From the NCBI RefSeq assembly GCF_000166135.1, contig NC_014666.1, positions 5,270,001 to 5,334,000 of the forward strand: a DNA stretch of 64,000 nucleotides, in the 5' to 3' direction. The translations under genes and the position numbers were made by a program. This DNA is from Pseudofrankia inefficax. Its GTDB lineage: Bacteria; Actinomycetota; Actinomycetes; Frankiales; Frankiaceae. Positions 1 through 64,000 of this stretch are shown piece by piece. A model generated the notes under the pieces. That model searched no databases. It was given only the letters and a program-made list of their open reading frames with translations, and had not been told where the DNA came from. How positions within the stretch are numbered: the stretch's first letter is position 1; the number at the start of each line of letters is the position of its first letter.

Positions 1-1
1 C

Positions 2-580
2 GACCTGGTCAACGCCGAGGTCGCCGACGAGGTGACCGGTGAGCCACGGCGGCTCACCGACGAGGAACTGGCCAGCTTCGCGATCCTGTTGTTCAGCGCC
101 GGGAGCGAGACCGTCGCCCGCCACCTCGGCTGGGCCGCGAGCGCGCTCGACGAGTACCCCGACCAGCGGGCCGAACTGGTGCGGGACCCCGGGCTGATCC
201 CGGGCGCGATCGAGGAGATCCTGCGCTACGAGCCGCCGTCCCCGGTGAACGCCCGGTGGACGACCCGCGACGTGACCCTGCCGGGCGGGACGATCCCGGC
301 GAACTCCCGCGTCATCCTCATCACCGGCTCGGCCGGCCGGGACGAGCGCAGGTACGCCGACCCGGACCGGCTCGACGTCCACCGCAAGCTCGACCTGCAC
401 ATGACGTTCGGCTACGGCGTCCACTTCTGCCTCGGGGCGGCGCTGGCCCGGCGCGAGGCCCGGATCGGCCTGGCCGAGACGCTGCTGCGCTGGCCGCAGT
501 GGTCGGTCGACCGCGCCCGCACCGACATGCTCTACACCAGCACGGTGCGAGGCCCGCTGCGTCTGCCGATCCGGGTCTGA
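2..580 (+). CDS. Cytochrome P450, C-terminal part (5' end outside window)
   Basis: Heme-thiolate monooxygenase, probably a soluble bacterial class I enzyme needing ferredoxin and reductase partners that are not seen here. The reading frame is open from base 2, so the start and roughly the first half of the protein are missing. What remains shows the I-helix oxygen-activation motif (A-G-S-E-T), the K-helix E-E-I-L-R (ExxR), and the heme-binding loop FGYGVHFCLG whose proximal cysteine codon lies at 428-430. The C-terminus is complete. It precedes an SDR and a dihydrodipicolinate-reductase-like gene on the same strand, which suggests an oxidation and dehydrogenation route. The substrate cannot be told from the sequence. 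Confidence 0.93.
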   Translation, partial: DLVNAEVADEVTGEPRRLTDEELASFAILLFSAGSETVARHLGWAASALDEYPDQRAELVRDPGLIPGAIEEILRYEPPSPVNARWTTRDVTLPGGTIPANSRVILITGSAGRDERRYADPDRLDVHRKLDLHMTFGYGVHFCLGAALARREARIGLAETLLRWPQWSVDRARTDMLYTSTVRGPLRLPIRV

Positions 581-665
581 CCAGCGCCTCATCCACGCGC
601 GGCGCGCGGCTCACGCCCGCCGCTCATCAGGCATGCACCTGCGTCTTCGGAAGGATGCCCCCGTC

Positions 666-1535
666 ATGGTGGAGAACAGTTTCCAGAGTTCCTATGGGCC
701 GTGGGCCCTGGTGGCCGGCGCGTCGATGGGAATCGGTGCCGCGCTGTCGCATGAGGCGGCCCGCCGCGGCTTACACGTGGTTCTGCTCGCTCGCGGCAAG
801 GACCAGCTGGAGGCGACGGCGGCCGAGGTCGCCGCCCAGCATGGCGTCGAGGTGCGGACGATCGCCGCCGACCTGGCGTCGCCCGACATCGGCACCGTGG
901 TGGCCGACGCGACGAAGGACCTCGACATCGGCCTGTTCGTCTACAACGCCGCGGTGGGGCCGAACAGCCGCTTCGTCGACGGTGACCTCGACCTGCACCT
1001 GCTCAGCGTCGACGTCAACTGCCGCACCCCGGTGATCCTGTGCCACCACTTCGGCCGCAGGCTGATCGACCGCGGCCGCGGCGGCATCGTGATGATCAGC
1101 TCGATGGGCGGCACCCAGGGCGCGGTCAACTTCAGCACGTACAACGCCGGCAAGGGCTTCCAGTGGATTCTCACCGAGTCGCTGTGGACGGAGCTCGCCG
1201 ACAACGGTGTCGACGCGGTCAACGTGTTCGTCGGCGCGACGTCGTCGCCGAACTACAACTCCTTTCAGGAGACGCTCGACCCAGAGCTGTGCAACCGCCT
1301 CGACACGGACGACCCGCTCGACCGGGCCCGCTCACGGCTCCTGCGACCCAGCACGCCGCAGGAGGTCGCGACCGCGTCCTATGACGGCCTCGGCCACGGA
1401 CCGGTTGCCTACACCCATCCCGACGACGCGTTCGTCTCCCAGCGGTGCTTCGCGCTACCCCGGGCCGAGGCGACCGGCGTGTGGCGGGCCCTGCAGGAGA
1501 CCTCGACCCGCCGGCCCGACAAGGTCGCCCGGTGA
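666..1535 (+). CDS. SDR family oxidoreductase
   Basis: Short-chain dehydrogenase/reductase of 289 aa that uses NAD(P). The N-terminal Rossmann motif is GASMGIG, the N-A-A-V-G segment matches the NAG motif, and the active site has YNAGK (YxxxK) preceded by a serine-rich strand (I-S-S-M). I chose ATG 666 because GGAAGGA lies 10 bases upstream. An in-frame ATG at 633 would add 11 residues and has no visible ribosome binding site. The stop overlaps the GTG of the next gene (GTGA), so the two are probably translationally coupled. The substrate is unknown; the context with a P450 suggests oxidation of a hydroxylated intermediate. Confidence 0.9.
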   Translation: MVENSFQSSYGPWALVAGASMGIGAALSHEAARRGLHVVLLARGKDQLEATAAEVAAQHGVEVRTIAADLASPDIGTVVADATKDLDIGLFVYNAAVGPNSRFVDGDLDLHLLSVDVNCRTPVILCHHFGRRLIDRGRGGIVMISSMGGTQGAVNFSTYNAGKGFQWILTESLWTELADNGVDAVNVFVGATSSPNYNSFQETLDPELCNRLDTDDPLDRARSRLLRPSTPQEVATASYDGLGHGPVAYTHPDDAFVSQRCFALPRAEATGVWRALQETSTRRPDKVAR

Positions 1536-2554
1536 GCCGGCGCCTCCGGGTGGTCCAGTGGACCACCGGCAAGACGGGCAGCGCCGCCGTGCGCGGCATG
1601 GTCGGCCACCCTGTGCTCGACCTGGTCGGCTGCTACGCCTACTCGCCGGACAAGGTCGGGCGGGACGTCGGTGAGCTGTGCGGGATCGACCCCATCGGCA
1701 TCACCAGCACCGACGACATCGACGCGCTGCTCGCGCTCCAGCCCGACTGCGTCTCCTACATGGCGTACCGGCCGAACTTCGATCACCTCGAACGGATCCT
1801 CGAGTCGGGCGTGAACGTCGTGTCGACCATGTACATGATGGCCGGGTTCGGGTACGGCGAGCAGGCCACCCACCGGCTGCGCGACGCCTGCCTGCGGGGC
1901 GGCTCGTCGCTCTACGCCTCGGGCATCTACCCCGGCCACGCGCCGATGGTCGCCCTCGCCGCTAGCGCCATGTGCAGCCGCGTCGAGCGGCTCTCCGTCC
2001 TGGAGTCGCTCGACATCTCCGGCTACGCCAACGAGCAGATGTTCCGTGCCCAGGGCTTCGACCTCGATCCCGACGACCCGGCCGCCCGCGAGGCCTGCGA
2101 GGCGTCCTGCGGCTCGTTCAAGGACCAGATCCCGGTGCTCGCGAACGCCCTCGGCCTGCGGCTCGACGGCGTCGGCTTCCGGGTCGAGTTCGCCACCGCC
2201 AACCAGGACACCGACCTGGGCTACATGACGGTGAAGAAGGGCCGTATCGCCGGCTTCAAGGGCACCGTCTCCGGCGACAAGGACGGACGTTCGCTCATCG
2301 AGTGCAGCTTCGTCTGGAAGCTCGGCGAGGACATGACGCCCAACTGGCCGGTCACCCACGGCTACGTCATCGAGCTCGACGGCGTCCCCGGGGTGCGCGT
2401 CCGGCTGGAGCCCCAGGGCGACCACCTCGACGGCACCGTCACCACCGCGATGCCCGCCGTCAACGCCATCCCGCTGGTGTGCGCCGCACCCCCGGGCATC
2501 GTCAACCTGATGGACCTGCCCCTCGTCCGCGCCGCAGGCCAGTTCCGGCCCTGA
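1532..2554 (+). CDS. Dihydrodipicolinate reductase-like NAD(P)-binding oxidoreductase
   Basis: A 340-aa protein with an N-terminal Rossmann fold (Q-W-T-T-G-K-T-G-S near the start). It resembles the DapB / 2,4-diaminopentanoate dehydrogenase-like group common in actinobacterial catabolic islands. These proteins are not the lysine-pathway DapB, which is much shorter (about 250 aa). GTG 1532 overlaps the stop of the SDR upstream. A paralogue lies at 11105-12187 on the other strand; both share the V-x-Q-W start, the D-V-G-E-L-x-G-I-D-P-I-G segment and a similar C-terminal A-x-N-A-I-P-x-V end. The family's substrate in such clusters is not established. Confidence 0.78.
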   Translation: MSRRLRVVQWTTGKTGSAAVRGMVGHPVLDLVGCYAYSPDKVGRDVGELCGIDPIGITSTDDIDALLALQPDCVSYMAYRPNFDHLERILESGVNVVSTMYMMAGFGYGEQATHRLRDACLRGGSSLYASGIYPGHAPMVALAASAMCSRVERLSVLESLDISGYANEQMFRAQGFDLDPDDPAAREACEASCGSFKDQIPVLANALGLRLDGVGFRVEFATANQDTDLGYMTVKKGRIAGFKGTVSGDKDGRSLIECSFVWKLGEDMTPNWPVTHGYVIELDGVPGVRVRLEPQGDHLDGTVTTAMPAVNAIPLVCAAPPGIVNLMDLPLVRAAGQFRP

Positions 2555-2681
2555 GGTCGACGCTCTGTCCAACATCGTGGCGGCAAATCCCGCCCGCGGC
2601 CGACCCTCAGGTATGAGTGATTGCTGACCCGGCGAACCTCACCGATCAGACTGCCTGCCCAGGCCTCGGGGCGGCCGCGCC

Positions 2682-2870
2682 GCCGATTTCCATACCCGAT
2701 CGCGGATCTTCGGCCGCGCCTCGCCGCCTGAATCAACAAGATCGCTAACCTGGTATGGAGAAAATACGCATACCGGACGGGGCGCGACGAATTCGGTACC
2801 AGACTGGCGATCATCACATCGGACCGCTTCATCGGCCGTCGATGATCGCCAGTTTGGTAGGGAAATCGAC
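2682..2870. repeat. 189-bp palindromic intergenic element, copy A1
   Basis: First of three 189-bp elements (others at 17404-17592 and 61826-62014). It begins GCCGATTTCCATACC and ends in an imperfect inverted copy of that sequence. The interior has two nested inverted repeats, including GACTGGCGATCATC facing GATGATCGCCAGTTTGG. It lies between convergent gene ends (2554 and 2925) and codes for nothing convincing. The rest of the 2555-2924 gap has a nearby GGTATGAGTGATTGCTGACC but no gene. Confidence 0.85.
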
Positions 2871-2924
2871 GTCGAGTCGATCCGCGAGCAACACCTCGGC
2901 CGCCGATCCAGAGCCCCGGGATCG

Positions 2925-4109
2925 TCAGGCGCTGCGGGGCATGCCGAGGATGCGTTCGGCGACGAGGTTGCGCTGGATCTGGGAGGTGCCGGCAGCGATC
3001 GTGTACTGCAGCGACCAGAGGTAGTCGCGGGCCGCCTCCCGGGCCCGGCCCGGGGCGCCGCCCAGGACCGGGCGGCCGAGCACCCGCAGGGTCAGCTCGG
3101 TGATCTCCTGGGCCAGCTCGCTGAACCGCAGCTTCACCGCCGAGCCCGTCGGCGCCGGCAGGCCCGTCCGCTCGGCCTCGGCGATGCCCAGCTGGGTGAG
3201 GCGCCACAACGCCTCGACGCTCGCCTCCAGCCGGCCGACCTGCTTGCGCAGCCCCGAGTCGTCCCAGGCCGTCTGCCCACCGGGGCCGGTCGGCGTCGTG
3301 CGGGCGACCTCGACCAGGGCCCGGAGCTGGGACCGCATCGTGATGACGTGCTGGGCGAACGCCGTACCACGCTCGAACCGCAGCGTCACGTTCGTGACCC
3401 GCCAGCCGTCGTTCTCCGCCCCGACCCGGTTGGTGACCGGGGCCCGGGCGCCGTCGAGGAAGACCTCGCAGAAGTGGCTCTCGCCGTCGATCGTGCGCAT
3501 CGGGCGGACCTCGACGCCGGGCTGGTGCATGTCGAGGATCAGCCAGCTGATCCCCCGGTGCTTGCGCGCCTCCGGGTCGGTGCGGACCAGCAGTTCGCAG
3601 TAGTCCGCGACGTGGGCCCGCGTCGACCAGATCTTCTGGCCGTGGATGACGTACTCGTCGCCGTCGCGCACGGCCCTGGTCCGCAGCGAGGCCAGGTCCG
3701 AGCCGGCGTCGGGCTCGGAGAAGCCCTGGCACCAGACGTCGTCGCCGCGCAGGATTCGCGGCAGGTGGAAGGCCCGCTGCTCGTCGGTGCCCTCGGCGAT
3801 GAGGGTCGGGCCGGCGTGCATCATCCCGACGAAGTTGACGCTGATATAGGGCGCGCCCGCCCGTGCGTACTCCTCCAGGTACACCAGCTGCTGGCTGACC
3901 GCCACGCCCTGGCCCCCGAATGCCTTCGGCCAGTGCAGGCCCGCGTAGCCGGCGTCGAACAGCTTGCGCTGCCAGGCCGTGTCGTAGGCCCGCCGCGCCG
4001 GCCAGTCCCCGGGCGGCGGGGGCGCGCCGTGCGCCGGGACCGCCTGCTCCAGCCAGGACCGCAGCTGGGCGCGGAACCGCTCGTCGGCCTCGCTGTAGGT
4101 GAGGTCCAT
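2925..4109 (-). CDS. Acyl-CoA dehydrogenase
   Basis: FAD-dependent acyl-CoA dehydrogenase of 394 aa, near the usual family length. The N-terminal alpha domain is followed by the CoA/FAD segment (Q-G-F-S-E-P-x-A-G-S-D-L) and by W-S-T-R in the beta domain. The C-terminal G-T-S-Q-I-Q-R-N-L-V-A-E-R-I-L-G segment is the usual end of the catalytic domain. It is the last gene of a four-gene operon (7439 down to 2925). Its ATG overlaps the stop of the CoA ligase by one base (TGATG), and AGGAG sits about 8 bases upstream. A second, shorter acyl-CoA dehydrogenase opens the operon; such pairs often form mixed heterotetramers (family knowledge). Confidence 0.93.
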   Translation of the reverse strand: MDLTYSEADERFRAQLRSWLEQAVPAHGAPPPPGDWPARRAYDTAWQRKLFDAGYAGLHWPKAFGGQGVAVSQQLVYLEEYARAGAPYISVNFVGMMHAGPTLIAEGTDEQRAFHLPRILRGDDVWCQGFSEPDAGSDLASLRTRAVRDGDEYVIHGQKIWSTRAHVADYCELLVRTDPEARKHRGISWLILDMHQPGVEVRPMRTIDGESHFCEVFLDGARAPVTNRVGAENDGWRVTNVTLRFERGTAFAQHVITMRSQLRALVEVARTTPTGPGGQTAWDDSGLRKQVGRLEASVEALWRLTQLGIAEAERTGLPAPTGSAVKLRFSELAQEITELTLRVLGRPVLGGAPGRAREAARDYLWSLQYTIAAGTSQIQRNLVAERILGMPRSA

Positions 4110-5626
4110 CAGGTCTCCTGGTCGGTGACAGGTGTGGCGAGCAGTTCCTTGACGGCGCCGAGATCGACCTTCCCCGACGGGGTGCGCGGGAGCGCGTCCA
4201 GGACGCGGATCTCGGTCGGCAGCTCGTAGCCGGCCAGCACCCGGGCGGCGCCGGCCCGCAGGTCCTCGACCACCTTCGTCGCCTCGACGTCGTCGACGGG
4301 CGTCCGCAGCTCGACGGCCGCGACCGGCACGGCGCCCAGCCGCGGGTCGGGCCGGCCCACGACGGCGGCGCCGCGCACCCGGGGATCGCGTTCCAGCACG
4401 GTCCGGACGTCCTCCGGGCGGATCTTGAAGCCGCCGCGGATGATCGCCTGGTCGGCCCGGCCGAGGATCCACAGGAACCCGTCGGCGTCCAGGCGCGCGA
4501 GGTCCGTGGTCCGGACCCAGTCCGCTCCGTCGCCGAACTGGTGGGCCCGGACCTCCAGCAGGCCCTCGCTGTCCGGCGGCAGCGGGGCGAAGTCCTCCGC
4601 GTCGACGACGCGCAGCTCGACCCCGGCGTGCGCCCGCCCGACGCTGCCACGCTTGGCCGACCAGTGCGCCTGGTGGTCGGCGAGGTTCCAGCCCGCGACG
4701 CCGCCGCCGAACTCGGTGGCCGCGTAGGACACGAGGACCGGCACGCCGTACTTCGCCTCGAACGCGTCCGCGTCGTCCGGCGACAGCGGGGCCGTGCCGG
4801 AGATCGCCGAACGGACCGTGGCGAACACGGCCGGGTCGAGGTCGGCCTCCAGCACCATCCGCAGCGCCGTGGGGACGAGGCTGACCGTGCGGGGCTTGTG
4901 CCGGCGCACCGCGTCGGCCCAGTCGTCGACGGCGAACCGCTCCAGCAGGCACAGGGCCCGGCCGTCGTAGAGGCACTGCAGGATCCGGAACAGCCCGCCC
5001 ATGTGCACCAGCGGCGCGTTGACGATCGCGACCCCGGAGCGCAGCCGGGGCGTGTCGTCCCGGCTGGACTCGTAGTGCTTGGCCCCGACCAGGCCGCGGG
5101 TGAGCATCTCGTAGCCGAGCGGGATCCGCTTCGGCGGCCCCGTGGTGCCGCTGGTCAGCATCTCGACGGCGACCTGCGGCCGGGCCGCCCCGAGGTCGGC
5201 GGGCAGCTCGCCGGAGGCGGTGACCGGCTCGCCCAGATCGGTCGTCGTCAGCACGAGCCGCGGGCCGCCGTCGTCGGCGAAGGTGGCGACGTCCTGCGGC
5301 GTGCCCGCGAGAATCGGCAAACCGAGGCCGGCGAGGTCGGCCCGGACCCGGTCGACACCCCGGCTCGGGTTGATCGTCACGACGCAGGCGCCGGCGCGCA
5401 GCAGCCCCACCAGCAGGCCGACGTGGGCGGGCTGGTTGCGCAGCAGGACCCCGACCCGGGTGCCCGGGGCGGGTACCTGGGCGGCGACCGCGTCGGCGGT
5501 AGCCGCCAGCTGGCCCCAGGTACGCCACTGGCCGTGGAACTCCAGGAACGGCCCGCGGGCGTCGAGGGCCAGCGTGGCGGCGATCCGGCCGGACAGCGCG
5601 CTCGGCCCGACGGGGGTCGGGGTCAC
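4109..5626 (-). CDS. AMP-dependent acyl-CoA synthetase/ligase
   Basis: ANL-superfamily ligase of 505 aa that activates a carboxylic acid through acyl-AMP to an acyl-CoA. The phosphate-binding P-loop reads T-S-G-T-T-G-P-P-K, the adenylate segment S-Y-A-A-T-E-F-G-G-G, and the hinge D-x-D-G-F-L-W-I-L-G-R-A-D-Q. The C-terminal lysine region is R-T-P-S-G-K-V-D. GTG 5626 is chosen because it overlaps the crotonase stop (GTGA), which gives coupled translation. In-frame sequence upstream of 5626 lies inside the crotonase gene. As the only ligase in the operon it probably supplies the CoA ester used by the two dehydrogenases and the crotonase. Confidence 0.92.
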   Translation of the reverse strand: MTPTPVGPSALSGRIAATLALDARGPFLEFHGQWRTWGQLAATADAVAAQVPAPGTRVGVLLRNQPAHVGLLVGLLRAGACVVTINPSRGVDRVRADLAGLGLPILAGTPQDVATFADDGGPRLVLTTTDLGEPVTASGELPADLGAARPQVAVEMLTSGTTGPPKRIPLGYEMLTRGLVGAKHYESSRDDTPRLRSGVAIVNAPLVHMGGLFRILQCLYDGRALCLLERFAVDDWADAVRRHKPRTVSLVPTALRMVLEADLDPAVFATVRSAISGTAPLSPDDADAFEAKYGVPVLVSYAATEFGGGVAGWNLADHQAHWSAKRGSVGRAHAGVELRVVDAEDFAPLPPDSEGLLEVRAHQFGDGADWVRTTDLARLDADGFLWILGRADQAIIRGGFKIRPEDVRTVLERDPRVRGAAVVGRPDPRLGAVPVAAVELRTPVDDVEATKVVEDLRAGAARVLAGYELPTEIRVLDALPRTPSGKVDLGAVKELLATPVTDQET

Positions 5627-6417
5627 CGCAGCCTCGGCTGACGCTTCGGCAGGGGGTTGGCCTTGATTTCGGCCATGCCGATCGGGTTGCCGAGCCGGGT
5701 GTAGATCAGCCCCTGCTCCATGGCCGCGCGGTACGGCCGGTCCAGCGACTCCCAGATCGCGCGGACCGTCCCCTGGGTCGCCGACGACGGCTTCTCGGCG
5801 ATGCCGGCCGCGATCTCGTGTGCCCGCGCCCACAGCTGCTCGCGGGTGACGACCTCGGACACGAGCCCGATCCGCAACGCCGTGGCCGCGGTGACCCGCT
5901 CGTCGTTGCCCGACAGCGCGATCCGCAACGTCTCCCCGAGCCCGATCCTGCGCATCAGCCCGATCGGCTCCAACGCCAGCACCATCCCCCCGCTGACATG
6001 CGAGTCGAAGAACGTCGCGTCCTGCGAGCAGATCACGATGTCCGACTCGTTGAGGAAGTAGAACGCCCCCGCCGTGCAGATGCCCTGCACCGCGCAGACG
6101 ACCGGTTTCCAGACCTTCTGCCACTTCGGTGAGAGCAGCTCACCGGGGTCCTCGTGGTTCCAGACGTCGTCCGGCTGGCCGTAGCTCTTCTTCACGTCCA
6201 GCCCGGCGCAGAACGCCCGGTCACCAGCGGCCCGCACCACGACGGCGTTGACGGCCGGATCGTCCTTGACCCGCCGCCAGGCGTCGCGGATCTCCTCGCA
6301 CATCTGGCGGTCGAACGCGTTCAGCGCCTCGGGCCGGTTCAGCGTCAGCGTCGCCACCCGGTCCGGCGTCACCTCGTACGTGATCGTGCCGTACGGCGGC
6401 CGCGTCGTCCCCGTCAT
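5623..6417 (-). CDS. Enoyl-CoA hydratase/isomerase (crotonase)
   Basis: Crotonase-fold protein of 264 aa. The first oxyanion-hole segment is A-F-C-A-G-L-D and the second C-T-A-G-A-F, with the usual central S-D-I-V-I region. The acidic pair of classical hydratases is not obvious at the second loop, so hydratase, isomerase or ring-cleaving activity remain open. The ATG overlaps the stop of the upstream dehydrogenase by four bases (ATGA), and the stop overlaps the ligase start. It is therefore embedded in a tightly coupled beta-oxidation operon. Confidence 0.92.
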   Translation of the reverse strand: MTGTTRPPYGTITYEVTPDRVATLTLNRPEALNAFDRQMCEEIRDAWRRVKDDPAVNAVVVRAAGDRAFCAGLDVKKSYGQPDDVWNHEDPGELLSPKWQKVWKPVVCAVQGICTAGAFYFLNESDIVICSQDATFFDSHVSGGMVLALEPIGLMRRIGLGETLRIALSGNDERVTAATALRIGLVSEVVTREQLWARAHEIAAGIAEKPSSATQGTVRAIWESLDRPYRAAMEQGLIYTRLGNPIGMAEIKANPLPKRQPRLR

Positions 6418-7439
6418 CCGTTCACCACCGTCGTCGTCCCGTCAAGGGCCACCCCCGGCTCCGCCGCGAGTGTGTCAGCCAGCGCGAGGGCGTGGTGGTC
6501 GGACGTGCCGAAGCCCTGTTCGAGCAGCCAGGCCCGCTTGAGGTAGTAGTGCGGCAGCATCTCCCAGGTGAAGCCCATCCCGCCCAGCACCTGGACGGCG
6601 GCCCGGCCGTTGCCGATCCCCGCCTCGCCCGCGAGCAGCTTCGCGGCGCTCGCGGCGCGCACCGCGTCCCCGGCCCGCGGGTCGTCGATCATGGCGGCTG
6701 CCGCGTAGGTCGCGCTGCGGGCCAGCGCGACCCGGACGTACATGTCGGCGAGCAGGTGCTTGACGGCCTGGAACGACCCGATCGGCACGCCGAACTGCTT
6801 GCGCTGCGCCGCGTAGCCGGCGGCCACGTCGAGCGCGCCCTGGGCGGTGCCGACCAGCAGCGCGGCCGACAGCGCGGTGCCGAGCAGCCCCAGGCGGGCC
6901 GCCTCCTCGGCTCCGCCGACCACCGTGCCGGACGGCAGCGTCTCGAACACCGCCGTCGGCGTCAGCGGGTCGAACGGCTCCCCCGCGACGGAGACCGGCA
7001 GGTCGGCCGTGTCCAGCCGCTCGACCCGGTCGGGATACAGCACGATCAGCACGTCGCTCTCGGCCGCGTGCTCGACGGCGACCGCCCCGGCGGGACGGCC
7101 GGGCTCGACCCGCACCCCCGCCACCCGCACCTCGCCCGCCTCGACGCCGGGGACCAGCGGCGCGGCGAGGGTCGACCAGAGCACCGGCCCGAGGCACAGG
7201 CTGCGCCCGAGTTCCTCGAAGGCGATGGCCACCTCGGCGGCGCCGCCGGGCGCCGCGCCGTCGACCTCGTCCGGGACGAGCATGCCGAGCACGCCAATCC
7301 CCGTGAGCTCCGACCAGGCGCCGGGGGCCGCCGCCAGGCCTTCTCGGGACGCGACCGCCGCCACGTCGAAATGGCCCTTGCAGAACGACACAACGGTGTC
7401 GCGTAGGGCGAGCTGCTCGTCTCTGAGACGGAAGTCCAT
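6414..7439 (-). CDS. Short acyl-CoA dehydrogenase (partner-type subunit)
   Basis: Acyl-CoA dehydrogenase of 341 aa, short for the family (380-400). The N-terminal helical domain starts MDFRLRDEQLALRDTV. The C-terminal domain has Q-R-K-Q-F-G-x-P-I-G-S-F-Q-A-V-K-H and the G-G-M-G-F-T-W-E region. The middle beta domain looks degenerate. The C-terminus ends F-G-T-S-D-H-H rather than the G-T-S-x-I-Q-R stretch of full enzymes. Such short FadE proteins in actinobacteria often pair with a full-length subunit (as in ChsE1-ChsE2); the 2925-4109 protein is the obvious partner. It is the first gene of the operon, with a perfect AT-rich palindrome 49 bases upstream of its ATG. Confidence 0.9.
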   Translation of the reverse strand: MDFRLRDEQLALRDTVVSFCKGHFDVAAVASREGLAAAPGAWSELTGIGVLGMLVPDEVDGAAPGGAAEVAIAFEELGRSLCLGPVLWSTLAAPLVPGVEAGEVRVAGVRVEPGRPAGAVAVEHAAESDVLIVLYPDRVERLDTADLPVSVAGEPFDPLTPTAVFETLPSGTVVGGAEEAARLGLLGTALSAALLVGTAQGALDVAAGYAAQRKQFGVPIGSFQAVKHLLADMYVRVALARSATYAAAAMIDDPRAGDAVRAASAAKLLAGEAGIGNGRAAVQVLGGMGFTWEMLPHYYLKRAWLLEQGFGTSDHHALALADTLAAEPGVALDGTTTVVNG

Positions 7440-7487
7440 GCGTTGACGGTTCCCTCTGACTCGCTCCGGCCGGGCGCTTTGGATCTT

Positions 7488-7507
7488 TTAAATATCCGGA
7501 TATTTAA
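7488..7507. promoter_or_regulatory. AT-rich 20-bp palindrome upstream of the 7439-2925 operon
   Basis: TTAAATATCCGGATATTTAA is a perfect 20-bp palindrome in otherwise GC-rich DNA, 49-68 bases upstream of the acyl-CoA dehydrogenase ATG. It is the strongest member of a set of similar sites between 7.4 and 24.2 kb, so it looks like a regulator operator. Confidence 0.7.
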
Positions 7508-7607
7508 CCTACGGTGCCCGGCGCCCACGGGGCAACGAACACCGGGCCGCCGGTCGCGGTGACGCCCCCACTGGGGCGCCGGGCCGCCCACACCGAGCCT
7601 CACGTAG

Positions 7608-7625
7608 AAATATATAGATATTTAG
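7608..7625. promoter_or_regulatory. AT-rich near-palindrome at the 7632 gene start
   Basis: AAATATATAGATATTTAG ends six bases before the ATG at 7632 and resembles the palindrome at 7488-7507. No Shine-Dalgarno sequence separates it from the ATG. A TATTTA that ends 7 bases before the ATG could act as the -10 of a leaderless transcript. Confidence 0.55.
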
Positions 7626-7631
7626 CCTAGG

Positions 7632-8621
7632 ATGACGCCGACCGAGGCTCAGAGGGAGAGGACGGCCGCGTTGACCGACGGACGGGTACTGATGGAGCGG
7701 AATCCCGAGGCCGGGGTCGCCCGCATCACCCTCAACTGCCCCGAGCGGCGCAACTCCTACGACGCCGCGATGCGCGGCCAGCTCGCCGCCTACCTCGATG
7801 ACGCGGCCGGCGACGACGACGTCAAGGTCGTCCTGCTGCGCGGCGCCGGCGGCTACTTCTCGGCGGGCGCGGACATGCGCAACGCCTACGCCTGGTACGG
7901 CGAGGCCCCGCCCAGGGACGAGGCAGGCACCGGCGGCGCCGCCGCGACAAACGGCGCCGCGACGAGCAACGGTGCGGCGAGCAACGGCCGGGCGGCCAAC
8001 GGTGCCGGGCGCCGGCGGCCCAGCCAGCGCCGCCGGCTCGCCGTCGACCGGCGGTCGTTCGGCTTCTACCACGAATTTCTCGGGTTCCCGAAGGCCACCG
8101 TCGCCGAGGTCCGCGGGCTCGCGCTCGGCGGCGGCTTCGAGCTGGCGCTCATGGCCGACCTCGCCGTCGTCGGCCGCGACGCGAAGCTCGGCATGCCCGC
8201 GACCCGCTTCCTCGGCCCCGCGCTCGGCTCCCTGCACATGTTCTTCCACCGGCTCGGCCCGGTGCTGGCCCGCCGCCTGCTCCTGACCGGCGACACCGTC
8301 CCCGGCGCCGACCTGGAGCACCTCGGGATCTTCACCGAAATCGTCGACGACGCCGACGTCGCCAGGCGGGCCGAGTGGTGGGCGAGGAAGGTATCCCGCA
8401 TGCCCGCCGACGGCCTCGTCCTGGCGAAGGAGGCCTTCCGCCTCGTGGAGCAGCTGCAGGCCTACCAGGGCGAGGAGGTGCTCAGCTACCTCTTCCACGC
8501 CTACGGAACCAACCTCAGCTTCGAGGAGGGCGAGTTCAACTTCGTCAGGACCCGCGCCCAGCACGGCGTCAAGCGGGCCTTCGAGCTCCGGGACGAGCAC
8601 TTCGAGGTTCCGGAGCCGTGA
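7632..8621 (+). CDS. Enoyl-CoA hydratase/isomerase family protein with low-complexity insert
   Basis: Crotonase-superfamily protein of 329 aa, about 60 longer than usual. The first oxyanion loop is Y-F-S-A-G-A-D-M-R and the second L-A-L-G-G-G-F-E-L-A. Between them, at residues about 98-135, lies an Ala/Asn/Gly-rich stretch with repeated N-G-A units that ends in a basic patch (G-R-R-R-P-S-Q-R-R-R). This insert accounts for the extra length. ATG 7632 has no ribosome binding site and sits right behind an AT-rich promoter motif. ATG 7692 (20 residues later, GGACGG upstream) is an alternative. The gene overlaps the convergent thioesterase gene by 53 bases at the 3' end. Confidence 0.85.
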   Translation: MTPTEAQRERTAALTDGRVLMERNPEAGVARITLNCPERRNSYDAAMRGQLAAYLDDAAGDDDVKVVLLRGAGGYFSAGADMRNAYAWYGEAPPRDEAGTGGAAATNGAATSNGAASNGRAANGAGRRRPSQRRRLAVDRRSFGFYHEFLGFPKATVAEVRGLALGGGFELALMADLAVVGRDAKLGMPATRFLGPALGSLHMFFHRLGPVLARRLLLTGDTVPGADLEHLGIFTEIVDDADVARRAEWWARKVSRMPADGLVLAKEAFRLVEQLQAYQGEEVLSYLFHAYGTNLSFEEGEFNFVRTRAQHGVKRAFELRDEHFEVPEP

Positions 8622-9522
8622 CAGGTCCGTCCGGCGGGCGGGGCGCCGGGGGGCTGTGCCACAGGGCGGCCGTCTGGCTGCCGACGCCCGCGAGCGAGCC
8701 GTCCGGAGCCCACAGCCGCACCGAGCCGTGGCCGTAGCCGCCGGCCGCCTGCTCGGGGGTGCCGTCGACGAGGACCCAGTCGCTGTCGGGCGCGGCGCCG
8801 ACCCGGATCGTGTTGTCCAGGCTCGACCCGGAACCACGGTCCCCGAGCGCGGCCATGACCATGGTCGGCACGGAGTCGGCCACCAGGGAGAGCAGGGCGG
8901 GCCGGGTCGCCGGCCGGCCGGCGAAGCGGATCCAGAAACGCAGCCGAGGCCCGGCGTCGATCTCGCGCATCTCCACCAGGCCGAAGAAGCCCGGCGGCAC
9001 GTCCGGCGGGAACGGCAGCCGGACCTTCGGGCAGGCCTCGGGCGGCGGCACGACGGGCATCGTCGCGACCACCCCGTCCGCGATCGTGGAGTTGGCCTCG
9101 CCGGACGCGCCCAGCCCGGCGAGCACGATCCGACCGTCGACGCGGCCGGTGACCCGGACCTGCGACGTGCGCCGACCGGCGGCCAGCACCTCGGCGACGA
9201 GGTCGAGGCGCTCGCCGCGTCGCGGTGAGCCCACGAACTGCGCCGTCGCCCACCGCAGCGGACGCTCGGTCGCCGCCTCGACGAGCGCGCTGACGAGGGC
9301 GAGCCCGGCGCCGCCGTACATCCGCCGCAGCTGGGTGAGGTGACGCTCGGCCATCACGACGCTCGCGCGGCTCGCGACGACCCCGTCGGCGTCGGAGCCG
9401 GTCTCGACCACGTCCAGGCCGAGCCACCGCAGGTCCGCGTGACGCCCCGCCTGCGCGCCCGCCGCCGGGTCGGCTCCCTCGTCGCCCAGGGCGGGCTGCG
9501 CGTCTGTCGTCATGTCGGCCAT
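8569..9522 (-). CDS. Acyl-CoA thioesterase-like double hotdog protein
   Basis: A 317-aa protein resembling actinobacterial TesB-like thioesterases with two hotdog domains. The first domain (about 40-155) contains the G-G-A-G-L-A-L-V-S-A-L-V-E-A-A helix, and the second (about 175-290) ends in L-A-G-V-G-S-Q-T-A-A-L-W. It would hydrolyse an acyl-CoA, releasing excess or dead-end CoA esters. Its 3' end overlaps the crotonase gene on the other strand (8569-8621). Start ATG 9522 is used; ATG 9513 would shorten it by three residues. An AT-rich ATCTAGAT site lies 25 bases upstream. Confidence 0.8.
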   Translation of the reverse strand: MADMTTDAQPALGDEGADPAAGAQAGRHADLRWLGLDVVETGSDADGVVASRASVVMAERHLTQLRRMYGGAGLALVSALVEAATERPLRWATAQFVGSPRRGERLDLVAEVLAAGRRTSQVRVTGRVDGRIVLAGLGASGEANSTIADGVVATMPVVPPPEACPKVRLPFPPDVPPGFFGLVEMREIDAGPRLRFWIRFAGRPATRPALLSLVADSVPTMVMAALGDRGSGSSLDNTIRVGAAPDSDWVLVDGTPEQAAGGYGHGSVRLWAPDGSLAGVGSQTAALWHSPPAPRPPDGPVTAPEPRSARPGARRPA

Positions 9523-9542
9523 GGACTCGACCCTACATTTAG

Positions 9543-9559
9543 TAATATCTAGATCTTTT
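9543..9559. promoter_or_regulatory. AT-rich ATCTAGAT site upstream of thioesterase gene
   Basis: TAATATCTAGATCTTTT contains the ATCTAGAT core at 9547-9554, 21-37 bases upstream of the ATG of the minus-strand gene at 9522. It belongs to the shared palindrome set. Confidence 0.55.
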
Positions 9560-9588
9560 GACAGCCGCGACCGGGCCGTCGACCCGGC

Positions 9589-11040
9589 TTACCCGAAGGG
9601 CAGCACGACGGTGCGGGTCTCCAGGTAGGCCTCGACGCCCTCGGGGCCCATCTCCCGGCCGATCCCGGACTGCTTGAAGCCGCCGAACGGGCTGCGCGGC
9701 TCGACGACCGCGACCGAGTTGACCGCGCAGGTGCCGGTGCGGATCCGGCTGGCCACCGCGACGCCGCGGTCGGTGTCCGCGGTCCACACCGAGCCCGACA
9801 GCCCGTAGTCGGAGTCGTTGGCGATGGCCACCGCCTCGTCGGTGTCCCGGTACCGGATCACGGTCACCACCGGGCCGAAGATCTCCTCGCGGGCGATCCG
9901 GCTGGTGTTCTCGACGTCGGCGAACAGCGTGGGCTCGACGTAGAAGCCCGCGTCGAGGCCGGCGGGGCGGCCACCGCCGACGAGCAGCCGGGCGCCACTC
10001 GCCATGCCGTCGGCGAGGTAGCCCTCCACGCGGTCACGCTGGCGCCCGGAGACCACCGGGCCGACGTCGGTGGCGGGATCGCGGGGGTCGCCGACGACCA
10101 GGCCGCGCACGTGGTCGGCCAGGGCGTCGACGATCTCGTTGTAGCGCACGGCGGGCGCCAGGATGCGGCTCTGCGCCGCGCAGACCTGGCCGTTGTTCTG
10201 CAGCCCGGAGTCCAGCAGCTGCGGCACGACGGTGGCGAGGTCGGCGTCGTCGAGGATGATCCCGGCCGACTTGCCGCCGAGCTCCAGCGTGCAGCGGCGC
10301 ACGAGCTGGCCGCAGGTGGCGCCGATGGTCCGGCCCGCCGCGCTGCTGCCGGTGAACGACACCTTGTCGACGCCGGGGTGGGCGACCAGGTAGCGGCCGA
10401 GGTCGGCGCCGCCGGGCAGGATGCTCACCGCGCCGGCGGGGAGGCCAGCGTCCAGGAGAACCTCGGCGAGCAGGAAGGAGCTCACCGGCGCCTCGGGGGG
10501 CGGCTTCAGGATGATCGGTGTGCCGGCGGCGAGCGCGGCGCCGAGCTTCATGCAGGCGAGGAAGATCGGGACGTTCCACGGCACGATGCCGACGGCGACA
10601 CCGACCGGGACCTTCTGGATCAGGACCGGCCCGACCAGGCCGGCGCGCCGCTCCTCGAAGGGGAACCGTTCGGCCAGCTCGGCGTAGCCGTCGAGGACCA
10701 TCGCGGGCGCGATCGCCTGGCCGAACAGCGAGAACTTCGCCGGCGATCCCATCTCGTCGGTGACCAGCCCGGCCAGTTCCTCCGCGCGGGCCTGCAGGCC
10801 GGCGGACACCCGGCGGATCACCTCCGCGCGGTCCTTGCCGGTCGTCGCCGCCCAGTCGCCACCGTCCAGCGCCGCCCGCGCAGCGCCGACCGCCGCGTCG
10901 GCGTCGGCCTCGACGGCCAGCGGGACGCTCGCGACCTGGCGCTGGTCGTGCGGCGAACGGACCTCGATCCGTTCGCCCGAGGCCGGGTTCCGCCACCTGC
11001 CGCCGACGAACAGCTGGTCGCGTTCGATCACTGTGGTCAC
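9589..11040 (-). CDS. Aldehyde dehydrogenase (NAD(P)+)
   Basis: ALDH-superfamily enzyme of 483 aa that oxidises an aldehyde to the acid. The cofactor region P-W-N-V-P, the general-base loop L-E-L-G-G-K-S-A and the nucleophile loop N-N-G-Q-V-C-A-A (catalytic Cys) are all present, as is the C-terminal P-F-G-G-F-K-Q-S-G-I-G-R-E. GTG 11040 is preceded by GGAGGCGAT. It lies 64 bases downstream of the dihydrodipicolinate-reductase-like gene on the same strand. That gap holds three near-copies of GTTCGGGACTA. It probably feeds a carboxylic acid to the CoA ligases in the island. Confidence 0.93.
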   Translation of the reverse strand: MTTVIERDQLFVGGRWRNPASGERIEVRSPHDQRQVASVPLAVEADADAAVGAARAALDGGDWAATTGKDRAEVIRRVSAGLQARAEELAGLVTDEMGSPAKFSLFGQAIAPAMVLDGYAELAERFPFEERRAGLVGPVLIQKVPVGVAVGIVPWNVPIFLACMKLGAALAAGTPIILKPPPEAPVSSFLLAEVLLDAGLPAGAVSILPGGADLGRYLVAHPGVDKVSFTGSSAAGRTIGATCGQLVRRCTLELGGKSAGIILDDADLATVVPQLLDSGLQNNGQVCAAQSRILAPAVRYNEIVDALADHVRGLVVGDPRDPATDVGPVVSGRQRDRVEGYLADGMASGARLLVGGGRPAGLDAGFYVEPTLFADVENTSRIAREEIFGPVVTVIRYRDTDEAVAIANDSDYGLSGSVWTADTDRGVAVASRIRTGTCAVNSVAVVEPRSPFGGFKQSGIGREMGPEGVEAYLETRTVVLPFG

Positions 11041-11104
11041 GCCATCGCCTCCGGGAGGAGCTCGGGACTAGGAGAGGTTCGGGACTACCGGGAGAAGTTC
11101 GGGA

Positions 11105-12187
11105 CTAGCGGTGCAGGTGCGGGGGCTGGGCCACCGGCAGGTCGAGGTGCGTGCGCAGGCCGGGCGGCGCGGCGACGACGACGGGGATCGCGTTGACCGC
11201 AGCCATCGCCGTCCAGATCCGGCCCCAGTAGCCGATGTCGCCGTCCGGCCCCGGCTCGGTCGGCTCGTAGTTGACCCGGAACGACGGCAGGCCGGTGAAG
11301 TAGAGCGCGTACTTGGCGTTCTCGTAGCCCCAGTCGGGCTCGGTGACGTCGTCCATCCGCCAGTAGGACCGGAAGATCACCACCGGCTTGCCGCCGTTCC
11401 ACACCCGCCATTCGAGGCGCATCCCGGCGACGTGCCCCTGCTTGATCGAGCCGGCCCGCACCGTGACGTCCCTGACCGCGACGGCGGGCTCCCAGGTGAA
11501 GTCGTAGTCCTCGACCTCGATGCCCAGGCCGTCGGCCAGCAGGTAGATCGACTCCTTGAAGGTCCGCCCCATCGTGGCGAACATGCGGGGCGGATCGGCC
11601 TTCAGGTCGTCGGGGTGGCGCCCGAAGCCCAGACCGTCGAACATCATCGCCGCCGACGGATGGTTGCGGAAGTCGCCGACCTCCTGCACGACGAGCTCGT
11701 CGATGCGCGAACTCAGCCGGGCGAACGTCAGGGGCAGCAGGTCGCCTGCGAACCCGGGGTGGATGCCGGAACCGAACAGCGAGACCCCGCCCTGCTGGCA
11801 GGCCTCCTCCAGCCGGTCCCTCAGGGCGGCGCCGAGCGCGGGCGGGTAGGTGAAGCCCGACGGCGTGACCAGGTTCTTGCCGCTGCGCAGGATGCGGACG
11901 ATCTCGTCGACGTCGACGTAGAGGGGCGCGTAGTTCACGCAGTCGGCCTCCAGCGCCAGCAGCGCCTCGACGTCGCGCGTCGCGAGCACGCCGATCGGGT
12001 CGATCCCCGCGAGTTCCCCGACGTCCCGGCCGTCCTTCTCCGCCGACGTCACGTAGCAGCCGACGACCTCGAACGCGGGGTTGTCGACCAGATGGCGCAC
12101 CGAGATCTGCCCGATGCTGCCCATCGCCCACTGGATGACCCGCCACGGACGCGTGCTCGCCACAGCCAAGCCCCTCTCGTCGCCCAT
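11105..12187 (-). CDS. Dihydrodipicolinate reductase-like NAD(P)-binding oxidoreductase (paralogue)
   Basis: A 360-aa paralogue of the 1532-2554 protein with an N-terminal Rossmann region (R-V-I-Q-W-A-M-G-S-I-G) and the shared D-V-G-E-L-A-G-I-D-P-I-G segment. Sequence upstream of 12187 is open in frame, but it would overlap the divergent VOC gene, so ATG 12187 (M-G-D-E-R-G) is chosen. A GTG a few codons later is another option. It is divergent from the VOC gene with a 31-base gap. The presence of two family members in one catabolic island hints at two reduction steps or two substrates. Confidence 0.78.
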   Translation of the reverse strand: MGDERGLAVASTRPWRVIQWAMGSIGQISVRHLVDNPAFEVVGCYVTSAEKDGRDVGELAGIDPIGVLATRDVEALLALEADCVNYAPLYVDVDEIVRILRSGKNLVTPSGFTYPPALGAALRDRLEEACQQGGVSLFGSGIHPGFAGDLLPLTFARLSSRIDELVVQEVGDFRNHPSAAMMFDGLGFGRHPDDLKADPPRMFATMGRTFKESIYLLADGLGIEVEDYDFTWEPAVAVRDVTVRAGSIKQGHVAGMRLEWRVWNGGKPVVIFRSYWRMDDVTEPDWGYENAKYALYFTGLPSFRVNYEPTEPGPDGDIGYWGRIWTAMAAVNAIPVVVAAPPGLRTHLDLPVAQPPHLHR

Positions 12188-12206
12188 CTCTGCCCCGATA
12201 GGTCTA

Positions 12207-12218
12207 TATGATTCTGCC
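12207..12218 (+). promoter_or_regulatory. Predicted leaderless promoter of the VOC gene
   Basis: TATGAT (12207-12212) is followed by six bases and then the GTG start at 12219. This is the spacing expected if transcription starts on the first base of the start codon. No Shine-Dalgarno sequence is present. The surrounding GGTCTATATGATT resembles the AT-rich sites elsewhere in the island. Confidence 0.5.
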
Positions 12219-12635
12219 GTGACGAGCGCGAAACTCCACCATGTCGTCTTCTGCGTCCGGCCCGAGAACCAGGAGCGGGCCGCCGACTTCTGGCGCGACC
12301 TCGGGATGACCTTCGGCGAGGTCCCGTTAGCCGAGGAGGGGATCCGGGTCCTGCTCGACTGGTCCGCCGGGATCGAGATCATCTCGCCGACCCAGCCGGA
12401 GGGCACCGAGACGGCCCGCTTCCAGGCCTTCCTCGACGAAGGCGGCGAAGGGATCTACTCCGCGGTGGTTCGCACGTCGGACATCGAGGGCCCGATCTCC
12501 GTCGCCGCCAGTCACGGCGCCCCGGTGCGTTACCGGCAGCACCGGGAGACGGGCGACATCGTCGTGGACGAGGCCGACCTGGAGCCGGTGTGCGGCATGC
12601 CGGTGACCCTGCTGGCCACCAACCTGCCGGACTGA
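12219..12635 (+). CDS. VOC family (glyoxalase/bleomycin-resistance fold) protein
   Basis: A small 138-aa vicinal-oxygen-chelate protein. It opens K-L-H-H-V-V-F-C-V with a potential metal His, then the helix ending F-W-R-D-L-G typical of glyoxalase-fold proteins. Glutamates at the equivalent of the strand ends (I-E-I-I-S and L-E-P-V) could complete a metal site. Possible roles include an epimerase, dioxygenase or binding protein for a CoA thioester or aromatic intermediate. The GTG start directly behind a -10 element suggests a leaderless mRNA. Confidence 0.8.
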   Translation: MTSAKLHHVVFCVRPENQERAADFWRDLGMTFGEVPLAEEGIRVLLDWSAGIEIISPTQPEGTETARFQAFLDEGGEGIYSAVVRTSDIEGPISVAASHGAPVRYRQHRETGDIVVDEADLEPVCGMPVTLLATNLPD

Positions 12636-12663
12636 CTCCATCCCTTCCGGGCCCCCGGCCGGC

Positions 12664-14298
12664 TCAGCGCTTCTCGTAGGTGATCCCGGCGGCTTCGACG
12701 TCCCAGGTCGCCGGGGTGACGCCCTCGGTGCGCAGCTCGCGCTTGAGGACCCGGCCGACGGGGCTACGCGGAAGCTCGTCGCGGAACTCGATGTAGCGCG
12801 GCAGGACGAAGTACGGCAGCGCGTCGACGCACCAGCGGAACAGCTCCTCCTCGGTCAGCGTCGAGCCGGCGACCCGGGTCGCGGTCACCTTCACGTCGTC
12901 CTCGGTGAGCTGGCTGGGGACCGCGTGCACGGCGACGTCGGCGAGCTGCCCGTGGCCCATCAGGACGCGCTCGACCTCGAAGCTCGCGATGTTCTCGCCG
13001 CGCCGGCGCAGGTAGTCGGCCTTGCGGTCGACGAAGTACAGGTAGCCGTCCGCGTCGATCTTGCCGATGTCGCCGGTGTGGTACCACCAGTTGCGGCTGG
13101 TCTCGACCGTGACCTCGGGCCGGCCCCAGTAGCCCTCGAACATCACGTGGGCGCGCTTCGGCCGGATCACGATCTCCCCGTCGGTCCCGGTCGGCAGCTC
13201 CTCGTCCTCGTCGTCGAAGATCCGCACGTCGAAGTACTCGGTGTTCACGATCCCGGCGGCCCGTGGCCTGTTGCGGACCCCCGGCGGCTGCCACGAGATC
13301 AGGCTCGCCTCCGTCACCCCGTAGGCGCCCGAGAACGTGTCGATGCCGAACCGCGAGCGGATCACGTCGTCCACCTCGGGCGGCAGCGGCGCCGCGCCCA
13401 TCAGCCTCAGCGAGGTGTTCGCCGCGGCCGCGCCCGAGCGCGGCATCTCCGGCCGGTCCACGTCGTGCGCCAGCAGGTACGCCATCGTGCCCAGCGTCGA
13501 GGTCAGCGTCGCCCCGGTCCGGTTCATCTCCGGCCAGAAGTTCGACACCGAGAACCGCCGGAAGATCGCCCCGCGCCCGCCGTACACCAGCGTCCCGACG
13601 ACCGCCGTGACCAGCGCGTTGTAGTGGAACATCGGCAGCGGCGTCCAGATGACGTCGTCCGCCGTCCGGCCCCAGCTGTAACCGATCTGGCGGGCCAGCG
13701 CCTCGTGGTAGTTGTGGCTGAGCATGCAGCCCTTCGACAGCCCCGTCGTCCCGCCCGTGTAGATGAAGGTCGCCAGGTCTGACGGCCGGCGGGCGACCGG
13801 GGCCGCGAGCGGCGGCGCCGTGAGCAGGTCGTCCAGCCGGTGACCGGTCGCGCCGGGGAACACCGGAGCTGCCGCCTCACCGGTGATGACCACATGCGTC
13901 AGCTCGTCCAGGTCGGCGGACACGGCGGCGGCCCGCTCGGCGAGGTCGGCGGCGACGACCAGCACCCGCGCGCCCGAGTCGCGCAGCTGGTGGCGCAGGT
14001 ACTCACCCTTGTACGCGGTGTTGATCGGCACCGCCACGGCGCCGGCCCACTGCGCCGCCCACCACGCGACCAGCATCTCCGGGGAGTTCTCCAGCAGCAT
14101 CGCCACCCGGTCACCCGGCACGACCCCGAGCGCCTGGAGGCCACCGCCGAGCCGGGCCGCCGCCGTGCCCACCTCGGCCGCGGTCAGCTTGGTGCCGCAG
14201 ACGTCCAGGTACTCGGCGTCGGGCTCCTGTTCGATCCGCCGCTCCAGCAGCTCGGTGGTCGTGTGCCGCGGGGCACTGCCCCAGACGCCGTCACTCAC
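12664..14298 (-). CDS. AMP-dependent acyl-CoA synthetase (FadD-type)
   Basis: ANL-family ligase of 544 aa. It shows the P-loop Y-T-G-G-T-T-G-L-S-K-G, the substrate-pocket region G-A-Y-G-V-T-E-A-S, the hinge D-x-D-G-Y-L-Y-F-V-D-R-K-A-D-Y-L-R-R-R-G-E-N, and the C-terminal S-P-V-G-R-V-L-K catalytic lysine. GTG 14298 is chosen because GAGGAGGGG lies just upstream; in-frame sequence further upstream runs through the promoter. The divergent AT-rich promoter sites shared with the 14477 gene lie behind it. It is a second acid-activating enzyme of the island, most like fatty-acid or cyclic-acid CoA ligases (crotonobetaine/caiC-like layout). Confidence 0.92.
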   Translation of the reverse strand: MSDGVWGSAPRHTTTELLERRIEQEPDAEYLDVCGTKLTAAEVGTAAARLGGGLQALGVVPGDRVAMLLENSPEMLVAWWAAQWAGAVAVPINTAYKGEYLRHQLRDSGARVLVVAADLAERAAAVSADLDELTHVVITGEAAAPVFPGATGHRLDDLLTAPPLAAPVARRPSDLATFIYTGGTTGLSKGCMLSHNYHEALARQIGYSWGRTADDVIWTPLPMFHYNALVTAVVGTLVYGGRGAIFRRFSVSNFWPEMNRTGATLTSTLGTMAYLLAHDVDRPEMPRSGAAAANTSLRLMGAAPLPPEVDDVIRSRFGIDTFSGAYGVTEASLISWQPPGVRNRPRAAGIVNTEYFDVRIFDDEDEELPTGTDGEIVIRPKRAHVMFEGYWGRPEVTVETSRNWWYHTGDIGKIDADGYLYFVDRKADYLRRRGENIASFEVERVLMGHGQLADVAVHAVPSQLTEDDVKVTATRVAGSTLTEEELFRWCVDALPYFVLPRYIEFRDELPRSPVGRVLKRELRTEGVTPATWDVEAAGITYEKR

Positions 14299-14337
14299 CT
14301 GACCGGTCCCCTCCTCGCCGGCACCACCGCCGGTGAT

Positions 14338-14350
14338 ACATCTAGATATA
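14338..14350. promoter_or_regulatory. ATCTAGAT site upstream of CoA ligase
   Basis: ACATCTAGATATA with the ATCTAGAT core at 14340-14347, about 40 bases upstream of the ligase GTG on the minus strand. It is a member of the island-wide motif set. Confidence 0.55.
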
Positions 14351-14406
14351 ACGAACCCGCGAAACGGGTTGGGCCGATGGCCGGCGATGTCCGCCCGGTC
14401 AACCAT

Positions 14407-14427
14407 AAACATATATATGTTTTGACA
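14407..14427 (+). promoter_or_regulatory. Perfect AT-rich palindrome joined to TTGACA, upstream of 14477 gene
   Basis: AAACATATATATGTTT (14407-14422) is a perfect 16-bp palindrome. The sequence TTGACA, which matches a -35 hexamer, starts on its last base (14422-14427). The gene begins 50 bases later. No convincing -10 is visible at 17 bases. Alternatively the palindrome holds a -10 on either strand. Confidence 0.6.
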
Positions 14428-14476
14428 TAGACGGCAACGCCGTCGGACCAGGGAGCCCACGAGACAGGAGACGACC

Positions 14477-15589
14477 GTGGCCATCGGACACCAGGCAGAG
14501 CCGATCAAGCTCGGGGTGCTGCAGGACTTCGCGATCCCGCCCGGGAGCGCGTACGACACCCGGCAGGACTTTCTCGACGCGCTGGCGCTGGTCTTCGAGG
14601 AGGCACAGGCGTCCGGCCTGCTCGACCGTTCCGTCGAGCTCGTCGAGCGGGACGCCGCCGGGTTACCGACCGGCAGCGTCAGGTCCGTCATCGACGCCTA
14701 CGGCGAGCTCGTCGACGAGGGCTGTCTCGCCGTCTTCGGCCCGCACGTCTCCGAGAACACGATCGCCCTGCGGCCGGAGATCGAGCGGCGGTTCCGGGTG
14801 CCGTCGATCAGCGTCTGCGGTGCCGACCAGTGGCTGGGAAAGTGGACCTTCGCGCTGCCGAACGGGTCGATGACCGACGAGCCGATCGTGCTCGCGCACC
14901 TCGCCGCCAAGGCCGGCGCGCGCACCGTGGGCGTCCTCGTGGAGCGTTCGGTCATCGGCCAGCTGTACGCGCGCAGCTTCCGCGACGCGTGCCGAGAGCT
15001 GGGGCCGCGCATTGTCGCGGAGGAGACGATCGCGCAGACCGGACAGGACATCGCCGACGCGGTCCGGTCGCTGCACGGATCGCGCCCCGACGCGCTCGTG
15101 CACCTCGGCTTCGGTTACGGCGTGATCCGGATCAACGAGGCGCTCGACGCCGTCGGGTGGGACCCGCCGCGGTACCTGGGGACCGCGTTCGAGGACGTGT
15201 ACTTCTCCGACGAGATCTGGGACGCGTACGTCGGCTGGGTCGGGCTGGAGCAGTACGACGAGGCGAACCTGGTCGGCCAACGGTTCCTGGACCGCTTCGA
15301 GGCGGCATACGGACGCCGTCCGGAGTACTACGCGCCGGGGCTGTGCCGCGACGCCGGCGTGGCGCTGGCCCGCGCGTTCGCGGGTGCCGAGCCGCTGTCG
15401 CCGCGAGGCGTCCGTGACGCCCTCGAACGCGTGAAGCTCGTTCCGGCGGCCTCCGGCGCACCGGGAACCACCATCTCCTTCGGCCAGTGGACCCGCCGCG
15501 GCTGGATGGGCTCGGGCTACCTGGTCGCCCGCGCCGTCGAGCCCGACCGCCGGTCCCATCGCCTCGTCGCCCGGTTCGAGCCCAGCTGA
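14477..15589 (+). CDS. Periplasmic-binding-protein type 1 fold protein without signal peptide
   Basis: A 370-aa protein resembling the branched-chain amino acid/amide ABC substrate-binding family (Leu/Ile/Val-binding). It starts I-K-L-G-V-L-Q-D-F and has G-P-H-V-S-E-N-T and I-S-V-C-G-A-D segments. Unlike the two lipoproteins at 33662 and 37008 it has no signal peptide or lipobox: the first 10 residues lead directly into the first beta strand. It is therefore predicted to be cytoplasmic. AGGAGACGACC precedes GTG 14477. No ABC permease or ATPase is near. It might be a cytosolic ligand sensor or carrier, like AmiC-type proteins. Confidence 0.8.
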   Translation: MAIGHQAEPIKLGVLQDFAIPPGSAYDTRQDFLDALALVFEEAQASGLLDRSVELVERDAAGLPTGSVRSVIDAYGELVDEGCLAVFGPHVSENTIALRPEIERRFRVPSISVCGADQWLGKWTFALPNGSMTDEPIVLAHLAAKAGARTVGVLVERSVIGQLYARSFRDACRELGPRIVAEETIAQTGQDIADAVRSLHGSRPDALVHLGFGYGVIRINEALDAVGWDPPRYLGTAFEDVYFSDEIWDAYVGWVGLEQYDEANLVGQRFLDRFEAAYGRRPEYYAPGLCRDAGVALARAFAGAEPLSPRGVRDALERVKLVPAASGAPGTTISFGQWTRRGWMGSGYLVARAVEPDRRSHRLVARFEPS

Positions 15590-15616
15590 CCGTCCCGCGT
15601 TGCATCGCGCTCTACC

Positions 15617-15629
15617 TCTAGATATTTTG
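15617..15629. promoter_or_regulatory. TCTAGATATTTT site upstream of LLM gene
   Basis: CTCTAGATATTTT about 83-95 bases upstream of ATG 15712. It matches the right half of the island palindrome and is followed by GCGACA, a weak -35-like hexamer. Confidence 0.45.
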
Positions 15630-15711
15630 CGACAACAGGGCCAACCACCAGGCTGGTGGACATCGGCGTGCCGGCGCGGGCTCGGCGTCCCCGTCCTTCG
15701 AGGAGCAGATC

Positions 15712-16779
15712 ATGACGACGAACGACGCCGAGACCGTCCAGGTGCACGAGGAGCTCGCCTGCTACCTGCTGGCCGGTCAGCCCGCCTCGTCGCGCGACCT
15801 CGTCGCCGAGGCCATCGGCGCCGAGCAGCTCGGCCTCGGCACCGCCTACATCTCCGAGCGGTACAACAAGAAAGAGGCGGCGACCCTGTCCGGGGCCGCC
15901 GGCGCCGTCACCGAGCGGATCACCATCGCGACCGGGGCGACCAACCACAACACCCGCCACCCGATGGTCACCGCCGGCTACGCCCGCACGATGCAGAGCC
16001 TCACCGGTGGCCGCTTCGTGCTCGGGCTCGGCCGCGGCGTCCCGACCATGCAGGACGCCTACGGCATCCCCCGCATCACGACGGCCCAGATCGAGGACTT
16101 CGTCGGCCTCGTGCGCCGGCTGTTCCGCGGCGAGGCGATCATCGGCCACAAGGGCCCGGCCGGCTCCTGGCCGGTGCTGCACCTCGACGGGAGCCTGGAC
16201 GAGCACCTGCCGATGGGCATCACCGCCTTCGGCCCGCAGACGCTGGAGCTCGGCGGCCGGCTGTTCGACCAGGTCGTGCTGCACACGTTCTTCACCGACG
16301 AGACGACGGCACGCGCGGTGGCCACGGTGAAGCGCGCCGCCGAGCAGGCCGGGCGCGACCCCGACTCGGTCAAGGTCTGGTCCTGCTTCGCGACGATCGG
16401 CGACCATGTCCCGGCGGACAAGCGGCTCATGAAGCTCGTCGGCCGGCTCGGAACCTACCTGCAGGGTTACGGCGACCTGCTCGTGCGCACCAACGGCTGG
16501 GACCTGAAGGTGCTGGAGCGCTTCCTCGCCGACCCGGTCATCAAGGGCGTGCGCGGCCTCGACGTGACCGGCACCCCGGAGCAGCTCGCGCACGCCGCGA
16601 CCCTCATCCCGGCCGAATGGCTCGCCCCGGCCGCCACCGGCAGCCCGGCCGAGTGCGTGGCGGCCGTCCGTAACCAGCTGGCCCTCGGCTGCGACGGCGT
16701 CATCCTGCACGGCGCCACCCCCACCGAGCTCGCCCCCATCGTCGCTGAGTACGCCGCCACGGCATCGGTCACCGCCTGA
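15712..16779 (+). CDS. LLM-class flavin-dependent oxidoreductase (probably F420-dependent)
   Basis: TIM-barrel luciferase-like protein of 355 aa. Its opening (G-A-E-Q-L-G-L-G-T-A-Y-I-S-E-R) and the A-T-G-A-T-N-H-N-T-R-H-P segment are typical of actinobacterial F420-dependent oxidoreductases, as is G-R-F-V-L-G-L-G-R-G. GAGGAGCAG lies before the ATG. In such enzymes F420 accepts or donates hydride to an alcohol, enone or similar substrate; whether this one uses FMN or F420 cannot be read from sequence alone. It may carry out a redox step of the same pathway as the CoA ligase and dehydrogenases. Confidence 0.87.
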   Translation: MTTNDAETVQVHEELACYLLAGQPASSRDLVAEAIGAEQLGLGTAYISERYNKKEAATLSGAAGAVTERITIATGATNHNTRHPMVTAGYARTMQSLTGGRFVLGLGRGVPTMQDAYGIPRITTAQIEDFVGLVRRLFRGEAIIGHKGPAGSWPVLHLDGSLDEHLPMGITAFGPQTLELGGRLFDQVVLHTFFTDETTARAVATVKRAAEQAGRDPDSVKVWSCFATIGDHVPADKRLMKLVGRLGTYLQGYGDLLVRTNGWDLKVLERFLADPVIKGVRGLDVTGTPEQLAHAATLIPAEWLAPAATGSPAECVAAVRNQLALGCDGVILHGATPTELAPIVAEYAATASVTA

Positions 16780-16785
16780 CCACCC

Positions 16786-16925
16786 AGGCCCGGGAGGGCG
16801 CAGGCGCGAGCCCGGCGCGGGCGCGGGCCCGGGAGGGCGCAGGCCCGGGAGGGCGCAGGCCCGGGAGGGCGCAGGCGCGAGCCCGGGGAGGGCGCGGGCC
16901 CGGCGAGGGCACGAGCCCGGGGAGG
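16786..16925. repeat. GC-rich tandem minisatellite
   Basis: Short imperfect tandem units based on GCCCGGGAGGGCGCAG (16 bp), mixed with GGCGCGAGCCCGG variants, repeated across about 140 bases right after the LLM gene stop. No coding role is seen; in-frame translation gives only low-complexity Pro/Ala/Arg. Confidence 0.75.
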
Positions 16926-16961
16926 CACCGCGCCCCGACCGTCCACGTCCTCCCGTCACCT

Positions 16962-17035
16962 TGCTGGCCGTGTTGGCCCTGCAGTGGGCGTGGCAGGCGA
17001 GTTTCTGCGACCGCCCGAGATCCTGCTGGCCAGTT
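16962..17035. repeat. Probable degenerate relative of the 75-bp element
   Basis: TTGGCCCTGCAGTGG followed by CGTGGC parallels the left arm of the element at 47030-47104, and TGCGACCGCCCGAG parallels its right half, at about the same total length. The outer TGATCGC ends are lost. It sits in a long gene-free stretch (16780-17854) rich in repeats. That stretch also has direct copies of CCCTGCGCAnnTGACGATCAT at about 17058 and 17167, with an inverted relative at about 17219. No gene is seen there. Confidence 0.4.
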
Positions 17036-17330
17036 GGCCCCACAGCGGCTGCCGTTTCCCCTGCGCAAGTGACGATCATCGCGCCCTGACACCGTCACGG
17101 TTGTTCATGATCGGCGGTTGGGTAGGGGGAATCGTCGTTCGCCGCCCCGTTTTGTACCATTTTTCCCTGCGCATCTGACGATCATGGCCGTTACCCGCCG
17201 CCGGACGGCTCGAAGTTCGCCAGATGCGCAGGCAGACCGGGTGCCCGGATCCCCCGGCCGACTACTCTTGCCCACCGCGGAAACGGCCGCCCAGGGAGCC
17301 CCGGCGCCCGAGGCGTTCCGCACGGTGGTG

Positions 17331-17405
17331 GATCTTCGCGTTCCGCCGAACGGCCGATCTTCGCGTTCCACGGAACGGCCGATCTTCGCCTTCCGCAGCT
17401 CTGGA
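17331..17405. repeat. Three tandem 25-bp repeats
   Basis: Three consecutive units start GATCTTCGCGTTCC and end GAACGGCC: 17331-17355, 17356-17380, and a decayed third at 17381-17405. They abut the left end of the 189-bp element copy A2. Confidence 0.75.
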
Positions 17406-17592
17406 CGGTTTCGATACCAGATCGGCGATCATCGACGGTCGGCGGCACGGCCACCCATCATGATCGTCAGCCTGGTAGCCGAACCGTCACCCCACGCCCG
17501 AGATACGCCTTTTATCCATACCAGGTTCGCGATCTTGCAGGTCGTGCCCGGCGGCGACCGCCGAAGATCCACGACTGGGTATGGGAATCGGC
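17404..17592. repeat. 189-bp palindromic intergenic element, copy A2
   Basis: Second 189-bp element. The left end GACGGTTTCGATACC and right end GGTATGGGAATCGGC are inverted relatives. Inside are CAGATCGGCGATCATC opposite ATGATCGTCAGCCTGG, and the CGCCTTTTATCCATAC segment shared with copy A3. It lies between the convergent LLM gene and lipocalin-like gene. Confidence 0.85.
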
Positions 17593-17660
17593 GCCCTCCC
17601 AACGACCCGGAGCCGACGCGCAGCGCCCAACTCCTCGACCCCGGGCCACCAGGCCGGCCA

Positions 17661-17735
17661 TGATCGCCGATTCGGCCCTGAGACGGTCGCAGAAACACGC
17701 CCGGCACGACCATTCCAGGGCCGAAACCGCGATCA
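17661..17735. repeat. 75-bp hairpin element, copy B1
   Basis: Left arm TGATCGCCGATTCGGCCCTG and right arm ending CAGGGCCGAAACCGCGATCA form a near-perfect stem that continues into GGTCG/CGACC. One of four copies of identical length. It sits between convergent genes, 120 bases beyond the stop of the 17855 gene. Confidence 0.85.
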
Positions 17736-17854
17736 AGGGCACGCGCAGCCCAGCCCCGGGCCCCAGGCGCCGCCGCGGCCGCGGCCGAGAAGGCCAGCAG
17801 GATCAACCGAGGGCGCGATCGTCGATCATGGCCGCTGGTGTTGGTGCTACTCGC

Positions 17855-18817
17855 CTACTCGGCGCCCTGCGGGGCCTCGTAGCGGCTCGCCTCGAACCAG
17901 CCTCGGCAGGTGCCCTCCCAGCCGGTGACCCGGGCCTCGACGAGGGTGCGCCAGTAGGGCCACTGCTCGGGTTCCCGGCAGGTGTGGGCGGTGTCGAAAC
18001 AGACGCTGGGCGTCACGGGGGCCAGTGCCGCCTCGATCCGGGCGCCGTCGGCGGCCTCGAAGCGCAGGACTCCCGGCGCGAGCGTGTTCGCCTCGTCGTC
18101 GTAGCCGACGGTGCCGTCGACCCACCGCAGGCGGCGCAGTTCCCCCGACCGTTCCCGCAGGTAGCCGGAGCCACGGCCGTGCAGCGGGGAGCCGACGAAG
18201 TAGAGCTGCCGGTCCTCGCCCTGCAGGTCGCCGATCGCGAACGGCACCCGCCACTCCCGCGGCCCCCACGACCGGTCCCGCTGGGCGCCGGCGCGCACCT
18301 GCCACCGTTGGCCACCCACCGAGACGGTGCCCGACGCCGTCATCGACTGCTCGAAGCGCCCGGTCGGGTACACGGTGTCGGCGGCCGGCGCCGCGGCGAC
18401 AGGGTCGCTGGTCGACGCGCAGACAAGGTCGATCGACACGGGCACGTAGGCGCCAGCCCCCTGGCCGGACCGGGTCAGGAACGTCCCCGCGCAGGTGAAG
18501 TGGGCGCCGAGCAGCGGCGGCTCCGGCTGCCAGCCGAACCGCAGGCCCCACTGGTCATAGGCCGGCCCGTCGGCCAGGTCGACGTGGTCGAGCGTCAGGC
18601 GCGACTCGTCGACGCCGTGCCACGCGCCGTCCACGTGGACGAAGCACCACAGCATCGCCCGCCGCTGGTTCGGCAGCAGGCCCAGGCGGAAGAAGCCGGC
18701 GGGGCCGCCGTCCAGGTCGATCCAGGAGAAGTACCAGGACTCGCTCCACGACCAGTCGCCGGGATCGGACGGGTGCCGGCCCTCGTCCGCCGGGGTGAAG
18801 GTGCCTGTCTCAAGCAC
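17855..18817 (-). CDS. Lipocalin-like (AttH/CrtC-type, DUF7064-like) protein
   Basis: A 320-aa protein rich in beta strands and tryptophan. Its layout resembles AttH/hydroxyneurosporene-dehydrogenase-like double lipocalin proteins, including W-S-W-S-E-S-W-Y-F-S-W near the start and Q-R-D-R-S-W-G-P-R-E-W at the middle (the R-D-x-S-W-G-x-R signature). These proteins bind hydrophobic ligands; their reaction in actinobacterial clusters is not established. The ATG at 18817 overlaps the end of the APH-like gene by 8 bases, so the pair is an operon. Similar APH-like plus lipocalin-like pairs occur near steroid- or lipid-type islands (general knowledge). Confidence 0.7.
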   Translation of the reverse strand: MLETGTFTPADEGRHPSDPGDWSWSESWYFSWIDLDGGPAGFFRLGLLPNQRRAMLWCFVHVDGAWHGVDESRLTLDHVDLADGPAYDQWGLRFGWQPEPPLLGAHFTCAGTFLTRSGQGAGAYVPVSIDLVCASTSDPVAAAPAADTVYPTGRFEQSMTASGTVSVGGQRWQVRAGAQRDRSWGPREWRVPFAIGDLQGEDRQLYFVGSPLHGRGSGYLRERSGELRRLRWVDGTVGYDDEANTLAPGVLRFEAADGARIEAALAPVTPSVCFDTAHTCREPEQWPYWRTLVEARVTGWEGTCRGWFEASRYEAPQGAE

Positions 18818-19871
18818 GCAGCGCCCTTTCCACGGTCTTCTCCCAGCGGGCGACCATCGGGTTCGCCGTCTCGATCGTCCCGCCGGCCAGGCCCCACTGG
18901 ATCATCGCGCGCGTCGCCGTCACGCACAGCACCGTGACGCCGAACGCCGTCCAGTAGCCACGGTCCCGGGCCGGCCGGCCGGTCGCGCGGCTCCACCGGG
19001 CCCACGTCTCGTCGGCGGACGGCTGGCCGTCGACCGGACGCTCGGCGCCGGCCCGGTGCAGGCCGTCGAAGAAGAGCCCGTAGGCGACGTCGGCGGCGGG
19101 GTTGCCGAGATAGGCGACCTCGAAGTCGACCAACGCCCGGGCCGTGGTCCCGGCGAGCAGGCAGTTCGCGATGCGGGCGTCGCCCATGCAGACCGCCGGG
19201 TCGTCGTCGGCGCCGGCTGGCAGGTTGTCCCGCAGCCAGTCCAGCACCCGCAGCTGTCGCGGGACGCTCGCCGCCGGCGCGACGTCCACGAGCGCGGCCC
19301 GCCAGTAGTCGAGGACGTCCAGCACGCCGCGCGGCCCATGGCTGGCGTCGGGGACCTTCGCCGCGTCGACCGAGTGCAGCGCGGCCAGCGCGTCGTAGAA
19401 CGACTCCCACACCGCCCGCACGGCCTCGGGGCCTTCGCCGCGCAGCCACGCGTCGTCGTGCGGGCCGGCCGAGGTGGCGTCCGCCAGGGCGCGCCCCTCG
19501 ACGTACTCCATCGCGAAGCACCGCAGGCCGGTGGCCATGCCGGTATCCGTCGCGAACACCAGGGGCACCGGCGCGCCCAGGGCCCCGGCGGCAGCCAGAA
19601 CGCTGGCCTCCCGGCAGGCGTCGCGCTGGTGCACCACGTTCGGCGGCTGGGGCGCCTTGAGGATCATCGGGACGACGCCACCGGGCGCGACGGCGTCCAG
19701 GCGCCAGACCCCGTTCGAGTGGCCGCCGGGCAGCCTGCGCAGGGCCACGGCCGACACCGCCGGGTTCACCGTGGCGGCGAGCCAGGCCGCGATGCGCTCC
19801 GCGTCGAGGCCGGCCGCCCTGGCGGGGTCCAGCTCACGGTCCGCGGCATCGGGTAATTCGCCGGTGCTCAT
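18810..19871 (-). CDS. Aminoglycoside-phosphotransferase-like (APH/ACAD10-type) kinase
   Basis: APH-fold protein of 353 aa. The ATP-site lysine is in M-I-L-K-A-P, and the catalytic loop reads C-M-G-D-A-R-I-A-N-C. The usual H-G-D has Met in place of His, while the Asp and Asn are kept. The metal-binding Asp is in L-V-D-F-E-V-A-Y-L-G-N-P. Its position beside lipid/aromatic catabolic genes and its ACAD10-like character argue for phosphorylation of a hydroxyacyl substrate rather than antibiotic resistance. ATG 19871 has an AT-rich site about 31 bases upstream. It is the first gene of a two-gene operon with the lipocalin-like protein. Confidence 0.83.
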   Translation of the reverse strand: MSTGELPDAADRELDPARAAGLDAERIAAWLAATVNPAVSAVALRRLPGGHSNGVWRLDAVAPGGVVPMILKAPQPPNVVHQRDACREASVLAAAGALGAPVPLVFATDTGMATGLRCFAMEYVEGRALADATSAGPHDDAWLRGEGPEAVRAVWESFYDALAALHSVDAAKVPDASHGPRGVLDVLDYWRAALVDVAPAASVPRQLRVLDWLRDNLPAGADDDPAVCMGDARIANCLLAGTTARALVDFEVAYLGNPAADVAYGLFFDGLHRAGAERPVDGQPSADETWARWSRATGRPARDRGYWTAFGVTVLCVTATRAMIQWGLAGGTIETANPMVARWEKTVERALRA

Positions 19872-19901
19872 TCCCTTCAGCTCCTCACGAACGGGGATCG
19901 C

Positions 19902-19920
19902 AATATATCCAAATGTTTAG
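19902..19920. promoter_or_regulatory. AT-rich palindrome-like site upstream of APH gene
   Basis: AATATATCCAAATGTTTAG, read from the minus strand as CTAAACATTTGGATATATT, resembles the perfect palindrome at 7488-7507 with a shifted half-site. It lies 31-49 bases upstream of ATG 19871. Confidence 0.5.
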
Positions 19921-19943
19921 TCGCGTGCGCGGTCTCACCCGCG

Positions 19944-20528
19944 TCAGGACGACGCGCTGTCGGGCCGGCTGGGCGGCGGCCCCGGATCGGCCGGGCGCAG
20001 GCCGGCGAGAACGATCTGCAGGCCGAGGCCCTGCCGGTCGGCCGGCAGGTGCTGCTCGATGGCGAGCGCTCCGCCGAGGACCGCGTGCAGCTCGGCGACG
20101 GTCAGGTCCGGGCGGACCGCGCCTGCCTGCTGAGCGGCGCGCAGCAGCGCGTCGAGGCCGCCGGTCAGGCGCCGGGCGGCCTGGTCTCCGTCGGAGCCGA
20201 GGGTTCCGCCCAGCGCGGCGGTCAGCATCAGGTTGTGCCGCGCCTCGCGCGCCAGGTCGGCGAGGAAGTCGAAGAAGTCGACGGCCGGGTCGCCATCGAG
20301 CCGTTCGACCTGGTCGGCCAGCCGGTCGAGCCGGTCGGTCACGACCGCGGCGACCAGTGACTCCTTGGTCGGGAAATGCCGGTGGACCGTACCCGGGCCG
20401 ACTCCGGCCAGCCGCGCGATGGTGTCCAGCGGCACGTCCGCGCCCTCGCGCGCGAACGCCTCGCCGGCAGCGGCCAGGATCTTCACGCGATTGCGCAGGG
20501 CGTCCGCGCGCGGCGCCCGCTCCGGCAT
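19944..20528 (-). CDS. TetR/AcrR family transcriptional regulator
   Basis: A 194-aa TetR protein. The N-terminal helix-turn-helix (about 15-60) reads R-N-R-V-K-I-L-A-A-A through V-P-L-D-T-I-A-R-L-A-G-V-G-P-G-T-V-H-R-H-F-P-T-K, and an all-helical ligand-binding domain follows. ATG 20528 is chosen for GGGAGGTGG just upstream; in-frame extension would run across the promoter. It is divergent from the NmrA-like gene, and a long inverted repeat between them is the probable operator. The likely mode is autorepression plus repression of the neighbour. Confidence 0.92.
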   Translation of the reverse strand: MPERAPRADALRNRVKILAAAGEAFAREGADVPLDTIARLAGVGPGTVHRHFPTKESLVAAVVTDRLDRLADQVERLDGDPAVDFFDFLADLAREARHNLMLTAALGGTLGSDGDQAARRLTGGLDALLRAAQQAGAVRPDLTVAELHAVLGGALAIEQHLPADRQGLGLQIVLAGLRPADPGPPPSRPDSASS

Positions 20529-20540
20529 CGCCACCTCCCT

Positions 20541-20591
20541 GTAAGCGGGGCGCACGCCCCGGTATATTTCCGGGGCGCAGACCCCGCTTAC
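20541..20591. promoter_or_regulatory. Double operator between tetR and nmrA-like genes
   Basis: Two 22-base arms (20541-20562 and 20570-20591) face each other around TATATTT. The arms begin GTAAGCGGGG and, on the other strand, GTAAGCGGGGT, with 18 of 22 bases matching. Each arm also holds GGGGCGCA followed by CCCC. The central TATATTT is a plausible -10, so bound TetR would cover both divergent promoters. Confidence 0.75.
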
Positions 20592-20606
20592 ATCGTAGGA
20601 GGCGCC

Positions 20607-21470
20607 ATGACCATCGCTGTGACGGGCGGCAACGGCGAGTTCGGCCGTGCTGTCCTGGAGTCGCTGCCGGCGCGGACGTCCGAGCCGCTCGTGGGGACCG
20701 TCCGTGACCTCGCGAAGGTCGCACCTGTCTCCGGAGTCGACTACCGGCCAGGCGACTTCGACGACCCCGTCGCCGTGCGGGCCGCACTGAGCGGCGTCGA
20801 CAGCGTGCTGATCAACGCGACGTTCTTCGGTGCCGACCCGGCCCGCCGGCTCGCGCGCGTCACCGCGGCCCTTCGGGCCGCCGCCGACGCCGGGGTCGGC
20901 CGGATCGTGCTGACCAGCTGGTCTGATCTCGACAACGCGACGGTGCCCGCCGTGCAGGACTACAAGGACCTCGAAGCGGTCGCGAGGAGCGCGGGTCCGG
21001 CCGTGACGATCCTGCGCATGGCGTCCGGGCTGGCCGACGCGTTGGCCCGTGACGTCGTCTGGGGCAGGGCGGGCGGCGAGCTCGTCGCGCCCGCGGCCCG
21101 CGCGGCGGCCACGCCCGCGGCCATCGCCGACCTCGCCGAGGCGGCGGCCGCGGTGCTCGCCGAGCCCGCCGTGCCCACCCAGGACGATCTCGTCCACGAG
21201 CTCACCGGGCCCGACCAGGTCACCTGGGACCAGCTGGCGGAGCTGGCCGGGGTGCCCTTCCGGGCCGTCGACGACGACGAGTACCTCGACTACCTCGCCC
21301 GCTTCGCCCTGCCGCCGGCGGTCACGCGGCAGCTCCTCGAGCTGTTCGCCGACTTCCGCGGCGCCTGGGCGAGCACACCCACACCGACCCTCGCGGACCT
21401 CGTCGGACACGCACCGACGCCCGGGACGGAGGCGGTCGCGCGGCGGGTCGCCCGGTTCCCGACGAGCTGA
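20607..21470 (+). CDS. NmrA/azoreductase-like NAD(P)-binding atypical SDR
   Basis: A 287-aa atypical SDR. It opens with the Rossmann motif T-G-G-N-G-E-F-G, an extended-SDR/NmrA pattern (TGxxGxxG). It lacks a canonical YxxxK, as is normal for NmrA and QOR2-type proteins. The layout matches quinone oxidoreductase/NmrA family proteins that sense NAD(P) redox state or reduce quinones. TAGGAGGCGCC precedes ATG 20607. Divergent transcription from a TetR gene with a shared operator suggests induction by a small molecule, perhaps a quinone or electrophile. Confidence 0.85.
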   Translation: MTIAVTGGNGEFGRAVLESLPARTSEPLVGTVRDLAKVAPVSGVDYRPGDFDDPVAVRAALSGVDSVLINATFFGADPARRLARVTAALRAAADAGVGRIVLTSWSDLDNATVPAVQDYKDLEAVARSAGPAVTILRMASGLADALARDVVWGRAGGELVAPAARAAATPAAIADLAEAAAAVLAEPAVPTQDDLVHELTGPDQVTWDQLAELAGVPFRAVDDDEYLDYLARFALPPAVTRQLLELFADFRGAWASTPTPTLADLVGHAPTPGTEAVARRVARFPTS

Positions 21471-21508
21471 CCGGACCAGGCGACGGACCGCCCGCGACCC
21501 GCGCCGGC

Positions 21509-21534
21509 GCCGCCCATCCGGTCGGACGGGCGGC
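21509..21534. terminator. Hairpin between convergent genes
   Basis: GCCGCCCATCCGGTCGGACG followed by GGCGGC folds into a stem (GCCGCCC/GGGCGGC, inner TCCG/CGGA) between the nmrA-like and aldehyde dehydrogenase stops. There is no U-tract, so any termination function is uncertain. Confidence 0.5.
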
Positions 21535-21547
21535 GCGAGCGGGAACG

Positions 21548-23008
21548 TCAGGCTGGCCAGCCGACGGTCTTGGTCTCGGTGAAGATCTCCAGGCCCTCGA
21601 TGCCGCACTGGCGCCCGATGCCGGACTGCTTGTAGCCACCGAACGGGGCGTCGGCCCCGTACCAGAGACCGCCGTTGAGGCCGAGGGTGCCGGTCCGGAT
21701 CCGGCGCGCAACGTTCTTCGCCCGGTCGAGGTCGGCGGACATGATCACCCCGGAGAGGCCGTACACCGAGTCGTTGGCGATCCGCACCGCGTCGTCGTCG
21801 TCCTCGAACCCGATCACGACGAGGACCGGCCCGAAGATCTCTTCCTGCGCGATCGTCATCCCCGGGGTCACGTCGGCGAACAGGGTCGGCTCGACGAAGA
21901 AGCCGCGGTCGAGGTCCTTCGGCACCCCGCCACCGAGGACGACCCTGGCCCCCTCGGCACGGCCCTTCTCGATGTACCCGAGAACCCGCTCCTGCTGGCG
22001 CCTTGAGACCTGCGGGCCCTGCAGCACCGACGGGTCGGTCGGGTCGCCGTACTTCACGCCGGCGAACGCGGCCGTCGCCAGCTCGATCGCCTCGTCATAG
22101 CGCGAGTGCGGGACCAGCAGCCTGGTCGGCATGGCGCAGCCCTGGCCGGCGTGCATGCAGACCATCGCCGCGCCCGGGATCGCCTGGGTGAAGTCGGCGT
22201 CGTCCAGCAGCAGGTTCACCGACTTCCCGCCCAGTTCCAGGAACGTCGGCTTCACCGTCTCGGCCGCGGCCGCCATGATCCGCCGGCCGGTGACCGTCGA
22301 GCCGGTGAAGGCGATCATGTCGACCAGCGGCGACGTCGACAGCACCTCCCCCACCAGGTGGTCCGAGGACGGGACGATGTTGACGACGCCCGGCGGGATG
22401 TCGGTGTGCTCGGCGATCAGCCGGCCGAGCCGGGTGGTGTTCCACGGCGTGTCCGGCGCGGGCTTCAGCACGCAGGTGTTGCCCATGGCGAGGATCGGCC
22501 CGAGCTTGTTCAGCGCGATCTCGAACGGGAAGTTCCACGGGGTCACCACGCCGACGACCCCGACCGGCTCCTTCCACACCTCCCGCGCCGACGGGTAGCC
22601 CATCCCGAAGGCGTCCTTCGCGGGGAGCGTCCGGGTCCAGCCGAACGACTCGATCTGCTCGGCCGGCCAGCGCAGCGCCTCCTTCAGCGGCGCGTCGAGC
22701 TGCGGGCCGTACGTGGTGAGCACGGGGCAGCCGACCTCGGCGACGAGCTCGGCCCGCAGCTCCTCGGTCTCCCGCTCGATCGCGGCCTGCAGCTGCAGGA
22801 GCGCCTTCTTGCGGCCGGCGTGGTCCCGCGCCCAGTCCGACTCGTCGAACGCCGCCCGCGCCGCGTCGACCGCGCCCCGCATGTCCGCACGGGACGCGTC
22901 CGCGGTCACGCCGAGGACCTCCTCGGTCGCCGGGTTGACGTTGTCGAAGACCCGGCCCCCTTCGGCGTCGACGAGCCTGCCATTGATCAACATGCGGTGC
23001 TCGGACAT
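21548..23008 (-). CDS. Aldehyde dehydrogenase (NAD(P)+)
   Basis: ALDH of 486 aa, a second family member in the island. It carries P-W-N-F-P in the cofactor site, L-E-L-G-G-K-S-V as the general-base loop and H-A-G-Q-G-C-A-M as the nucleophile loop. The C-terminal P-F-G-G-Y-K-Q-S-G-I-G-R is present. ATG 23008 overlaps the SDR stop by one base (TGATG), with CTGGAG upstream; a GTG one codon earlier is also possible. Together with the upstream SDR it could take an alcohol to an acid in two steps. Confidence 0.93.
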   Translation of the reverse strand: MSEHRMLINGRLVDAEGGRVFDNVNPATEEVLGVTADASRADMRGAVDAARAAFDESDWARDHAGRKKALLQLQAAIERETEELRAELVAEVGCPVLTTYGPQLDAPLKEALRWPAEQIESFGWTRTLPAKDAFGMGYPSAREVWKEPVGVVGVVTPWNFPFEIALNKLGPILAMGNTCVLKPAPDTPWNTTRLGRLIAEHTDIPPGVVNIVPSSDHLVGEVLSTSPLVDMIAFTGSTVTGRRIMAAAAETVKPTFLELGGKSVNLLLDDADFTQAIPGAAMVCMHAGQGCAMPTRLLVPHSRYDEAIELATAAFAGVKYGDPTDPSVLQGPQVSRRQQERVLGYIEKGRAEGARVVLGGGVPKDLDRGFFVEPTLFADVTPGMTIAQEEIFGPVLVVIGFEDDDDAVRIANDSVYGLSGVIMSADLDRAKNVARRIRTGTLGLNGGLWYGADAPFGGYKQSGIGRQCGIEGLEIFTETKTVGWPA

Positions 23009-23778
23009 CACTTCTCCAGGAGGGCGGTGGTCGCAGGGGCCCGCGGGACGAGGGTGAGCGACGGGATCGCGCTGCTCGCGCCACAGTGCAGCGCGGCGAT
23101 CGTGACGTCAACGAGGTGGTCGACGTCAATGAAATGTCCGGTGAAGTAGCCGAGGCGTTGCCACTCGGCTACCGCCTGGCTGATGTGCTCCGGGTCGTTG
23201 CCGACCAGCGAGCCGGTCGCGGAGTCGCCCTCGCCGCCCAGGCAGTCCCCGATCGTGAGACGGGTGAAGCCGATCGAGGGGTGCTCGACGCGCCAGGCCT
23301 CGACGAGCTTGTCGAGCGCCGCCTTGCTCGCCGCGTAGCCGCCGACGAACGGCCACGGCGGCCCCCCGGACGCGCTGATCGACGACAGGTAGACGGCCGA
23401 GCCGCCCGCCTGGGCCAGATGGGGCAGCGCGGCGGCCGTCACCAGCGCGGCGCCGGTGACGTTGGTCGCGAACAGCTTCCCCCAGGCGGCCGCGTCCATC
23501 TGGTCGAGCGGCTTGATCGTGATGACGCCGGTGGAGTACACGACGCCGTCGATGCCGCCGAGTGCGTCCGCCGCCTGGGCCACCGCGTTCCGGCAGGACG
23601 TCTCGTCCGTGACGTCGCACTCGATCGCGACCGCCCCGCCACCCGCCTCGCGCACCGCCGCGTCCAGCCGGTCCCGCCGGCGGGCGAGCATCGCGACCTG
23701 CTTTCCCTGCCGGGCGAGCCCGAGCGCGATGCAGCGTCCCAGGCCACTGGACGCCCCGACGACGACCACGCGCTTCAC
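23008..23778 (-). CDS. SDR family NAD(P)-dependent oxidoreductase
   Basis: Classical SDR of 256 aa. It has GASSGLG at the cofactor site, an N-V-T-G segment, the catalytic Ser in S-S-I-S and Y-A-A-S-K. The N-A-G position is replaced by Y-S-T-G. It is the first gene of a two-gene operon with the aldehyde dehydrogenase. An ATCTATATG site lies about 215 bases upstream of its ATG in the 370-base divergent gap before the 24148 gene. Confidence 0.9.
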   Translation of the reverse strand: MKRVVVVGASSGLGRCIALGLARQGKQVAMLARRRDRLDAAVREAGGGAVAIECDVTDETSCRNAVAQAADALGGIDGVVYSTGVITIKPLDQMDAAAWGKLFATNVTGAALVTAAALPHLAQAGGSAVYLSSISASGGPPWPFVGGYAASKAALDKLVEAWRVEHPSIGFTRLTIGDCLGGEGDSATGSLVGNDPEHISQAVAEWQRLGYFTGHFIDVDHLVDVTIAALHCGASSAIPSLTLVPRAPATTALLEK

Positions 23779-23992
23779 GCGATCGCCTTGGCGCGCTCGG
23801 GGCGACCGCCGGCCGATCTGCGTCGCGTCATCGTGAGCCGCCGCCCATCGGGGATAACTCGGCCCGCGGCCGGACGAGCCCGGTCCACGCTGTGCGCCTT
23901 CTACAGAAGGTCATCGCCACACCTCCAGCTCCAGAGGGAGCCGTCGGACCTGTCTCGGCCCCCACCTGCTGTTCTACCGCATCTCCCCAGAG

Positions 23993-24010
23993 ACATCTAT
24001 ATGTATTGAC
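23993..24010. promoter_or_regulatory. AT-rich site followed by TTGAC in the 23779-24147 gap
   Basis: ACATCTATATGTATTGAC has a near-palindrome (ACATCTATATGT) leading into TTGAC, the same arrangement as at 14407-14427. The gap also has a GCGACCG/CGGTCGC hairpin (24061-24082). I see no convincing gene in it. Confidence 0.5.
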
Positions 24011-24100
24011 CTGCGGCAACGGCCCAGCCGCGGTCCCCGCGTGGGCGGGGAGACCGGCTCGCGACCGTCCTGGAGCGGTCGCGGCGCCGACCGGCCCCGG

Positions 24101-24117
24101 TCTATAAATATCTAGAT
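24101..24117. promoter_or_regulatory. ATCTAGAT site upstream of 24148 gene
   Basis: TCTATAAATATCTAGAT has the ATCTAGAT core at 24110-24117, 31 bases before ATG 24148. It overlaps a possible -10 (TATAAA). Confidence 0.55.
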
Positions 24118-24147
24118 GGAAGCCGCCCTTGGCCATCTGGAGCACCC

Positions 24148-25248
24148 ATGAGCACGACCGTGGACCCGCCGCCGCTGGTGTCCGACCCGCGCGACGTGAC
24201 GGCCGGCTGGCTGACCGACGTGCTGTCGCAGGCGGGAGCCCTGACGGACGGCGCCCGGGTCACCGGCTTCGAGGCGACGGCCATCGGCACGGGCGCGGTC
24301 GGCTCGACCCTGCGCTACCGGCTGAGGTACGCCGAGGGCACCGGCGCGGCCGTGGGGCCGGCGACCGTCGTCGCCAAGTTCGCGTCGTCGGAGGAGCAGA
24401 GCCGGGCGACCGGCGTCCTGACACTGACCTACGAGCGGGAGGTCGCCTTCTACCAGCAGATCGCCCACACCGTCGACGTCCGCCAGCCACGCTGCTACTA
24501 CGCCGCCATCGAGCCCGGCACGGCGAACGTCGTGGTCGTCCTGGCCGACCTCGCGCCGGCGGTGCCCGGCGACCAGCTCGCCGGCTGCGACGCCGACGAC
24601 GCGGCGCTCGCGGTGACCGAGGCGGCCCGCCTGCACGGTCCCCGCTGGGGCGACCCGACCCTGCTCGAGAAGAGCTGGCTGACCGCCCGGTCGCCCGTCG
24701 CGATCTCCGAGGTCTACCGCGCCGTGTGGGACGGGTTCGTGGACCGCTTCCGCGCGTCGATCGAGCCCGAGGTCATCACCCAGGGCGAGGCGCTGGGCGC
24801 CGGGATCGAGACCTGGCAGGCGCACCGGCCCGCCCAACTGACCGTGACCCACGGCGACTTCCGGATCGACAACATGATGTTCGAGGGCTCCGGCGCACAG
24901 CGGCGGGTCACCATCGTCGACTGGCAGACCCCGAAGCTCGGTGCCGGCGCCGGCGACGTCGCCTACCTGATCGGCGGGAGCCTGCCGGTCGGGGAGCGCC
25001 GTCCCCGCGAGCGCGATCTGGTCCGCCGCTACCACCAGGCGCTCGCCCCGTACGGCGTGACCGACGGCTACCCGTTCGAGGACTGCTGGGAGGACTACCG
25101 CCGCTACAGCTGGACCGGCCTGATCACCGCCGTCGTCGCGGGCATGCTGGTCAGCCGGACGGAGCGCGGCGACGCCATGTTCGCGACGCTGGCCAACCGT
25201 CATGCCGCTCACACCCACGACCTCGCGGCGGCCGACCACCTGCGCTGA
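24148..25248 (+). CDS. Aminoglycoside-phosphotransferase-like kinase (DUF1679/APH type)
   Basis: A 366-aa APH-fold protein. The ATP-site lysine lies in V-V-A-K-F, the catalytic loop is the canonical H-G-D-F-R-I-D-N, and the metal Asp is in I-V-D-W-Q-T-P-K-L-G. The D-W-Q-x-P form is usual in ecdysteroid-kinase-like/DUF1679 relatives, which phosphorylate hydroxylated hydrophobic compounds. CTGGAG lies before ATG 24148. It differs from the 18810 paralogue by having intact catalytic His. An antibiotic-resistance role is unlikely given the catabolic neighbours. Confidence 0.85.
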   Translation: MSTTVDPPPLVSDPRDVTAGWLTDVLSQAGALTDGARVTGFEATAIGTGAVGSTLRYRLRYAEGTGAAVGPATVVAKFASSEEQSRATGVLTLTYEREVAFYQQIAHTVDVRQPRCYYAAIEPGTANVVVVLADLAPAVPGDQLAGCDADDAALAVTEAARLHGPRWGDPTLLEKSWLTARSPVAISEVYRAVWDGFVDRFRASIEPEVITQGEALGAGIETWQAHRPAQLTVTHGDFRIDNMMFEGSGAQRRVTIVDWQTPKLGAGAGDVAYLIGGSLPVGERRPRERDLVRRYHQALAPYGVTDGYPFEDCWEDYRRYSWTGLITAVVAGMLVSRTERGDAMFATLANRHAAHTHDLAAADHLR

Positions 25249-25478
25249 CGCCGGCCCGCCCCCGTCCAGACCGCCGCCCGGGGAACCCGCGCCGAGATCC
25301 GAACGAGCAAGACAGCCGGTACGCTGGGCTGATCCTCTTACCCCGGTGCGGCGCGGCATCGAATCAGGACCCGGACCCTCGATGTCCGTCGCGCCGAAGC
25401 GGCGACGCGCGCCGACACGGACGTGCGCAGACACAGTCGGGACGGTGGTTGGGAGGCAACGGAAGGAGAGGGTCAGGC

Positions 25479-26255
25479 ATGGCGACCGAGAGCCGGGGAT
25501 CGCCCAACGGCGACCGCGCGACGCTGCGGGAGAAGCCGCAGCAGATAGCCGACGAGCTCCGCCGGCTGATCGTCTCCGGCGAGCTCGAGGACGGCGCCTC
25601 GCTGGGTCGCGAACCCGACCTGGTCGACCGCTTCGGAGTCTCCCGGCCCTCCCTTCGGGAAGCGCTGCGCATCCTGGAGGCCGACGGCCTGATCACGGTC
25701 AAGCGAGGCGTGCAGGGCGGGGTGATCGTCCATCAGCCGGACCGGCGGATGACCGCCCGCACCGCGGCGCTGCTGCTCCAGGCCCGCAACGTGCCGCTCG
25801 CGGACGTCTACGACGCGCGCAGCATGATCGAGCCGGCCGCCGCGCGCCTCGTCGCCCAGTCGCGCTCCCGCCGGTCCGCCGCCGCGGAGCTGCGGCGGCT
25901 CACCGCCGCGCAGCTTGAGGTGATCGACGACCCGGCGGCGTTCGGCCAGGCGAACTCCGCCTTCCACTCCCGTCTTGTCGAACTCGCCGGGAACCAGACC
26001 CTGAGCATCGTCGCCGAGATGCTGGCCGAGATCGTCGCGCGCGCCGTCGCCGCGGCCAGTCAGCCGGACGAGGCCAGGGACACCGCGGCGATCCGCGCGC
26101 GCGGGCTGCGGTCCCAGGCCAGGCTCGCCGCGCTCGTCGAGGCCGGCGACGCGAGCGCCGCCGAGGCGCACTGGGCTGAGCACATGAAGGTCGTCGGCCG
26201 CATCATGCTCACCCAGCGCCCGAAGACCGTCATCGACCTGATGCAGCACTACTGA
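25479..26255 (+). CDS. GntR family (FadR/FCD-type) transcriptional regulator
   Basis: A 258-aa regulator. The N-terminal winged helix (about 18-85) contains L-G-R-E-P-D-L-V-D-R-F-G-V-S-R-P-S-L-R-E-A-L-R-I-L. It is followed by a helical FCD-like effector domain (about 105-240) with E-P-A-A-A-R-L and N-x-x-F-H-S. FCD proteins bind acids or acyl-CoAs, often with a metal. GGAAGGAGAGGG precedes ATG 25479. It is a good candidate for controlling the adjacent catabolic genes, but the AT-rich palindromes do not look like the usual FadR site. The last codons and stop lie in a 19-bp tandem repeat. Confidence 0.93.
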   Translation: MATESRGSPNGDRATLREKPQQIADELRRLIVSGELEDGASLGREPDLVDRFGVSRPSLREALRILEADGLITVKRGVQGGVIVHQPDRRMTARTAALLLQARNVPLADVYDARSMIEPAAARLVAQSRSRRSAAAELRRLTAAQLEVIDDPAAFGQANSAFHSRLVELAGNQTLSIVAEMLAEIVARAVAAASQPDEARDTAAIRARGLRSQARLAALVEAGDASAAEAHWAEHMKVVGRIMLTQRPKTVIDLMQHY

Positions 26256-26290
26256 CCTGATGCGGCACTACTGAGATGCAGCACTACTGA
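26235..26290. repeat. 19-bp tandem repeat over a gene end
   Basis: GACCTGATGCAGCACTACT occurs at 26235-26253, a one-base variant at 26254-26272, and a truncated third copy ends at 26290. The first copy encodes the C-terminal D-L-M-Q-H-Y of the GntR protein, and each boundary re-creates a TGA. It looks like a local duplication that would buffer stop-codon loss. Confidence 0.8.
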
Positions 26291-26351
26291 GCGGCCCTCG
26301 GCGACCGGAGCACGGCCCGTCGGCCCCGGTCGCGGCGCCTGCCGGCGTTCG

Positions 26352-26831
26352 TCAGGAGGCCCCGGCCTTCCCTCTCGCCCGCGCGGCGACCGTCAGGGCT
26401 TTGGCCGCCAGCGCCTTCCCGGCGCCGCGGGCGCTCGCGGCCAGGAACGTCGCCCAGTCGAAGTAGTCCCGCCACAGCACGACCTGGCCGTCCCGCACCT
26501 CGAAGGTGCCGCACACCCAGAACTCGGCCTCCCACGCGCCGGCGCGCAGCACGTCGGTCCGTTCGGTCAGCACGATCGGCCCGTCGGCCGCGATGTGATG
26601 GGTGCGAGCCTCGAAACCGGTGCTGTACCGAACCATCCCCCACAGCTGCCGCGCGACGGCGGCGCGTCCCCTGGCCGCCGGGAGCGGGACGTTCTGATAG
26701 ACGACGTCGTCCGAGACGAGCCGGAGCGCGGCGTCGACGTCGAGCCGCTCCAGCGCCGCCAGAAAGGCCCGGACGACGGATTTCGGGTCCGAGGCCTCGT
26801 CCGTGCCGGGTACGGCCTGCGCGTCTGCCAT
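26352..26831 (-). CDS. Limonene-1,2-epoxide hydrolase-like (SnoaL fold) protein
   Basis: A 159-aa protein of the NTF2/SnoaL-like fold. Residues that line up with the limonene epoxide hydrolase active site are present with the right spacing: Y45-x-N47, then R91-x-D93 exactly 46 residues later, and D122/D125 in W-R-D-Y-F-D. In the Rhodococcus enzyme the matching residues are Tyr53, Asn55, Arg99, Asp101 and Asp132. It probably opens an epoxide with water. AGGAGCAG precedes ATG 26831. It is convergent with the GntR gene and downstream of a membrane-protein gene. Its presence supports a terpenoid-like substrate for the island. Confidence 0.85.
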   Translation of the reverse strand: MADAQAVPGTDEASDPKSVVRAFLAALERLDVDAALRLVSDDVVYQNVPLPAARGRAAVARQLWGMVRYSTGFEARTHHIAADGPIVLTERTDVLRAGAWEAEFWVCGTFEVRDGQVVLWRDYFDWATFLAASARGAGKALAAKALTVAARARGKAGAS

Positions 26832-26866
26832 GACTGCTCCTGCGGAACGTGGGGGCCGGTGTCGGC

Positions 26867-27532
26867 TCAACCGACCGGCACGGGGGCGCGGGGACCGGCC
26901 GCCGGACCGGTGGCACGCAGGTACACGGCCACCGAGACGCAGGTGATGGCGGCCCAGACGCACCACAGCGAGGTGACGGCATCGGTCGCGACCCAGGCCA
27001 GCACCGCGACCGCGGCCAGATTGACGATGCCATACCAGCGCAGGAACCGCCGGCCGGAGATGATCAGCGCACCGCACGTGCTGACGAGGTACAGAATGAT
27101 CACTGCCGGTCCGGCCTGCAGATGGACGTGATAGACGATGTGATGCCCGTCGGCGCGGGCCACGAAGGGCCGGGTGAGCAGGGCCACGCCCAGCCAGACG
27201 GAGCAGAGCACACCGGCGACCAGCGTGACGATCTCCATCGCCCGATGCGTCGCCGAGCGTTCCAGCAACAGCGCCATCACGGGTATGTACACCGGCAGGA
27301 CGACGAAGGCGATGACCAGGTAGACCGTGGTCGCGACCGTGAGGACCCGGCCGCTGACGTCACCGCGCAGACCCCACCAGACGAACGCCTCGACCAGCGA
27401 GTGGCCGGCCAGCAGGAGTGGCAGCGCGGCCAGCGGCCACTGCGCGCGGTCGCGAACGTGGCGGGCGGCGTCGATACCGACACCGCCGATCACGATGCCG
27501 GCCACGACATCGGCCTCCGGAGAGAAACACAT
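26867..27532 (-). CDS. Integral membrane protein of the DUF6629 type
   Basis: A 221-aa protein that begins M-C-F-S-P-E-A-D, the recognisable opening of an uncharacterised actinobacterial membrane family (DUF6629). About seven hydrophobic helices follow with short loops, including A-L-P-L-L-L-A-G-H-S-L-V-E-A and A-V-I-I-L-Y-L-V-S-T. GGGGGCGG lies just before ATG 27532. It is followed by the epoxide-hydrolase-like gene 35 bases downstream on the same strand, possibly co-transcribed. Function is unknown. Confidence 0.8.
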   Translation of the reverse strand: MCFSPEADVVAGIVIGGVGIDAARHVRDRAQWPLAALPLLLAGHSLVEAFVWWGLRGDVSGRVLTVATTVYLVIAFVVLPVYIPVMALLLERSATHRAMEIVTLVAGVLCSVWLGVALLTRPFVARADGHHIVYHVHLQAGPAVIILYLVSTCGALIISGRRFLRWYGIVNLAAVAVLAWVATDAVTSLWCVWAAITCVSVAVYLRATGPAAGPRAPVPVG

Positions 27533-27697
27533 TCCGCCCCCATTTGCGCACCGCGCCCGCCTCCGCCAGCTCTGAGTATCTCGTGCCGACTGTCCACGTC
27601 GCGGCCAGAATCGGCGCTCGTGATCCTTGGCATGCGGCGCACGACCGGAACCGGACCTCTGCGGCACGCGTCGAAGGCGGGCAACGAGGAGGGAAAC

Positions 27698-28831
27698 ATG
27701 GGGACTTTGTTGTTCCGCTCGTCGCCACGGCTGGCTCCGGCGCGGCCCGCCGGCGCCGCTCGTCGCGACGGACGGCGTGCTCTTCGGCCGGCGGTGGCCG
27801 CCGTCGCCGCGCTGGGTCTGGTCCTCTGCTGCACCCTGACGGCCTGTGCGCGGGCAGGTGGCGCGGCGGAGGCGGGGCCGGCGCGAACCGGCTCGCGGCC
27901 GAGCGATGCCACGCCGGCGCCGCCCAGCTGGCGAACGGAGTCGTTCCTGGACGCCGTCGTGGATGTCCCGGCCTCCTGGGGGTTCGACGCCGCGCCCACG
28001 AGCGACTGGTGTGTGCCGCTGGGGCAGTCACCCGCCGGCCCCCGACAGCCGTACGTGGACACCCGAGGCCCTGGCTCGGTGGTGATGATGATCGGTTGCC
28101 CGGGCGGCACCCACGGGCCCGACCTCAACGGGAGCGGCGTGCCACCCGAGTACTGGACCACGCACCTGTGGTTCGCCGCCACGCCGGCACCCGCCGGGAG
28201 TGCGCGGGTGCCCGACGGGCGGGTGAGCGCCGACGGCTGGACCAGGATCGTCCGCACGGTCGGCTCGGCGAAGGTGCTCGTCCTGTCGGACGGCGCGCAT
28301 CTGGGCGACGCCGAGCGGGTCATCGCGTCCGCCCGGCGGGCCACGGTCGACCCGCACGGGTGCGCCGCCAGCTCACCGATCCAGGCTGGCGGCTTCGTCA
28401 GACCTGCCCACCCGTTCGACGTCGCCGGCCTGCGCGCCGTGGGCGGTGCCGCCGTCTGCCTCTACGACCTGAGCCGTCCCGTGGGCACCCCCGGGCTGGT
28501 GGCCTTTCGCGCGATCGGTGGGCCTGACGCGACGGCACTGCTCGCCGCGATCCAGGCGGCACCCGTCGGCGGCGGTCCCGACGCGCCGCAGGACTGCGTG
28601 AAGGGCGAGTCGGGCGACACAGCGATCGTGTTGCGGCTGGTAGCGGCCGGCGTGGCCCGCGAGGCGTACGTCTACTACGACTGGTGCTTCGGCAACGGCA
28701 TCGACGACGGCACGGCCCTGCGAGCGCTGACCACCGACGACTGCGGCCCGCTCTGGGCCGAACGCGTCACGCTGTGGAGCGGCCCGGGCGGCCCCTTCCA
28801 GGTATGCCATCGCCCCACCACCCATTCGTGA
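27698..28831 (+). CDS. Putative secreted lipoprotein, function unknown
   Basis: A 377-aa protein. The basic N-region (R-R-D-G-R-R-A-L-R) is followed by a hydrophobic helix and the lipobox L-T-A-C, so it is predicted to be lipid-anchored on the cell surface after cleavage. The mature part is cysteine-rich (about nine Cys) and shows an internal duplication pattern of C-x-x-D-L-S-R-P-like segments. No enzymatic motif is recognised. GAGGAGGGAAAC precedes ATG 27698, which I preferred over upstream in-frame codons without a ribosome binding site. Its promoter region is shared with the divergent DUF6629-type gene. Confidence 0.8.
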   Translation: MGTLLFRSSPRLAPARPAGAARRDGRRALRPAVAAVAALGLVLCCTLTACARAGGAAEAGPARTGSRPSDATPAPPSWRTESFLDAVVDVPASWGFDAAPTSDWCVPLGQSPAGPRQPYVDTRGPGSVVMMIGCPGGTHGPDLNGSGVPPEYWTTHLWFAATPAPAGSARVPDGRVSADGWTRIVRTVGSAKVLVLSDGAHLGDAERVIASARRATVDPHGCAASSPIQAGGFVRPAHPFDVAGLRAVGGAAVCLYDLSRPVGTPGLVAFRAIGGPDATALLAAIQAAPVGGGPDAPQDCVKGESGDTAIVLRLVAAGVAREAYVYYDWCFGNGIDDGTALRALTTDDCGPLWAERVTLWSGPGGPFQVCHRPTTHS

Positions 28832-28872
28832 GGCCACGCGCCCGCGGGCCAGCCGTGGGAGCGGCCCGGTGG

Positions 28873-29061
28873 TCAGGCCCGACGGCGGGCCAGCAGGCTG
28901 CCGATTCCGCCGCCGAACAGGCCGATCGCGCCCAGCAGGATCCCGAAGACGCCGAAGGTCGTCGGGGTGTCCCAGGAGATGGCGGTGGTGAAGGCGAGGA
29001 GAACCCCGATCACGATCAGGGTGATGGCGGCCAACGTTCCGATGATGCCCAAGTCGTTCAT
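28873..29061 (-). CDS. Small two-helix membrane protein
   Basis: A 62-aa protein made of two hydrophobic helices (I-I-G-T-L-A-A-I-T-L-I-V-I-G-V-L-L and F-G-V-F-G-I-L-L-G-A-I-G-L-F) ending in the basic tail L-L-A-R-R-R-A. Its composition and length fit small actinobacterial membrane proteins. The ribosome binding site is weak (GGTAGG, about 13 bases upstream). No function is known. Confidence 0.6.
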   Translation of the reverse strand: MNDLGIIGTLAAITLIVIGVLLAFTTAISWDTPTTFGVFGILLGAIGLFGGGIGSLLARRRA

Positions 29062-29242
29062 GCCGGCGGCCTACCCGGCGATCACCCGCGTTAACACATT
29101 CCTCGCGCTGGTCTCGGCCGGCCAGCCTGACCGCGCCGTACCGCGCCTGCGGTACGGCCCGATGACCGCGTCGGGTGGACGTCGCCGCGCTGCTTTCGCG
29201 GGACCGTGAAACTGCCACATTCCAGCTCCTGGAGGCAGTCCC

Positions 29243-31438
29243 GTGTCCTTTCTCGCCCGGTGGTGCGCCCGGCATCGCCTCATCGTCCTGGGCGGCTGGG
29301 TCGGCGCCGTCGCCGTCCTGGTCGGCCTCGTCCTCGGGATGGGGTCGGACTTCAAGACCGTCGCCGACCTGCCCCACAGTGAGTCGACACACGCGTACGA
29401 GGTGCTCGGCGCCTCGTCCGGGTCCTCCGCCGAGACCGGGCGCATCGTCTGGCACACCACCGGTGTGGCCGTCGACGCGCCCGAGATCCGCGCCGACGTC
29501 GGCGCGATGCTGACCCGCGTCGCGTCGCTGCCGGGCGTCACGGCCGTCACGAGTCCCTATACCGCGGGCGGTTCCGCGCAGCTCAGCACCAGCCAGGACA
29601 CGGCCTACGCGACCGTGACGGTGACCGGCGACGTCGACCGGGTCCAGCAGGTCGCGCGGTCGATCGGGACGAGCCAGCTGCGGGTGGAGACCGGCGGGCA
29701 GGCCTTCGCGCCGAAGACGAAGTCGGGTGGCCTGGCCGAGGTGGTCGGGATCCTGGCGGCGCTGGCGGTGCTGCTGGTGGCGTTCCGCTCCGCCTGGGCC
29801 GCCGTCCTGCCGATCATCACCGGGGTCGTCGGCGTGGTGGCGTCGCTGCTGTTCGTCATGGTCGGTTCCCATGTCGTGGACCTGTCGAGCGAATCGATCA
29901 CGATGGGGTCGCTGATCGGGCTGGGCGTCGGGATCGACTACGCGCTGTTCATCGTCGACCGGCACCGCAAGGCCCTGATGGCGGGGGCGTCGGTGCGCGA
30001 GGCCGTCGAGCAGGCCGAGAACACCAACGGCCGGGCGGTGATCTTCGCCGGGCTGACGGTGATCGCGGCGTTGCTGGCGATGGTCGTGGTCGGCATGGGG
30101 GTGCTCACCGGCATGGGGCAGGCCGCCGCGGTCACCGTGCTGTTCACGGTGCTGGCCGCGGTGACGCTGCTGCCCGCGTTGCTGTCCTGCCTGGGCCTGC
30201 GCGTGCTGTCCCGTCGCCAGCGCCGCCAGTTGGCGGCCGGCGGCGCGGCGCCCGGCGCCCCGGAGGTGCGGCATCGCCGTTCGCCCGCCCGGCGCTGGGG
30301 CGCGTTCGTCACCCGGGTCCCCGGGCCGATGGCGGTCCTCGCGCTGGTCCTGCTGGCGGCACTCGCGGTCCCGGCGCTGTCGATGCGGGTCGGCCAGGCC
30401 GACGCCGGCAGCGACCCGGCCGGCTCCGCGTCCCGGCAGTACTTTGAGCTGATGAGCCCGGCGTTCGGCGAGGGCATCGACGCGACCCTGCTGCTGGTGG
30501 CCGAGACGCCCGACCCCGGTGCGGCCCAGGCCCTGGGCACGCTGGTCGGGAACCTGTCCTCGGTGCCCGACGTCGCCGCGGTCTCGCCCGCGACCGCCGC
30601 CGGCACCGGCGTCCAGGTGGTGCGGGTGACGCCGTCGAGCAGCGCGGGAGCCCAGGCGACCGTCGGCCTGGTGGATCACCTGCGCACGAGCGTGATCCCG
30701 GCCGCGGAGGCCGGCAGCCAGCTGCGGGTGTCCGTCGGCGGCGAGACGGCGACCAACATCGACGTCGCGCACGCGCTCATGAGCAAGCTCCCGCTGTACC
30801 TGCTGCTGGTGGCCGCGCTCGGGTTCCTGCTGCTGACGGTGGCCTTCCGCAGCCTGCTGGTGCCGCTGGTCGGAGCGGTCAGCAACCTCGCGACGATCGT
30901 CGTCGGCCTCGGGGTGATCACCGCGGTGTTCCAGTGGGGCTGGGCCAGCAGGCTGCTCGGCGTCGGGGACGGCGCGCCGATCTCGTACATCGTCCCCGTC
31001 ATGATCGTCGGCGTGATGTCCGGCCTGTCGATGGACTACCAGGTGTTCCTGGTCAGCCGCATCCGGGAGGAGTGGACGCACAGCCAGGACAACGCGCGGT
31101 CGATCCGGACGGGCGTCGCGGAGACCGCGAAGGTCATCGCGACGGCGGCGGTGATCATGCTGTGCGTGTTCTCCTCGTTCGGGTTCAGCGGCCAGCGGAT
31201 CGTCGCCTGCATCGGCGTCGGCCTGGCGCTGGCTGTCGTCGTCGACGCCTTCGTGGTCCGGATGGTGCTCGTCCCGGCGGTGCTGCGCCTGATCGGCGGG
31301 CGGGTGTGGGCCTACCCTCGGTGGGCCGAACGCGTCACCCCGCGCCTGAGCGTCGAGGGGCCGCCGCAGGCGAGGGAGGCCGCGCAGCCCGCGCGCGTCC
31401 TGACCACCGTGGGCTCCGTCGGCGCCGGCGAGCTCTGA
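29243..31438 (+). CDS. MMPL family (RND superfamily) transporter
   Basis: A 731-aa inner-membrane exporter with the twofold RND layout: one helix, a large extracytoplasmic loop and five helices, repeated. The proton-relay signature G-I-D-Y-A-L-F-I-V-D-R is in the first half and L-S-M-D-Y-Q-V-F-L-V-S-R in the second. MMPL proteins export lipids, siderophores or cell-wall glycolipids in actinobacteria. GTG 29243 has CTGGAGG upstream. A histidine kinase and response regulator follow on the same strand after 58 bases of short repeats, so the three genes may form one regulatory unit. The cargo is unknown. Confidence 0.92.
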   Translation: MSFLARWCARHRLIVLGGWVGAVAVLVGLVLGMGSDFKTVADLPHSESTHAYEVLGASSGSSAETGRIVWHTTGVAVDAPEIRADVGAMLTRVASLPGVTAVTSPYTAGGSAQLSTSQDTAYATVTVTGDVDRVQQVARSIGTSQLRVETGGQAFAPKTKSGGLAEVVGILAALAVLLVAFRSAWAAVLPIITGVVGVVASLLFVMVGSHVVDLSSESITMGSLIGLGVGIDYALFIVDRHRKALMAGASVREAVEQAENTNGRAVIFAGLTVIAALLAMVVVGMGVLTGMGQAAAVTVLFTVLAAVTLLPALLSCLGLRVLSRRQRRQLAAGGAAPGAPEVRHRRSPARRWGAFVTRVPGPMAVLALVLLAALAVPALSMRVGQADAGSDPAGSASRQYFELMSPAFGEGIDATLLLVAETPDPGAAQALGTLVGNLSSVPDVAAVSPATAAGTGVQVVRVTPSSSAGAQATVGLVDHLRTSVIPAAEAGSQLRVSVGGETATNIDVAHALMSKLPLYLLLVAALGFLLLTVAFRSLLVPLVGAVSNLATIVVGLGVITAVFQWGWASRLLGVGDGAPISYIVPVMIVGVMSGLSMDYQVFLVSRIREEWTHSQDNARSIRTGVAETAKVIATAAVIMLCVFSSFGFSGQRIVACIGVGLALAVVVDAFVVRMVLVPAVLRLIGGRVWAYPRWAERVTPRLSVEGPPQAREAAQPARVLTTVGSVGAGEL

Positions 31439-31487
31439 CCCCAGCCAGCCCTGATCCCAGCCCGCTCTGACCCCAGCCCGCTCTGAC
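31432..31487. repeat. Short CCAGCCCGCTCTGAC repeats
   Basis: Three to four imperfect 15-17-base units built on CTCTGACCCCAGCC fill the gap between the MMPL gene and the kinase gene. The first unit includes the MMPL stop codon. Confidence 0.7.
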
Positions 31488-31496
31488 CGAGGGACC

Positions 31497-32849
31497 GTGA
31501 CGACCCACCGACTCCCCGCCGGGATCACCGGCGACCGCACCGGGTGGCGGTGCCTGCTCAGCGAGAGCAGGCGCCCCACCCGGTGGGATGCCGTCGCCAC
31601 GGCCGCCACGCTGGTCACGATGACGGTCGCGACCATCCTGCGCACGAGCGAGCCCACCGCGCCGGGAACGGCGCGGCTGGTCTTCCTGGTGCTCGCGTGG
31701 CTGCCGCTGCTGGTCCGGACCTACTGGCCCGAGCCGGTCCTGGCCGTCGTCCTGGCCGTCGAGGCCGGCCAGCTCGTGGTGATGCGTGACCTAGGCGCCG
31801 GTCTGGTCGGCGGCCTCGCCGTCGCCGCCTACCAGCCGGTGCCGGTCGCCACGATGCTCGCGGTCTACACGGTGGCGTCGCGTCGCCGGCAACGCGACGG
31901 CTGGGTCACCGGAGCCGTCAGCGCGTTCCTGCTGCTGGTCACGGCGCTGCTGTTCCAGGAGATCGAGCTGATCGGCACGGACGTCGTCATGACCGAGCTC
32001 GTCCTGATCGCCGCGGCCGTGGGCGTCGGGGTCCGAGCCCGCCAGGACACCCGCGCCCGACGGGCCCGCGAGGCCCGCGAGCAGTCCCGCCAGGCCGTGC
32101 TGGAGGAACGGCTGCGGATCGCCCGCGAGCTGCACGACACCCTCGCCCACGACCTCGCCCTCGTCGACGCGCAGGCCGGGGTCGCCGACTACCTGCTCGA
32201 CCTCGACCCACCGGCCGCGCGCCGCGCCCTGCGCGACATCACCCAGCACACCTCGGCGGCGATCGACGACCTGCGGGCCACCCTCGTCCTGCTGCGCCAG
32301 GACGTCGACGAGACCGACCGCCCCACCGACGGGCCCGACCCGGATCGGCGGGCCGACGGAGATCCCACCCGCGACCGCGCGCTGCCCCCGGTCCCCGGCC
32401 TGGACCGGCTCGACGGGCTGCTCGACCGGTTCCGCGACGCCGGCACCCCCGTCAGCCTCGACACCGTCGGCGAACCGGCGTCGCTCGGCCATCACAGCGA
32501 CCTGGCGGCCTACCGGATCATCCAGGAGGCGCTGACCAACGCGACCAAGCACGCCCCCGGCGCCCCGGTGAGCCTCAGCCTGCGCTGGGCCCCGCGCCAT
32601 CTGGAGGTCGAGATCCGCAACCCGCCCGCTGGCCTGCCCACCAGCACCCGCGGTGTCGGGACGGGGCACGGCCTGATCGGCCTGCGCGAGCGCGCCCGCG
32701 CCGCGCACGGCACGTTCGACGCCGGCCCGACCCGCGACGGTGGCTACCGGGTCGCGGCCGAGCTGCCGATCAGGGCACACCACACCACCGGCGGGCCGGG
32801 CGTTCCCGGCCCGGACGCCGCAGGGCAGACCGAGGAGCCCCAGCCGTGA
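31497..32849 (+). CDS. NarL-type sensor histidine kinase
   Basis: A 450-aa HisKA_3 kinase. The N-terminal 170 residues form about four to five membrane helices. The dimerisation helix with the phospho-acceptor reads A-R-E-L-H-D-T-L-A-H-D-L at about 205-216. The ATPase domain shows E-A-L-T-N-A-T-K-H-A (N box) and G-T-G-H-G-L-I-G-L-R-E-R-A (G box). GTG 31497 has GAGGG upstream. The stop overlaps the GTG of the response regulator (GTGA), making a classic two-component pair. With no extracellular domain it probably senses membrane stress or a lipid. Confidence 0.93.
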   Translation: MTTHRLPAGITGDRTGWRCLLSESRRPTRWDAVATAATLVTMTVATILRTSEPTAPGTARLVFLVLAWLPLLVRTYWPEPVLAVVLAVEAGQLVVMRDLGAGLVGGLAVAAYQPVPVATMLAVYTVASRRRQRDGWVTGAVSAFLLLVTALLFQEIELIGTDVVMTELVLIAAAVGVGVRARQDTRARRAREAREQSRQAVLEERLRIARELHDTLAHDLALVDAQAGVADYLLDLDPPAARRALRDITQHTSAAIDDLRATLVLLRQDVDETDRPTDGPDPDRRADGDPTRDRALPPVPGLDRLDGLLDRFRDAGTPVSLDTVGEPASLGHHSDLAAYRIIQEALTNATKHAPGAPVSLSLRWAPRHLEVEIRNPPAGLPTSTRGVGTGHGLIGLRERARAAHGTFDAGPTRDGGYRVAAELPIRAHHTTGGPGVPGPDAAGQTEEPQP

Positions 32850-33529
32850 CCGCCCCGATCAGGGTCCTGCTCGCCGACGACCAGGAACTGCTGCGCGCCA
32901 CCTTCCGGCTTCTGTTGGACGCCGCGCCGGGCATCGAGGTCGTCGGCGAGGCCGGCACCGGCCGCGAGGCCGTCGCGGTGGTCCGCGCGACCAACCCCGA
33001 CGTCGTCCTCATGGACATCCGGATGCCCGACCTCGACGGCATCGCCGCCACCGCTCAGATCACCGCCGACGAGGCCCTCGCCGGGGTGCACATCCTCGTC
33101 CTCACCACCTTCGAGACCGACGAGCTCGTCCTCGCCGCCCTGCGCGCCGGCGCCAGCGGCTACCTCGGCAAGGGCGTGGCGCCGAACACGCTGCTCGACG
33201 CGATCCGGACCGTCGCGGCCGGCGAGTCCCTACTGTCACCCACCGCGACCACAGCGCTGGTCCGACGTTTCCTGGCGAGTCCCCAGCCACGGCTCGACGC
33301 CAGGCTCCCCGCGATGACCGACCTCACCGCCCGGGAACGCGAGATCACCGTCCTGGTCGCCCGCGGGCTTTCCAACGAGGAGATCGCGGAACTGCTGGTC
33401 ATCAGCCCCGCGACCGCCAAGACCCACGTCAACCGTGCCATGACCAAGGTGCACGCCCGCGACCGTGCCCAGCTCGTTGTGTTCGCCTACGAAAACGGCC
33501 TCATGACTCCCGGGGGCCGGACGCCCTGA
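32846..33529 (+). CDS. LuxR/NarL family response regulator
   Basis: A 227-aa regulator. The receiver domain (about 1-120) has the acidic pair A-D-D and the phospho-Asp in V-V-L-M-D-I-R-M-P-D, and the switch Lys lies in Y-L-G-K-G. The C-terminal LuxR helix-turn-helix reads L-T-A-R-E-R-E-I-T-V-L-V-A-R-G-L-S-N-E-E. It overlaps its cognate kinase by four bases. The nearest plausible target is the MMPL exporter operon upstream. Confidence 0.95.
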   Translation: MTAPIRVLLADDQELLRATFRLLLDAAPGIEVVGEAGTGREAVAVVRATNPDVVLMDIRMPDLDGIAATAQITADEALAGVHILVLTTFETDELVLAALRAGASGYLGKGVAPNTLLDAIRTVAAGESLLSPTATTALVRRFLASPQPRLDARLPAMTDLTAREREITVLVARGLSNEEIAELLVISPATAKTHVNRAMTKVHARDRAQLVVFAYENGLMTPGGRTP

Positions 33530-33661
33530 GAGCACCGGCCGGGCCGCACTCGGGGCTTTGGTACCTTCCCGTAGCCGGGCCCGCCAACGCCCTGGAATTC
33601 CGGCTGCCGCGGCATTCAGCCGGCGGGGCGGCACAGTCCGAGGACGCGAGGAGGAGAATCC

Positions 33662-34930
33662 ATGCTGGCAGCGCCGATTCACCGATTAGAACGGCGCACG
33701 ACGCTGACGGCAATCGCGGCGACCATCCTGGCCGCGCTGGCTACCGTAAGCTGCACCAACGGATCGTCTCCCGCCAATACGTCGGCGGCCTGCGCAGCCC
33801 CCGGTGTCTCGCCGCACGAGATCCGGGTCGGCCTCATCTATCCGGACAGTGGCCCCATCAGTGGGGAGCTCGAAGCGGCTCGCAGCGGTGCTGATGCTCG
33901 CTTCGGACTGGTGAACGCCGCCGGCGGCATCAACGGGCGAAAGATCACCTATACCTGGCAGGACGACAACAGCTCGACAAGCGGCAACGGCACTGCTGTG
34001 CGGAGCCTCTTCGAGTCGAGCTCGGTCTTCGGGCTCCTTGAAGCCTCTATTAACGCGGACGGCGGCGCGGACTACCTCCGGTCGAACCAGATTCCCGCCG
34101 TCGGCCTGCCGATCACCAACGTCTGGTCGGACCCGTCGTATACGACGATGTTCTCCTATCCCTCCCTCATCACCGGCGGACCAGTGTCCGATGTCGTGGG
34201 GCGGTATGTCCGCGAACACGGTGGCCACCGCGCCATCGTGGTCACGACGGAGACGGCCAGCGGTGTACAGGGATTCGACCCTCCACTCGCGAAGAGCTTC
34301 GCCGAGGCCCAGGTTCCGACGACGACGGTCCCGTACAACTCGGCGGTGACGAGTCCCGCCGAGTTCGTCCACCGGCTGCCGACCGACGCGGATGTCCTCG
34401 TTCTCGCGCTCGGCCCCAACGATGTCCTCCCGATCGACGCGGCCGTGAACGCCGCGGGCAACCGCTTCAAGGTGGTCGTCGCGATCGCCGGCTCCGGTGA
34501 CGCGACGATCCAGAAGTACGGCTCCTCGGTGGCCGGCCTGACGACCTTCTCCACGCTCGTGCCATTCCGGGCGAACCTGCCCGCGCAGCAGGACTACCTC
34601 CGGGCAGTGGCCTCCTACGCGCCCGAGCTCCAGCCGGCGACGCAGGAGGTCGCGTACGGCACCTACATCGCCGCCGACATTCTGGTCCAGGGGCTGATGG
34701 CCGCGGGTGCCTGCCCGACCCGGACCGGGTTCATCAACGCCCTGCGCGGAATGCAGAACTACAACGCCGAGGGGATGCTCGCCGGAAAGGTCGACTTCAC
34801 CAAGACCCACCAGGCGATCAACTGTCTGATCTTCACGCGCGTCAACGATGCCGGCACCGCGTTCGACGTCGTCCCGGATACCGTTCCCGGCGCGCCGTCC
34901 CAGACAGAATGGTGCGGCACCGGCACCTGA
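33662..34930 (+). CDS. Branched-chain amino acid/amide-type ABC solute-binding lipoprotein
   Basis: A 422-aa type 1 periplasmic-binding protein. The N-terminal signal ends in the lipobox A-T-V-S-C, predicting a lipoprotein. The mature protein opens with I-R-V-G-L-I-Y-P-D-S-G-P and G-G-I-N-G-R-K-I, which are family signatures. GAGGAGAAT precedes ATG 33662. No ABC permease or ATPase is adjacent. It is paralogous to the protein at 37008-38264 (shared L-I-Y/V-Y-P-D-S-G-P and A-G-A-C-P-T-R segments). A strong hairpin follows. It may act with a distant permease or as a surface sensor. Confidence 0.9.
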   Translation: MLAAPIHRLERRTTLTAIAATILAALATVSCTNGSSPANTSAACAAPGVSPHEIRVGLIYPDSGPISGELEAARSGADARFGLVNAAGGINGRKITYTWQDDNSSTSGNGTAVRSLFESSSVFGLLEASINADGGADYLRSNQIPAVGLPITNVWSDPSYTTMFSYPSLITGGPVSDVVGRYVREHGGHRAIVVTTETASGVQGFDPPLAKSFAEAQVPTTTVPYNSAVTSPAEFVHRLPTDADVLVLALGPNDVLPIDAAVNAAGNRFKVVVAIAGSGDATIQKYGSSVAGLTTFSTLVPFRANLPAQQDYLRAVASYAPELQPATQEVAYGTYIAADILVQGLMAAGACPTRTGFINALRGMQNYNAEGMLAGKVDFTKTHQAINCLIFTRVNDAGTAFDVVPDTVPGAPSQTEWCGTGT

Positions 34931-34964
34931 GCACCGGCGCGCCGTCGCCGACGCCAGCCGGAAC

Positions 34965-35001
34965 CGGCGGGCTCCGGGCCGGTCCGGCCCGGAGCCCGCC
35001 G
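34965..35001 (+). terminator. Strong hairpin terminator after solute-binding protein gene
   Basis: A perfect 16-bp GC-rich stem (34965-34980 with 34986-35001) and a five-base loop, 35 bases after the stop. There is no clear U-tract, as is common for actinobacterial terminators. Confidence 0.7.
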
Positions 35002-35181
35002 TCGCGGCCCCGACCTGCACCGGGCCGATCCGGCTATGGTGGGAAATGGCCGATACAGCGGGGGCCGGGTATCATGCGCCCGAAGACTACGAACCGACGC
35101 GCCAGACGCAGCAACTCCGCCGGCCCGCTCTACCGGCGCCGGGCCCGGCTGGGCCCGCGCACGGCGACAGAGGGGGACGTG

Positions 35182-36048
35182 ATGACGGCGCGCAAGCCGG
35201 TGCGAGCCGCGCAGAACTTCTGGCAGCTGCCCGAGGACGACCTCGACGGGCTCCTGCGGCTGGCTCCGCAGGCGGACCGGGTGGAGCTCAAGCTCCTGAT
35301 CCCGATCGACGGGCACCAGGAGACCTGCGACGTGCTCGGCATCCAGTTCGCCGACGCCCCCGCGCACCGCGTCTACTACCTCGACACCCCGGACCGCCAG
35401 CTGCACCGCCGTGGTGTGGTGGCCCGGGTGCGCAGCATCCGGCACCGCCCGGACGACTCCGTCGTCAAACTGCGCCCGGTGGCCCCCGCCGACGTGCCCT
35501 CCTCGCTGCGCCGGTCGAAGGACTTCGTCGTCGAGATCGACGGCATGCCCGGCAGCTACGTGTGTTCCGGGGCGCTGAAGACCCGTCTCGGCTCCGACGA
35601 CGTCGAGTCGGTCATGTCCGACCGGCGGCCCCTGCACGCGCTCTTCTCAGCCCGGCAGCGCGCGCTGCTCGCCCCGCGGCTGCCCGGCGGCCTCACGATC
35701 GACGACCTGATGGTCTTCGGGCCCGTCGACGCCCGCCGCCGCAAACTCACCCTGTCCGGCTTCGACCGCACGCTGCTGGCCGAACAGTGGACCTTCCCCG
35801 ACCGGTCCCAGATCCTCGAGCTGTCCACCCGCTGCGCACCCGACCAGGCCCTGAAGGCGGCGGCGACCACGGCGGCCTTCCTGGGCACCCACGGTATCGA
35901 CCTCACCGGCCCCCAGCAGACCAAGACCCTCACGACCCTCAAGTTCTTCACCGCCCGGGCCACCGCCGCCACGCCCTCGGCCATCCGCGAGCCTGAGTCG
36001 CGGCGCCGCCAGCGGCCACGTTCCCGCAAGCGCCCGGGCCGTCGCTGA
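35182..36048 (+). CDS. CYTH domain-like protein
   Basis: A 288-aa protein. The CYTH (adenylate cyclase/thiamine triphosphatase tunnel-fold) pattern is seen as R-V-E-L-K-L-L-I, then Y-Y-L-D-T-P-D-R-Q-L, R-x-R-S and V-V-K-L-R-P-V. These are the acidic and basic residues that line the tunnel and bind metal and triphosphate. The C-terminal tail is very basic (R-R-R-Q-R-P-R-S-R-K-R). The opening E-x-E-x-K is reduced to E-L-K. ATG 35182 is used; GTG 35179 is the next option, both behind AGGGGG. The substrate may be a triphosphate or polyphosphate. Confidence 0.75.
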   Translation: MTARKPVRAAQNFWQLPEDDLDGLLRLAPQADRVELKLLIPIDGHQETCDVLGIQFADAPAHRVYYLDTPDRQLHRRGVVARVRSIRHRPDDSVVKLRPVAPADVPSSLRRSKDFVVEIDGMPGSYVCSGALKTRLGSDDVESVMSDRRPLHALFSARQRALLAPRLPGGLTIDDLMVFGPVDARRRKLTLSGFDRTLLAEQWTFPDRSQILELSTRCAPDQALKAAATTAAFLGTHGIDLTGPQQTKTLTTLKFFTARATAATPSAIREPESRRRQRPRSRKRPGRR

Positions 36049-36218
36049 CGGCCCACGCCAGGGCAGGAGTCCGGGCGTGCCCGGCCGTCCGATCCGCGCG
36101 TGGCTGCCGTCGGCCGGCCGCCGAAACCCCGGATACGTTTGTCCCCGGGACGCCGGCCGGCCTCGGTGGGCCGTGGCGGCTCGGCCGGAATCACGCACGC
36201 ATGGGCTGGAGCGAAGCG

Positions 36219-36983
36219 ATGACGGAACGACTGGACGGCACGGTCGCGCTGGTGACCGGCGCGAGCAGCGGCATCGGCGCGGCGGCGGCACGGGAGCTGG
36301 CCAGCCTGGGGGCCTCCGTCGCGCTGGTCGCCCGCCGCAAGGACCGGCTCGACGAACTGGCCGCCGAGATCACCGCGGCCGGCGGCACCGCGCTGGCGAT
36401 CGAGGCCGACGTCACCGAGCAGGCCGAGGCGGTCGCCGCGGTCGAGCGCACGGTGGCCGAGCTCGGCCGCCTCGACACGGCGGTCAACAACGCCGGGGTG
36501 ATGCTGCTGGGCCCGGTGCTCGGCGCGCCGACCGAGGAGTGGGACCGGATGGTCCGGCTGAACGTCCAGGGCCTTCTCTACATCGCGCACGCCGCCCTGC
36601 CGCACCTCGTCTCCGCCGCGGACAGCGAGCCGAGGCGCGTCTCGGACCTGGTGAACATCAGCTCGGTCGCCGGCCGGCGCCCCACCGCGTTCTCCGGCGT
36701 CTACAACCTGACGAAGCACGGCATCAACGCGTTCAGCGAGGCATTGCGCCAGGAGATCACCGAGCGCCACGTCCGGGTGTCGCTGGTCGAGCCCGGCGCC
36801 GTCGACACCGAGCTGACCGATCACCTGAGGCCGGCCGTCCGCGAGGTCGCCCGCCAGCGGTTCGCCAGCGTCGAGACGCTCCTCGCCACGGACATCGCGG
36901 ACGCCATCGCCTACGTCGTGACCAGGCCCCGCCGGGTCGCCGTCAACGAGATTCTGGTGCGCCCGACCGAGCAGCCCGGCTGA
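36219..36983 (+). CDS. SDR family NAD(P)-dependent oxidoreductase
   Basis: Classical SDR of 254 aa: GASSGIG at the cofactor site, N-N-A-G-V, the catalytic Ser in I-S-S-V and Y-N-L-T-K. ATG 36219 is chosen because GGAG lies 8 bases upstream. An in-frame ATG at 36201 would add six residues and has no ribosome binding site. The C-terminal R-P-T-E-Q is typical of YdfG-like serine/hydroxy-acid dehydrogenases. The gene converges on the 37008 lipoprotein gene with a 24-base gap. Confidence 0.92.
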   Translation: MTERLDGTVALVTGASSGIGAAAARELASLGASVALVARRKDRLDELAAEITAAGGTALAIEADVTEQAEAVAAVERTVAELGRLDTAVNNAGVMLLGPVLGAPTEEWDRMVRLNVQGLLYIAHAALPHLVSAADSEPRRVSDLVNISSVAGRRPTAFSGVYNLTKHGINAFSEALRQEITERHVRVSLVEPGAVDTELTDHLRPAVREVARQRFASVETLLATDIADAIAYVVTRPRRVAVNEILVRPTEQPG

Positions 36984-37007
36984 CGCCACTCGCTCCGGCG
37001 GCCACCG

Positions 37008-38264
37008 CTACTGGATGGTGTGGCCGCACCAGAACCCGTTCTGGTCGACGGTCGCCGGCGGTGGCACCGGGGTGAGGCCGCCGCCGGCCCGATCGACCTT
37101 GAGGAACTCGACGCAGATGGTGGGCGCCTTCGGCTGGCTGAGGTTCACCGGGGCGATCAGGCCGTTGCCGGTGAAGGCGCCCACCTGGCGCAGGCTCTTG
37201 ATGAACGCGTCGCGGGTCGGGCAGGCACCGGCTCGCTGCAGGCCCTCGATCATCTCGTCGGCGGCGACATAGCCGTCGAGAGCGAGCTCGTCGTAGGGAT
37301 TGGCGAGCTGCGGGGCGTAGGTGTGCATCACGCTGCTGTAGGCGACCATCGCCGGAGAGGTTGTCGGCGAGAAGCTCGACAGGAATGACAGACCGGCCAT
37401 CTCGGGCCCGCGTTGCGCGACCAGGCTGTTGTCGATGCTGCTGCCCAGCACGACCCTGAGCTTGACCCCGAGCCGCTTCGCCGCCGCGTAGATGTCCAGG
37501 ACCGCGCTGGTGGGGACGGCGGCGACGAGCGCGTTGGCGCCGGAGCTCTTCAGCTGTTCGGCGATGTGCGCCGGGCTCGTGCCGGTGTAGCTGACCGTGC
37601 CGATGACGGCGATTCCCGCGTTGCGCAGGCTGGGCGCGATCTTCGCGTCGAGGTTCTGGAACACCTCGAAGGTCGGGTCGGCGACGATGAGGGCCTTCGT
37701 TCCGCCCTGCGCCTGGACGTAGTCACCGAACGTCGAGACGGCGCCCGGGTTGAACAGGTTGCCGAAGTCGAAGAAGTTGGGATACCTGGTCCAGTCGGCG
37801 GTCGTGGCCGCGCCGGTGACCGGGACGTTCTGCACGCTCAGCCAGGCGGCGGAATCGCTGACGACGATCGACTGCGCGATGAGGCCAAAGATCTTCTGCG
37901 TGTCGACCAGGTCGTGCGCCACCGCGGAGAACATCGGGGCGTTGGCCTGGTCGTCGCGCCAGACGAGGTCGATGGTCCGGCCGTTGACGCCGCCGTGGGC
38001 ATTCTGCAGAGCGATTCGGGCCTCGACGCCGCTGCGCGTCCCGCTGAAAGTGGACACGATGCCGCTCGGCCCGGAATCCGGATAGACGAGCCCGATCTTG
38101 ATGGATTTCGCCGTCACGCCAGATTCCTGGGTCGGGCAGGTGCCCGCCGTGGCCGTACCCGTGCTCGACAACTGCCCGCAACCCGCGAGAAAGGTCGATG
38201 AAACGACCAGGAACGCCGCGAGGACGGCCGTGGTCGTTCCGGCGCGCAGGCGCTGGAGGCTCAT
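37008..38264 (-). CDS. Branched-chain amino acid/amide-type ABC solute-binding lipoprotein (paralogue)
   Basis: A 418-aa type 1 periplasmic-binding lipoprotein with lipobox L-A-G-C. The mature part begins I-K-I-G-L-V-Y-P-D-S-G-P and carries G-G-V-N-G-R-T-I. It parallels the 33662 protein throughout, including A-G-A-C-P-T-R near the C-terminus. ATG 38264 is preceded by GAGGGGGAT; an in-frame ATG at 38288 lacks a ribosome binding site. No transport partner is adjacent. The two paralogues flank a CYTH gene and an SDR gene in opposite orientations, which suggests duplication and divergence. Confidence 0.9.
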   Translation of the reverse strand: MSLQRLRAGTTTAVLAAFLVVSSTFLAGCGQLSSTGTATAGTCPTQESGVTAKSIKIGLVYPDSGPSGIVSTFSGTRSGVEARIALQNAHGGVNGRTIDLVWRDDQANAPMFSAVAHDLVDTQKIFGLIAQSIVVSDSAAWLSVQNVPVTGAATTADWTRYPNFFDFGNLFNPGAVSTFGDYVQAQGGTKALIVADPTFEVFQNLDAKIAPSLRNAGIAVIGTVSYTGTSPAHIAEQLKSSGANALVAAVPTSAVLDIYAAAKRLGVKLRVVLGSSIDNSLVAQRGPEMAGLSFLSSFSPTTSPAMVAYSSVMHTYAPQLANPYDELALDGYVAADEMIEGLQRAGACPTRDAFIKSLRQVGAFTGNGLIAPVNLSQPKAPTICVEFLKVDRAGGGLTPVPPPATVDQNGFWCGHTIQ

Positions 38265-38510
38265 ACCGCCATCCCCCTCGCTGATCACCCCGAGCGCGCC
38301 GTCGCAGCGTCTTCATCGGGCCGAAGGGAACGGTATAACGGCTCCTCGCGACGCCTTTCCGCCAGGCAAGCATCATCCCGCGACGTTCATCTGCCGGTTT
38401 CTCGGCAGTCACCAGAAATGCATACCGGGCATGCGGCGAGACTGATACGCGTTATCGAATGTGGCGGAGGTTACAGCGCGGAGTGCCTACCGGCGGGGCG
38501 CGCCAGGCCC

Positions 38511-38603
38511 TTACTTCCTGCGGCGGCGTTGGATGAACTGGCTGATCGCGAAACCCACGATCAGGATGGCAGCGAGCAGAACACCCTGTTCGGCGCCGGA
38601 CAT
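38511..38603 (-). CDS. 30-residue single-span membrane peptide
   Basis: A short open reading frame: M-S-G-A-E-Q, a hydrophobic helix (V-L-L-A-A-I-L-I-V-G-F-A-I), then S-Q-F-I-Q and a basic tail R-R-R-R-K. Its ATG overlaps the stop of the membrane protein upstream by one base (TGATG). GAGGAGGCG is placed ideally before it. Small helix plus cytoplasmic arginine tail is the layout of regulatory or stabilising peptides of larger membrane proteins. It is probably co-translated with the 38603 protein and may bind it. Confidence 0.7.
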   Translation of the reverse strand: MSGAEQGVLLAAILIVGFAISQFIQRRRRK

Positions 38604-39583
38604 CACGCCTCCTCACTGACGCTGGAAAGGGATTCCGCCGAGGCGTGGGCGACCTCGGCGTCGACCTCGCGCGAGGCGATGGGAACCGCGAACAGTCGAA
38701 TGGCGACCAGGTAGCCGACGAACAGCACGAGCCCGGGCAGCTGCGAGGCCACCGAGGCGTGGAACAGGTCCGAGCGAGAGTGGCTGTAGACGAGGGCCAC
38801 CCGCAGGAGCGCCTCCAGCAGCAGCACGATCCCAAGCCCGAACGTCATGGCCTGCTCGACCCGGCGGAACACGCCCGACGTCGTCCACGCGCGGTCGAAC
38901 GCCGCCGCGCGCACCGGGTCGCCACCGGCGGCCATCGGGCGGCTGACCTCCATCATCAGGGGGCGCGCGGTCCAGCAGGTGATGATCGCGTAGACGCCGG
39001 CGACCGCGGTGTAGAACGCCGGCCGGACCAGGATGAACCTGGGGTCGGTGCTGACCGTCACCAGCGCCACGCTCATCGCCACCTCGACGAGCACCAGCAG
39101 CGCGAACCCGTCGATCCGGCGCCGCCGCGACAGCAGCGGCACGGCGCCCAGCCCCAGCGCGACCGTGCCGGCGACGATCGCCCAGGTGTCGGAGGCGCCG
39201 GCATAGGCGGCGACCAGCGTCACGGCCCCGGCGAGCGCCGCGACCGCCACGCCCGCGAGCACCCGGGATCGCCGTCCCGCGCCCTCGGCGTCCCGGACCT
39301 CGCCCGTCACCGACTTGGCCGCCACCGCGAAGCCGCCGACGGTCAGCCGGACCGCGGCCGAGCGGCCGGTCGGCGCGAGTGCCGCGTAGACCACGGTCGG
39401 CAGCAGGAGGTCGACCACGATGTCGACCAGGCTGAACGCCAGGATGCGGGCCTTGACCGCCACGCTCCCACCGGAGGCCGCGCCGTCCGCCGTCGCGGCC
39501 GGCGACGGGCTGTCCCCTGGCAACCGGCCGTCTTCTGGGGAGCCAGGGCTCTCGGAGTGAATCTCGACCTCCACAAACGTCAT
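38603..39583 (-). CDS. VC0807-like multi-pass membrane protein
   Basis: A membrane protein of about 326 aa with six or seven hydrophobic helices after an acidic, Pro/Ser-rich cytoplasmic N-terminus (E-S-P-G-S-P-E-D). The helix with D-I-V-V-D-L-L-L-P-T and the R-P-A-F-Y-T-A-V segment resemble the uncharacterised VC0807/septation-protein-A-like group. ATG 39583 is used; a GTG two codons earlier (39589) is possible. The stop overlaps the 30-residue peptide gene. It is divergent from marR across an operator, so it is probably the main MarR target. Confidence 0.75.
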   Translation of the reverse strand: MTFVEVEIHSESPGSPEDGRLPGDSPSPAATADGAASGGSVAVKARILAFSLVDIVVDLLLPTVVYAALAPTGRSAAVRLTVGGFAVAAKSVTGEVRDAEGAGRRSRVLAGVAVAALAGAVTLVAAYAGASDTWAIVAGTVALGLGAVPLLSRRRRIDGFALLVLVEVAMSVALVTVSTDPRFILVRPAFYTAVAGVYAIITCWTARPLMMEVSRPMAAGGDPVRAAAFDRAWTTSGVFRRVEQAMTFGLGIVLLLEALLRVALVYSHSRSDLFHASVASQLPGLVLFVGYLVAIRLFAVPIASREVDAEVAHASAESLSSVSEEA

Positions 39584-39618
39584 CGCCACGCCCGATCCGT
39601 CCCCCCGACGGAAAGATA

Positions 39619-39644
39619 TCTTAGGAGCTAAGACGTTTTATCAT
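39619..39644 (+). promoter_or_regulatory. MarR operator and predicted leaderless promoter
   Basis: TCTTAG-GAG-CTAAGA (39619-39633) is a perfect inverted repeat. TATCAT at 39639-39644 fits a -10 element five bases before ATG 39650. The operator would lie in the -35/-10 spacer. No Shine-Dalgarno sequence is needed if the mRNA is leaderless. Confidence 0.65.
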
Positions 39645-39649
39645 GGGGT

Positions 39650-40117
39650 ATGGCGACCGAACCACCCCAGACGCCGGAGGCCGGCGAGCTGCTCGGACGC
39701 GAGTTCATCACGGCGGTGGTGATCTTCCACGAGAGCGTCGGTCGGCTGCTCGGCCTGACCGCGGTCGAGCGCAAGTGCCTCGACATCCTCGCCCGCCGGG
39801 GGCCGATGGCCGCGAAGGCGATCTGCGAGCACACGGGCCTGACCAGCGGCGCGGTGACCGGGCTGGTGGAACGACTACGCGCGGCCGGCTTCGTCGACCG
39901 TCAGACCGACCCCGACGACCGGCGCCGGATCGTCGTCTCGCTGTTGCCGAACCCGAAGCTCGACGAGATCCGCGCGCGGGTCTTCGGCCCCCTCGGCGCC
40001 GACATGGCGGCACTGACCGCGGGCTACTCCCAGGAGCAGCTGCTCACGATCGCCGACTTCCTGCGCCGCACCACCGACGTCCTGGTCGCCAACACCGCCC
40101 GCGTCGGCGCCATGTGA
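39650..40117 (+). CDS. MarR family transcriptional regulator
   Basis: A 155-aa winged-helix regulator. The recognition region A-K-A-I-C-E-H-T-G-L-T-S-G-A-V-T-G-L-V-E-R-L is followed by the wing D-R-Q-T-D-P-D-D-R-R-R-I. It is divergent from the membrane-protein/peptide operon, with an inverted-repeat operator between them, so autoregulation and control of that operon are likely. Another ATG at 39643 is out of frame. Its ligand is unknown. Confidence 0.93.
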   Translation: MATEPPQTPEAGELLGREFITAVVIFHESVGRLLGLTAVERKCLDILARRGPMAAKAICEHTGLTSGAVTGLVERLRAAGFVDRQTDPDDRRRIVVSLLPNPKLDEIRARVFGPLGADMAALTAGYSQEQLLTIADFLRRTTDVLVANTARVGAM

Positions 40118-40156
40118 CCTGCCCGGTGCCGTGGCCGCGAAGGCGGCCGGGCGGAG

Positions 40157-40228
40157 TGATCGCCGTTTTCGCCCTCGAACGGTTGCGAATCGAGCCTTCC
40201 CGCAACCGTTCGAGGGCCGAATCGGCGA

Positions 40229-40231
<3 letters not shown>
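40157..40231. repeat. 75-bp hairpin element, copy B2 (contains the thiC stop)
   Basis: Left arm TGATCGCCGTTTTCGCCCTC and right arm GAGGGCCGAATCGGCGATCA, extended by CGAACGGTTGCG/CGCAACCGTTCG. It lies between the convergent marR and thiC. The last three bases (40229-40231) are the TGA stop of thiC. Confidence 0.88.
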
Positions 40232-42052
<1,821 letters not shown>

Positions 42053-42141
42053 CGATGCCCGGGAGTGCCCCGGGCAGGTCCACAGCCGAACCGGCGCCGA
42101 CCGACGTCGGCGACCGGTGTGGTCTGTGGCTTACGAGGACG

Positions 42142-43377
42142 CTACGACAGATCGCCCGCGGTCGCGTCCCAAAGCCGGGTGCTGTGGGAGGCGACGAGGG
42201 CGCCGACGCGGGCCAGGACGTCGCCGGCGGGTTGGGGCCCGAGCCGGTGGCCGTCGCGCAGACGCAGCGAGACGTGCCCGTCGCTTGCCTCCTTCGCGCC
42301 GAGGACGGCCTGGTAGGGCACGAGCCGTGCCAGGCGGACGCGGGCGCCCAGGCTGCCGCGGTCCGGCCCGAGAACCTGCGCTCGCAGGCCGAGGTCGGCG
42401 CACCGCCGGGTGAGCGCCACGGCGGCCGGCAGCTCGGAGGCGGAGATCGGGAGGATCACCAGCTGGATGGGGGCGAGCCAGGCGGGCAGGGCGCCGCCGT
42501 GCTGTTCGAGCAGGTGGGCGACGGCCCGCTCCACGCTGCCGATGATGCTGCGGTGGACCATGACCGGGCGGTGCCGCGCGCCGTCCGGGCCGACGTAGCG
42601 CAGGTCGAACCGTTCGGGCTGGTGGAAGTCGATCTGGACGGTGGACAGGGTCGACTCCCTGCCCGCGCCGTCGGTGACCTGGACGTCGATCTTGGGACCG
42701 TAGAACGCCGCCTCGCCCTCGGCCGCCTCGTAGGGCAGGCCGGACCGGTCCAGGACCTCGGTCAGCAGCGCGACGGAACGCCGCCACAGGTCGGGCGCGG
42801 CGACGTACTTGCCCCCGGGCCCGGGCAGCGAGAGGCGGTAGCGGCTCGGGGTGAGGCCGAGCGCCTCGTAGGCGTGGCGGATCAGGTCGAGGGCCGCCCG
42901 CGCCTCGTCGGCGACCTGTTCCAGGGTGCAGAAGATGTGCGCGTCGTTGAGCTGGATGGCCCGGACGCGGGTGAGGCCGCCGAGGACGCCCGAGAGCTCG
43001 GAGCGGTACATCCCGCCGAGCTCCGCGATACGCAGGGGCAGCTCCCGGTAGCTGTGGGACCGGGAGCGGTAGATCAGCGCGTGGTGCGGGCACAGGCTCG
43101 GCCGCAGGACGACCTGCTCGCCCCCGAGGTCCATCGGGGGGAACATGTCGTCGCTGTAGTGCGACCAGTGCCCCGAGATCTCGTACAGCTCCCGCTTGCC
43201 GAGGACCGGCGAGTAGACGTGCTGGTAGCCGGCCCGCCGCTCGACGGCGCGGATGTACTCCTCCAGGGTGTGCCGCACGGTCGCGCCGTCGGGCAGCCAG
43301 TACGGCAGTCCCGCGCCGATCAGGGGGTCGGTGTCGAACAGGTCGAGCTCGCGGCCGAGCTTGCGATGGTCGTGCAC
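42142..43377 (-). CDS. Threonyl-tRNA synthetase-like enzyme lacking TGS and editing domains
   Basis: A 411-aa class II synthetase made only of the catalytic core and anticodon-binding domain; standard ThrRS is about 640 aa. Motif 1 (K-R-E-L-Y-E-I-S-G-H-W), motif 2 (G-L-T-R-V-R-A-I-Q-L-N-D-A-H-I-F-C) and motif 3 (V-M-V-H-R-S-I-I-G-S-V-E-R) are present. The three zinc ligands are kept: Cys96 in R-P-S-L-C-P, His in D-A-H, His in V-H-R. GTG 43377 (GAGGAG upstream) is chosen because upstream in-frame codons lie inside the attenuator. Probably a second, stress- or resistance-type ThrRS, without tRNA editing; an amino-acid donor for another pathway is also possible. Confidence 0.9.
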   Translation of the reverse strand: MHDHRKLGRELDLFDTDPLIGAGLPYWLPDGATVRHTLEEYIRAVERRAGYQHVYSPVLGKRELYEISGHWSHYSDDMFPPMDLGGEQVVLRPSLCPHHALIYRSRSHSYRELPLRIAELGGMYRSELSGVLGGLTRVRAIQLNDAHIFCTLEQVADEARAALDLIRHAYEALGLTPSRYRLSLPGPGGKYVAAPDLWRRSVALLTEVLDRSGLPYEAAEGEAAFYGPKIDVQVTDGAGRESTLSTVQIDFHQPERFDLRYVGPDGARHRPVMVHRSIIGSVERAVAHLLEQHGGALPAWLAPIQLVILPISASELPAAVALTRRCADLGLRAQVLGPDRGSLGARVRLARLVPYQAVLGAKEASDGHVSLRLRDGHRLGPQPAGDVLARVGALVASHSTRLWDATAGDLS

Positions 43378-43397
43378 GGCGGTCTCCTCGCGAGAAC

Positions 43398-43446
43398 GGG
43401 CGAGTGACCGCAAGACGAAGCCCCGGGGCACTCGCCCCGGGGCTTC
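43398..43446 (-). terminator. Attenuator terminator and competing pairing ahead of ThrRS
   Basis: A perfect 13-bp stem, GAAGCCCCGGGGC/GCCCCGGGGCTTC with a four-base loop, spans 43417-43446 and is followed by GTCTTG. On the minus strand GGGCGAGTG (43429-43437, 5' arm end plus loop) is exactly complementary to CACTCGCCC at 43398-43406 downstream. The terminator and this alternative helix exclude each other. Confidence 0.8.
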
Positions 43447-43461
43447 GGACTGCAGGATCGG

Positions 43462-43497
43462 TCAGCGCGCCGGGACACTCTCCGGCGTCGTCGTCAT
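43462..43497 (-). CDS. Threonine-rich leader peptide (attenuation)
   Basis: A 12-codon frame encoding M-T-T-T-P-E-S-V-P-A-R and TGA, with three consecutive ACG threonine codons right after the ATG. It ends 16 bases before the terminator stem on the minus strand. This is the layout of ribosome-mediated attenuation: ribosome stalling at Thr codons when charged tRNA-Thr is scarce would favour readthrough into the ThrRS gene. The ribosome binding site is weak (GAAGCG). Too short for gene finders; called on context. Confidence 0.7.
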   Translation of the reverse strand: MTTTPESVPAR

Positions 43498-43686
43498 CGC
43501 GGCACGCTTCACGCGCCCAACCGTAACAGAGGCCCGCCCCTGCGCCACAGGCGCCGCGCTCAGCCGGTACCGTCCAGGAGAGATCGTGACGGGGGCGCGC
43601 CCGGCCGACGCCGCTCGACTCGGCGAGTCGCCGCGCCCGGGCACGCGGTCGGTGATGACCGACCTGGACGGGGGCGGCGAATCCAC

Positions 43687-46152
43687 GTGAGCAGCAACTC
43701 CGGCGAAGCCCAACAGGCGCCCGCGCCGACCTCCTGGAACTGGGCGCCACCTCCGCAGGGCCCACCCGTGGCGCCCGCTGGCCCCGTCGCGCCCACTGGC
43801 CCCATGGTGCCCACTGGCGCCGTCGCGCCCGCTGGCCCGGTAGCGCCCGCCGGCCCCGTCGCGCCGATTCCCGCGCCGTACGCGCAGGTGCGGGGGCGGG
43901 TCGTGTTCGACAGCGCGTGGTGCGCCCTGCGGGAGGGGCGGACCAGCGGCTTCTCCATGATGGGAATGCGCCAGCTGCTGCTCACCGACCTGCCGGCGGT
44001 CTACGTGCACGACACCGGGGGCCTGAGCAGCGCGGTCCTCAGCGCGCTGGAGCCTGCCTTCGACCCCGCCGCGACGGTCGAGCTCGTCGAGGGCAGCACC
44101 CGGCTCGCCGTCGACGTCGCGTTCCCGGACGGGCGGACCTACCAGGCGACGACCATCACCCCACTGCCACCGGAGCTGCACACCGCGCTGACCGGGCTCG
44201 CCGGCCGGCTGCTGTCCGACGCGCCGACCGCGGCGTTCGTCAGCCCGTGCGCCATGTCCGTGACGCCGCACTACGAGCGGGACCCGACCGAGGACGTGAC
44301 GGTCAGGAACCCGCCGGCCCCCGTCCCGCCGCCGCCGGCCGCCGGGCCGCTCACCGCGGCCACCGTCAAGGGCGCGGCGGCCCGGGTCGCGGCCGCCGCC
44401 CGCGCCACCGCGACCGGCGGCGGCCAGGCACCGGCGGACGATCCCGACGGGGACCTCACGGCCTACGCCGTGATCAAGGACGGCCGGCTGGAGCTGCGGT
44501 CCCGGGGACGCGCGATCATCGACTGGCCGCTCAACCGGGTCGTCGTCGAGCAGGCCTCCGCCACCAGCGCGCACGTGCGCGGCGGCGCGGTGCTCGACGG
44601 ACGGTTCCTCACCGGCGTGACGCTGCACCTCGCCGCCCCACCGGTGCTCGCTGCGTTCCTCGCCGTCGCGCAGGCCGAACGGCGCGAGGCCGAGACGACG
44701 ACCATGGGCACGTCCGCCCCGGTCTGGGCGAGCGGCCTGAGCGGCGACGCGGCCCGCGGCCGGGCGGACTGCGTGCTCGGCGACACCGTGCTGGAGCTAC
44801 AGCCGCGGGACGGCGCCACGACGCTGACCCGGTTCGACCTGACCGACTCCCGGCTGCGGATGGCCGGCTCGGCGCAGCGGTTCGTCATCTTCGACCCGGA
44901 GCACGGCCCGGTGGTCGTCGAGAGCGACTCGGAGGCGTTCGGCGCGCGGGTCGCGGCCCATCCCGGCGTCCGGGCGGCCGCCGAGCGGACGCTGGCGGGC
45001 GGGCCCTACCCGGCCGAGCTGGCCGACGGGGGCCCGGTGGCCTGCGCGGTCGCGGCCGGCACGCTGCGGGTGAAGGGCCCCGGCGCGGACCTGCGGGTGC
45101 CGCTCGCGCGGATTCGGTCCGTCGAGGGCGTCGCGGGCGAGGCGCGGGCCAGCCTGCGGGTCGCGGGCCCGGACGGGGACGTGACGATCGTCGGCCAGCT
45201 GGAGCTGGTCCGAGCCCTGCACACGGACGTCGCGGCCGGCAACTACGCCACCGAGGACCCGCGCCACCTGGCCGACATGCTGCGGGCCGCCGCGGGCCTG
45301 GAGGACGACTACTTCCTCTACACGATCTTCGGCCCGTTCTACGAGCTGCACGCCGCCCTGCTCGGCGACGCGGCCGCGGGCGGCCTGGCCGCGCGGGTCG
45401 AGCTGCCGGCCGACGACGAGGGCCGGCTGCGCACCGCCGCGGCCCTGTCGGAGGGCCTCGACGAGCTGCGCCGCCACCTCGACCAGGTCGGCTCGGTGCT
45501 GCCCGCCTTCATCCGCCATCGCGACGGGCTGCTGCTCGCGCCGGTCACCGAAGGGCGGCCGGAGCCGGAGTGGCTGAAGGCGCAGGAGGCCCGGCTGCGG
45601 GCCGCGTTCGCCCCGGCCCAGCGCGCGGCGGCCGAGACCGGCGCGCTGTCGGCCCAGGTGCAGCGCCTGATGGACCTGGACCCGTCCGCGTTGCCGAAGG
45701 CCAACTACGCGGGCGCCGCCGTCGCGCTCGGCGCCGCACTGCTGAACCCCGTGTTCCTGGTCTCCGGCGCGACCCAGGCGTTCAACCAGTACAACCAGCG
45801 CGCCCAGCGGTCGGCGCTCATGAGCACGCAGGCCGCGAGCGGCTGGGCAAGCGCCCTCGACCGGTGGAACACGCTGGTCGGCTCCACGCTCCCGGTGCTC
45901 GGCTACGTGCTGACCGAGAACCTGTTCGCGCCGCGCTGGGAGACCGCCCGCCGGCTCGCCGAGGAGCTGCGCCGCGCCGCGCCGACGGCCCGCGGGCCCT
46001 CGATGGGTGGCGTCGCCCGCAGGCTCGCCCAGCTCGACGTGATGCGCCGCTACCCGGCGACCTCGGGTATCCGGCTCACCCGCGGCGAGATCACGCACCA
46101 CCTGCGGGTCGCGCGTGACTCGGTCAGCACACCCCGGTTCGTCGACTTCTGA
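43687..46152 (+). CDS. Large multidomain protein of unknown function
   Basis: An 821-aa protein I do not recognise. Residues about 10-65 are a Pro/Ala/Gly low-complexity tail with repeated G-P-V-A-P units. Then come three or four beta-rich segments that look like repeated PH/GRAM-like modules (for example G-R-A-I-I-D-W-P-L-N-R-V-V-V and L-R-V-P-L-A-R-I-R-S-V-E-G). A helical domain follows, then a hydrophobic stretch (A-V-A-L-G-A-A-L-L-N-P-V-F-L) at about 680. No signal peptide is seen. GTG 43687 has GGGGGCGG about 12 bases upstream. It is followed after 30 bases by a His-rich membrane protein, so the two probably act together. Confidence 0.75.
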   Translation: MSSNSGEAQQAPAPTSWNWAPPPQGPPVAPAGPVAPTGPMVPTGAVAPAGPVAPAGPVAPIPAPYAQVRGRVVFDSAWCALREGRTSGFSMMGMRQLLLTDLPAVYVHDTGGLSSAVLSALEPAFDPAATVELVEGSTRLAVDVAFPDGRTYQATTITPLPPELHTALTGLAGRLLSDAPTAAFVSPCAMSVTPHYERDPTEDVTVRNPPAPVPPPPAAGPLTAATVKGAAARVAAAARATATGGGQAPADDPDGDLTAYAVIKDGRLELRSRGRAIIDWPLNRVVVEQASATSAHVRGGAVLDGRFLTGVTLHLAAPPVLAAFLAVAQAERREAETTTMGTSAPVWASGLSGDAARGRADCVLGDTVLELQPRDGATTLTRFDLTDSRLRMAGSAQRFVIFDPEHGPVVVESDSEAFGARVAAHPGVRAAAERTLAGGPYPAELADGGPVACAVAAGTLRVKGPGADLRVPLARIRSVEGVAGEARASLRVAGPDGDVTIVGQLELVRALHTDVAAGNYATEDPRHLADMLRAAAGLEDDYFLYTIFGPFYELHAALLGDAAAGGLAARVELPADDEGRLRTAAALSEGLDELRRHLDQVGSVLPAFIRHRDGLLLAPVTEGRPEPEWLKAQEARLRAAFAPAQRAAAETGALSAQVQRLMDLDPSALPKANYAGAAVALGAALLNPVFLVSGATQAFNQYNQRAQRSALMSTQAASGWASALDRWNTLVGSTLPVLGYVLTENLFAPRWETARRLAEELRRAAPTARGPSMGGVARRLAQLDVMRRYPATSGIRLTRGEITHHLRVARDSVSTPRFVDF

Positions 46153-46182
46153 TTCCGTCACCCGACCCGCGCGGGAGCCACG

Positions 46183-46986
46183 ATGACCATCTTCGCGAGC
46201 CAGTTCGACCGCGCTCGGGTCTACACGGGCAGGTACACCGGGCCGCCGGGCGACCCGACCTGGCGGACGCCGCCCGGCGCCCCCGCTGGCGGCGGCTTCC
46301 AGGCCGCCACCATGGTCGCCGCGCTGGCCGCCGGCGGCCTGGTCGCCGGCCTGGCGGCCGCCGCCGCCTTCGAGGCGTTCTTCGACGGGGGCGCGGGTCC
46401 GCACCCGGACGGCCACCCCGCTCCCCTGGCGGACGCGGCGGACCACGCGCACGGCGGAACGGACGGCGTGCAGGCCCACGACGCGACGAGCGCCCTCTCC
46501 GGGAGCTCCGGCGGCGGCGACGCGGGCACGCACACCAACGCGTGGGGCACGGGCTGGGGAACCGGCTGGGACCAGGGCTGGGACGCCGAGTCCAGCCACC
46601 AGCTGGCGACCGGCGGCCATGCCGCGGCCGCGGCCGGCGGCACCGCGACGGACCACCTCCAGGGCGCCTCCGGCCAGGCGGCCCATCAGCTCTTCGCCGA
46701 GTCCGCCGGACCCGAGAGCGCCACGGACGGCCCGCATGGCGCCGGGCCGGGCGCCACCGCGGCCCACGCCGACCCCGCGCATTTCCACGTGACGGGCACC
46801 GAGAGCGAGGGCTCCGGCCATCACGACGGCTACGACGCCTTCGTCCATGACGGTTCGGGCTATGACGGCTCCGGCGACGAGGACCACCACGCCGCCGACC
46901 AGCACATGCTCACCGTCCACGAGGACGCCTGGACCCACGAACCCGGCCACGACGGCGGCCTGACCGGCCACGAAGGCCTGTCCTGA
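46183..46986 (+). CDS. Histidine/Asp/Gly-rich single-span membrane protein, unknown
   Basis: A 267-aa protein with one hydrophobic helix (about 39-67, A-A-L-A-A-G-G-L-V-A-G-L-A-A-A-A-A). The long tail is rich in His, Asp, Gly and Ser. It includes tandem G-T-G-W units and many H-x-H, D-H-A-H and H-D-G motifs that could bind metal ions. No homologue is recognised. GCGGGAGCC lies before ATG 46183. It is the second gene of a likely two-gene operon with the 821-aa protein and ends before a 75-bp repeat and the convergent TIR-NACHT gene. Confidence 0.72.
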   Translation: MTIFASQFDRARVYTGRYTGPPGDPTWRTPPGAPAGGGFQAATMVAALAAGGLVAGLAAAAAFEAFFDGGAGPHPDGHPAPLADAADHAHGGTDGVQAHDATSALSGSSGGGDAGTHTNAWGTGWGTGWDQGWDAESSHQLATGGHAAAAAGGTATDHLQGASGQAAHQLFAESAGPESATDGPHGAGPGATAAHADPAHFHVTGTESEGSGHHDGYDAFVHDGSGYDGSGDEDHHAADQHMLTVHEDAWTHEPGHDGGLTGHEGLS

Positions 46987-47029
46987 GGGGTGGACGGGAT
47001 CGGGGCGGCTCGGTGCTCTCGCGCGGACT

Positions 47030-47104
47030 TGATCGCGGCTTTGGCCCTCGGGTGGTCGTGGCGCCGGCGGTTCCGCGACCATCCCAGGGCTCAAACGGCG
47101 ATCA
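47030..47104. repeat. 75-bp hairpin element, copy B3
   Basis: TGATCGCGGCTTTGGCCCTC at the left and GAGGGC-type sequence ending AAACGGCGATCA at the right, with GGTGGTCG/CGACCATCC inside. It lies between the convergent stops at 46986 and 47201. Confidence 0.85.
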
Positions 47105-47200
47105 TGACGGTGCCGCAGACCGACTAGCGATCCGCCGTGACCGCCCGGGTGCTGATCACGGGCCGGTGACCTGGCAGGAAGCCCGCGACCGAGGCCGTGT

Positions 47201-50200
47201 TCAGCTGTTCCGGCGCCGCCGTGGCGCGGATGGGCCCTTCCTGTCCTCCGGGGTGTCCCTGACCGGGCGCGGCAGCGGAGAATCGGGCGCGAGGCGCCGG
47301 ATCGATGGCTCGAGATGGTCGAGCTCGCCCGCCGAGAATCTCAGCTGCCCCAACGTCCACCACAGTTCCTGGCCCGCGTCGCCGGACAGTTTGTAACTCC
47401 CGTCCGGCAGGAGGACGGCCCAGTCGCCGTTGGCGAGGCCAGCGAGCGTGGCAACACGGGTGCCCGAGCCGACGTCCCAGAGAATGGCGGTTCCGTCGCG
47501 GCTGCCCGTGGCGACGGTGCCGCCGTCGGGGCTGAAGGCGACCGACTCGACCGTTCCGGTGGGATGGGCGAGCTGGTGGGCCTGCTCGCCGGTGGCGGTG
47601 TGCCAGAGCTGGATGCCGGAACTCCCGTCCGCGACGGCCAGCGTGTCGCCGTCTGGCGAGAGGGCCATCATGTTCACGGCCCCTGCCTTCCCGGCCAGCC
47701 GGCGGCGGCGCTTCGCGGTGGTCGCGCTCCAGAGCCACACGACGTCGTCCTTGTCGGCGGTGGCGAAGATGTCGCCGCGGGAGGCGAAGGCCACCTTCCG
47801 TACCTCGCCGGTGCTCTCGGCCAGCAGATTCGCCCGTGTGCCGGTCGCCACGTCCGCGGCCTGCAGATCGCGCGAGCCTTGGAGCACGAACCGGCCGTCG
47901 GAGGTGAACACCAGCGGATCCGGTGCGCCGGCGTCGGTGAAGGGGATGCTCCGGATCAGTCCGCCGGTGGCAGCGTTCCAGAGATCTACCTGGCCGAGGT
48001 TCGTCTTGGCTGCGATCGTGGCGCCGTCCGGGGCGACGGCCACAGAGACCACCCAGCCGACCCCGCCGTCGAAATCGCGGATCCTCCTGCCAGTCGCCGT
48101 GTTCCACAGGATGACGGCGCCGTCATCGTCACCGGAGACGAGAGTCGTGCCGTCGGGGCCGAAAGCCAGGGCGGTCACCGGGCCGAGGCGTCCGGAAAGC
48201 TGCCGGATCTGCCTGCCCGTGGCGGTGTCCCAGAGCCGGATCATGCGATCTCCGCCCGCGGTGGCAAGAGCTGTGCCGTCGGGGGCGAACGCGACCGCCT
48301 TGACCACGCTGCCAGGGCCGGTCAGTTGTCCAATTTTCCGTCCCGTTGCCGGGTTCCACAGGATGGTGGTGCCGTTGACGTCGCCAGTGGCGAGCGTGCC
48401 GCCGTCGGGGGTGAAGGCCGCGGCGCCCACCCGGTTGGTGTGACCGGTGAGCCTGCGCAGTCGCCGTCCGGTGCCGCTGTCCCACAGCCGAACGGAACGA
48501 TCGTTGCTGACGGCGGCGAGTACGCCTCCGTCAGGGGAGAACGCCACCGCGTTCACCGTTCCCGCGCCGAGCAGCCGGCCGACGGTGACTGTTCGGATCC
48601 GCCTGCCGTCGGCGACGCGCCACAGCCCGACGGTGTTGGTGCCCGCGACCGCGAGAACGTTGCCGTTCGGGCTGAACGTCATCGCGTCGACCGAACCAGG
48701 AAGATCCACGAACTGGCGGACCTGCCTGCCGGTGGCGGTGTCCCAGAGCTGTATGGCTGCGCGGTCGTGGGCACCCGCCAGGATCCGCCCGTCGGGCGTA
48801 AAGGCGATCGCGGCGAACCGGACGCCGGTCGACTCGTGGGTCTGCTCGCCGGTGACCGTGTTCCAGAGCCGGAACGTGTAGTCCTGATCCCGGGGCCAGC
48901 TGGCGTTCCTGGGGTAGGTGACGGTGGCGAGGATGGCACGATCGGGGCTGAGGGCCCACTTCGACAACAGGCCGGAGTAGCCGGCGAGCTTCCGTACCTG
49001 TTCGCCGCCGCGCGCGTCCCAGCGGCGAATGACGCCCGCACCGAACTCGACGGCGAGCAACGACCCGTCGGGGGTGAACGCCGGGTGGCCGGCCATCACC
49101 TGGACTGGCCGCAGGTCGGCGGTCGCTATCACCGTGTCCGTGGCCCTGTCGATGGCGAGCGTCGTGCCGTCCGGTGACCACTCCAGCGCCTCGACCCGGC
49201 TCCACTGCGATTCGCCGGGCGGTAGTCGCCAGACACGTACCGGGTCGCGACCGGTCATCGCGGCGGGCACGAGCTCCGTTGCCGCGCGGGCCTGCTCGTC
49301 CAGGTCCGGAGCGAGCAGTGCCGCGTCCCGCCAGCGGCTACCGGTCAGGCGGGTCCGGTGCAGGCGGGGCCGCACGAGGTACGCGCTGGTCAGATCAGCG
49401 TCCGTCAGATCAGCGTCGGTCAGGTCGACGTCGCTGAGCCGGACACCGGACAGGTTGGCCCCGCGCAGGTTCGCGCCGCGCAGCACCCGGCCGGACAGGT
49501 CGATGCCGCGCAGGTCCTGGCCGGCCAGGTCGACAGGCAGCTCGCGCAGTCCGAGGCGGCTGGCGACGGCGAGGGCGTTCGCGTGTGCCGTCCCGCCGCG
49601 TTCGGGCAGCGAGCCGCCGGCCGCGGCCCGCTCCTCTGGGGTGAACCGATCACCCAGCAGGGCGCGGGCCCAGCGCTCCAGCGCCGTCCGGTCCGCGGCG
49701 CCGATGAGGAAGTCGACGATCAGCGTCGACAGCTCGCGCTCGCGCAGCGCTGGGCTGTCACCCGTCGCGGCGATCTGGCCGGCGGTGGTGACGGCGACCA
49801 GGTACTCCAGGACGGACGAGTGGACGAAGCGGAACCGGTCGGCCTCATCGCGGACGAGCAGGCTGCCGGAGCCGATCGTGAAGACGGCCTGGGCCGGGTC
49901 GAGCGTCGTGGGGCCCAGCTCGGGAAACGTCTGGCCGACGACGGTCGAGAGCGTGGCCAGATCGAGGCCATCGGCGCGGCTGGTCCACAGGCGCAACGCG
50001 ACCGCTCGCGCCGCGGTCGCGAGCTGACCGGTCGAGAGAGTGGGCATGGACCCGCGGGTGGGGCGTCGCCGGCCGGTCTCCAGCGTGAGCCAGCGGTCGA
50101 CCAGGAGCCGGTACAGGTCGGCCTGGGTCATCTGGCCGCCGGTCGCTCGGGCCGCGAGCAGGTCAGCTTCCGCCAGGTCGGCGATGAAGGCGAGCATCCG

Positions 50201-51922
50201 TGGCGTGCTGGAGAGCCCGCGCAGGTCGGCGACGCCGGCCAGCAGGTCGAGGCGGCGACGCGCGGCGGCGCCCGGGGCCGTCTCGCCGGCGTGGGCGTAG
50301 TGACGGGTGAGGAACTCCAGGATCTGGTCGTCGTCGAAGCCGGTCAGCCGGATCGTGCGGGCGGCGGGGAAGAGCTGGACCTGCGCGCCGAGGGCGGTGA
50401 GCCACGGCTCCCCCGGCCGGGCGGGCGGGCCGCTGCGCCGTTGGTCCTCCGCGCGCAGCGCGGCACGCCACTGCTGGTCGGAGGCGAAATGCTGGGTGCG
50501 GCTGGTGACGATCACCTTCGCCCGGCCCGACACCGCCGAGAAGATCATGTTGAGGTGCTCGACGGCGCCGTCGTAGGTCAGCCGGATCGCCAGTTCGTCG
50601 AAACCGTCGAAGATCAGCAGGATCTGGCCGCGGTCGAGCATGCGGCGCACCGCCCGAGCCGACACGCTGTCCTCGCCGGACTCCTGCAGGTGCACAGCCA
50701 GCACCGTGTCGAGGTTGTGGCTCTTCTCGTAGGTTTGCAGGCTGATCAGCATCGGCGTCAGCTGGGGCAGCAGCAGCGGGACCCGCCGGGCAAGCTCGCG
50801 GGTCAGGAACGTCTTGCCGTGTCCGAAGTCGGCGAGAACGAGGACGAGGCGCGCGTCCCGCGTGTCGAGCCAGTCCACGACCGCGCCGAACACGTCGGCA
50901 TGCGCCGGACTGCCTGGTGGCTCGTCGAACCGCACGTACCGCTGGGGCACATAAAGCTCCGGCGGGTAGACCTGGTCGGCCGCGAGCAGGGTGGCCTGCC
51001 GGGCGCGGTACTCGGCCGGATCCCAGCCCCGCTCGACCGCGCGCAGACTGGCCACCTCGACGCCGCGTCGTCGGGCGCGAGCCCGCACCTGGCCGTCGGT
51101 GATCCTCCCGTCGTACACCAGCTCGGACTCGGCGAGCTCGTCGGCCTCCAGCCGAGGAGAGTGGACCTCGGCGAGAAACCGGGCGAGTGCCGCCTCGTCC
51201 AGGTCTCCGGCGTGGACGCCGACCGTCCAGCGTCGAGGCTCGCCGTCGACCCTGGCCAGGATCTCCAGATAGCGCAGGCCGTCCGGGCTGACGGCCCGAG
51301 TCACCGCGGCATCCGGAAACCGTTCCAGGTAAGCCTCGGTCACCCGGTTGAGCAGCTCGACCAGCTTGTCGGGCAGCTGCGGCCCGGGAAAGGACGGTCC
51401 TGCCCCAGCCGGGGCGTCGGCGGTGCCCGGGAACATCGGCTCGGTGCGGGGCCGTGCCGTGCCGTTGATCGCCGCCTCGACACCGGCGGCAAGGGTTTCG
51501 GCCGCCTCCTGCTCGTCGAGCCCAGCCAGATCGATCGCGACCAGACCGCCGAGGACGCCCGGCAAGGTGGACGGTCGAACCTTGACTGGTATGAGGCGCC
51601 GCCCCGAGCCGTCTGGGTCCGAGCGGAACGCCGCCTCCCAGGTCGCGACCGCGCCTCGCGACTCCAGCGCCTCGGGGGAAACGACGACGAGGGTGCGCTG
51701 GGCGACCCGCACCGCGTGATCGAACCAGCCGACCCGCGAACTGCCCGGCACGGCGTCCCAGGCCTGGACCAGCGGCCAGAGGCCGGCCACCGTCAGCTGC
51801 CAGCCGATCCACTCCGCCCACAGCCGATCGGCGTCGACCGTCTCGACGTAGTTGACGAGGAAATCGGGCTGCCGGCCGTCGCCGCCCGCCAATGCGCGGT
51901 CCACATCGCCGTCCCCCGTCAC
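47201..51922 (-). CDS. TIR-NACHT-pentapeptide-WD40 STAND protein
   Basis: A 1573-aa NLR-like protein. A TIR_2-type domain (about 19-150) is followed by an unassigned linker domain (about 180-320). A NACHT ATPase follows with Walker A L-A-D-F-G-H-G-K-T (Lys370) and Walker B L-L-I-F-D-G-F-D-E (about 435-443), ending in F-V-H-S-S-V-L-E-Y. Pentapeptide repeats (about 798-870; A-N-L-R-G-A-N-L-S-G) and about 12-13 WD40 repeats (about 905-1545) complete it. Related STAND proteins (Avs, bNACHT) are antiphage sensors whose repeats bind a trigger. In the TIR, the position expected for the catalytic Glu (12 after Ser82) is Thr94. GTG 51922 has AGGGGACT upstream. Confidence 0.95.
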   Translation of the reverse strand: MTGDGDVDRALAGGDGRQPDFLVNYVETVDADRLWAEWIGWQLTVAGLWPLVQAWDAVPGSSRVGWFDHAVRVAQRTLVVVSPEALESRGAVATWEAAFRSDPDGSGRRLIPVKVRPSTLPGVLGGLVAIDLAGLDEQEAAETLAAGVEAAINGTARPRTEPMFPGTADAPAGAGPSFPGPQLPDKLVELLNRVTEAYLERFPDAAVTRAVSPDGLRYLEILARVDGEPRRWTVGVHAGDLDEAALARFLAEVHSPRLEADELAESELVYDGRITDGQVRARARRRGVEVASLRAVERGWDPAEYRARQATLLAADQVYPPELYVPQRYVRFDEPPGSPAHADVFGAVVDWLDTRDARLVLVLADFGHGKTFLTRELARRVPLLLPQLTPMLISLQTYEKSHNLDTVLAVHLQESGEDSVSARAVRRMLDRGQILLIFDGFDELAIRLTYDGAVEHLNMIFSAVSGRAKVIVTSRTQHFASDQQWRAALRAEDQRRSGPPARPGEPWLTALGAQVQLFPAARTIRLTGFDDDQILEFLTRHYAHAGETAPGAAARRRLDLLAGVADLRGLSSTPRMLAFIADLAEADLLAARATGGQMTQADLYRLLVDRWLTLETGRRRPTRGSMPTLSTGQLATAARAVALRLWTSRADGLDLATLSTVVGQTFPELGPTTLDPAQAVFTIGSGSLLVRDEADRFRFVHSSVLEYLVAVTTAGQIAATGDSPALRERELSTLIVDFLIGAADRTALERWARALLGDRFTPEERAAAGGSLPERGGTAHANALAVASRLGLRELPVDLAGQDLRGIDLSGRVLRGANLRGANLSGVRLSDVDLTDADLTDADLTSAYLVRPRLHRTRLTGSRWRDAALLAPDLDEQARAATELVPAAMTGRDPVRVWRLPPGESQWSRVEALEWSPDGTTLAIDRATDTVIATADLRPVQVMAGHPAFTPDGSLLAVEFGAGVIRRWDARGGEQVRKLAGYSGLLSKWALSPDRAILATVTYPRNASWPRDQDYTFRLWNTVTGEQTHESTGVRFAAIAFTPDGRILAGAHDRAAIQLWDTATGRQVRQFVDLPGSVDAMTFSPNGNVLAVAGTNTVGLWRVADGRRIRTVTVGRLLGAGTVNAVAFSPDGGVLAAVSNDRSVRLWDSGTGRRLRRLTGHTNRVGAAAFTPDGGTLATGDVNGTTILWNPATGRKIGQLTGPGSVVKAVAFAPDGTALATAGGDRMIRLWDTATGRQIRQLSGRLGPVTALAFGPDGTTLVSGDDDGAVILWNTATGRRIRDFDGGVGWVVSVAVAPDGATIAAKTNLGQVDLWNAATGGLIRSIPFTDAGAPDPLVFTSDGRFVLQGSRDLQAADVATGTRANLLAESTGEVRKVAFASRGDIFATADKDDVVWLWSATTAKRRRRLAGKAGAVNMMALSPDGDTLAVADGSSGIQLWHTATGEQAHQLAHPTGTVESVAFSPDGGTVATGSRDGTAILWDVGSGTRVATLAGLANGDWAVLLPDGSYKLSGDAGQELWWTLGQLRFSAGELDHLEPSIRRLAPDSPLPRPVRDTPEDRKGPSAPRRRRNS

Positions 51923-52438
51923 AGTCCCCTAGCTTTCCATCAACATCACTGACGCGGAGCCAGAACCGCGGTCCCCTCAGGCGCCGATCGACTCGGCCTC
52001 GCCGCGCGGAACCTCCAGATCCCCCAAAGGAGGTACCCGCGCCGTTGTCTTGCTCCTCTGGCCGGCTCGGGAGCCCGGCGCCTGTCCGCGGACGCCGAGG
52101 TGACGCGCAGCCGCTACGTCGAGTAGCGGTCGATTTTCGTCGACGACGCCCGATGGGATCGCCCGGGCTCCGACGTCACCCGACCCAGGAGATGGCCGAG
52201 TCCAAGTCGACGAATACCGCCTCTGGGTCTTCCCTGTCCTCTCGGCACAGGCGAACGTCTCCTCGGTGACGGCCTCCCGTCCGCTGGGCTATGCCTGGTC
52301 GGCTCGCGGACGTCCGGGTCGGGCGTCGTCGTCCACACCTATCAACGGCACCTGGCTGCGCGAATTGATGCCGGACACGACGCGGGGGCACCGCCTGGCC
52401 GGCGGTGGCCCCCGCGTCAGGGTGGGTGCGTCCGTGGG
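51923..52438. other. Gene-free interval upstream of the STAND gene
   Basis: About 516 bases without a supported gene. The 5' side is the promoter region of the STAND gene. The only structure I see is a short inverted repeat around ATTTTCGTCGACGACG (about 52132-52148). Codon statistics of the open frames here look random. Confidence 0.6.
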
Positions 52439-53011
52439 TTATCTGACGAACTCGTAGGTCAGGAACGACAGGCCCTCGCCGAGGGGGCGGGTGCTGATCA
52501 GCCGCAATGCCTTCTTGTCGCTGGTCGCGCCGAAGAGCCGGTCGCCGTCGCCGAGGATGACCGGGAAGACGACGAGGCGGATCTCGTCGGCCAGGTCGTG
52601 CTCGATCAGGGTACGGGCGAGCTGATAGCTGGCGTAGACGAGAATGTCGCCGTCCGTCTCCGCCTTCAGCTTCGCGATCTGGGCGAGCACGTCGCCGGAC
52701 ACGACCGTCGCGTTGTTCCACTTCGGCGCGGCGAGGGTCGTGGAGACGACGTGCTTGGGCAGACGGTTCAGCTGGTCGGCCCATTCGCCGGTGCGGTCGT
52801 TCCAGCGGGTGGCGAACCATGCGTCGCTGCGGCGGCCGACCAGGATCGCCGCGGAACGCAGCGCCTCGTCGGTCTCCAGCCGCGACCAGTCCGCGAGATC
52901 CGCGCCGCCGGACTCGCCGAACCAGCCACCGAGCCTGAATCCTTCCTGCCCGTCCGGGTCCTGAACGACGCCGTCGAGCGACATGTTCGTGGTGATGACA
53001 ATCTTTCCCAT
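52439..53011 (-). CDS. Dihydrofolate reductase-like (RibD C-terminal domain) protein
   Basis: A 190-aa reductase-fold protein. It opens with M-G-K-I-V-I-T-T-N-M-S-L-D-G-V, the RibD-C signature. It continues with L-V-G-R-R-S-D, I-L-V-Y-A-S-Y-Q-L-A-R-T-L and the terminal-third L-G-D-G-D-R-L-F motif. Family members use NADPH on pterin- or flavin-like compounds; this subgroup is functionally uncharacterised. ATG 53011 is preceded by AAGGAGAAA. A 75-bp repeat element lies just upstream of its promoter region. Confidence 0.9.
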   Translation of the reverse strand: MGKIVITTNMSLDGVVQDPDGQEGFRLGGWFGESGGADLADWSRLETDEALRSAAILVGRRSDAWFATRWNDRTGEWADQLNRLPKHVVSTTLAAPKWNNATVVSGDVLAQIAKLKAETDGDILVYASYQLARTLIEHDLADEIRLVVFPVILGDGDRLFGATSDKKALRLISTRPLGEGLSFLTYEFVR

Positions 53012-53127
53012 GTGGGTTTCTCCTTGCCGGTGGGTGCGTCCACAGGGATAGACACCGGACCGGCTCGAAACTACGCGGCGCCTTCCTGCTGCCTCCGCCG
53101 ACAAGGTTCACCGTTCCGGCGCCCCCA

Positions 53128-53202
53128 TGATCGCCGTTTCGGCCCTCCGGTGGTGGTAACCAGGCCTGTTTCATAGCCATCAGAGGGCGAAAACGGAGAT
53201 CA
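53128..53202. repeat. 75-bp hairpin element, copy B4
   Basis: Left TGATCGCCGTTTCGGCCCTC; right arm GAGGGCGAAAACGGAGATCA, extended by imperfect pairing of GGTGG with CCATC. It lies between the RibD-C gene start and the sigma-factor gene end, both minus strand, 31 bases before the sigma-factor stop. Confidence 0.85.
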
Positions 53203-53233
53203 AGGTGACGGGCCGACCTCGGCGGTCGCCGCG

Positions 53234-54256
53234 TTAGGTGGATTCGGTGCGCCTTCCGGCCGGGAGGGTGAGTGGGAGGCCGAACCAGCCGAGGACGGTG
53301 TTCTCGAACCGGGTCATCGCGCTGATATGCCCGTCGGTGACGGTCACGGCGAACAGGCCTGTGGCGTGCCGCTGCCCGTCCGCGCCGTGGACGTACGAGC
53401 CGAACGCCGGCCCGCCGTTGGCGCGGGTGGGGACGAGGCTGTAGCGACGTCCGGGGACGAGCAGCACCCGGAAGAACTGGGTCACGACGTCGACGCCCTG
53501 GTACTCGTGCGGCATCGGTGGCATCGAGAGGAACACGTCGTCGGTGAACAGCTCGACGAGCGCGGTCAGATCGGCCGCCTCGTAGGCGCGGACGAACCGG
53601 GCCACGATCGCGCTCTCCTGCGCCGACCCGATCGTCGATGGTGCGTGCCGCAGGTGCGCGCGTTGCCGTTCGAGGTTGGCGCGCGCCCGGGTGAGGCAGC
53701 TGGTGACCGAGCGCACGGTGGTGTCCAGCATGCCGGCGGCCTCGCTGGCCTGGAAGCCGAGCACGTCGCGCAGGATCAGCACCGCGAGCTGCCGGGGCGG
53801 TAGTGCCTGCAGCGCGGCGACGAAGGCCAGCGAGATCGATTCGGTCTGCTCATAGCGGGCCTCCGGCCCGACGGGCACGTCGAACCCGCCGTCCAGCAGC
53901 GAGTCCGGGAACGGGCCGAGCCAGACGGCGGTCCCCTGGCGGGTGGGCGCGGGCGGCTCGATCCCGGGGATGTCCCAGGCCTTCGCCGGACGGCGGCGCG
54001 CCGTGCGCAGCGCGTTGAGGCACTTGTTGGTCGCGATCCGGTACAGCCAGGTGCGCAGCGACGCCTGCCCGCCGAACCCGCCGAGGCCCTGCCACGCGGC
54101 CACCATCGTGTCCTGCAGCGCGTCCTCCGCGTCCTGCACCGAGCCCAGCATCCGGTAGCAGTGCAGGTGAAGCTCGCGGCGGTGCGGTTCGGTCAGCGCA
54201 CGGAACGCCTCCCCGTCACCCGCCCGCGCCCGGGAGATCAGATCCTCGCTGGCCAT
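53234..54256 (-). CDS. ECF-type sigma factor with SnoaL-like C-terminal domain (SigG-like)
   Basis: A 340-aa sigma-70 family protein. Region 2 (about 10-75) contains H-C-Y-R-M-L-G-S-V-Q-D-A-E-D-A-L-Q-D-T and L-R-T-W-L-Y-R-I-A-T-N-K-C-L-N. Region 4 (about 145-195) contains L-P-P-R-Q-L-A-V-L-I-L-R-D-V-L-G-F. The C-terminal 130 residues are an NTF2/SnoaL-like domain, as in mycobacterial SigG and SigJ. Such factors have no separate anti-sigma; the C-terminal domain modulates activity. ATG 54256 is the start used. It lies downstream of, and on the same strand as, the MFS exporter gene. Confidence 0.92.
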   Translation of the reverse strand: MASEDLISRARAGDGEAFRALTEPHRRELHLHCYRMLGSVQDAEDALQDTMVAAWQGLGGFGGQASLRTWLYRIATNKCLNALRTARRRPAKAWDIPGIEPPAPTRQGTAVWLGPFPDSLLDGGFDVPVGPEARYEQTESISLAFVAALQALPPRQLAVLILRDVLGFQASEAAGMLDTTVRSVTSCLTRARANLERQRAHLRHAPSTIGSAQESAIVARFVRAYEAADLTALVELFTDDVFLSMPPMPHEYQGVDVVTQFFRVLLVPGRRYSLVPTRANGGPAFGSYVHGADGQRHATGLFAVTVTDGHISAMTRFENTVLGWFGLPLTLPAGRRTEST

Positions 54257-54367
54257 GGCTCGCCTCTCGACTCCGACCGGGACCTCCGGCCTCTCGTCGT
54301 ATCGACACCACAGCAGCCCAGAACTGCTCGCTCGTCGCGGCGCGTCGCGGAAAAGGTGGCGGCCGAG

Positions 54368-55954
54368 CTACACCTCGGAGCGAGGCCCCGTGGCCGTGGC
54401 CTGCTCGCCGCGGGCCGCGGGGACGAGCGGCGCCACCCGGGTCGGCTGCGCGGCGGGCTCGTCGCCCTGGCCGGCCGCTGTCTGGGCCGCGTGCGCCCGT
54501 CCGGGATGGACGTTGATGAGAAGCCCGGCGGTCAGCGCGCCGAGGACCAGGATGCCGGCCGCCCAGGCGCTGGCGGTCGCGTAGCCGTGCACGGTCGCGT
54601 GGATGGCGTCGCCGCCGCGGTGCGACGCCAGGTAGCTCGTCACCGCGGAGGCCGCGATCGTGTTCAGCAGGGCGGTCCCGATCGAGGCGCCGATCTGCTG
54701 CGACGTGGTCGACATGGCCGAGATGACGCCGACGTCGCCCGGGTCGGCGTTGCTGGTCGCCGTGCTGATGACCGGGACCATGGCGATGCCGAGACCGACG
54801 CCGAGCAGGATCTCGGTCGGCAGCACATGGGTGAGGAAGGCCGACTCGGGAGTCAGCCTCGTCAGCAGCGCGACGCCGACCGCCGCGGCGAGCAGGCCCG
54901 GGACGATGAGCAGCCGGGTCGGCACGTAGGGCATGAGACGGCTGGCGAGCTGGGTCGAGGCCAGCCCGTTGAGCACCATCAGCGGCAGGAAGGCGATCCC
55001 GCTGCGCAGCGGCGAGTAGCCGTCGACCGCCTGGAAGAGATAGGTGAGCGAGACGAACGTGCCGAACATGGCGGTCATCGCCAGCAGGATCGTCAGGTAG
55101 GCGCCGCTGCGGTTGCGGTCCCGCAGCACGCGCAGCGGCAGCAGCGGGTTCGGCCCCTTGCTCTGCCAGACGACGAAGCAGGCCAGCAGGACGACCGCGA
55201 CCGCGAGCGGTACGAGGACGCCACGCGAGCCCCAGCCGTCCGCCCCGGCCTCGCCGAGCCCGTAGACGAGCGCGACGAGGCCGCCGCAGCCGAGGATCAC
55301 GCCCGCGACGTCGAGCCGCACGCCGGACCGGCCGACGGACTTGGGGATCATCGTCACGATGCCGAAGATCACCAGCGCGGCGATCGGCAGGTTCACATAG
55401 AGGCACCAGCGCCAGTCGGCGTACTGGGTCAGCAGACCGCCGAGGATCAGCCCGAAGGCCGACCCGCCGATCGCGATCGAGGCGTAGATCCCGAACGCCC
55501 TGGCGCGTTCCCGGGGGTTCGTGAAGGTCGCCGAGAGCAGCGAGAGCACCGACGGGGCGAGCAGCGCGCCGCACAGTCCCTGCAGCCCGCGGGCGGCGAT
55601 CAGCACGACGGTGTCCGGGGCTGCGCCGCCCAGCGCCGAGGCCAGCGCGAAGCCGATGACGCCGACCATCAGGGTGCGCCTGGGCCCGAGCATGTCGCTG
55701 ATCCGGCCGCCGAGGAGCAGGAACCCCCCGAACGCCAGGGTGTACCCCGTGATCACCCACTGGCGTTCGGTGTCCGAGAACCCGAGCGCCTTCTGGGCCG
55801 ATGGCAGTGCGATGATCATGATGGTCGAGTCAAGGACCACCATCAGCTGCGCACAGGCGATGATGACGAGGATCCACCACTGGGCTTTCGTCGACTGGAC
55901 CTTCGTCGATCGCGCCGAACGGGTCGTCAGCTCGTGCTGGTCAAGGCTGGTCAC
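54368..55954 (-). CDS. MFS drug exporter (EmrB/QacA, DHA2, 14 TM)
   Basis: A 528-aa proton-driven exporter. The first helix has L-D-S-T-I-M-I-I-A-L-P, motif A is G-G-R-I-S-D-M-L-G-P-R-R, and about 14 hydrophobic helices are visible. Cytoplasmic ends are basic (N-terminus with R-S-T-K-V-Q-S-T-K). It starts at GTG 55954, and its promoter region faces a TetR gene across a palindromic operator, so it is probably induced by a toxic compound. The substrate is unknown. Confidence 0.93.
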   Translation of the reverse strand: MTSLDQHELTTRSARSTKVQSTKAQWWILVIIACAQLMVVLDSTIMIIALPSAQKALGFSDTERQWVITGYTLAFGGFLLLGGRISDMLGPRRTLMVGVIGFALASALGGAAPDTVVLIAARGLQGLCGALLAPSVLSLLSATFTNPRERARAFGIYASIAIGGSAFGLILGGLLTQYADWRWCLYVNLPIAALVIFGIVTMIPKSVGRSGVRLDVAGVILGCGGLVALVYGLGEAGADGWGSRGVLVPLAVAVVLLACFVVWQSKGPNPLLPLRVLRDRNRSGAYLTILLAMTAMFGTFVSLTYLFQAVDGYSPLRSGIAFLPLMVLNGLASTQLASRLMPYVPTRLLIVPGLLAAAVGVALLTRLTPESAFLTHVLPTEILLGVGLGIAMVPVISTATSNADPGDVGVISAMSTTSQQIGASIGTALLNTIAASAVTSYLASHRGGDAIHATVHGYATASAWAAGILVLGALTAGLLINVHPGRAHAAQTAAGQGDEPAAQPTRVAPLVPAARGEQATATGPRSEV

Positions 55955-56032
55955 CCACGCACCCCTCTATGGCCAGACGGCTCGACAATGAGCCTTGATC
56001 CGCGAGGATTGAGCCGCCCAGCGGCAACCTAT

Positions 56033-56061
56033 GTCACCATGGCAGAAACTGCCAAGGTGAC
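56033..56061. promoter_or_regulatory. TetR operator between MFS exporter and tetR
   Basis: GTCACCATGGCAG-AAA-CTGCCAAGGTGAC, arms matching at 12 of 13 positions, in the divergent promoter region (47 bases before ATG 56108). Confidence 0.78.
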
Positions 56062-56107
56062 GTGACGCAGGAGACGATGAACTCTGAGCGCCAGACAGGA
56101 GGGGGTC

Positions 56108-56707
56108 ATGACCGCCGGCTTGACGGAACGGAACAAGCTCCGGGCGCGGCGCGAGATGGCCGAGGCCGCCGGTCGGCTCTTCCTGGAGCGGGGCTACGAC
56201 GCGACCACAGTCCAGGACATCGCCGACGCGGCCGGCGTCTCCTCGCGCACCTTCTTCCGCTACTTCCCCGCGAAGGAGGACGTCGTCACCGCCCTCGCCA
56301 GCGCCTCGATGGACGACGTGATCGACCACCTCGGCGGGCGTGACGAGAACGAGACCCTGCGGTCGGCGGTGACGGCGATGTTGCACGCGGTCCTCGCCCC
56401 GGTCGGCGACGCCGCCGACCGGGCGCGCCGCTTCCAGTTCCTGTTGCGCGAGACCCCGGCGCTGCGGGGCCGCTGGCTGGAGGAACGGCGCAAGAGCCGC
56501 GACCGGCTCGCCGACGCGCTGACTCCCTGGTTCGGCGCCGACGTCGACCCGATGGCCTCTCGTCTGGTCGCCGGCACCGTGCTGCTGGTTCTCGACGAGG
56601 TGATGAGCCGGTGGGCCGACGACCCGTCGCTTGCCCATCCGCTGGGCCTGCTGGACGAGGCCCTGCGCCTCCTGGGCGAACCCCTGCTCCCTACCAGCGG
56701 GCAGTAA
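56108..56707 (+). CDS. TetR/AcrR family transcriptional regulator
   Basis: A 199-aa TetR protein. The helix-turn-helix (about 12-60) reads A-G-R-L-F-L-E-R-G-Y-D-A-T-T-V-Q-D-I-A-D-A-A-G-V-S-S-R-T-F-F-R-Y-F-P-A-K-E. The C-terminal ligand domain is helical, with W-L-E-E-R-R-K-S-R-D-R. GGAGGGGGTC precedes ATG 56108. It is divergent from the 14-TM exporter gene and probably represses it and itself through the 29-bp inverted repeat between them. Confidence 0.94.
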   Translation: MTAGLTERNKLRARREMAEAAGRLFLERGYDATTVQDIADAAGVSSRTFFRYFPAKEDVVTALASASMDDVIDHLGGRDENETLRSAVTAMLHAVLAPVGDAADRARRFQFLLRETPALRGRWLEERRKSRDRLADALTPWFGADVDPMASRLVAGTVLLVLDEVMSRWADDPSLAHPLGLLDEALRLLGEPLLPTSGQ

Positions 56708-56790
56708 CCGCCTCACCGTAACCGGCACAGCAGGCACCCGCACGCCCGGATGACCTTGGCCACAGCCCTGTGACCCGCGAATCTTCTCGG

Positions 56791-56809
56791 TTAGGTTAGG
56801 AAAACCTAA
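56791..56809 (+). promoter_or_regulatory. IdeR/DtxR-type iron box
   Basis: TTAGGTTAGGAAAACCTAA matches the DtxR/IdeR consensus TTAGGTTAGGCTAACCTAA at 17 of 19 positions. It lies 27-45 bases upstream of the first start codon of the next operon (unknown gene, ahpC, ahpD), so iron probably controls it. Confidence 0.85.
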
Positions 56810-56836
56810 GAAGGTTGACCCCTAGCGAAGGACGCG

Positions 56837-57466
56837 GTGGAGCAGATGACGGGCCTTGCCGGCAGCGGTGCCACCTCCCTGCTCCACCCCGAGCTCGTGG
56901 CTGCCGCCCGCGCTCTGACCGGCTCGGCCGACGACGGCTGCCTCGTGCGGTGGGGTGGCCAGGTCGCCCACGGCCTGCGCTTCACCGGCGGCCACGCCGC
57001 TCCCTCGCCGAGCCTGGCCGCGTCCCAGCCGGCGTCGGCCGCCGAGGCACCATCCACGCCTCCCTCGGCCGCCGACCACCGAACCACCGGCCTCGAGCAG
57101 ATCGCCGGTCCGGACGCCGGCTGGCTGTCCGAGGCCACCGGACGCCTGTTGCTGCTCGCACCCGCCACGATCGGCCGGTCGCTCGGGCACGGCGACCAGG
57201 CCTGCCGGTTCCAGTTCTGCGGGCCGACCGCCGAGGGATCGACGTGGGTGTCGGTGGCGCTCGGCGGCTGGGTGGGCGCGGTGCCGGAAGCCGACACGGA
57301 CCGGCTCGCGGCCCACTTCGCGCGGCGCCATCCCACCACCGACCTGTTCGACCTCGGCGACCGCTGGGCGTTGCTCCAGGTCGAGGTCGTCGAGGGTTTC
57401 GTGCGCACCGAGCGCGCCGGCGCGCACCTCGACGGCGACGACGCCCGCGCGCTGCTCGCCCGCTGA
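56837..57466 (+). CDS. Unknown protein, first gene of an iron-box operon
   Basis: A 209-aa protein I cannot assign. Residues about 45-80 are an Ala/Pro/Ser linker (P-S-P-S-L-A-A-S-Q-P-A). The rest is mixed alpha/beta, with G-W-L-S-E-A-T-G-R-L-L-L-L-A-P-A and F-D-L-G-D-R-W-A-L-L-Q-V-E-V. Two cysteines (A-C-R-F-Q-F-C) are close together. GTG 56837 or ATG 56846 (GGTGGAG upstream) could start it. It lies right behind the iron box and ahead of ahpC, which suggests a role in iron or peroxide stress. A ferric reductase or heme-related protein is conceivable but not supported by a motif. Confidence 0.7.
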   Translation: MEQMTGLAGSGATSLLHPELVAAARALTGSADDGCLVRWGGQVAHGLRFTGGHAAPSPSLAASQPASAAEAPSTPPSAADHRTTGLEQIAGPDAGWLSEATGRLLLLAPATIGRSLGHGDQACRFQFCGPTAEGSTWVSVALGGWVGAVPEADTDRLAAHFARRHPTTDLFDLGDRWALLQVEVVEGFVRTERAGAHLDGDDARALLAR

Positions 57467-57513
57467 CCGCTTTGTCGACCCCAACCCGAATGACCGAGAG
57501 GACGCCCACCCCG

Positions 57514-58089
57514 ATGCTCACCGTCGGTGACACCTTCCCCACCTACGACCTGACCGCCGTGGTCAGCACCGACCCTGACACCGCGTTCGTCCAGGAGTCC
57601 TCCGCCGGCCGCCCGGGCCAGTGGCGCGTCGTCTTCTTCTGGCCGAAGGACTTCACCTTCGTCTGCCCGACCGAGATCGCCGCCTTCGGCCGGCTCAACG
57701 ACGAGTTCGCCGACCGCGACGCCCAGGTGCTCGGCGTTTCCACAGACAGCGAGTTCGTCCACCTCGCGTGGCGGCAGAACCACGCCGACCTGCGCGACCT
57801 GCCGTTCCCGATGCTCGCCGACATCAAGAAGGAGCTCACGACGGCCGCCGGGGTCCTCGGCGACGACGGCGTCGCGCAGCGGGCGACCTTCATCATCGAC
57901 CCGGCCGGCGAGATCCAGTTCGTGATGGTCACGGCGGGGAGTGTCGGCCGGAACCCGAACGAGGTCCTCCGCGTGCTCGACGCCCTCCAGACCGACGAGC
58001 TGTGCCCCTGCAACTGGCAGAAGGGCGAGAGCACGCTCTCCGTCGGAGGCAGGATCCCCGCGCAGGGGAAGGTCGAGGTCGGCGCCTGA
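57514..58089 (+). CDS. ahpC: Alkyl hydroperoxide reductase AhpC (2-Cys peroxiredoxin)
   Basis: A 191-aa peroxiredoxin that reduces hydroperoxides. The peroxidatic Cys is in D-F-T-F-V-C-P-T-E. The resolving region has C-P-C-N-W near the C-terminus. The length matches mycobacterial AhpC, which is served by AhpD. ATG 57514 is chosen for the family's usual M-L-T-V-G-D start, with GAGAGGACG upstream; ATG 57490 would add 8 residues. The stop overlaps ahpD by one base (TGATG). The iron box upstream of the operon suggests regulation by iron. Confidence 0.97.
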
Positions 58090-58628
58090 TGGGCGTCGCG
58101 GCCCTGCGCGCGGCGCTGCCCGAGTACGCCAAGGACCTGCGGCTCAACCTCGGGTCGGTGACCAGCCAGACGCACCTGACCGAGCAGCAGCTGTGGGGCA
58201 CCGTGCTGACCGCCGCCCTGGCCAGCCGCGGCCGGACGGCGCTCGCGGAGCTGAACCAGGAGGCGCGTGAGCACCTGACCGACGAGGCCCACCGGGCGGC
58301 CAGGACCGCGGCGGCGCTGATGGCGATGAACAACGTCTACTACCGCTCGCTGCATCTTCTTGAGGACGAGGAGTACGACCGGCTGCGCGCCGGCCTGCGG
58401 ATGAACGCGATCGCCAACCCGGGCGTCGACAAGGTCGACTTCGAGCTGTGGTCGCTCGCCGCGTCCGCGGTCAACGGCTGTGGCCGCTGCCTGCAGGCCC
58501 ACGAGCACGAGCTGCGCGGCCGGGGCGTGCCTCGCGAGTCGATCCAGGACGCGCTCCGGATCGCCTCCGTGGTGCACGCCGTCGCCGTCACCCTCGAAGC
58601 CGAGGAGCTCGCGCCGGCGGCGGCCTGA
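58089..58628 (+). CDS. ahpD: Alkylhydroperoxidase AhpD
   Basis: A 179-aa helical protein with the redox C-x-x-C motif [10 protein letters not shown], the relay that passes electrons from dihydrolipoamide partners to AhpC. The conserved upstream Glu and the following His of the proton relay fit the AhpD family. It is translationally coupled to ahpC by TGATG overlap. Together they form the actinobacterial AhpC/AhpD peroxide defence pair. Confidence 0.96.
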
Positions 58629-58727
58629 CCCAGCCTCGCCCGTCACCCGTCGGTGGATGACCGCGGCCAACGCCCGGTCGCGGTCGTCCACCGCTCCGGG
58701 CATGGGCACGCCGGCCCGGACTGGGAG

Positions 58728-59291
58728 TCAGACGGTTCGCCCGGTCGCGGCGAGGAGCTGATCCTGCGGCTCGGTGCCGGCGGGAACGGGACGGGCCGCC
58801 ACGTACATGCCGGTCGCCGCGAGCTGGTCGCCGAGAGCCAGGACTCCGGGAAGGATGGCCGCCACGGCGTCCTGGTCGAGGCGGACCGTGTGACCGGTCG
58901 CGCGGGCCAGGTCCCAGGCGTGTACCAGGGGTTCGATCACCGCCAGGGTCAGGATGTCGGCGGCACCGCGTGGTCCCAGCGGGGTGGCCGTCCGCGCGGT
59001 CGGGTCGACCGCTGCCAGGACCTGCTCGATGGCCCGACGGGCCGCCTGCCAGGCGGCGGCCGGCTCGGCGCCGGCGAGCGCGCCCGGCTCGGCGGCCGGG
59101 GGGCGAGGCCCCCTGCCGGTCAACAGTGCCTCGATCTGCCGCTGCCCGTCGATGAGATGGCCAAGCACGTCGCGCGCCGTCCAGGGCGGGCATGGTGACA
59201 ACGAGTCCCACCGGTCGGGCTCGACGCGGGCGACCACCTCGTCGACACCGCGCAGCGCGCGTCGGTAGTGGTCCAGCGCGGGGAAGGTCAT
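58728..59291 (-). CDS. Maleylpyruvate-isomerase-like/DinB-fold (TIGR03086-type) protein
   Basis: A 187-aa protein of the mycothiol-dependent maleylpyruvate isomerase/DinB-like four-helix group. The typical W-D-x-L-S-P-C-P-P-W-T-A-R-D-V-L-G-H-L-I-D opening has one potential metal His. A second is in P-L-V-H-A-W-D-L-A-R-A-T-G. These proteins bind zinc and act on thiols or glyoxylate-like compounds; the substrate here is unknown. ATG 59291 overlaps the TetR stop (ATGA), so it is the regulator's operon partner. Confidence 0.85.
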   Translation of the reverse strand: MTFPALDHYRRALRGVDEVVARVEPDRWDSLSPCPPWTARDVLGHLIDGQRQIEALLTGRGPRPPAAEPGALAGAEPAAAWQAARRAIEQVLAAVDPTARTATPLGPRGAADILTLAVIEPLVHAWDLARATGHTVRLDQDAVAAILPGVLALGDQLAATGMYVAARPVPAGTEPQDQLLAATGRTV

Positions 59292-59881
59292 CGGTCCTCC
59301 GTGGAGTCTTCCAGCAGGGGTCGCACGGCCCGCCACGCTCCGGCCGCCAGCTCGTCCGCCGCCTCGCCGAGATTTCCAGCTGTCGTTGCCGCCAGTTGAC
59401 GGCGGGCGTATTCCTGGGCCGGGCCGATCCACAGCGCCAGCACCACCGCCAGCCCTGGGGTGCCGGTCCAGCCGTGCTCGCGCAGCCAGGACGCGACGTC
59501 CTGGAAGAACCGCTGGTTCTCGGCGACGGCGACCGGGTCGAGCCCTGAGCGCAGCACGTCGGGCGGCGTCGTCAGGAACAGCCGGGCGAGCGGCCGATCG
59601 TCCTGCAGCCACCGCAGATGCCGGATCACCACCCGCTCGATCCCGACGCGACGGCCGGTGGCCGCGCGCAGCTCGGCCGTCAGCGCCGACTGATGGTCGC
59701 AGAGGCCGGCGGCGATCACCGCGCCCCCCAGCGCCTCGCGGGTCGGGAAGTAGTGGAACAGGCTGCCGTTGCTGACCCCGGCGCGAAGCCGCACCGCCTG
59801 CAACGACGTCGACTCCCAGCCCTGCTCGCCGACATACGCGAGCGCCGCGCGAACGATCTGCTCTCGGCTGTCACTGGCCAT
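59288..59881 (-). CDS. TetR/AcrR family transcriptional regulator
   Basis: A 197-aa TetR protein. The helix-turn-helix (about 8-55) reads R-E-Q-I-V-R-A-A-L-A-Y-V-G-E-Q through S-L-Q-A-V-R-L-R-A-G-V-S-N-G-S-L-F-H-Y-F-P-T-R. A helical ligand domain follows. It is co-transcribed with the DinB-like gene downstream, with which it shares a four-base overlap. ACACTCTAGAG just upstream of ATG 59881 is a possible operator part. Confidence 0.92.
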   Translation of the reverse strand: MASDSREQIVRAALAYVGEQGWESTSLQAVRLRAGVSNGSLFHYFPTREALGGAVIAAGLCDHQSALTAELRAATGRRVGIERVVIRHLRWLQDDRPLARLFLTTPPDVLRSGLDPVAVAENQRFFQDVASWLREHGWTGTPGLAVVLALWIGPAQEYARRQLAATTAGNLGEAADELAAGAWRAVRPLLEDSTEDR

Positions 59882-59892
59882 GGAGTGACACT

Positions 59893-60345
59893 CTAGAGCA
59901 AGACTCCAGTCCCCCGTTCGTGCGGGCGGCCCCGATCCCAGGGGAAGGGCTCGAGGTCGGGCTCGACCCAGTGGGTGCGGGCCGGGGAGCCGGCGAGCGT
60001 CGTCGCGCGGTAGAAGCGGGTGAGCAGGCGTTTGTCGAGCAGGACCGGATGCGCGTCGATGAAGCCCTCGAAGTCGGCGGCGGCCCGCGCGGTGGCGTGG
60101 TGCGCCACCAGCTCCACCCAGGCCCGGCTGACAGTGGCGTGGTACTTCCGCGGTGCCCCGGCGTGGAGGGCGGCCTGCTGGATCCCGTCACTGACCACCC
60201 GGACGGCCGCGGGCATGCCGACCCGGCGGATCGCCAGCCAGGTCAGGTGAAGGTGGGCGCGGTGATCGAACTGCCCGGTCGTGCCGGTCACCTCGGCCAT
60301 CAGCTCGTCGAACAGCCCGGTCGGCCCCTCGCCGTCGTGCGTCAC
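59893..60345 (-). CDS. Uncharacterised 150-aa protein downstream of marR
   Basis: I do not recognise a characterised family. The protein has a His-rich N-terminal half (F-D-H-R-A-H-L-H-L-T-W) and K-Y-H-A-T-V-S-R-A-W-V-E-L-V-A-H-H; the histidines could form a metal or catalytic site. It ends F-P-W-D-R-G-R-P. GTG 60345 overlaps the MarR stop (GTGA), so it is probably translated with the regulator. A detoxifying role is a guess from context only. Confidence 0.72.
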   Translation of the reverse strand: MTHDGEGPTGLFDELMAEVTGTTGQFDHRAHLHLTWLAIRRVGMPAAVRVVSDGIQQAALHAGAPRKYHATVSRAWVELVAHHATARAAADFEGFIDAHPVLLDKRLLTRFYRATTLAGSPARTHWVEPDLEPFPWDRGRPHERGTGVLL

Positions 60346-60776
60346 GCGGGCACCTCCGCCAACGCGCGCAGAACCGCGTGGAAGCCGGCGATCGCGTCCG
60401 GGGGCAGGTCTACGAGGGCCCGCCGCTCCAGGTCGGCGAGGGCCTCGCGGATCGTGCCGGCGACCAGCCGACCGGAAGCGGTCAGTTCGACGACCACCAC
60501 CCGCCGGTCCCCCGGCCGGGGGCCGCGCGTGACGTGGCCACGCCGTTCCAGCCGGTCCAGCAGGCTGGTCAGCGTGGTCGGGCGGGTCCCGGCGGCGGCC
60601 CCCAGCTCGGAGATGGTGCGGCCACGGCCGTCGGCCAGGATGGCCAGGACGTTGATCTCGGAGGCGGTCAGATCGAGGTCCACCAGCGTGGCGGCAAGAA
60701 TCTGCAGCGTGACATGGGTGGCTCGCTGAAGAGCGAGCAACGCCGACCCCTCGGCCGGCCCGTGAGAAGTATCCAC
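60342..60776 (-). CDS. MarR family transcriptional regulator
   Basis: A 144-aa winged-helix protein. It has L-T-A-S-E-I-N-V-L-A-I-L-A, then I-S-E-L-G-A-A-A-G-T-R-P-T-T-L-T-S-L-L-D-R-L-E-R-R-G and the wing G-D-R-R-V-V-V-V. GTG 60776 is the start. Two CGATTTCG copies lie at and just before the start codon and would let the protein repress itself. It overlaps the downstream unknown gene by four bases. Confidence 0.92.
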   Translation of the reverse strand: MDTSHGPAEGSALLALQRATHVTLQILAATLVDLDLTASEINVLAILADGRGRTISELGAAAGTRPTTLTSLLDRLERRGHVTRGPRPGDRRVVVVELTASGRLVAGTIREALADLERRALVDLPPDAIAGFHAVLRALAEVPA

Positions 60777-60800
60777 GATTTCGGACTATACGATTTCGTA
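60774..60800. promoter_or_regulatory. Likely MarR autoregulatory site
   Basis: TACGATTTCGTA (60789-60800, arms TACGA/TCGTA) and a second ACGATTTCGG at 60775-60784 that overlaps the start codon. The paired sites could block transcription initiation. Confidence 0.6.
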
Positions 60801-60849
60801 GCAACTAGCGGAACCCCGCGGCGGTGGGACGGCCACCAGCACCCGCCGG

Positions 60850-61635
60850 CTACCAGGTGGTGATCATGCCTCCGTCGATTCGGATGTCCGCGCCGGTCAT
60901 GTTGGCGGAGGCGTCGCTGGCCAGGAGCAGGACGGCGGCGGCGATCTCGTCCGGCCGGGTGAACCGGCCGGTGAGCATCCCGGCGGCCGCGGAGTCGACG
61001 ATGTCCGACGCGGTCGCGCCCTGCGCCGCGGACAGGTGCGCGGCGACGCCGTCCGCCCCGAGCCACAGGTCGGTCGCGACCGGTCCCGGGCTGATCGTGT
61101 TGACCCGCACGCCCTTCGGCCCGACCTCCTTCGACAGCGCCTTGCAGAAGCTGCTCAGCGCCGCCTTCGCCGCGCTGTAGTCCATGACGAGCGGATCGGC
61201 CAGCGTCGAGTTGACCGAGCTGATCGTGACGATCGAGCCACCGCCCGCCGCGAGCATCGCCGGCAGGACGGCGCGGCTGGCCCGGACCGCGGCCATCACG
61301 TTCAGCTCCCAGGTCTGCTGCCACATCTCGTCGGTGATCGCGGCGAACCCGGCCAGCCGGGTCGGCGCCGACCCGACGTTGTTCACCAGGATGTCCACCC
61401 GCTCGCCCGCCGCGGCGACCAGCCGGGCCGGGCCGTCGGGCGAGGACAGGTCGACCCGGACGGGCGTCAGGTTCCCGCCGGCGGCGAGCTCGTCGAGCTC
61501 GGGCGAACCACCCCGCGCGCCCGCGACGACGGTCGCGCCCTCACCCACCAGGGCACGCGCGACGGCCAGCCCGATCCCACGGCTCGCCCCGGTGACGACG
61601 GCGGTACGGCCTTCCAGACCCAGCTTCACAGGCAC
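60850..61635 (-). CDS. SDR family oxidoreductase
   Basis: Classical SDR of 261 aa: GASRGIG, N-N-V-G-S, catalytic Ser in I-S-S-V and Y-S-A-A-K, with D-G-G near the C-terminus as in FabG-like enzymes. GTG 61635 is used (AGGAGA about 6 bases upstream); GTG 61629 is the alternative. It stands alone between the MarR operon and a 189-bp element, just ahead of the zinc alcohol dehydrogenase and crotonase on the same strand. Confidence 0.92.
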   Translation of the reverse strand: MPVKLGLEGRTAVVTGASRGIGLAVARALVGEGATVVAGARGGSPELDELAAGGNLTPVRVDLSSPDGPARLVAAAGERVDILVNNVGSAPTRLAGFAAITDEMWQQTWELNVMAAVRASRAVLPAMLAAGGGSIVTISSVNSTLADPLVMDYSAAKAALSSFCKALSKEVGPKGVRVNTISPGPVATDLWLGADGVAAHLSAAQGATASDIVDSAAAGMLTGRFTRPDEIAAAVLLLASDASANMTGADIRIDGGMITTW

Positions 61636-61825
61636 TCATCTCCTACGCGGGGCCGCGGCGAGTACGGCCACCTCCTGGGACGAAAGCTAGCCGGGCACCG
61701 GGCGGCCGGCTTCCGTCACATGGCTCATTTCTCGACGCGGGCCGCCCGGCCCCGGCAACCTGATCCGGCAGACCGACGCACCCGGCGGCTGCCCCCTCTG
61801 GAGCGGCCACCCGGGCGGACCCGCC

Positions 61826-62014
61826 GCCGATTTCCATACCAAGCTGGCGATCAAACCCGCCTCCAGGCGCGGTCAGAACCCATGATCGCCAGCTTGGTAT
61901 GCGAATGGGCGTCCCATGACTGCTTTGCGCCTTTTATCCATACGTGGTTCGCGATCAAGGTACGAGAGCCGTCCAGGCGGACTGGAAGATCAGCGTCCGG
62001 GTATGGAAATCGGC
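61826..62014. repeat. 189-bp palindromic intergenic element, copy A3
   Basis: The best-preserved copy. Perfect 15-bp inverted ends: GCCGATTTCCATACC at 61826-61840 and GGTATGGAAATCGGC at 62000-62014. The left hairpin pairs CATACCAAGCTGGCGATCA with TGATCGCCAGCTTGGTATG. The right half carries CGCCTTTTATCCATAC and a second imperfect hairpin. It fills most of the 61636-62078 gap; no gene is seen there. Confidence 0.92.
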
Positions 62015-62078
62015 ATCTCGTCGAGAGCCGAGGCTCGTAAGCGGCTGCGGGATCTCCGGCATCCCACGAATGGTGTGG

Positions 62079-63122
62079 TCACAGGCCGGTGGTGAGGACC
62101 ATGCGGTAGCGGGCGTCGCCGGACAGCATGCGGTGGTAGGCCGCGTCGGCCTCGTCGAGCGGGCGGGCCTCCGTCATCGCCCGGACTCCGGTGAGCACGG
62201 CGAACCGCATGGTCTCCTCGACGTCCCGGGCCGTTCCGGACGGGTGGCCGTGCACGGACCTGCTGTTGCCGATGAGCTGGAGCGGGCTGACCTGGATCGG
62301 CTCCGGCGTGACGCCGATGACGGTGAGCTCGCCGTTGTGGCGCAGGCCGTCGATGGTGGCGCTCATGGCCGTGGAGCTGGCCGCGGTCGCCAGCACGACC
62401 TTGGCCCCGCCCAGCGCCTGCAGCCGCTTGGCCACGTCGCCGGTGTTGCTGTCGAGGTAGTGGTGGGCGCCGAGCTTCCTGGCCATGTGGCCCTTGTCGG
62501 GGCCCCGGGCGATGGCCACGGTCTCGAAGCCGAGCTTCGCGGCGAACTGCACGCCCAGGTGGCCGAGCCCGCCCACCCCCAGCACGGCGACCAGGTCACC
62601 CGGCCCGGCCGGGCTGCGGCGCAGCGCGTTGAACGTGGTCACGCCGGCACAGCCCATCGGCGCCGCCTCGACGGCGGTCAGCCCGTCGGGGATGCGCGCC
62701 AGCGCCGACGTGGGAACGACGACGGCCTCGGCGTAGCCGCCCGGGTAGGCCCAGCCGGGAACCTGCATGAGCGCACAGTGGATGAAGTCGCCCTCCCGGC
62801 ACGCGACGCAGAAGCCGCAGTTCCCGCCGAACCAGCCGACGGCGACGCGTTCGCCCGTGCTCCAGCCTTCGACGTCGTCGCCGACCGCGTCGATGCGTCC
62901 GGCGATCTCGTGCCCGGGCACCAGCGGGAACGACACGCCGGGGAACGCGGCGTCGACGAACCCGGAGTCCGAGCGGCAGACGCCGCAGGCCTCGACGGTG
63001 AGGCGGACGTGGCCCCGTCCCGGCTCGGGCAGCTCGTTTCTGACGATGCTGAACGAGCCACCCGGCTCGGCGACCTGCGCGGATCGGAAGGTCAACAGCT
63101 TGGCGGACGTCTGCGTCGGCAT
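62079..63122 (-). CDS. Zinc-dependent alcohol dehydrogenase
   Basis: MDR-family enzyme of about 347 aa. The catalytic zinc ligands are Cys in A-C-G-V-C-R-S-D, His in G-H-E and Cys in M-G-C-A-G-V-T. Four structural cysteines sit in G-N-C-G-F-C-V-A-C-R-E-G-D-F-I-H-C, and the NAD site is V-L-G-V-G-G-L-G. ATG 63122 follows AAGAGG; an in-frame TTG two codons earlier is possible. It oxidises a primary or secondary alcohol. It sits beside a beta-diketone-hydrolase-like crotonase, which suggests an alcohol to ketone to ring-cleavage route. Confidence 0.95.
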   Translation of the reverse strand: MPTQTSAKLLTFRSAQVAEPGGSFSIVRNELPEPGRGHVRLTVEACGVCRSDSGFVDAAFPGVSFPLVPGHEIAGRIDAVGDDVEGWSTGERVAVGWFGGNCGFCVACREGDFIHCALMQVPGWAYPGGYAEAVVVPTSALARIPDGLTAVEAAPMGCAGVTTFNALRRSPAGPGDLVAVLGVGGLGHLGVQFAAKLGFETVAIARGPDKGHMARKLGAHHYLDSNTGDVAKRLQALGGAKVVLATAASSTAMSATIDGLRHNGELTVIGVTPEPIQVSPLQLIGNSRSVHGHPSGTARDVEETMRFAVLTGVRAMTEARPLDEADAAYHRMLSGDARYRMVLTTGL

Positions 63123-63227
63123 GGCCAACCTCTTCCCGGCCCCGGGGAGGCGAGAACATGCCGTCCGGCCTCGAACCCCGGCGCGGTGAACCCCGGTGCG
63201 GTGGCCGCCGGCGCGCGCAAGCCGGGT

Positions 63228-64000
63228 CTAGCCGACGAGCCCGTCGGCCCGCATGCCGAACATCTGGTGGGCGAGGCCGAACCCGAGGTCCTGGACGAGA
63301 CGGCGCTTCCACGGGCGTTGGGCGATGGCGTGGGTGAGGCGGCGGGCCGCGCGGGGGGCCTTCATGATGGCCTCGGCGAGTTCCCAGGCGCGGGGCAGCA
63401 GACGGTCGGCGGCGAGCACCTCGTTGACCAGCCCGAGCTCCAGCGCCTGCTGGGCCCCGATGGGCTCGCCGGTGTAGAGGTGGTAGGCGGCGCGTTTCGT
63501 GCCGATGAGCTCCTGCAGGGTGAGCTGCTGCCCGTCGCCGGGTGCGGCGCCGACCAGGAAATGCGGGTCGACGATGGTGGCGGCCGTCGACGCCAGGGTG
63601 ATGTCGCAGAGCAGGGCGAACTCGGTGTGGGCGACGCTGGGACCGTTGATCGCCGCGATGGTCGGGATCTCGATGCCGAAGACGAAGTTCTCCAGCAGCT
63701 TGGTCGCGTCGTAGTAGGTGTGCTCATAGGCGAAGTCCCTGGGACGCTCGCCCTGCCTGAGCCTGGCCGCCGCCGCCGCGGGGTCGGTGACGACCGGGTC
63801 GGGGACCCCCAGCCACCGGTCACCGGTCCCGGTGATGATCAGCACCTCGTTGTCGGGGTCGTTGCCGATCTCCTGCCAGGCCTGGGCCCAAGCGTTGTGG
63901 ACGGCGAAGTCGAACCGCGCCGGGCCGCCGTCGGTGTGCATCCGCAGTTCGAGGATGCCGTCCCGGCGGTGCATGACGAAGTACTCGGCGTACTTCTCGG
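63228..64000 (-). CDS. 6-oxocamphor hydrolase-like crotonase (5' end outside window)
   Basis: Crotonase-superfamily protein. From memory the sequence closely follows 6-oxocamphor hydrolase-type beta-diketone hydrolases, which cleave a C-C bond in a cyclic diketone. P-H-F is followed nine residues later by the Asp of P-G-D-G, the spacing of His145/Asp154 in that enzyme. G-L-V-N-E-V-L and L-P-R-A-W-E-L-A follow. The frame stays open through base 64000 (E-Y-F-V before the Met at 63974), so the true start lies outside and 63974 is probably internal. It acts without CoA in that family. Confidence 0.85.
   Translation of the reverse strand, partial: EKYAEYFVMHRRDGILELRMHTDGGPARFDFAVHNAWAQAWQEIGNDPDNEVLIITGTGDRWLGVPDPVVTDPAAAAARLRQGERPRDFAYEHTYYDATKLLENFVFGIEIPTIAAINGPSVAHTEFALLCDITLASTAATIVDPHFLVGAAPGDGQQLTLQELIGTKRAAYHLYTGEPIGAQQALELGLVNEVLAADRLLPRAWELAEAIMKAPRAARRLTHAIAQRPWKRRLVQDLGFGLAHQMFGMRADGLVG

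Follow-up and report, generated by a model that had tools for sequence, protein, structure and literature searches.

The minus strand of the window, the whole 64,000-nucleotide stretch of Pseudofrankia inefficax DNA analysed here, carries a Thr-codon leader ahead of a short ThrRS gene, and we regard it as likely that this leader works by ribosome-mediated attenuation, sensing how well ACG-reading Thr tRNAs are charged and so controlling a spare ThrRS devoid of an editing domain. A preliminary description had already read the region as ribosome-mediated attenuation; its core, a Thr leader with mutually exclusive structures ahead of a ThrRS gene, stands, while several of its details do not. Along the strand (43375-43528) an extended -10 is followed after 7 nt by the leader ORF, a spacer, a 14-bp hairpin, GGTCACTCGCCC, the Shine-Dalgarno (SD) sequence GAGGAG and the GTG start at 43377 (Table 1).

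Table 1. Features of the leader and the short ThrRS gene in the window.
Feature	Position	Strand	Remarks
Short ThrRS gene (thrS2-like)	42142..43377	-	411 aa from a GTG start; has just the catalytic and anticodon-binding domains
B:C hairpin	43381..43409	-	masks Shine-Dalgarno GAGGAG (43384-43389)
Segment B, CACUCGCCC	43398..43406	-	partner of A or of the SD region
3:4 hairpin, GAAGCCCCGGGGC-GAGT-GCCCCGGGGCTTC	43416..43447	-	14 perfect pairs, RNA loop GAGU; terminator-like, without U-tract
Segment A, GGGCGAGUG	43429..43437	-	end of 5' arm, loop and first base of 3' arm of 3:4
Leader peptide ORF, VKRAAMTTTPESVPAR*	43462..43512	-	16 codons plus stop, GTG start
Segment 2, GUCCCGGCG	43468..43476	-	partner of segment 1 or 3
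Segment 1, CGCCGG	43482..43487	-	1:2 helix of 6 bp; proposed to lie under the ribosome stalled at the Thr codons
Regulatory codons ACG ACG ACG	43486..43494	-	Thr run of 3 in 138/138 tabulated leaders
Extended -10, TGT-TACGGT	43520..43528	-	ends 7 nt before leader start

The synthetase, queried from codon 2, scores 434.4 bits against TIGR00418 (cut-off 383.65) over profile positions 171-551 of 565, and contains the Pfam domains PF00587 and PF03129. A genome search showed that the 8.8-Mb genome has a second, full-length ThrRS at another place. The earlier label of a truncated ThrRS is therefore misplaced: judged by its sequence, the gene is a conserved short paralog, a second ThrRS without editing domain. 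All 139 short ThrRS retain the residues that align with the three zinc ligands and the motif-2 arginine of known ThrRS. At the column of human L567 and E. coli L489, which we placed by means of the E. coli sequence, the short enzymes (n=139) have Gln in 136 cases, Lys in 2 and Leu in 1, and the full-length enzymes (n=16) have Leu in 10, Met in 3, and Glu, Phe and Gln in one each. The human alignment as printed shows Gln-Leu at this column, in agreement with Q566 and L567 of PMC4389257. Human L567 is a borrelidin contact corresponding to E. coli L489, and mutations at E. coli H309 and L489 are reported to give a higher borrelidin Ki (PMC4389257). The best reading of the gene would be that of a spare ThrRS for periods when the main ThrRS is blocked. 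The short enzyme is also poor in Thr (2.59% versus 4.17%), with Phe, Lys and Asn among the residues that differ by larger factors. On the same strand, downstream of the short ThrRS gene, lies thiC (phosphomethylpyrimidine synthase by Pfam/NCBIfam, 40229-41944), and the divergent neighbour ORF (43687-46152) encodes 821 aa with a proline-rich N-terminus and finds no match in Pfam or NCBIfam at E 0.001.

The leader reads GTG AAG CGT GCC GCG ATG ACG ACG ACG CCG GAG AGT GTC CCG GCG CGC TGA, with an internal ATG at 43497 and the stop at 43464-43462 of the minus strand. The three consecutive ACG Thr codons reported previously are indeed found on this strand after that ATG. A leader of 11 residues, as was then proposed, we reject, since only 62 of 91 leaders have ATG, GTG or TTG directly before the Thr run; translation very probably begins at GTG 43512, to give a leaderless ORF of 16 residues. 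Among the 138 leaders that were tabulated, which were sought with the frame imposed and the -10 required to lie 6-8 nt away, the start codon is ATG in 131 and GTG in 7, and it follows the end of TANNNT by 7 nt in 118 and by 6 nt in 20. When the loci are scored without regard to frame, TGNTANNNT-N7-RTG occurs within 75 nt in 97 of 134 distinct loci, this strict form being absent from 37, and from that start the reading frame takes in the ACG run in 97 of 97: the distance from start to second ACG is 18, 21, 24, 27, 33 or 57 nt, always whole codons. Beyond the Thr codons the picture is different. A one-base change shifts the frame after them in L057, L140 and L149, and the distal peptide is also altered in L160 and L161, while the RNA CCCGGCGCGC is kept or nearly kept in all five, so that conservation of the distal PESVPAR as a peptide is rejected. 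A constant proximal frame, and a distal peptide that varies over kept RNA, indicate that what is preserved is the reading frame in the proximal part and the RNA in the distal part.

Orthologs were taken from genome contigs (the best 80 of 513 relatives), from relatives, from a class-wide sample of 393 genomes out of a larger class, and from further loci. Short ThrRS genes, counted at E<=1e-140, occur in 61 of the 393 class genomes. The leader is present in 139 of 143 short-ThrRS loci, which include near-duplicates and represent 139 distinct genes, the fragmentary matches of G024 being excluded; the tables of 138 leaders omit L026, whose leader of 28 aa exceeds the span of the later search. The four loci in which no leader was found are L053, L094 and L097, with 51-103 nt of upstream DNA in the sample, and L082, which retains the hairpin and the downstream segment upstream of its gene. 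The core pattern ACGACGCCGG-N3-7-CCCGGCGCGCTGA has one match each in 57 of the 393 class genomes and none in backwards control rows, and in 55 of the 57 it immediately precedes a short ThrRS gene. The remaining two are G237, where it sits at a contig edge, and G389, where an intact leader (L243, G389:C110:101800-104300) precedes a ThrRS gene that breaks off after its start and seems to have decayed. Six genomes (G007, G088, G203, G294, G334 and G388) have a short ThrRS without the exact core pattern.

Leader and gene use different Thr codons. ACG makes up 409 of the 414 Thr codons in the 138 tabulated leaders, the five others (ACC 3, ACT 2) all being at the first position of the run; the 139 distinct short ThrRS genes have ACC 1392, ACT 46, ACG 7 and ACA 2 (ACG 7/1447), counted over the aligned stretch, which passes a stop in five loci and may include a few extra codons. 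The gene in the window has 13 ACC and 0 ACG. Over the same region, full-length ThrRS genes (n=16) use ACG for 58 of 265 Thr codons and only one of the 16 is ACG-free (Fisher p 9e-42 versus the short genes). In the ORFs of 5 genomes, chosen by script from length (>=250 codons) and G+C by codon position and not from annotation, ACG accounts for 27-34% of Thr codons, and none of the 275 ORFs with at least 14 Thr codons is free of it. Shared ancestry as the sole cause of this avoidance is rejected, because at the 72 columns with sporadic Thr (<=10/139 sequences) ACG is used in 5 of 163 cases, versus GCG in 111 of 300 at comparable Ala columns. High expression is rejected as well: the short gene resembles full-length ThrRS in its Val, Ala, Pro, Arg and Leu codon usage and is richer in AAA, GAA and GGA. 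No other amino-acid family of the short gene has a skew like that of Thr. The genome itself has Thr tRNAs with the anticodons CGU, UGU and GGU (from the loci of 30 of 46 tRNA matches); by standard wobble, CGU and perhaps UGU decode ACG, and GGU decodes ACC/ACU.

The split is nearly absolute and recurs at sporadically gained Thr sites, and we lean towards an isoacceptor-insulated attenuator, in which selection would have divided the synonymous Thr codons, with ACG almost only in the leader and ACC/ACU almost only in the gene, so that the sensor reads the CGU/UGU tRNAs and the enzyme is made without them. Selective-charging theory, as excerpted (PMC1183508), holds that leaders favour starvation-sensitive codons while other isoacceptors stay charged, under which a leader/gene split of this kind would be favoured. 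Because the split lies within one short locus of culturable soil bacteria, it is testable by synonymous swaps alone.

A possible parallel was sought in leuS. Leaders of the form MRAVRLLLS[EG]PR (L228-L242) contain the run CTT-CTG-CTT in 15 of 15 genomes of one genus, and the leuS genes of the same 15 genomes, counted from the match start, use CTC/CTT for 18 of 925 Leu codons and ACG for 19.3% of Thr codons. Nineteen further leuS loci gave an inconsistent association between leader and codons: a leader candidate goes with 0-1.5% CTC+CTT in four (L248, L253, L256, L261) and with 32-39% in four others (L252, L254, L259, L262), and loci in which no candidate was found have 0-1.9% in four (L251, L258, L260, L263) and 14-66% in seven. 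Thus leuS is not upheld as a clean second case; the codon split may still be a wider design rule, as the leuS split in one genus hints, even if it is inconsistent elsewhere.

The RNA between leader and gene has several mutually exclusive ways to fold. The whole leader folds at -75.6 kcal/mol, more stably than chance (z -4.53, with 0 of 200 shuffles as good). That description had a perfect 13-bp terminator stem; the hairpin is perfect, with 14 bp (43416-43447), yet the terminator label is doubtful, as no U-tract follows it (mean of 2.1 T in the 8 nt past the stem across 115 aligned leaders). A simple terminator scan found none. The nine-base complementarity was also seen correctly, GGGCGAGTG (43437-43429) being exactly complementary to CACTCGCCC (43406-43398) downstream on the minus strand. 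Rfam has no match anywhere in the window at gathering score, T-box and other known leaders included, and its 7 matches here below threshold are to sRNA and microRNA families, none of them an amino-acid leader or T-box.

Covariation was scored in an alignment of 115 of the 138 leaders (those with the stop <=106 nt from the gene; 111 distinct rows). In the 3:4 hairpin 94.1% of cells are paired, with double changes at 8 pairs (2.3 in shuffles) and in 24 cells (2.7 in shuffles); slid by +1 it still yields 22 double-change cells, but with 56% paired. A:B is 95.7% paired and has 36 double-change cells, versus 7.4 in shuffles, none of 500 being as high, although its 5 pairs with double changes (2.9 in shuffles) are reached by 12 of 500; sliding by 1 to 3 columns lowers its pairing to 38-51%. 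CAAGTG/CACTTG, CGAACG/CGTTCG and CGAGCG/CGCTCG are compensated examples, and CGAGAG/CACTCG pairs incompletely. B:C is weaker than A:B, with 88.5% paired, 6 double-change pairs and 16 double-change cells (6.7 in shuffles), and its slides of -3 and +3 are 85-88% paired on fewer cells, that of +1 having 18 double-change cells at 47%. The 2:3 helix is 98.7% paired with no double changes and the 1:2 helix 99.8% paired with no pair varying by a standard change, hence no covariation; such invariance shows constraint and is not proof of pairing. The preliminary description had looked to orthologs for both the Thr codons and the competing helix, and both are there, the former in 138 of 138 leaders and the latter as a conserved, covarying A:B.

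The calculated helix energies are -32.7 kcal/mol for 3:4, -18.8 for A:B, -18.2 for 2:3, -13.0 for B:C and -10.8 for 1:2. When a stall is simulated on RNA that stops past segment 3, blocking segment 1 lets 2:3 form (-15.1 to -19.2 kcal/mol), and with the ribosome at the stop codon 2:3 is impossible in the same nascent RNA. As soon as segment 4 has about ten bases, 3:4 prevails in all cases folded, and for a stall at the third ACG six are enough; the complete RNA has 3:4 and B:C in every minimum-energy fold, whichever part is blocked. Since 3:4 wins so early and full-length folds keep 3:4 and B:C, the ON state must be kinetic, and since B also pairs with the SD region, the switch may act on translation besides, or instead of, termination.

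The mechanism that we infer from this, in its ribosome stalling, its folding order, its direction of control and its division between termination and SD masking, would run as follows. A ribosome would load right at, or close beside, the transcript's 5' end and translate MKRAA..TTT. If Thr-tRNA for ACG were plentiful, it would reach the UGA and cover segment 2, whereupon 3:4 would form and leave segment B free to mask the SD of the synthetase, keeping expression low. A stall on ACG would instead cover segment 1, so that 2:3 could pair before segment 4 is made, 3:4 would be delayed and RNA polymerase would pass; A would then pair with B and expose the SD. The coding sequence, being nearly free of ACG, could rely on the ACC/ACU-reading tRNA for its translation even when the sensed tRNAs carry no Thr. 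We propose a kinetic switch of two layers, in which SD control would rank at least as high as termination.

This two-layer reading draws on three Thr codons in 138/138 leaders, the frame kept in 97/97, the covariation of 3:4 and A:B, the stall simulation and the codon partitioning, and also on RNA-seq in S. lividans, which according to the excerpted report detected a leaderless thrL with a matching layout (PMC8079986). Several observations weigh against it: the hairpin has no U-tract and the same excerpt calls thrL termination not clear, A overlaps segment 3 and hence 2:3 and A:B compete, 1:2 and 2:3 do not covary, the number of double-change A:B pairs is sometimes matched by shuffles (12/500), L082 has the hairpin without the leader, 3:4 prevails early and stays with B:C in every full-length fold, and the leader published for S. 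lividans contains two Thr where the window leader has three. Some of these would suit a purely translational attenuator, with a non-terminating hairpin and a stall that selects A:B (SD open) over 3:4 plus B:C (SD masked). It is a version of the reading we prefer, its probability overlaps with that of the latter, and we take it as a tenable but not the favoured form. The predicted masking of the SD by B:C and the competing A:B, both covarying beyond shuffles and the latter doing so though it extends downstream of the hairpin, argue for it, as do the lack of a U-tract and the unclear termination excerpted for thrL (PMC8079986). On the other hand, 2:3 uses nucleotides of A, which means that stalling alone does not obviously free A, and the G+C-rich hairpin is strongly conserved. 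The antiterminator role formerly implied for the competing strand fares poorly as well: that strand comes after the hairpin and shares bases with the SD-masking helix, a position that SD control would fit better.

We rather doubt that the leader senses a subset of tRNA isoacceptors, through their amount, damage or modification, and not the general supply of threonine. ACG is near-exclusive in the leader and near-absent in the gene, and for general Thr starvation ACC would do equally unless isoacceptors differ, but selective-charging theory, as excerpted, predicts such a codon choice under ordinary starvation, with no special insult needed (PMC1183508). Transcriptional attenuation alone, in the style of the E. 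coli thr and trp leaders, would have the classical 1:2, 2:3 and 3:4 segments that are present here and would make A:B and B:C incidental; it seems unlikely given that A:B, which reaches beyond the hairpin, has 36 double-change cells versus 7.4 in shuffles, and that no U-tract follows the stem. As for a chance ORF beside an ordinary terminator, starts of the type MTTT are common in G+C-rich genomes, but a leader kept in 139 of 143 loci, in one copy per genome and with the same neighbouring gene in 55 of 57 genomes, leaves this explanation practically no credence, and we regard it as refuted by conservation.

Leaders with Thr codons have a well-known example in the E. coli thr operon attenuator, which has competing hairpins and controls biosynthesis, and attenuation of TrpRS1 in S. 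coelicolor has reportedly been described by Vecchione and Sello in 2010. The E. coli thr leader has eight ACC codons (quoted in the excerpt of PMC1183508), as opposed to the ACG of the window leader, and no homology is claimed. Closer at hand is thrL (SLIV_19412), MKRVRPFLETTPGFVPAR, upstream of thrS (SLIV_19410) in S. lividans TK24, which the excerpted text describes as leaderless, with one hairpin and no U-rich stretch (PMC8079986). By that description it is likened to the window leader, whose layout it shares, with two Thr instead of three, and the account, as far as the excerpt goes, is without conservation in other species, A:B/SD helices or codon partitioning. The excerpted part of PMC1262725 predicts trpS and leuS attenuators in Streptomyces and states that the upstream regions of threonine operons showed no conserved RNA structures; the trpS and leuS attenuators likewise have a short leader with cognate codons ahead of a synthetase gene, unlike which the window locus has an SD-masking branch and ACG partitioning. 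The statement that such control is unusual in an actinobacterium was thus overstated, in view of thrL (PMC8079986) and of trpS and leuS (PMC1262725), both as excerpted, and a Thr attenuator ahead of ThrRS is as such already known. Our searches of open-licence PMC papers returned no title dealing with codon partitioning in a ThrRS gene or an SD switch ahead of ThrRS, and as far as these searches go the present analysis adds the covarying A:B/SD branch, the codon partitioning and the depth of the conservation. The locus unites a Thr leader, in many orthologs a WblC-type promoter, and a spare ThrRS in which a borrelidin-contact residue is altered, elements which the cited work, in its excerpted parts, treats separately.

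The distance between the -10 and the start codon suggests that the leader transcript is itself leaderless, and WblC-type promoters start mostly 7-8 bp past the -10 (excerpt of PMC7157823), which is consistent with such a start. The same excerpt names thrS2 among the synthetase genes of S. coelicolor that are activated by WblC (PMC7157823), and this thrS2 is presumably a short ThrRS. We defined a WblC/WhiB7 promoter by GAAAWY 3 bp upstream of the -35, a spacer of 16-19 and TANNNT. The window's own promoter has no WblC box at the predicted offset (5 mismatches to GAAAWY), and the feature shared with S. coelicolor thrS2 is therefore the box in many orthologs: at the predicted offset, 31-34 nt before the -10, GAAAWY is exact in 41 of 138 ortholog promoters and within one mismatch in 90, compared with 0 of 138 exact and 0-6 within one mismatch at each of 18 control offsets. 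Another group of orthologs has a GGAATG-like variant at the place of the box.
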